A DNA stretch of 20,271 bases from a virus, in IMG/VR virus record IMGVR_UViG_3300020468_001924, positions 1 through 20,271 of that record; one strand, written 5' to 3'. Position 1 is the first letter of the stretch. Each line of letters starts with the position of its first letter. Of this stretch, positions 1-20,271 are shown piece by piece. The notes below the pieces were generated by a model that was given only the letters and a program-made list of their open reading frames with translations, did no database searches and was not told the origin of the DNA. Both the position numbers and the translations under genes were made by a program.

Positions 1-521
1 GTTCGAAACAAAACTAAACGATTATATTTCATTGGACATAACATATATCTTGTCCATTGACTTCGATCTAAACCTGATCCATATACTGTTGTGTTCCATG
101 CTTCCTTATATGTGGGATAAGAATAATATTGTGATTCTTCTGCTGTTCGTGGACACTGTTCCCAATGAAGACTATTATGTTTCCAAAAAGATGTCCCTGC
201 TTCATCAATACATTGCTCTGGAGAATTTAAATATAATACTCCACCCCAATCCCAACCAGGATCTACATGAACATCTTGTCTTAAACTATCATGTTCGAAT
301 GAGATTCGAAAGTATCCACAAGGATTTGATGGTTCAAGACCAGCACCTACAACTTCTTCCATTTTCTTTTGAGTATCATCATTATAAAAACCAAGACGTG
401 AATTTTTACCAGGATATGTATAATTCTCACCTGGATCTGGATACTCTGTTGTCAAGGCAAAGTTTCTTACTTCTTCAACATTATCATAAAAATCATCAAT
501 AACAATAATATTTCTTTCCAT
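1..521 (-). CDS. 2OG-Fe(II) oxygenase-like protein (DUF6445-type), 5' part only
   Basis: This reading frame is open from an ATG at 521 to the window edge (173 residues), so its 3' end lies outside. The protein opens with IIVIDDFYDNVEEVRNFAL, a start I associate with small phage and bacterial proteins related to 2-oxoglutarate/Fe(II) oxygenases. An H-x-D pair (H85-V-D87) in DVHVDPGWDWGG could provide two of the three iron ligands. GTSFWKH (residues 109-115) and KYNRLVLFR (165-173) also fit the family; the distal His and the 2OG-binding Arg would be expected just beyond the edge. The gene follows the 1636-residue repeat protein by 25 nt. It has no clear Shine-Dalgarno; a TATAAT-like string lies in the gap. 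The substrate is unknown; such genes are common in cyanophages, where hydroxylation of a virion or host protein is only a guess. The family call is fairly secure, the activity is not. Confidence 0.72.
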   Translation of the reverse strand, partial: MERNIIVIDDFYDNVEEVRNFALTTEYPDPGENYTYPGKNSRLGFYNDDTQKKMEEVVGAGLEPSNPCGYFRISFEHDSLRQDVHVDPGWDWGGVLYLNSPEQCIDEAGTSFWKHNSLHWEQCPRTAEESQYYSYPTYKEAWNTTVYGSGLDRSQWTRYMLCPMKYNRLVLFR

Positions 522-546
522 CAAGTTTTATTTTTATTATAACACA

Positions 547-3500
547 TTATACACTTAATGCATTCGCTCCTGCACTTGCACCTGCCAAAGAATCTTTATC
601 TTGATATAATGAACCTCTAGTTGACATTCCGAAAGTATCATTTGAATAATCAAGACGATCAACTGTTGATTGTGGACCAGGAAGTCCACCTGCAAAATAA
701 CCAAAGAATTGATTTCCTGTTGCCGCTAATTTATTTCGTGACACAGTTAAACTAGCTTTTGGTGATGCTGCTGCAGTGTCATTACCGTAATCAACACGTT
801 CAACACGACTTGTATTTCCAAGACTACCACCACCTCCAGCAAAGTAACCATAATTTTGATTACCAGTTGCTGTAAGATATGTTCGATAAATTGATAGATT
901 TCCTTTTTGTGATGCTGTTGATGTATCACTTGCATAATCAATCCGATCTACTGTTGACCTGCTTGGTCCTCCACCACCAAAATATCCAAAGTTTTTATTA
1001 CCTGTTGCACCAGCATAAACTCTCGTTGTATTTAAATTTCCTTTTGGTGATGTTGCTGCACCATCATTTGAATAATCTAAACGATCTACTTTTGACTTAC
1101 TATCTCCATTTATATAACCGAAATCTAAATTACCAACTGCAGAAAGTTCTGAACCATTGTATGAAAGAGTACCAGTGTTAACAGCTGACAAACTATCATT
1201 TACAAAATCAAGTCTGTATATAACTGAATGTTCTGATCCACTTGAATTTGTTCCTCCACCCCAATAAGCAAAATTTTTGTTGGCGATTCCAAAACAAGAT
1301 TTTAGTTGTCTATTATTATTACCTATTGCAGGAGATGTATTCTGAAATCCTGATCTCTTCATTGACAACACGGTGTCATTATTAAAATCAATACGAGTAA
1401 TTTCAGATTTAACAGAACTTGGATTATATCCACCACCAAAGTATCCAAAGAACTCGGAACCAAATTTTTGTTGTGGTATTGGATATGATACAGGATATGC
1501 AGATGAGAATGTTTGAGAGAATCCATAATCTCTAGAACTAAATCCACCAGGAAATCTGTGAGGAACTGATAAATTTCCTTTTGGTGACGCATTTGCTGTA
1601 TCATTTGAATAATCTAAACGATCAACTGTTGATTGACCACTTGGACCTGGATATCCACCACCCCAATATCCAAATTCAGGATTACCCGCTGCTGACATTT
1701 GCCATCTTGCAGCACTTAATGATCCTTTTACAGCAGTTGTCACAGTATCATTACTAAAGTCTGCTCGATCCATTGAAGATATATCACTACCAGTTGTTCC
1801 ACCACCCCAATATCCAAAATCTTTATTTGCTGTTGCACCCATATTATCTTTAGTTTGATTCAATAATCCTTTTGTTGACGCAACTACAGTATCATTTGAG
1901 TATTCAATACGATCTATAGATGAAACACGAGAAGGTGTTTCTCCTCCTCCAAAATATCCGAAGTTACTATTTCCTGTTGCAGATGTGCCAGATCTAACTA
2001 ATGTCAAAGTTCCTTTAGGTGACGCAACTACAGTGTCATTTGAATAATCAATTCGATCTACTCCTGATGAATTACCCGAAGGACTTTGCCCTCCACCAAA
2101 ATATCCAAATTCATCATTACCTGTTGCAAGACTCTGACCTCTCTTAGGAGTACTCAAAGAACCTTTTGCCACCATCGCTGTGCTATCACTTGAATAATCA
2201 AGTCTGTCCACAGTAGTTACATAAGCAGGTGCTGCAGTGACTCCACCACCAAAGTAACCAAATTTTGTATTACCAACTCCTGCTGCTTTATACCTACCAG
2301 AAGTCATTGCTCCTTTTGGAGTTGCTGCTGAAGTATCACTTGCAAATTCAACTCTATCAACTGTCACCACTGCAGGAAAACCACCACCAAAATATGCAAA
2401 TCCAGTTCCAACCGTGCTCGTTGAGGGTACAGTACCATCAGTAAATTTTATTCTTTCAGTAAATGTGAATGATCTTTTATTTGATCTGGAACTATGACCA
2501 GTGTGAAGAATAGTAGTTTCACTTAAATTTCCCTTTGGAGATGCTGTTGTTGTATCACTTGAGTAGTCAAGACGATCTACTGTTGACAGATTCGGACTAG
2601 GATCAAAAGTACCACCCATAAAATATCCAAAATCTTTACTACCTGTTGCTTTAACATGATATCTATTACCACTTAAAGGTCCTTTTGGTGTTAATACTAT
2701 TAAGTCAGTAGCATAATCAAGTCGATTTAGAATTGACACCCCTGTAGTAACTGATGGAGTTGTTCCCCCTGCATAATATCCAAAGTCTTGATTACCTGTT
2801 GCACCTAAACGATTTGTTTCTGCTGGTAAATTACCAGCTGGTATACCTGTTGTTAAATCATTTGCAAAGTTTATACGACTTGATTGTGAGCTTCTATCAG
2901 TATCATTATATCTATTTCCACCGACAAAATATCCGAATAGTCCGTTTGAAGTAGAATCTCCATCAAATTTTTGTAATCCTATATTTCCTCTTACAGCAGT
3001 GTTTGTCAAATCATTTGAATAATCTAATCTTTGAACTATAGAATCATATGCAGGTGAGTTATCAGGATCTTTACCACCCCCAAAATATCCAAAATCAGAA
3101 TTTCCTGTTGCTTGCATACCACCCATTTTCTTTTGAAGATTTCCTCTTGGTGATGCTGTTGCTGTATCACTACTATAATCAATTCTTTGAATTGTACAAT
3201 ATCCTGGTGATGGAGAAGCTCCTCCTTGACCACCTACAACAAATCCAAAATCTTTATTTGCTGTTGCTGCTGCATTACCGGTTACTTGGCCAATATTTCC
3301 TTTGACCGCAGCAGTTGCTGTGTCACTAGAATAATCAATTCGATCAGTTTTAGTGCCATATCCTGTAGCACCTCCACTAGAACGATATCCAAATGCAGGT
3401 CCAAACTCAGGTGCTCCAAATGCAGTCGTTGTAATAGAGGTGGTGCCTGGTGCTGTGGTCGGTGCTGCATTTTCTCTGGAACTTACACCACCTTCCAAAA

Positions 3501-5457
3501 TATTTTGTTTCCTTGTAGTAAGATTTGTATAAAGAGATGCAGATGTATCATTTGAATAATCCATTTTCTGCAAAACACCATTCGGAGAAGAAGGACCAAC
3601 ACTTCCAAGAGCCCATATTGCAAGAGAAGTATTACCTGTTGCAGAACCACTTTGCCAACCACCATAAGCATTTGTTAATCCAACTTTATTAGTCATGGTC
3701 GAAGTATCACTTGCATATTCCATTCGAGTTACTTTGGAAGTGGTTGATGAAAAGACACCTGCATATCCATACTCAGCATTACCAGTTCCAGATCCGTAAT
3801 AACCATGATAACCCATGTTTCCCTTGGGTGATGTAGCCGCTGTATCATTCGAATAATCTATACGATAGGTATCTGACCGAGTTGTGAAACTAGGAAGGAT
3901 GCTTGAATTTCCACCCATGAAATAACCATAAGACTGATTTCCAACACCAGCCATACCAGTTCTCTTCGGCATGGTTGCTTTAGGAGATGTTGTGGAAGTA
4001 TCAGATGAATAATCTAGTCTTTGTATTCTTGAATCAAGATCGGTTCCTCCAGAAAAGTAACCATAACTAATGGTGCTTGCTCCCGCTCTATAACCTCCAG
4101 CTGCGGATAAGTTTCCTTTTGCAACTGTTGTTGTTGTGTCACTTGAGTAATCAAGTCTATCTACATTCGATACATCTTGTGACGGATCATACGATCCACC
4201 TAAGAATCCACCAGCCCAATATCCATAAGATGGACTACTTGCCCCTGCAGTAGACTTTCTTGGTGCTAATAAAGGACCTCTTACAAGTGCGGTTTCTAAG
4301 TTAGTATCAAAATCAATACGATCAACTGAACTATATTCAGTACCACCATAATTTCCTCCACCGAAGTAACCATAAGGGTTTCCAACTGGAACTTGTCCAG
4401 GTTGACTAAAAGTTGAAGATCCTGAAGTGGTTGGATTTCCATTATCTCTAGAACTAGTACTTGTTGTATAAGTTCTACCAGCAGATAAAGGACTTTTAAC
4501 CACTGCTGTTGCTGTATCATTACTGTAATCAATTCTATCTGTGGTTGTCCATCCAGTACCAGTATTCTCAGAAGGAGCTTTTCCACCAGTAAAATACCCA
4601 TGAGTGGTGCTGGAAAATGCGGAATGTGTGTATCTCCCTAAGGTCACTGGTCCTTTTGGTGACGTTGTTGATGTATCACTTGAGTAATCAATTCTTTGTA
4701 CATAGGTTCTCATATAAAAAGTATCTGATCCAGAACCAATATATCCAAAATCACCAGTGCCTGTTGATGCAGTTCTACTAATCTGATTAGCCAAAGGACC
4801 TTTTGGTGTTGCTGCTGCTGTATCATTTGAATATTGAATTCTTTGCACTGTTGTACCAGAAGTACTACTACTCCCACCAGCAATATATCCAAAAGATTGA
4901 TTACCTGTACCAGCCTGAAGAAAGACACCTGCGTCTGCTAAATTACCTTTTTCTACTGCTGTTGCTGTATCATTACTATGATCAATACGATCTATTGATG
5001 ATGTAGCACTAGGAGCGTAACCACCAGCAGCATATCCAAAATTAACATTACCCACTGGAACTGCGTAGTTCCTTGCAACACTTAAATTACCTTTTGGTGA
5101 TGTTTGTGTGGTGTCATTTGAATAATCAAGTCGATCTACTGTTGATAATTTTGTTGGTGTTCCTCCACCAGCAAAGTATCCAAAAGGTTGACTACTTGTC
5201 GAAGATAAAGATGAAGCAGCATTATTTAATGAACCTCTTACTAACATTGTTGCTGTATCACTTGAATAATCAAGTCGATCCATAGTTGATTGTCTAGCAA
5301 CAGGAATCATGGTAAATCCACCACCAGTATAACCATAATCAGTTCCTGCAGGATTAGCTATATCCTTAAAAACAAAAACATCGTTGATTGTTGAAGTTGT
5401 TCCGTTGATTTGTTTTCTATAAAATTGTTCGAGAGAGAATACACTTGACTTACTCAT
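547..5457 (-). CDS. Giant kelch-like repeat protein, probable tail fibre/virion surface protein (1636 aa)
   Basis: The ATG at 5457 is preceded by AAGGGG 11 nt upstream and lies 16 nt after the stop of the 2171-residue fibre gene. After an N-terminal segment of about 40 residues, almost the whole protein consists of ~50-residue repeats with the pattern FGYFGGG, then VDRLDYSNDT, then ASPKGNLS, then ATGN. I count thirty. The paired glycines after an aromatic and the ~50-residue period resemble kelch-type beta-propeller blades. An SSR-containing linker follows repeats 6, 12, 18 and 24, dividing the protein into five groups of six. Only two cysteines are visible (C754, C1388), unlike the neighbouring fibres. 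There is no signal peptide or membrane segment. Position next to fibre genes suggests a virion surface role, perhaps glycan or receptor binding. Similar repeat proteins are, from memory, annotated as structural proteins in cyanophages. The fold is inferred. Confidence 0.88.
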   Translation of the reverse strand: MSKSSVFSLEQFYRKQINGTTSTINDVFVFKDIANPAGTDYGYTGGGFTMIPVARQSTMDRLDYSSDTATMLVRGSLNNAASSLSSTSSQPFGYFAGGGTPTKLSTVDRLDYSNDTTQTSPKGNLSVARNYAVPVGNVNFGYAAGGYAPSATSSIDRIDHSNDTATAVEKGNLADAGVFLQAGTGNQSFGYIAGGSSSTSGTTVQRIQYSNDTAAATPKGPLANQISRTASTGTGDFGYIGSGSDTFYMRTYVQRIDYSSDTSTTSPKGPVTLGRYTHSAFSSTTHGYFTGGKAPSENTGTGWTTTDRIDYSNDTATAVVKSPLSAGRTYTTSTSSRDNGNPTTSGSSTFSQPGQVPVGNPYGYFGGGNYGGTEYSSVDRIDFDTNLETALVRGPLLAPRKSTAGASSPSYGYWAGGFLGGSYDPSQDVSNVDRLDYSSDTTTTVAKGNLSAAGGYRAGASTISYGYFSGGTDLDSRIQRLDYSSDTSTTSPKATMPKRTGMAGVGNQSYGYFMGGNSSILPSFTTRSDTYRIDYSNDTAATSPKGNMGYHGYYGSGTGNAEYGYAGVFSSTTSKVTRMEYASDTSTMTNKVGLTNAYGGWQSGSATGNTSLAIWALGSVGPSSPNGVLQKMDYSNDTSASLYTNLTTRKQNILEGGVSSRENAAPTTAPGTTSITTTAFGAPEFGPAFGYRSSGGATGYGTKTDRIDYSSDTATAAVKGNIGQVTGNAAATANKDFGFVVGGQGGASPSPGYCTIQRIDYSSDTATASPRGNLQKKMGGMQATGNSDFGYFGGGKDPDNSPAYDSIVQRLDYSNDLTNTAVRGNIGLQKFDGDSTSNGLFGYFVGGNRYNDTDRSSQSSRINFANDLTTGIPAGNLPAETNRLGATGNQDFGYYAGGTTPSVTTGVSILNRLDYATDLIVLTPKGPLSGNRYHVKATGSKDFGYFMGGTFDPSPNLSTVDRLDYSSDTTTASPKGNLSETTILHTGHSSRSNKRSFTFTERIKFTDGTVPSTSTVGTGFAYFGGGFPAVVTVDRVEFASDTSAATPKGAMTSGRYKAAGVGNTKFGYFGGGVTAAPAYVTTVDRLDYSSDSTAMVAKGSLSTPKRGQSLATGNDEFGYFGGGQSPSGNSSGVDRIDYSNDTVVASPKGTLTLVRSGTSATGNSNFGYFGGGETPSRVSSIDRIEYSNDTVVASTKGLLNQTKDNMGATANKDFGYWGGGTTGSDISSMDRADFSNDTVTTAVKGSLSAARWQMSAAGNPEFGYWGGGYPGPSGQSTVDRLDYSNDTANASPKGNLSVPHRFPGGFSSRDYGFSQTFSSAYPVSYPIPQQKFGSEFFGYFGGGYNPSSVKSEITRIDFNNDTVLSMKRSGFQNTSPAIGNNNRQLKSCFGIANKNFAYWGGGTNSSGSEHSVIYRLDFVNDSLSAVNTGTLSYNGSELSAVGNLDFGYINGDSKSKVDRLDYSNDGAATSPKGNLNTTRVYAGATGNKNFGYFGGGGPSRSTVDRIDYASDTSTASQKGNLSIYRTYLTATGNQNYGYFAGGGGSLGNTSRVERVDYGNDTAAASPKASLTVSRNKLAATGNQFFGYFAGGLPGPQSTVDRLDYSNDTFGMSTRGSLYQDKDSLAGASAGANALSV
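574..5346 (-). repeat. Thirty ~150-bp kelch-like coding repeats in five groups of six
   Basis: The approximate groups, in translation order, are 5346-4447, 4380-3475, 3399-2485, 2406-1531 and 1455-574 (residues 38-337, 360-661, 687-991, 1018-1309 and 1335-1628). Each holds six copies of the DRLDYSNDT-type core. Each of the first four ends in an SSR(D/E/S) tripeptide context and is followed by a Ser/Thr/Pro-rich linker of roughly 25 residues. The distance from one SSR to the next is 318-330 residues. Individual repeats have diverged, most in repeats 11-12, 16-17 and 25-26. Confidence 0.85.
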
Positions 5458-5468
5458 TTTATATTATT

Positions 5469-5474
5469 CCCCTT
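5469..5474 (-). promoter_or_regulatory. Ribosome binding site of the 1636-residue repeat protein
   Basis: AAGGGG lies 11 nt before the ATG at 5457 and overlaps the end of the upstream stop codon. It supports this start. The spacing is slightly long. Confidence 0.5.
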
Positions 5475-8400
5475 TAAGTGATTTTCTTACCAGATACTAT
5501 TACGTCTATCGTTCCTGCGGCTGCTGCGGTTTGTACTTTAACTGTTCCACCCGTCTCTAGTCTCTTTGGTCTATCTAATATTTCTACTGATGCATATCTT
5601 GGAACCACTAAATTCTTTGCAAGATGTATGGCAGTTGATCCGTTCACAAGTTGTATGGTGACAGGGAAATCTCCAGCATCAGTTCTGTTTGTTAATTTAA
5701 TTGATTGCAATACAGTTGGATTTGATGTTGATGTATATATGGTTGTAAGATCTGTGTTTGCAACACCAACAGTTGAACCATATCCTGCTACAAAATCAGT
5801 GCTCTCTTGTTCCTGATAACTTGCATAAAGTTCAAGAGCATCATTAACACCAGCGTATGATGAATCTGAAGCCCAAACTTTTACTACGTCAGATGGATTC
5901 ATGACCATAGGTTGCTTGAGTAGTTCTAATAATCCATTATCGGGAACAGGAACGTTGTAAGCTAGATAAACTTTTGTCTCACTACTGTATGTTGTCACAC
6001 CTGGATTTATTGATGCGATTACATTGACTGTACTACCAACACCAGAAGTTACATTTGCAACACTGATTGAATCTATTACATATCTCTTTGTATTATCCGG
6101 ACCAAATGTTATTACGTTTGTCTCATATCCATAAATGGTTGCTTGAATTGAACTTGTGATTCCAGTATTAAATTTATCTCCTGATCCTCCAGAGGCTGGG
6201 AGATTTGTTAGTAGAGATCCATCACCAACAAATGATGTTGCTGTTAGAACTCCAGTTATGTGAGCACCAGTTGATCTGAATGTTGATGCTGTTGCAACAG
6301 TTACATTAAAACCACTATCACCTGCTATCCAACGATTTGTGCCAGCACCAATTGCAAGTTGACAACTACCTGTTGCTGATGGTAATTGAACTGCACAACC
6401 GATTGCAACATTATAACAACCAGTAGTAAGTGTGCATGCTGTATATTTTCCTAAGAAGACGTTGAAACACCCAGTTGTCAGGCAACAACCTGCAGCAAAA
6501 CCGATTGCAATGTTATCATCACCTAAGACATTTGATGATCCATTACCCTTCATAGCACCCATACCAATGGCAATATTTCTTGTGGCAGATGACATACACA
6601 TCCCTGCTTGGGTACCCAAGATTACATTATCACCATCAGTTACTTTACATCCTGCCTGTGGACCTATTAATACGTTCCTATCACCACCACTACATGCTCC
6701 TGCATAACATCCAAGAACAACACTGTTACAAGTATTAGAATTTTGACCTGCTTTCTCACCAATATATACACTATACTGAGCAGTTGTAGTATATTGACCT
6801 GCACCAGCTCCAAGAAAGACATGACAACCAGTGTTGGTAAGACATGTACCAGCACATAATCCAATAATAACGTTCTTTATAGCTGTAGTCATTCTGCAAC
6901 CAGCAAGACGACCAAGAACTACATTGTACTTAGCTTCGGTCATGGCAGTACCAGCATAAGTACCCATGACGACATTATCGCAACCCGAAGTTAATGCCTT
7001 AGCTGCACTCATTCCAATAGCAATATTCAGACAACCTGTTCCAGCTGATGATGAAGCTCCAGAGTAATTACCAAGGAAAACATTTTGAATACCTGAAGTG
7101 ACACATTTACCTGCGTTAGTTCCTATCAATACGTTACATGCAGCACTTGTTGCAGCTCGTGCTGTCTGACTACCAAGCATGACATTACCAGTACCTGTTG
7201 CAGTTGTATCAGCATCACCACCAAGAGTTCCAGTTCCCATGGCAATGTTACTATTACCAGTGGTAAATCCTTGTGCTGCATTTCTTCCAAAGAATATGTT
7301 ATAACCACCTGAACTGATGTCTGCACCAGCATTTTTACCGATTGTAATATTTTGCTGACCAGTGACAGTACCAGTTCCTTGTGCCCCACAACCAATCGCA
7401 ATATTCTCAACACCAGTTGATATGGTCTTACCAGCAGCTGTTCCTATTAAAATGTTACAATCACCAGATGTTAATCCACATCCTGCATCACATCCGATTG
7501 CGACGCCTCTATCTCCCTCTGAGTTTCTTCCTGCTCCAGCACCAAGAAATACGTTATAACAATGATTGTCAACTTTACATCCTGCATCACATCCAATAAT
7601 AACATTGGCAATTCCAGAACCCAAACACCTTGCTGCCTTTTCTCCAAATGAAACATTGTAATTTCCTGTTTGAGTATTTCCACCAGCACCACCAGAGTAT
7701 CTACCAATCGCAACATTAGCAAAAGAATAAGTAGAGCAACAACCGGCACGATATCCTATGAGTACGTTAGCACCTCCACCATGCATACCTGCCTGTGTTC
7801 CAATAAGTATAGTATTATTACTACTACACGCACATAATCCTGCTTCACAACCTATGTAAACATTATTATCACCAGCACAATTTTTACATCCTGCCTGATA
7901 TCCAAGTGCAACGTTAAAACAAGTATCAGCATCAGAACAATTACCAGCCTCAGTTCCTGCATATAAGTTCTCTTGTGCGTCTGGAGTAAATCCAGCACCA
8001 GTCATCTGTGACGCATCACCGTAGAATTGATACGCAGATACAATACCAACACTTAACTTCGCAGTATTACCTACACCAACTGCTGCGTTTGGATTTGTGG
8101 TTCCGATACCAACGTTAAAGTCGCAGTTACCAACCATCCAGTAAGAAGATTCAACACCAATTACTAATTGACAACTACCTGTGTCTGATGGAGGTGTTGC
8201 ATTAACACCAATTGCAATGTTTTTACTTCCAGTTGATATACATTTACCTGCACCAACACCTAATGCAATATTACTGCTACCAGTCGCACATATTCCAGTA
8301 CCATTTCCCAAAAATGTATTATTACCACCTGATGTAATACTACAACCAGCGACTCTACCGATTAATGTATTACTACTACCTGAAGAAATTTTTCTACCAC

Positions 8401-11400
8401 TGTAATGACCCATTACCGCATTAAAATTACCTGAAGTAGAACCTCCATCTGCAGATCCTCCAAGAGCTTCTTGTCCAAAACCAATATTATAAGAACCATC
8501 TGCAGAACCACTACCAGTAATGTGCAGTCCTGCACAGGTGCCCATGAATATATTAGAGTGTCCGTTTGTAAGTTTTTGTCCTGCTCTAAGTCCAATTGCA
8601 ATGTTACAGTTACCAATACCACCGCCACTACCAAAAAGTGCACAGGTGCCCATGGCAATATTACAACTATTCTGTAATTTTCTTCCTGCGAATACCCCTA
8701 TTGCAACGTTACATAACCCTGTTGACATACAGCATTCTAAACTACCTGTACCAAGTGCGATATTATGACTACCACTTGTCAATTTCTTTGCTGGACATAC
8801 ACCTATGGCAATGTTACAACTACCAGTTACGAGGCCGTTACCACCAGCATAATATCCCATGAATGCATTCTTGGAACCACTTGTTAAGCACATTCCAGCA
8901 CGAGGACCAAATAATGCATTATAATTACCACTGGTCAGGTCATTTCCTGTTAGACAACCGATAACTGCATTACCACAACCAGTCATACAATCACTACCTT
9001 GACCACCATCATTATCAGAACCAATCATCACATTGTCTTTACCAGTGCTTAACTGCTTTCCTGCATATTGACCGATTAAAACATTACAACATCCAGTTGT
9101 TAAAGCATACGCAGCATAGTATCCAGCAACAAAGTTAAAATCACCAGTCGTATTACCTTGTTGTGCTTGTTCAGAACCTAAAAATATATTATAATCTCCA
9201 TTATTAACACCTGCCTTACCACCATCACCAATTATTATGTTCGAAGTTCCTCCAGTAAATGTTTTACCAGCATTTTTACCTATGTAAATGCTGTTTGCTC
9301 CTGATGTGACACAACATCCTGCAGCAAGACCGATAGCTATTAAATTACCAGCAGCATTATATCTTCCTGCGTCTTGACCTAAGTAAACACCTTGACAAGT
9401 ATCAGAGTCTATAGCTGCACCAGCGTTTGAACCTGCTACTAAATTCTCCTGTCCATCTGGAGGGAATGAACCAGAAATAGTGATTGTTGAAACACCAGCT
9501 GCACCGGCAGATGCAGTTGCCACAACAGCATCTCCAACAAAGTTAATTGTTGATACACTACCTGCGGTACCGACTGTTGATCCCTCATCTTTAACTGTTA
9601 ATCCACCAATCGCACCCGTTCCTGCAGCAGTAATACCTGTTAAATTTGATCCATCTCCATATAAAGTAGAGGCAGTAACTGAACTTATACCAGATATATT
9701 TGTTGAATTATCACCAATTATGTTTCCATTTGCGGTGATGTCACCTGTTACCACCAATTCACTAAATGTTGAAGTGCCACCTGTATTAATTCCAGTTGGT
9801 AAATTCGTTAGGTTTGCACCACTAATTGCAGGTAATGTTGCAGGGAACCTAGCATCTGGAATTGTACCACTTAAGTTTGATGAGGGGACTGTTCCACTGA
9901 ATGAAGTAGCACTTACAATACCAGTAGCAGCATAAACTGTAGCAATACCAGCAAGAGTTACGTTATAAGAACTATCACCAGTAATCCATTTGTTTGATCC
10001 ACATCCGATTGCTAATTGTGTAGAACCTGTTGTGGATGCCAGTGTAACTGAATGTCCAATCGCAATATTATTACTACCTATTGTTGTGTTAGATGCATGA
10101 TCACCTATGAAGATATTATAACTTCCTTCAGTATGTGCAAAACCAGACTTAGCTCCAATCGCAACGTTTGATATTGATAATTCTTGCCAATCGTATGCCA
10201 ACCAACCTGCACCTGATGAACATCCAGCACAGGAACCTAAGTAAGTGTTGCAACATCCTTTATTCCTGAATCCTGCAAGTGCTCCAACCGAAGTGTTATA
10301 ATTCTGAAGTGATGATCCGTACCCAGCTAAAGCACCAGAATTTGATCCAAGATATGTGTTGTAACAACCTTGTTCTACAAAACCTGAACAATTTCCTAGG
10401 AAAATATTTTCTCCACCAGTTGTTTTATTACTACACTGACCAGCTGTGCATCCAATTATAATATTATTACTTCTAGTGTTACAAAAACCAGCACATTTAC
10501 CAATAGTAATACCATATTGTACACCAGTACCACAATAACCTGCACAGAAACCAGCAAATACATTATAATCACCAGAATTTATATTAGCTCCTGCACAAGT
10601 TCCTAGAAAAATATTATGGACTGTTCCACCACCAATAGAGTTACCAGCAGCAAGACCTGCACTGACGTTGCATGTGCTATCACTCAATCTAGCAGCATTG
10701 ACTGTACCTGATGAAATATTAGATGCGTTTAAGTTTGTTAAATTTGCACCACTGATTGCAGGTAATGCACCTGAAAGTTTTGATGCGGTCAGTGTTGTTA
10801 TTCTTGCATCAGCAACTGTGCCTGTTAGATTACCAGCAGGAATACTTGTTAAGCTTGCACCTGAACCAGAGAATGTTGTTGCAGTAATAATTCCTGTGGC
10901 AGAAACACCTGCACCAGCATGAATACCTTGTCTTGCAGTTATGACACCTATTGAATCAATGCTTGTGACATCCTCATATGTTAAGGTACCACCGATTGTT
11001 ACATTACCAGAAACGGTTAAATTATTAAAATTACTTGTGCCAGTTGTACTGATACCAGGAATACTTAAGTTTGTTAATGATGAACCATCACCAGAAAATG
11101 TTGATGCAGTTACACCAGCAATACCTGTAATATTAGTTGAGTTATCACCTACAATATTTCCATTCGCATTTATATTTCCATTCGCATTTATATTTCCTTG
11201 AAATGTAGATACACCTGTAACTGTGAGATGATTGAATGTTGAACCACCTTCCGTGCTAATACCTGGTAGATTAGTCAGTGCTGAACCATCAATTGCAGGA
11301 AGTGCACCAGTCAAATTACCAGCAGTTAGATTAGTTAAGTTTGCACCACTGATAGCAGGAAGAGTTCCAGTTAAGTTTGCTGCTGGTAAATTTGTTAATC

Positions 11401-11989
11401 CAGAACCTGAACCAGAGAATGTGGTTGCTGTAAGTATACCAGATATAAATTGTTCTCCACCAATGATGTAAATGGTTCCAACCATTCCACCATGTGCTGT
11501 ACATTGATAATACAATCTTGATGGTGCATCATGCTGTACATTGAAAATTATATTACCACCAGCAGCTCCATTATTCGTAACACCTGTGTTGTATGCTGAA
11601 CCTCCTGATGCAACACGAATTTGAAATGGATGACTACCTCCAGAATGATTTGTAAAGATATATCTTTGTCCTCTTACCAAATATATGTCAGGATTATCAT
11701 CAGCTCCATCTTGACCTGGTCCTGTAAAACGATATGCAGAAGAACCGTTTGCAGTAACGTGCCAAGATACCTGAGCGTTAGAGTTTGCAGGATCAGCAAA
11801 ATAAGTAACTACTCCACTAACAGCAGTTACAATTCCTGCTGATGTTATACTTAATTTATTTCCTACCGTAAAATTTGTACTGACTGCGACTGTATTGGCG
11901 TTTAGATTTATATTGTTAGGACTTTGAATGGTCGGAGTACCACTTCCTAACAAATCTATCTGCTTTACACCAAAACTCTTATCTGCCAT
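5474..11989 (-). CDS. Giant modular tail-fibre-like protein with cupredoxin-like domain and Cys-rich beta-roll repeats (2171 aa)
   Basis: Domains in order: a ~60-residue N-terminus; a cupredoxin-like domain (about 73-176) with candidate copper ligands H120, C163, H166 and M169; linker repeats such as ATTFSGSGSGLTNL and PAISGANLTNL; a GTLTYEDVTSIDS segment (334-346); and three blocks of ~20-residue repeats of the form NIAIGxxAGxxLTSGxx at about 441-680, 844-1300 and 1336-1896. Blocks two and three open with PDGQENL or PDAQENL; the ends carry a motif like QLAIGxGxNRWIxGD. The C-terminus (1939-2171) holds two related beta-rich domains. I hand-count about 76 cysteines, nearly all in the blocks. 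The repeats resemble the trimeric YadA-type beta-roll, so a trimeric fibre is likely. No signal peptide or S74 chaperone is recognised. The ATG at 11989 lies 17 nt after the protease stop with only a weak Shine-Dalgarno. Host-surface recognition is inferred from architecture and context. Confidence 0.88.
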   Translation of the reverse strand: MADKSFGVKQIDLLGSGTPTIQSPNNINLNANTVAVSTNFTVGNKLSITSAGIVTAVSGVVTYFADPANSNAQVSWHVTANGSSAYRFTGPGQDGADDNPDIYLVRGQRYIFTNHSGGSHPFQIRVASGGSAYNTGVTNNGAAGGNIIFNVQHDAPSRLYYQCTAHGGMVGTIYIIGGEQFISGILTATTFSGSGSGLTNLPAANLTGTLPAISGANLTNLTAGNLTGALPAIDGSALTNLPGISTEGGSTFNHLTVTGVSTFQGNINANGNINANGNIVGDNSTNITGIAGVTASTFSGDGSSLTNLSIPGISTTGTSNFNNLTVSGNVTIGGTLTYEDVTSIDSIGVITARQGIHAGAGVSATGIITATTFSGSGASLTSIPAGNLTGTVADARITTLTASKLSGALPAISGANLTNLNASNISSGTVNAARLSDSTCNVSAGLAAGNSIGGGTVHNIFLGTCAGANINSGDYNVFAGFCAGYCGTGVQYGITIGKCAGFCNTRSNNIIIGCTAGQCSNKTTGGENIFLGNCSGFVEQGCYNTYLGSNSGALAGYGSSLQNYNTSVGALAGFRNKGCCNTYLGSCAGCSSGAGWLAYDWQELSISNVAIGAKSGFAHTEGSYNIFIGDHASNTTIGSNNIAIGHSVTLASTTGSTQLAIGCGSNKWITGDSSYNVTLAGIATVYAATGIVSATSFSGTVPSSNLSGTIPDARFPATLPAISGANLTNLPTGINTGGTSTFSELVVTGDITANGNIIGDNSTNISGISSVTASTLYGDGSNLTGITAAGTGAIGGLTVKDEGSTVGTAGSVSTINFVGDAVVATASAGAAGVSTITISGSFPPDGQENLVAGSNAGAAIDSDTCQGVYLGQDAGRYNAAGNLIAIGLAAGCCVTSGANSIYIGKNAGKTFTGGTSNIIIGDGGKAGVNNGDYNIFLGSEQAQQGNTTGDFNFVAGYYAAYALTTGCCNVLIGQYAGKQLSTGKDNVMIGSDNDGGQGSDCMTGCGNAVIGCLTGNDLTSGNYNALFGPRAGMCLTSGSKNAFMGYYAGGNGLVTGSCNIAIGVCPAKKLTSGSHNIALGTGSLECCMSTGLCNVAIGVFAGRKLQNSCNIAMGTCALFGSGGGIGNCNIAIGLRAGQKLTNGHSNIFMGTCAGLHITGSGSADGSYNIGFGQEALGGSADGGSTSGNFNAVMGHYSGRKISSGSSNTLIGRVAGCSITSGGNNTFLGNGTGICATGSSNIALGVGAGKCISTGSKNIAIGVNATPPSDTGSCQLVIGVESSYWMVGNCDFNVGIGTTNPNAAVGVGNTAKLSVGIVSAYQFYGDASQMTGAGFTPDAQENLYAGTEAGNCSDADTCFNVALGYQAGCKNCAGDNNVYIGCEAGLCACSSNNTILIGTQAGMHGGGANVLIGYRAGCCSTYSFANVAIGRYSGGAGGNTQTGNYNVSFGEKAARCLGSGIANVIIGCDAGCKVDNHCYNVFLGAGAGRNSEGDRGVAIGCDAGCGLTSGDCNILIGTAAGKTISTGVENIAIGCGAQGTGTVTGQQNITIGKNAGADISSGGYNIFFGRNAAQGFTTGNSNIAMGTGTLGGDADTTATGTGNVMLGSQTARAATSAACNVLIGTNAGKCVTSGIQNVFLGNYSGASSSAGTGCLNIAIGMSAAKALTSGCDNVVMGTYAGTAMTEAKYNVVLGRLAGCRMTTAIKNVIIGLCAGTCLTNTGCHVFLGAGAGQYTTTAQYSVYIGEKAGQNSNTCNSVVLGCYAGACSGGDRNVLIGPQAGCKVTDGDNVILGTQAGMCMSSATRNIAIGMGAMKGNGSSNVLGDDNIAIGFAAGCCLTTGCFNVFLGKYTACTLTTGCYNVAIGCAVQLPSATGSCQLAIGAGTNRWIAGDSGFNVTVATASTFRSTGAHITGVLTATSFVGDGSLLTNLPASGGSGDKFNTGITSSIQATIYGYETNVITFGPDNTKRYVIDSISVANVTSGVGSTVNVIASINPGVTTYSSETKVYLAYNVPVPDNGLLELLKQPMVMNPSDVVKVWASDSSYAGVNDALELYASYQEQESTDFVAGYGSTVGVANTDLTTIYTSTSNPTVLQSIKLTNRTDAGDFPVTIQLVNGSTAIHLAKNLVVPRYASVEILDRPKRLETGGTVKVQTAAAAGTIDVIVSGKKIT
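6302..7984 (-). repeat. Beta-roll-like repeat block C of the 2171-residue fibre
   Basis: Residues about 1336-1896 open with PDAQENLYAGTEAG and close with QLAIGAGTNRWIAGDSGFNV. This is the longest block and holds many cysteine pairs, for example AGCCLTTGCFNVFLG. Confidence 0.8.
8090..9460 (-). repeat. Beta-roll-like repeat block B of the 2171-residue fibre
   Basis: Residues about 844-1300 open with PDGQENLVAGSNAG and close with QLVIGVESSYWMVG followed by NVGIGTTNPN. The repeats follow the NVAIGVFAGRKL type, with occasional longer Gly/Ser insertions. Confidence 0.8.
9950..10669 (-). repeat. Beta-roll-like repeat block A of the 2171-residue fibre
   Basis: Residues about 441-680 hold repeats of the NIFLGTCAGANINSGDYN type. 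The block ends with QLAIGCGSNKWITGDSSYNV. Cysteines recur in IGxCAG and GCYNT contexts. An aromatic insertion (GWLAYDWQELS, near 595-605) interrupts the regular pattern. Confidence 0.8.
11162..11197 (-). repeat. Perfect 18-bp tandem duplication in the fibre gene
   Basis: The plus-strand unit attcgcatttatatttcc occurs twice in direct succession (11162-11179 and 11180-11197), with part of a third copy before it. It encodes a duplicated NINANG hexapeptide near residue 270, so the frame is kept. Replication slippage is the simplest explanation. Confidence 0.95.
11462..11773 (-). other. Cupredoxin-like domain within the 2171-residue fibre
   Basis: Residues about 73-176 begin near QVSWHVTANGSSAYRF and end at GMVGTIYII. 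The segment SHPFQI gives H120, and YYQCTAHGGMVG gives C163, H166 and M169. This is the His/Cys/His/Met set of type-1 copper proteins, with an amicyanin-like short C-x2-H-x2-M loop. The 43-residue spacing from the first His to the Cys is within the range of plastocyanin and amicyanin. Copper binding is inferred. Related HPF...YYQCTAH segments recur, as I recall, in other cyanophage structural proteins. Confidence 0.75.
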
Positions 11990-12003
11990 TGATTCTTTTT
12001 AGT

Positions 12004-12011
12004 TATTTATG
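12004..12011 (-). promoter_or_regulatory. Candidate T4-like late promoter before the 2171-residue fibre gene
   Basis: CATAAATA differs from the T4 late octamer TATAAATA at one base. It overlaps the protease stop codon (TAA at 12009-12007) and lies 14 nt before the ATG at 11989, so the leader would be very short. In an AT-rich genome chance occurrence is a real possibility. Confidence 0.4.
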
Positions 12012-13851
12012 TTTGAAAAATTGATAATGAAGATCCATCTAATGTCAAAGAATCAATAGAAGGAGTGATGTTGTTTGCAAAAGGATTATATAAAATTCTT
12101 CGAGGAGAAGATTTCAAACTGTAACTGTTTCCCCAGTAATCTGTATCAGTTGCACCATTACTTGTGTAAGGATCATAATAATCACCTGAGGATAGCATTT
12201 CAGATCCCTCAGTTAGTAACCAATTTCTAACTGTTTTTCGATCTGCTGTGGGGTTCGATTGTAAATACAATGCAACAACACCTGAAACATTTGGTGATGC
12301 CATACTTGTCCCACTAATTGCATAATTATAAAATGAGTTGTTTCTAGGATCAGTATATCCAGAACTCCATGGACTCATAATAATATCACCAGCTGCCCAT
12401 ACGTCAATCGCAGGACCTCTGTCACTAAATGATGAACACCTCTCTTGACTACCAGATTGTCGATCAGTATCAATTGATCCAACAACTATGGCAGCATCAT
12501 CCTCACCTTGTTTTGTTACTGCAGGTGTGCCTATTCTATTATATTGGTTTGAATATCCTGATCCATATAATGCAGTCCCTGCTGTAAACTCGTTATCATA
12601 ATCATCACCATCAACAACATCACCTTTTCCTTTACTATTTCCAGCGGAACATATGAAAATAACGTTTTGACAATCTGCGTCATTTGCTAATTCATTTGCC
12701 TCTGATTGTCCAGATGTTTTTGTAGATTTAAATTCATAATAACTGCCTAAGTAAGTGTTCAAATAGTAGACGGCGGGAACGGCATTTGATGCTGCATCAA
12801 CTTGAGTGTTACTATATGAAGTCCCTCTAAAAGAAACAGTGTATGATAAATCTTTTCGAAAAAACTGTCTAAGACCCCAACTACAATTTACAACAGTAGG
12901 ATTTTTTCTACCAGTCTCAGGATTTACTGGTTTATTTTTATGCCAAACTTTAATATAATCAAATCCATCACTAGGATTTGCAAATCCCGTATCACTTCTA
13001 TCAACACATGCGATAGACCATATGTTTGCCTCAAAAGCAACACCAAATTGATTTCCAGCTGCTGTTCCAGCCACATGACTTCCATGATACATGGAACCAC
13101 CAGGTATAGAACTTCCTAATGCTTTTGCTGTCGTGTAATTTGATAATGATCCGGTGCCCGGTGCAACAAGACCTTCATCAGACCAGTTTATACCATAATC
13201 CTCAGCTCCATGTATTAGTATATCTCTTACTCTAGTATCATTTTTATCAGTAAAGGATGTAACACCTGGTTTAAGAAACTCAGGATGATCCCAACGACAA
13301 CCAGAATCCATGATTACAACATCAACATTCTTTCCTGTCAATGAATACTGTGAATCAGCACTTACAATTGTCCCTGTGCCAAAATTATTTGCACTAGATT
13401 GATGTCTGTAAACACCCCACTGAGTAAAATCAAGTGTTGAACCAGGATCTGATGAAGATGCTGTTCTTAAATTTCTACAATTATAATTAAATCTATTGAT
13501 GTCTGTATGTCTGTCAAATTCCTCATCATATTTTCTTTGTTCTAAAACAATATTATTATACATTGAAGATTGTTCTACCCAATCTACTTTCGAATGATTT
13601 TTTAAAATGTCTGCTTCATTTACAGACATAGAATAGACAGATCTTTTTGGTGAGTAATTCATTTCTGAAGTACAATCAATTTTTCGATTTGGAATATTAT
13701 CAATATTATTTTCATTAATAATATAATTATGAATCTCAGTCCAATCTAATTCATCTTTTACACAAACAGTAAAATTTTGAGGTGTGTCATCAGTTATGGA
13801 ATCATCAGATACTATAATTCTACCGGCAGAATTCAAAGATGTTGTTATCAT
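12007..13851 (-). CDS. Subtilisin-family (S8) serine protease with I9-like propeptide (614 aa)
   Basis: The catalytic triad is visible: D182 in VVIMDSGC, H256 in YHGSHVAGTAAG and S516 in SGTSMASPNVSGVVALYL. The oxyanion-hole Asn is N405 in CSAGNSKG. Residues about 26-95 (FTVCVKDELDW to ILKNHSKVDWVEQS) resemble the I9 inhibitor propeptide that guides folding and is then cleaved, so autoprocessing somewhere between about 95 and 140 is plausible. No signal peptide is visible, so release would be on lysis or with the virion. The chosen ATG overlaps the upstream stop as ATGA and has AGAGAGG 7 nt upstream; an in-frame TTG at 13872 would add seven residues but lacks this support. The gene lies between the two large beta-roll fibre genes, suggesting fibre maturation or attack on host surface proteins. 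Neither target is shown. Confidence 0.9.
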   Translation of the reverse strand: MITTSLNSAGRIIVSDDSITDDTPQNFTVCVKDELDWTEIHNYIINENNIDNIPNRKIDCTSEMNYSPKRSVYSMSVNEADILKNHSKVDWVEQSSMYNNIVLEQRKYDEEFDRHTDINRFNYNCRNLRTASSSDPGSTLDFTQWGVYRHQSSANNFGTGTIVSADSQYSLTGKNVDVVIMDSGCRWDHPEFLKPGVTSFTDKNDTRVRDILIHGAEDYGINWSDEGLVAPGTGSLSNYTTAKALGSSIPGGSMYHGSHVAGTAAGNQFGVAFEANIWSIACVDRSDTGFANPSDGFDYIKVWHKNKPVNPETGRKNPTVVNCSWGLRQFFRKDLSYTVSFRGTSYSNTQVDAASNAVPAVYYLNTYLGSYYEFKSTKTSGQSEANELANDADCQNVIFICSAGNSKGKGDVVDGDDYDNEFTAGTALYGSGYSNQYNRIGTPAVTKQGEDDAAIVVGSIDTDRQSGSQERCSSFSDRGPAIDVWAAGDIIMSPWSSGYTDPRNNSFYNYAISGTSMASPNVSGVVALYLQSNPTADRKTVRNWLLTEGSEMLSSGDYYDPYTSNGATDTDYWGNSYSLKSSPRRILYNPFANNITPSIDSLTLDGSSLSIFQT

Positions 13852-16800
13852 AATTGAACCTCTCTTCTCCAACGATAGGTTGTAAGTCCACTGATTCCAG
13901 TTTCAGGAGTGACCTGAAGTAAAACATTTCCACTACTTATTGTTGATCCAGCTGATACTAGTTGCGAATTACTAAACATAATCGCATACTCTTGAGATAA
14001 AGCTGTTGTTCCATTCTGCATTATAAGAACTTTTTGTGCCTGTGTATTTGCACCATTCTCAATGTGAACTGTGTACTCTGCTGTTTTATAGTTGACAGAT
14101 CCATATGCAAAACTATCAATATTAGTTGACACTCCAGCACTCGCAGTGAACGTGCCACCACCAGTGGCAATACCTGAAGCTAAAGCACTTCCTGCAGTTA
14201 TGATTCCTGTTATATTTGTACCATCTCCCTTAAATGATCTTGCTTCAAATTGCCCAGTTGATTTAGTAATCGTTGCGATACCAGATAAAGACACGTTGAA
14301 TGAACTATCACCAGTTATCCATCTATCATCAATCTGTCCAATTGCTAGTTGATAATCTCCAGTTGAACTGGCAACTCCAACACTATGTCCAATTGCAATG
14401 TTATAACTTCCAGTGGTTACATCACGGTTTGTATAACATCCAAATTGAATATTATGATTTCCTCCTGTGGTAAGACATCTACCTGACCAAAGACCCATCG
14501 AAATGTTATGGCAAGTTGATCCATTGGATGTATTACCATATCCTGCATATCTTCCAATAGCAATATTATCATTTCCGGTTACATTTGATTTTCCTGCTGT
14601 TTGACCATGATAAACGTTGTAACAACCTGTGGTTAAACATCTACCTGTACCAGAACCTGTCATTATATTATGATCACCATTAGTGATGCTTACACCAGCA
14701 GCATTACCTACTAATACATTACTACCACCAGAGCATAAACAACATCCTGATCCATCACCTACTACAACGTTATACTGACCACTACTTAAATCTTTACCCG
14801 CATAGCGACCTATTAAAACATTAGAAAGAGCAAAACCATTATCACCATCTGAATATGTGTCAGCACCTATTGCGATGTTATGAGTTCCATTTGTATTTGT
14901 TTTACCTGCACACCATCCAAGGAAAACATTACAACCTCCTGAATTAGTATTACAACCAGCTATATTTCCTAGAAAAACGTTACGATCACCTTCATCAATA
15001 TTAGAACCTGCTCCAGCACCTATTGCAATGTTCTGACAACCATCTTTTCCACTTGCACCTACTCCACGACCAGCACCATTACCTAAGAATATATTATCAC
15101 TACCATTAGCATTTCTTCCTGCATAATTTCCCATGAAAATGCTACAGGTTGAATTTGAATATTGTCCTGTTCTACAACCTAAGAAAACATTAAATGATCC
15201 ACTTGTTAAACAAGCACCACTTTGTTTACCAATTAATACGTTGTTATCACCTGCATTTAATGAAAATCCTGCACTAAATCCAACACCTACGTTGAAACAT
15301 GTATCACCATCTTTGCATGCTCCAGCATTCGTACCAGCGAATAAGTTCTCTTGACCATCAGGACTGAATGAATCAGTGACTGTAATAATAGCTTTATTAG
15401 CACCTGATGCAGTTGCAGTAATAGATGCACCTTGGAAATCTAAAGTTTTTATAGATCCTGCCGTACCTACTGTTGATGTCTCATCTTGAACTGTAATACC
15501 TGAAATAAGAGTTCCACCACCAGTTCCAGTTAAATTAGTACCATCACCATAAAAAGATGTTGCAGTTATGATACCAGTGGTATTCACTGATGCGGTAGTG
15601 GTTAATCCTGTAGCAGTGACATTAGATAGATTTGCACCTGAACCATAAAAACTTGTTGCTGTGACTGAATTTATTCCAGATATATTAGATGCAGAATCAC
15701 CAATTATATTTCCATTCGCATTTAAAGCACCTAATACTGTTAGAGAGGTTAATGATCCAAGTGAAGTTATATTTGCTTGTGCTGCAGTTAAAACTGTTCC
15801 TGATAAATTACCTGTTACATTACCAATTAAAGATCCATAATATGTTGTAGCTCCAACAGTGCTAATACCAGATATAATTGTTGCATTATCACCCGTAATA
15901 TTTCCATTCGCATTAATATTACCACCAAAGGTTGAAATACCAACTACATTGAGTGTCGATGTGCTTACATTTAAAGTATTACCTACACCAGTTAAATTGG
16001 AACCATCTCCATAATAAGTCGCACCAGTGATTATTCCTGCAGTTGTGACCCCTGTGATAATTAAATTGTTAAATGTAGAACTTGCTGCAGTATTAATTCC
16101 AGTGTCTACATTAGCTACTATCGTTGCAATTCCAGAATTAAATGTGACATCAAGATTTGTTGAAAAATCAATTGTACCTGCAGTTCCAACTGTTGATCCA
16201 CTATTTTTAACTACCACACCAGAACCTGATGCAGTTACTCCAGTTAATTGACTACCGTCTCCTTTAAAAGATGCTGCAGTAACAATGCCTGTAAAACTAC
16301 CTTGTTTCGCAAAGAAGGATGGAGAGGTAACAGTTGTTAATCCTATGAATGTGGATATACCATTTACATTTAATCCACCATTGGAAGCAGTTGTTATGTC
16401 TATGCCACCACCAAGAACTTTGATACCTGACCTTGCAGTGATCATACCAACTGAATCTATATTAGTTACATCTTCATAAGTAAGAGTTCCACCGATGGAT
16501 AAACTACCACTAAATGTACCATCTGTAGCAGTGAAAACACCTACGTTATATTTTTCTGTTCCTGTTCCTACAATTCCGTTTGCTTCTTTATTTACTAATT
16601 CATACCATGCACCACCATGAGCAAAATATGCCTTTTGAGTAGCATGAACATGAGCAAATGCACCATGATAAGTTGCAGCCGATGGTAAGTCAGTGTAATT
16701 ACTGTATAGGAATGGAATTACGTTACTTGTCGCAGCACCTACGATTCTTCCATTTGAATCAATAGTGCTCGAAAATGTTGAAACACCAGATACAAATACA

Positions 16801-17291
16801 TGATTGAAGTTAGAAACACCAGTTGTGCTTATGCCAGATACACTTCCTGATACTCCAGTTAAATTTGATCCATCACCAATATACGTAACTACTCCAGACG
16901 TAGCCGTTACAATACCGTTTGCAATTTTGACAGTGCCAAGTGTTGAAATACCACTTACACCTACAAACAGATTTGCTAAGTCTCCAACAGTGTCAGCAGA
17001 AATTCCGGTTAAGTTTGAACCATCACCATAATACTTGAATGCAGTTACAATTCCTGTTTGTGCAACAGTAAATGCAGTGCCTACTTTTAAATCTCCACCA
17101 TTAACATGAACTCCCTGCCCTGCAGTGATAATACCAGTGACATTCGCATCACCTTGTACATCAAAAGCATTAGTAGTAGTTTCAGTACCAATACCAATTC
17201 TACCAATAACAGTCAACGAGGGTTTATTTTCGCTGTACCCTTTGATACCTACCTGTAATTTTCTAAACTTACCGCTGACGTACTTAGCCAT
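13848..17291 (-). CDS. Modular tail-fibre-like protein with beta-roll repeats (1147 aa)
   Basis: The N-terminal ~640 residues are built from linker modules such as IITATSFYGDGTNLTG, VGISTFGGNINANGN and GTLTYEDVTNIDS (268-280). They include a His- and aromatic-rich segment at about 193-234 (TYHGAFAHVHATQKAYFAH). Residues 644-1003 form a block of NVFLGxxAGxxxxxG-type repeats. It opens with PDGQENLFAGTNAG and closes with QLAIGQIDDRWITGDSSFNV, the same caps as in the 2171-residue fibre. The C-terminal ~95 residues (1053-1147, FAYGSVNYKTAEYTVHI to YRWRREVQL) resemble a C-terminal domain that I recall from many cyanophage fibres. The start lies 1 nt after the 113-residue gene's stop; no clear Shine-Dalgarno is seen. 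It is probably a trimeric virion fibre paralogous to the 2171-residue protein. Confidence 0.88.
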   Translation of the reverse strand: MAKYVSGKFRKLQVGIKGYSENKPSLTVIGRIGIGTETTTNAFDVQGDANVTGIITAGQGVHVNGGDLKVGTAFTVAQTGIVTAFKYYGDGSNLTGISADTVGDLANLFVGVSGISTLGTVKIANGIVTATSGVVTYIGDGSNLTGVSGSVSGISTTGVSNFNHVFVSGVSTFSSTIDSNGRIVGAATSNVIPFLYSNYTDLPSAATYHGAFAHVHATQKAYFAHGGAWYELVNKEANGIVGTGTEKYNVGVFTATDGTFSGSLSIGGTLTYEDVTNIDSVGMITARSGIKVLGGGIDITTASNGGLNVNGISTFIGLTTVTSPSFFAKQGSFTGIVTAASFKGDGSQLTGVTASGSGVVVKNSGSTVGTAGTIDFSTNLDVTFNSGIATIVANVDTGINTAASSTFNNLIITGVTTAGIITGATYYGDGSNLTGVGNTLNVSTSTLNVVGISTFGGNINANGNITGDNATIISGISTVGATTYYGSLIGNVTGNLSGTVLTAAQANITSLGSLTSLTVLGALNANGNIIGDSASNISGINSVTATSFYGSGANLSNVTATGLTTTASVNTTGIITATSFYGDGTNLTGTGGGTLISGITVQDETSTVGTAGSIKTLDFQGASITATASGANKAIITVTDSFSPDGQENLFAGTNAGACKDGDTCFNVGVGFSAGFSLNAGDNNVLIGKQSGACLTSGSFNVFLGCRTGQYSNSTCSIFMGNYAGRNANGSDNIFLGNGAGRGVGASGKDGCQNIAIGAGAGSNIDEGDRNVFLGNIAGCNTNSGGCNVFLGWCAGKTNTNGTHNIAIGADTYSDGDNGFALSNVLIGRYAGKDLSSGQYNVVVGDGSGCCLCSGGSNVLVGNAAGVSITNGDHNIMTGSGTGRCLTTGCYNVYHGQTAGKSNVTGNDNIAIGRYAGYGNTSNGSTCHNISMGLWSGRCLTTGGNHNIQFGCYTNRDVTTGSYNIAIGHSVGVASSTGDYQLAIGQIDDRWITGDSSFNVSLSGIATITKSTGQFEARSFKGDGTNITGIITAGSALASGIATGGGTFTASAGVSTNIDSFAYGSVNYKTAEYTVHIENGANTQAQKVLIMQNGTTALSQEYAIMFSNSQLVSAGSTISSGNVLLQVTPETGISGLTTYRWRREVQL
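13859..13865 (-). promoter_or_regulatory. Ribosome binding site that decides the protease start
   Basis: AGAGAGG lies 7 nt before the ATG at 13851, inside the end of the 1147-residue fibre gene. It supports the ATGA-overlap start and translational coupling. Confidence 0.6.
14283..15362 (-). repeat. Beta-roll-like repeat block of the 1147-residue fibre
   Basis: Residues about 644-1003 carry ~20-residue repeats with about 17 cysteines by hand count, including a GCCLCSGG cluster at 849-856. The capping motifs match those of the blocks in the 2171-residue fibre. Confidence 0.8.
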
Positions 17292-17292
17292 T

Positions 17293-17634
17293 TTAATTTA
17301 ATGTTTCTAGTATACTTGCTAAAAATTTAACATTTGAAGAATTGTTGGATGATATAATAAGAGAATCTTGTTGCTCCAATACCAACTTTCCAGCTAATAA
17401 ATTTGCAGTGTCACTCGATTCAATCGGTAAATCCTTAATTACCTCAGTGGTTACTGCAACACCTGCAGTTGTTCTCTGATGAGACATTGAAACAGTATAT
17501 GTTGCTCCTCCAACGTTCGCAGCTTGTGCTAAAAGAACAACACCAGTGTAACCAATCGGTGCTGTATAGATGCCGACTGGACTAGTCGGAACAACTTTTG
17601 TTACTGTTTGAAATACATTTTGGGCTAATGGCAT
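17293..17634 (-). CDS. Small cyanophage structural protein (113 aa)
   Basis: This short protein runs from MPLAQNVFQTVTKVVP to FLASILETLN and appears to be beta-strand rich, with no signal peptide or membrane helix. A strong AGGAGGAG site 6 nt before the ATG, the best in the window, suggests high expression; it lies inside the end of the preceding gene, and only 1 nt separates the two genes. The pattern of a GIYTAP-type strand, alternating hydrophobic strands, then EVIKDLPIESSDTANLLAGK and a final SSNVKFLASILE resembles the two C-terminal domains of the 2171-residue fibre (for example LTTIYTSTSNP to IDVIVSGKKI). That suggests a shared fold, possibly a fibre-attached or decorating subunit. I do not recognise a named function; structural role is inferred from context. 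Confidence 0.78.
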   Translation of the reverse strand: MPLAQNVFQTVTKVVPTSPVGIYTAPIGYTGVVLLAQAANVGGATYTVSMSHQRTTAGVAVTTEVIKDLPIESSDTANLLAGKLVLEQQDSLIISSNNSSNVKFLASILETLN

Positions 17635-17635
17635 C

Positions 17636-19495
17636 TTAATCTCCTCCTAATGCTAAAATAAATGGAGTCATTTGTGAAAATAAACTCTTTGAATAAAATG
17701 TTCCTGTAATTGTACCCGCCTGTTGATTTATAATGACACCATCTCCAATTCTAAAGTTACCAGCCTGATCAGTACTAGTAAAAATAGTCAATCCACCATC
17801 AAGATCATCAACTTCATTATCTTGAATAGCAACTCCACCTCTGGAAGGAAGTGATTGTATTAGATCTGTACCTGATCCTATGTATTCAAAGGAATGACTC
17901 GATGCTAATATTCTACTTTGTTTAAAGAATGGAACTGTAGATCCAACGCCAACAGCAAAAGGAACATTCTCTGTAAATGTCACTGTAGAAATACCACCAG
18001 ATATTTCAGTTGCCTTTTCAACCACAAAATATTGAGGTTTCGTTATTATTGAAGCAGCTGCAGATGATCCACCACCACCCGAAAGACTTATAGAAGGTGC
18101 AGATGTATATCCTCTTCCTGAAGTTACGATATTTATTTCTGTAACAACTCCTCCAGTTATACTAGCAACAGCTGTTGCCGGTATACCCCATGCTTCAGAA
18201 GGAGCACTAATTGCAATTGTAGGTGGTATAGTATATCCAGATCCACCGTTAGTTATTTTTATCTTATCAACTACTTGATATATCTCATCAAAGTAAACTA
18301 CTTGCCCATCAAATGGACGAACGACTTTCGTCTTAACTGTTCCAGCACTATGATAGTTATGTGATACAGTGGAAGGACCAACATTTGTGACAAAACTTGT
18401 TGAGTTTATAACTGAGTCTACATTAAATACATATCCAAAATCACCATCAGGATAATAGTAAACTGAACCTCCAAGATCACATGTAAATCCTAAACCCGAA
18501 AGTGTGATTCCCATACCTACATTAAAATTATGATTACTTGTAGTGGTAATCGTTGTCATTCCAGTGGCATTATCATATACTGCATTGGATATATTTAATG
18601 TTGGTGTCTCTAAATTTATTTTAAATTCAGAAGAATTTTCAGTCGCACTTTCAGTAATCACTCCTACAAAATTTTGAGCTCCTACACCTTGTGATCTTAA
18701 TCCAAAATTACCAAATGAAGAGTTTGAGTTTGTAAGATCACATTGACCCCCATCTCCTGTATAAATTGATACATCCGGATTTATTGTAAATATTGAAACT
18801 AATTGTCCATACCCACCATTTGTTATTGATACTCCAATACCATTTGAGTTATACTGAGTATAAGAATCAGTAACCATACTTTTATATGGACCTAAAATAT
18901 GATTCCCATCAATCTTCATACCTATACTATTTTTTATAAAATTAGTACAGTTTCTAATATATGGGGATTGAATTGAATATCTTTTTATCTCTGGTTCAAA
19001 TGCGACCACAGCTTTACCAGAATTTAAAGTGCCAATAAATGATATTTCTGAAATATAATTACCTGGTGCTACATGAAGCAAATCTTGATTTGCATTTTGT
19101 GGTGATACTGATACTTCTCTTAAACTATCTCCTACAATACTTACTTGTGCAGGAAGTTTTAATGGATTATTTTCTACGTAAGATCCAGCACTAACCCTAA
19201 TAACGTCTCCTGCTGATGCAATTCCGACTGCTCCTGCGATTGTTGCCTTTGCATCTCCAAGTTTTTTTCCTGTGTTGTTGTCGCTTCCGTCTTCTGTGAC
19301 ATAGATAACATTTGTAACTGTAACTCCAGCACCTAATCTTACTATTTCTGTAGCAATACCTATCGCAGATCTATCTCTCAGAGTTAAGAGTTCTGCATCG
19401 TAAGTATTAAGAGCTAATTCACCTACTTTTAGGTCAGAAACCTGTGGTCTCTTGCCAGGAACCGCAGATCTTTTTATTCTTATTGGCGTCGCCAT
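17636..19495 (-). CDS. Fibre-like protein with Mtd-type N-terminus and beta-helix region (619 aa)
   Basis: Residues 4-46 (PIRIKRSAVPGKRP, VGELALNTYDAELL, LRDRSAIGI) match the short N-terminal domain seen in phage receptor-binding proteins of the major tropism determinant type. Residues about 62-280 (YVTEDGSDNNTGKK, ATIAGAV, SYVENNPLKLP, VSIVGDSLREV) look like a DUF1565/pectate-lyase-like right-handed beta-helix. A further domain (about 303-388) contains TSNHNFNVGMGITLSGL and YYPDGDFGY. Two GSGYTxPPxI-type motifs follow (417-470), then a C-terminal region (488-619) with STDQAGNFRIGDG and SKSLFSQMTPFILALGG. This arrangement is typical of cyanophage virion proteins. No polysaccharide-degrading catalytic residues can be assigned. 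It is the first structural gene after the HNH gene and may start a transcription unit from the late-type octamer at 19542-19549. No Shine-Dalgarno is clear. Confidence 0.85.
   Translation of the reverse strand: MATPIRIKRSAVPGKRPQVSDLKVGELALNTYDAELLTLRDRSAIGIATEIVRLGAGVTVTNVIYVTEDGSDNNTGKKLGDAKATIAGAVGIASAGDVIRVSAGSYVENNPLKLPAQVSIVGDSLREVSVSPQNANQDLLHVAPGNYISEISFIGTLNSGKAVVAFEPEIKRYSIQSPYIRNCTNFIKNSIGMKIDGNHILGPYKSMVTDSYTQYNSNGIGVSITNGGYGQLVSIFTINPDVSIYTGDGGQCDLTNSNSSFGNFGLRSQGVGAQNFVGVITESATENSSEFKINLETPTLNISNAVYDNATGMTTITTTSNHNFNVGMGITLSGLGFTCDLGGSVYYYPDGDFGYVFNVDSVINSTSFVTNVGPSTVSHNYHSAGTVKTKVVRPFDGQVVYFDEIYQVVDKIKITNGGSGYTIPPTIAISAPSEAWGIPATAVASITGGVVTEINIVTSGRGYTSAPSISLSGGGGSSAAASIITKPQYFVVEKATEISGGISTVTFTENVPFAVGVGSTVPFFKQSRILASSHSFEYIGSGTDLIQSLPSRGGVAIQDNEVDDLDGGLTIFTSTDQAGNFRIGDGVIINQQAGTITGTFYSKSLFSQMTPFILALGGD
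17641..17648 (-). promoter_or_regulatory. Strong ribosome binding site of the 113-residue protein
   Basis: AGGAGGAG lies 6 nt before the ATG at 17634, within the last codons of the 619-residue gene. Most other starts in the window have weak or no such site. Confidence 0.8.
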
Positions 19496-19541
19496 TTATT
19501 TAAATCGGTATTTACCACAAAAACAGTATGTACTGCTGATC

Positions 19542-19549
19542 TATTTATT
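19542..19549 (-). promoter_or_regulatory. Candidate T4-like late promoter before the structural gene cluster
   Basis: AATAAATA differs from TATAAATA at the first base. It overlaps the HNH stop codon (TGA at 19551-19549) and lies about 46 nt before the ATG at 19495, a reasonable leader length. It would drive the structural genes separately from psbD and the HNH gene. Confidence 0.45.
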
Positions 19550-19920
19550 CAAGTAGCATTGTTGCGTCTTGGACGATATGAAAATAAATTTTTAGGAGGG
19601 TCTGGTTTCATCCAATCCTTTATTTTTTCATATCTATCAAAAGTAAAATAGTCTTGATTTAAAAACCATTCACTCCAAGGTTCATGTCCTTTCTTTTGAT
19701 TGCAACTGTTACAACAACAGACTACATTTTTAGTAAAATCTGTTCCTCCTTTGCATCTAGGAACTACATGATCTATAGTTAAATTCTCACCACTCCCACA
19801 ATATGCACATTTATAATTCCATTTTTCTTTTACGTCTTTCCTCCATAATCTCTTTGCTTCTGCTGAACTAGTTGTTTGTAAATTGAACACATAAGCTTTG
19901 GAAGAATGGAGAATGCCCAT
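19549..19920 (-). CDS. Free-standing HNH endonuclease (123 aa)
   Basis: The HNH fold is clear: C38-x2-C41 (CAYC), then D50-H51 in LTIDHVVPRCKGG, N65 in the KNVV segment, and C70-x2-C73 followed by N74-QKKG. The two Cys pairs probably bind a structural zinc and H51 lies at the metal-dependent nicking site. Residues 1-35 (AEAKRLWRKDVKEKWNYK) form a basic helix, and a basic tail (YRPRRN) ends the protein. The gene sits downstream of psbD, separated by a terminator. In Synechococcus phage S-PM2 an HNH homing endonuclease (F-CphI) is linked to the psbA region, so a homing role at a photosystem gene is plausible here. No intron is visible. The alternative is a general phage HNH nuclease. Confidence 0.9.
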   Translation of the reverse strand: MGILHSSKAYVFNLQTTSSAEAKRLWRKDVKEKWNYKCAYCGSGENLTIDHVVPRCKGGTDFTKNVVCCCNSCNQKKGHEPWSEWFLNQDYFTFDRYEKIKDWMKPDPPKNLFSYRPRRNNAT

Positions 19921-19940
19921 AAAAAATTGTAAGTTAATTT

Positions 19941-19948
19941 TATTTAGA
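19941..19948 (-). promoter_or_regulatory. Candidate late-type promoter of the HNH gene
   Basis: TCTAAATA has one mismatch to TATAAATA. It lies 20 nt before the HNH ATG and after the psbD terminator, where a separate promoter would be needed. Support is weak because the region is very AT-rich. Confidence 0.3.
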
Positions 19949-19963
19949 AAAAGTCTAATAGGT

Positions 19964-19993
19964 AAAAAAATACCCCGAAAATTTTTCCGAGGT
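19964..19993 (-). terminator. Rho-independent terminator after psbD
   Basis: On the minus strand ACCTCGG...CGGGGT forms a stem of about nine pairs, two of them G-U, with a short A/T loop (19993-19972). It is followed by ATTTTTTT (19971-19964). The hairpin starts 26 nt after the psbD stop, so it should end psbD transcripts and separate them from the HNH gene. Confidence 0.85.
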
Positions 19994-20019
19994 AAATGTA
20001 AATTAAAAGTGGTTTTTGT

Positions 20020-20271
20020 TTAGAGTGCGTTACCTCTTGGTAATACTTCCTCTGGAAACACGAAGTTCTCGTGTGGTTGGTCAACAGACGACATCCATGC
20101 TCTCATACCTTCATTAAGAAGTATATTCTTAGTGTAGAAAGTTTCAAACTCTGGATCTTCTGCTGCTCTTATCTCTTGAGATACAAAGTCGTATGCTCTA
20201 AGGTTAAGTGCAAGACCTACAATACCGATTGATGATGTCCACATACCCATCACAGGTACGAACAACATAAG
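20020..20271 (-). CDS. psbD: Photosystem II reaction-centre protein D2, C-terminal part
   Basis: The visible 83 residues continue beyond the window edge, so the true start is missing. They cover most of the fifth transmembrane helix ([20 protein letters not shown]), then [51 protein letters not shown] and the ending RGNAL. This is the C-terminus of D2, not of the related D1 protein (psbA). The fragment matches roughly the last quarter of the ~350-residue family. D2 pairs with D1 to hold the primary charge-separation cofactors in the thylakoid. Cyanophages carry psbA/psbD to keep photosystem II working during infection. The SSVDQPHEN stretch, where hosts usually have APQDQPHEN or similar, may reflect phage-lineage divergence. 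The fragment shows no intron or frame break. Confidence 0.97.

Follow-up and report, generated by a model that had tools for sequence, protein, structure and literature searches.

Cupredoxins are known as electron carriers and as enzyme domains. Amicyanin (TIGR02657; PDB 3ply, 1aac), which shares with the phage domain described here a Greek-key barrel, all four ligands and a C-x2-H-x2-M loop of the same length, works as a free electron carrier in the periplasm and has a signal peptide, whereas the phage domain is internal to a virion protein. The closest solved fold is found in the three-domain nitrite reductase of Hyphomicrobium denitrificans (2dv6, 6tfo), at residues 24-132, which we take to be the extra N-terminal cupredoxin domain of that protein; there it is part of an enzyme, whereas the phage protein has no nitrite reductase domains. 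Cyanobacterial and cyanophage plastocyanin (PetE, PF00127) is alike in fold and ligands, but it is an exported protein with an HNV context and a longer C..H....M loop, and the same phages encode it separately; in cyanophages it has been published as an electron transport gene (PMC3037559). Metal in a tail protein, as predicted here, is also found at the iron-binding HxH motifs of T4-type fibres (T4 gp37, alterophage R22Y), and marine phages have been proposed to carry iron, but the HxH site, with octahedral His in a trimeric fibre, shares neither fold nor ligand set with the domain (PMC11705849). Finally, the baseplate wedge tail fibre connector family PHROG 677 has the domain in common with the protein studied here, but the carrier protein differs, and the role of the connector's C-terminal part is not described in PHROGs.

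The window, that is, the whole stretch of DNA analysed, is a viral record of 20,271 bases with its tail genes on the minus strand. An open reading frame of 2171 aa (5474..11989, minus strand) encodes a fibre or tail-spike-like protein, which matched PHROG families of tail spikes (3.7e-70), virion structural proteins and tail fibres. The protein begins with a short anchor segment (residues 1-50, MADKSFGVKQIDLLG..., 11840..11989, minus strand) that starts other proteins at related loci too, among them stand-alone genes made up of anchor and cupredoxin. The cupredoxin-like domain of ~105 residues (residues ~70-180, 11450..11782, minus strand), delimited by profile match, model and best solved folds, is placed between this anchor and the long repeat body. 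Our family profile A1 matched the fibre protein with an E value of 2.4e-48 at positions 76-179 of the stop-to-stop frame; these are residues 73-176 of the protein, the segment at 11462-11773 to which a preliminary description of the sequence had assigned a cupredoxin-like domain and all the ligands of a type-1 site. A profile search found no second copy of the domain within the 20,271-base window.

The repeat body that follows (residues 440-1876, 6362..10672, minus strand) is of the Cys-rich GxNxxIGxxAG type and contains 75 of the protein's 76 Cys. These 75 Cys occupy preferred phases relative to the N..IG motif, and a Cys-rich fibre shaft of this kind is unusual. A subtilase-family (S8) gene (12007..13872, minus strand; Peptidase_S8 E 8.4e-30) with its D, H and S motifs intact immediately precedes the fibre gene as transcribed, 17 bases upstream of it. 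Elsewhere in the window, a 1636-aa protein (547-5457, minus strand; PHROG 19111, function unannotated) consists of repeated FGYFGGG ... RxDYSNDT units and is likely another repetitive fibre, and an HNH endonuclease gene (19549-19920, minus strand; HNH_5 E 1.8e-12), possibly a homing endonuclease, stands among the tail genes.

The fold of the domain was predicted with AlphaFold2 for residues 70-177, using an alignment of 67 relatives from viral contigs, and the model has eight strands, a mean pLDDT of 95.7 and a pTM of 0.88. In the numbering of the model, H51 stands after strand 4 and before strand 5, C94 ends strand 7, and H97 and M100 lie in the loop between strands 7 and 8, and type-1 copper proteins have the same order of ligands relative to strands. 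From this topology, together with the alignment, the four residues are expected to converge on one site. The top Foldseek matches in the PDB were rusticyanins, plastocyanins, copper nitrite reductase, pseudoazurin, laccases and a purple cupredoxin, with a probability of 1.00, and superposition with VIA-align 2 on residues 24-132 of 2dv6 gave a Z of 11.6 and an rmsd of 2.0 Å over 95 residues. As modelled, the segment is thus a real cupredoxin-fold domain that should fold independently. A model of a whole connector protein (393 aa) was poor (pLDDT 63, pTM 0.28) and was left out of the analysis. When the domain model was searched against BFVD, small "beta-sandwich proteins" of pithovirus- and marseillevirus-like genomes also matched it (TM 0.67-0.69).

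Taken alone, the window domain had no significant match in Pfam, NCBIfam (including TIGR02657) or the PDB, and its link to cupredoxins therefore rests on the family profile and on the fold. Against the PDB, the family profile matched copper nitrite reductase (5e-5), plastocyanin (5e-4) and amicyanin (1e-3), and a profile of genuine cyanophage plastocyanins matched it with an E value of 1.2e-5 and with all four ligands paired. Among 39 members searched singly, 13 matched the NCBIfam amicyanin model TIGR02657 (best E 7.7e-5; the window member is not one of them) and 11 matched Pfam Copper-bind (PF00127).

The four predicted ligands are H120 (N-terminal His, 11630..11632), C163 (thiolate, 11501..11503), H166 (C-terminal His, 11492..11494) and M169 (axial Met, 11483..11485), all on the minus strand and each confirmed at its codon; they lie in the contexts SHPFQI (H120) and YYQCTAHGGMVG (C163, H166 and M169). 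H120 is kept in 105 of 105 non-redundant copies and pairs with the His of cyanophage plastocyanin; C163, H166 and M169 are likewise invariant. The CxxHxxM loop is of amicyanin length, and one or two residues longer in a few members. Six columns, H, P, Y, C, H and M, do not vary across the 39 members. The larger set of 105 copies, in which no two reach 80% identity (pairwise mean 48%, minimum 17%), leaves only 5 of 109 columns unchanged throughout, namely those of the four ligands and of a Tyr at position -2 relative to the Cys, and mean column conservation is 58%. C163 is the sole Cys in residues 1-439, and the family has no second conserved Cys; a disulphide role for this residue was therefore rejected.

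Because some of the loci had been fetched by patterns that contain the motif, and the set was biased to that extent, the search was repeated with only the stretch before H120. Of the 86 distinct copies found with this half, 85 had both parts of the site, the remaining one being cut by a contig end, and when all loci were seeded on the N-terminal half, the four ligands were present in 121 of 121 complete distinct copies. Judged by these alignments, the conservation of the ligands in the family is not due to chance. The preliminary description thus proved correct in its reading frame, strand, residue numbers and motifs, and its central claim is borne out by the fold model, the profile matches and the strict conservation of the ligands. 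It had proposed superposition on solved cupredoxins, which are indeed the nearest structures to the model, and had named the loss of His, Cys or Met in homologues as contrary to its reading; all copies in both the non-redundant and the half-seeded sets keep all four.

Tail proteins are rich in metal-free beta-sandwich modules, and the domain might be a co-opted fold of this sort, a spacer or adhesion module without metal in which packing accounts for the conservation of the four residues. Related domains do persist without C, H and M, in 12 copies in neighbouring baseplate genes, but in the domain family itself the ligands are invariant against a mean column conservation of 58%, and the way in which C, H and M come and go together in the relatives fits a metal site, not packing. 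We consider a metal-free module quite unlikely. The relatives in question are more distant cupredoxin-like segments within large proteins encoded near the tail fibre connector. One divergent group has H and C-H-M in 40 distinct copies; a sister type of 12 copies has kept the first His and has no C, H or M, and 1 further copy has none of the four. Partial C/H/M sets were found in none of these divergent copies (40 + 12 + 1); the counts are of related sequences, and the joint losses may therefore be few events. As far as the alignments go, such an all-or-none pattern is what a metal site would predict, and packing would not. At six loci (L076, L117, L137, L075, L246 and L065), divergent segments of both kinds occur within one large protein downstream of the connector, for example YLVCYNHSGM with the C-H-M residues and KLYYFDRTVNSLDKG without them.

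Four invariant residues, His, Cys, His and Met, together with a loop of amicyanin length would form a type-1-like metal site. We strongly infer that the domain binds a metal, and the metal is most likely copper. In vitro, Zn and other ions can enter type-1 sites, and another metal, such as zinc or iron, might occupy the site and serve only for stability or for metal docking. Metals in tails have precedent in the iron at the HxH of the T4 fibre and in the iron proposed for marine phages (PMC11705849), but the ligand set and loop length seen here are those of copper proteins, and the 2171-aa window protein has no HxH motif; we regard a metal other than copper as unlikely. The domain suggests that the particles of these marine phages carry metal.

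How widespread is the domain? Depending on the query, tblastn found it in 326 to 364 of 50,697 phage records, mostly of Synechococcus and Prochlorococcus phages, with a few of Pelagibacter and Methylophilales phages and some marine single-cell records; among the matches listed, every phage record with the domain is marine. The preliminary description had mentioned similar segments in cyanophage proteins, which was right and understated. The C-terminal quarter of PHROG 677 is the domain (E 1e-35, profile positions 302-409), and in many marine T4-like cyanophages it forms the C-terminal end of the connector. The window protein is not a whole PHROG 677 connector, as it has a different anchor and no N-terminal NDGTGD segment. 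Furthermore, the domain recurs in fibres, spikes and small stand-alone genes and often adjoins a phage subtilase; P-SSM2 has four copies in tail spike and fibre genes, in addition to its own petE. Distinct complete frames from viral contigs fall into 36 that start with NDGTGD and carry the domain at their end, 24 with the domain close to the N-terminus, and 61 in which its position is internal or unclear. The module is mobile among phage structural genes. It has become a regular component of the tails of marine phages, especially of T4-like cyanophages.

The order seen in the window, a subtilase followed by an anchor plus cupredoxin protein, occurs at 21 loci by our count, where 4 to 29 bases separate the two genes; several of these loci are overlapping stretches of the same contig. 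The pair is present in P-SSM2, Sf-CH8 and S-SCSM2R, and in other phages the domain is fused to the subtilase (PHROG 9158). In S-SCSM2R and in one further locus (L103), the second protein of the pair consists of anchor and domain only, in frames of 168-175 residues; therefore, the module can exist without a fibre body. A bacterial origin of the domain was considered and rejected: five loci turned up in a scan of 84,980 species genomes, each on a MAG contig, and the four of them that were scanned with PHROGs were all phage-like, with tail, head or baseplate families. As the species-genome loci are MAG contigs, four of them with phage structural genes, this branch of the fold looks phage-specific.

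Could the domain be a captured plastocyanin that takes part in the photosynthetic electron transport of the infected host? Fold and ligands are common to both, and a stand-alone copy in S-SCSM2R is annotated PetE. On the other hand, genuine PetE genes with signal-like N-terminal sequences are separately present in 6 of the 10 phage genomes tested, whereas the tail copies have no signal-like N-terminus and lie within structural genes, and the best of those in P-SSM2 scored 19.8 bits against PF00127, below the cut-off of 21.2. Nor is the window domain a PF00127 match above cut-off in a small exported protein, as a plastocyanin would be. It also differs in context from an amicyanin, which would be exported and encoded with methylamine dehydrogenase; it sits in a fibre gene among tail genes. 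Capture of a working plastocyanin is thus highly improbable, and we disfavour equating the virion domain with phage PetE, from which it is distinct and with which it often shares a genome. A viral nirK considered as a possible mislabelled copy of the domain was set aside, being a genuine reductase according to PMC8115048.

We propose instead that the domain is a passenger module of the tail, which may stand behind a short N-terminal anchor, at the C-terminus of a connector, inside a fibre or as a small stand-alone virion protein, and which is presumably present in the virion of the window phage. Having no signal peptide, it would fold inside the host cell, in the cytoplasm, and would take up copper probably there or else from the lysate and seawater. 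Free copper is normally all but absent from the cytoplasm of a host, which counts against this explanation. The metal would lock the small beta-barrel and so provide a joint or contact surface at the junction of baseplate and fibre. The 61 complete frames that hold the domain far from the ends, at internal or unclear positions, weaken the idea of a joint. A structural role is preferred to electron transfer because no partner is known and the domain occupies several structural places, and to plastocyanin function because the same phages keep a separate exported PetE. The domain is most likely a metal-binding, structural or docking virion module; given a bound metal, the structural or docking role is a guess to which we would give somewhat over one half. 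The explanation as a whole, a tail cupredoxin module with a type-1-like copper site that acts as a structural joint, seems to us a little better than an even bet.

A more exciting role, possible but without direct support here, would be a host-facing one, in which the copper serves docking to a copper-uptake component of the host surface, cell-surface redox, or metal sensing during adsorption. The location of the domain in connectors, fibres and spikes is compatible with such a role, as is the marine origin of all phage records listed with the domain, and a comparable iron-based "Trojan horse" idea has been put forward for marine phages (PMC11705849). Nevertheless, no partner, receptor or redox chain was found, the hosts are diverse (Synechococcus, Prochlorococcus, Pelagibacter, Methylophilales), and the connector, which need not touch the host, carries the domain as well. 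We judge a host-facing copper function rather unlikely and find no support for electron transfer or metal sensing by the domain.

It is likewise doubtful that T4-like marine phages are copper-bearing in the full sense, with many type-1 centres per virion in baseplate and fibres and with the metal active in infection. If they were, the metal would act as a ligand for docking to the host's copper uptake or as a redox switch in adsorption, and the viruses would also be a pool of bound copper in the sea. In the open-access literature, to which the search was confined (subscription journals and preprints were not covered), we found no report of a virion cupredoxin, plastocyanin-like or blue copper domain. 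For a phage-specific branch to serve as a virion part, with a metal site that is never lost, would be novel for the cupredoxin fold, and some of the ocean's most abundant phages commonly carry the domain. It also calls for care in annotation, since a tail gene may be taken for PetE. In S-SCSM2R the name PetE is given to two genes: gene 1, whose N-terminus is signal-like, encodes a genuine plastocyanin, and gene 202 (L060 2800-3306; PQ898602.1 170926-171432), which adjoins a peptidase S8, encodes an anchor plus cupredoxin tail protein and looks misnamed.
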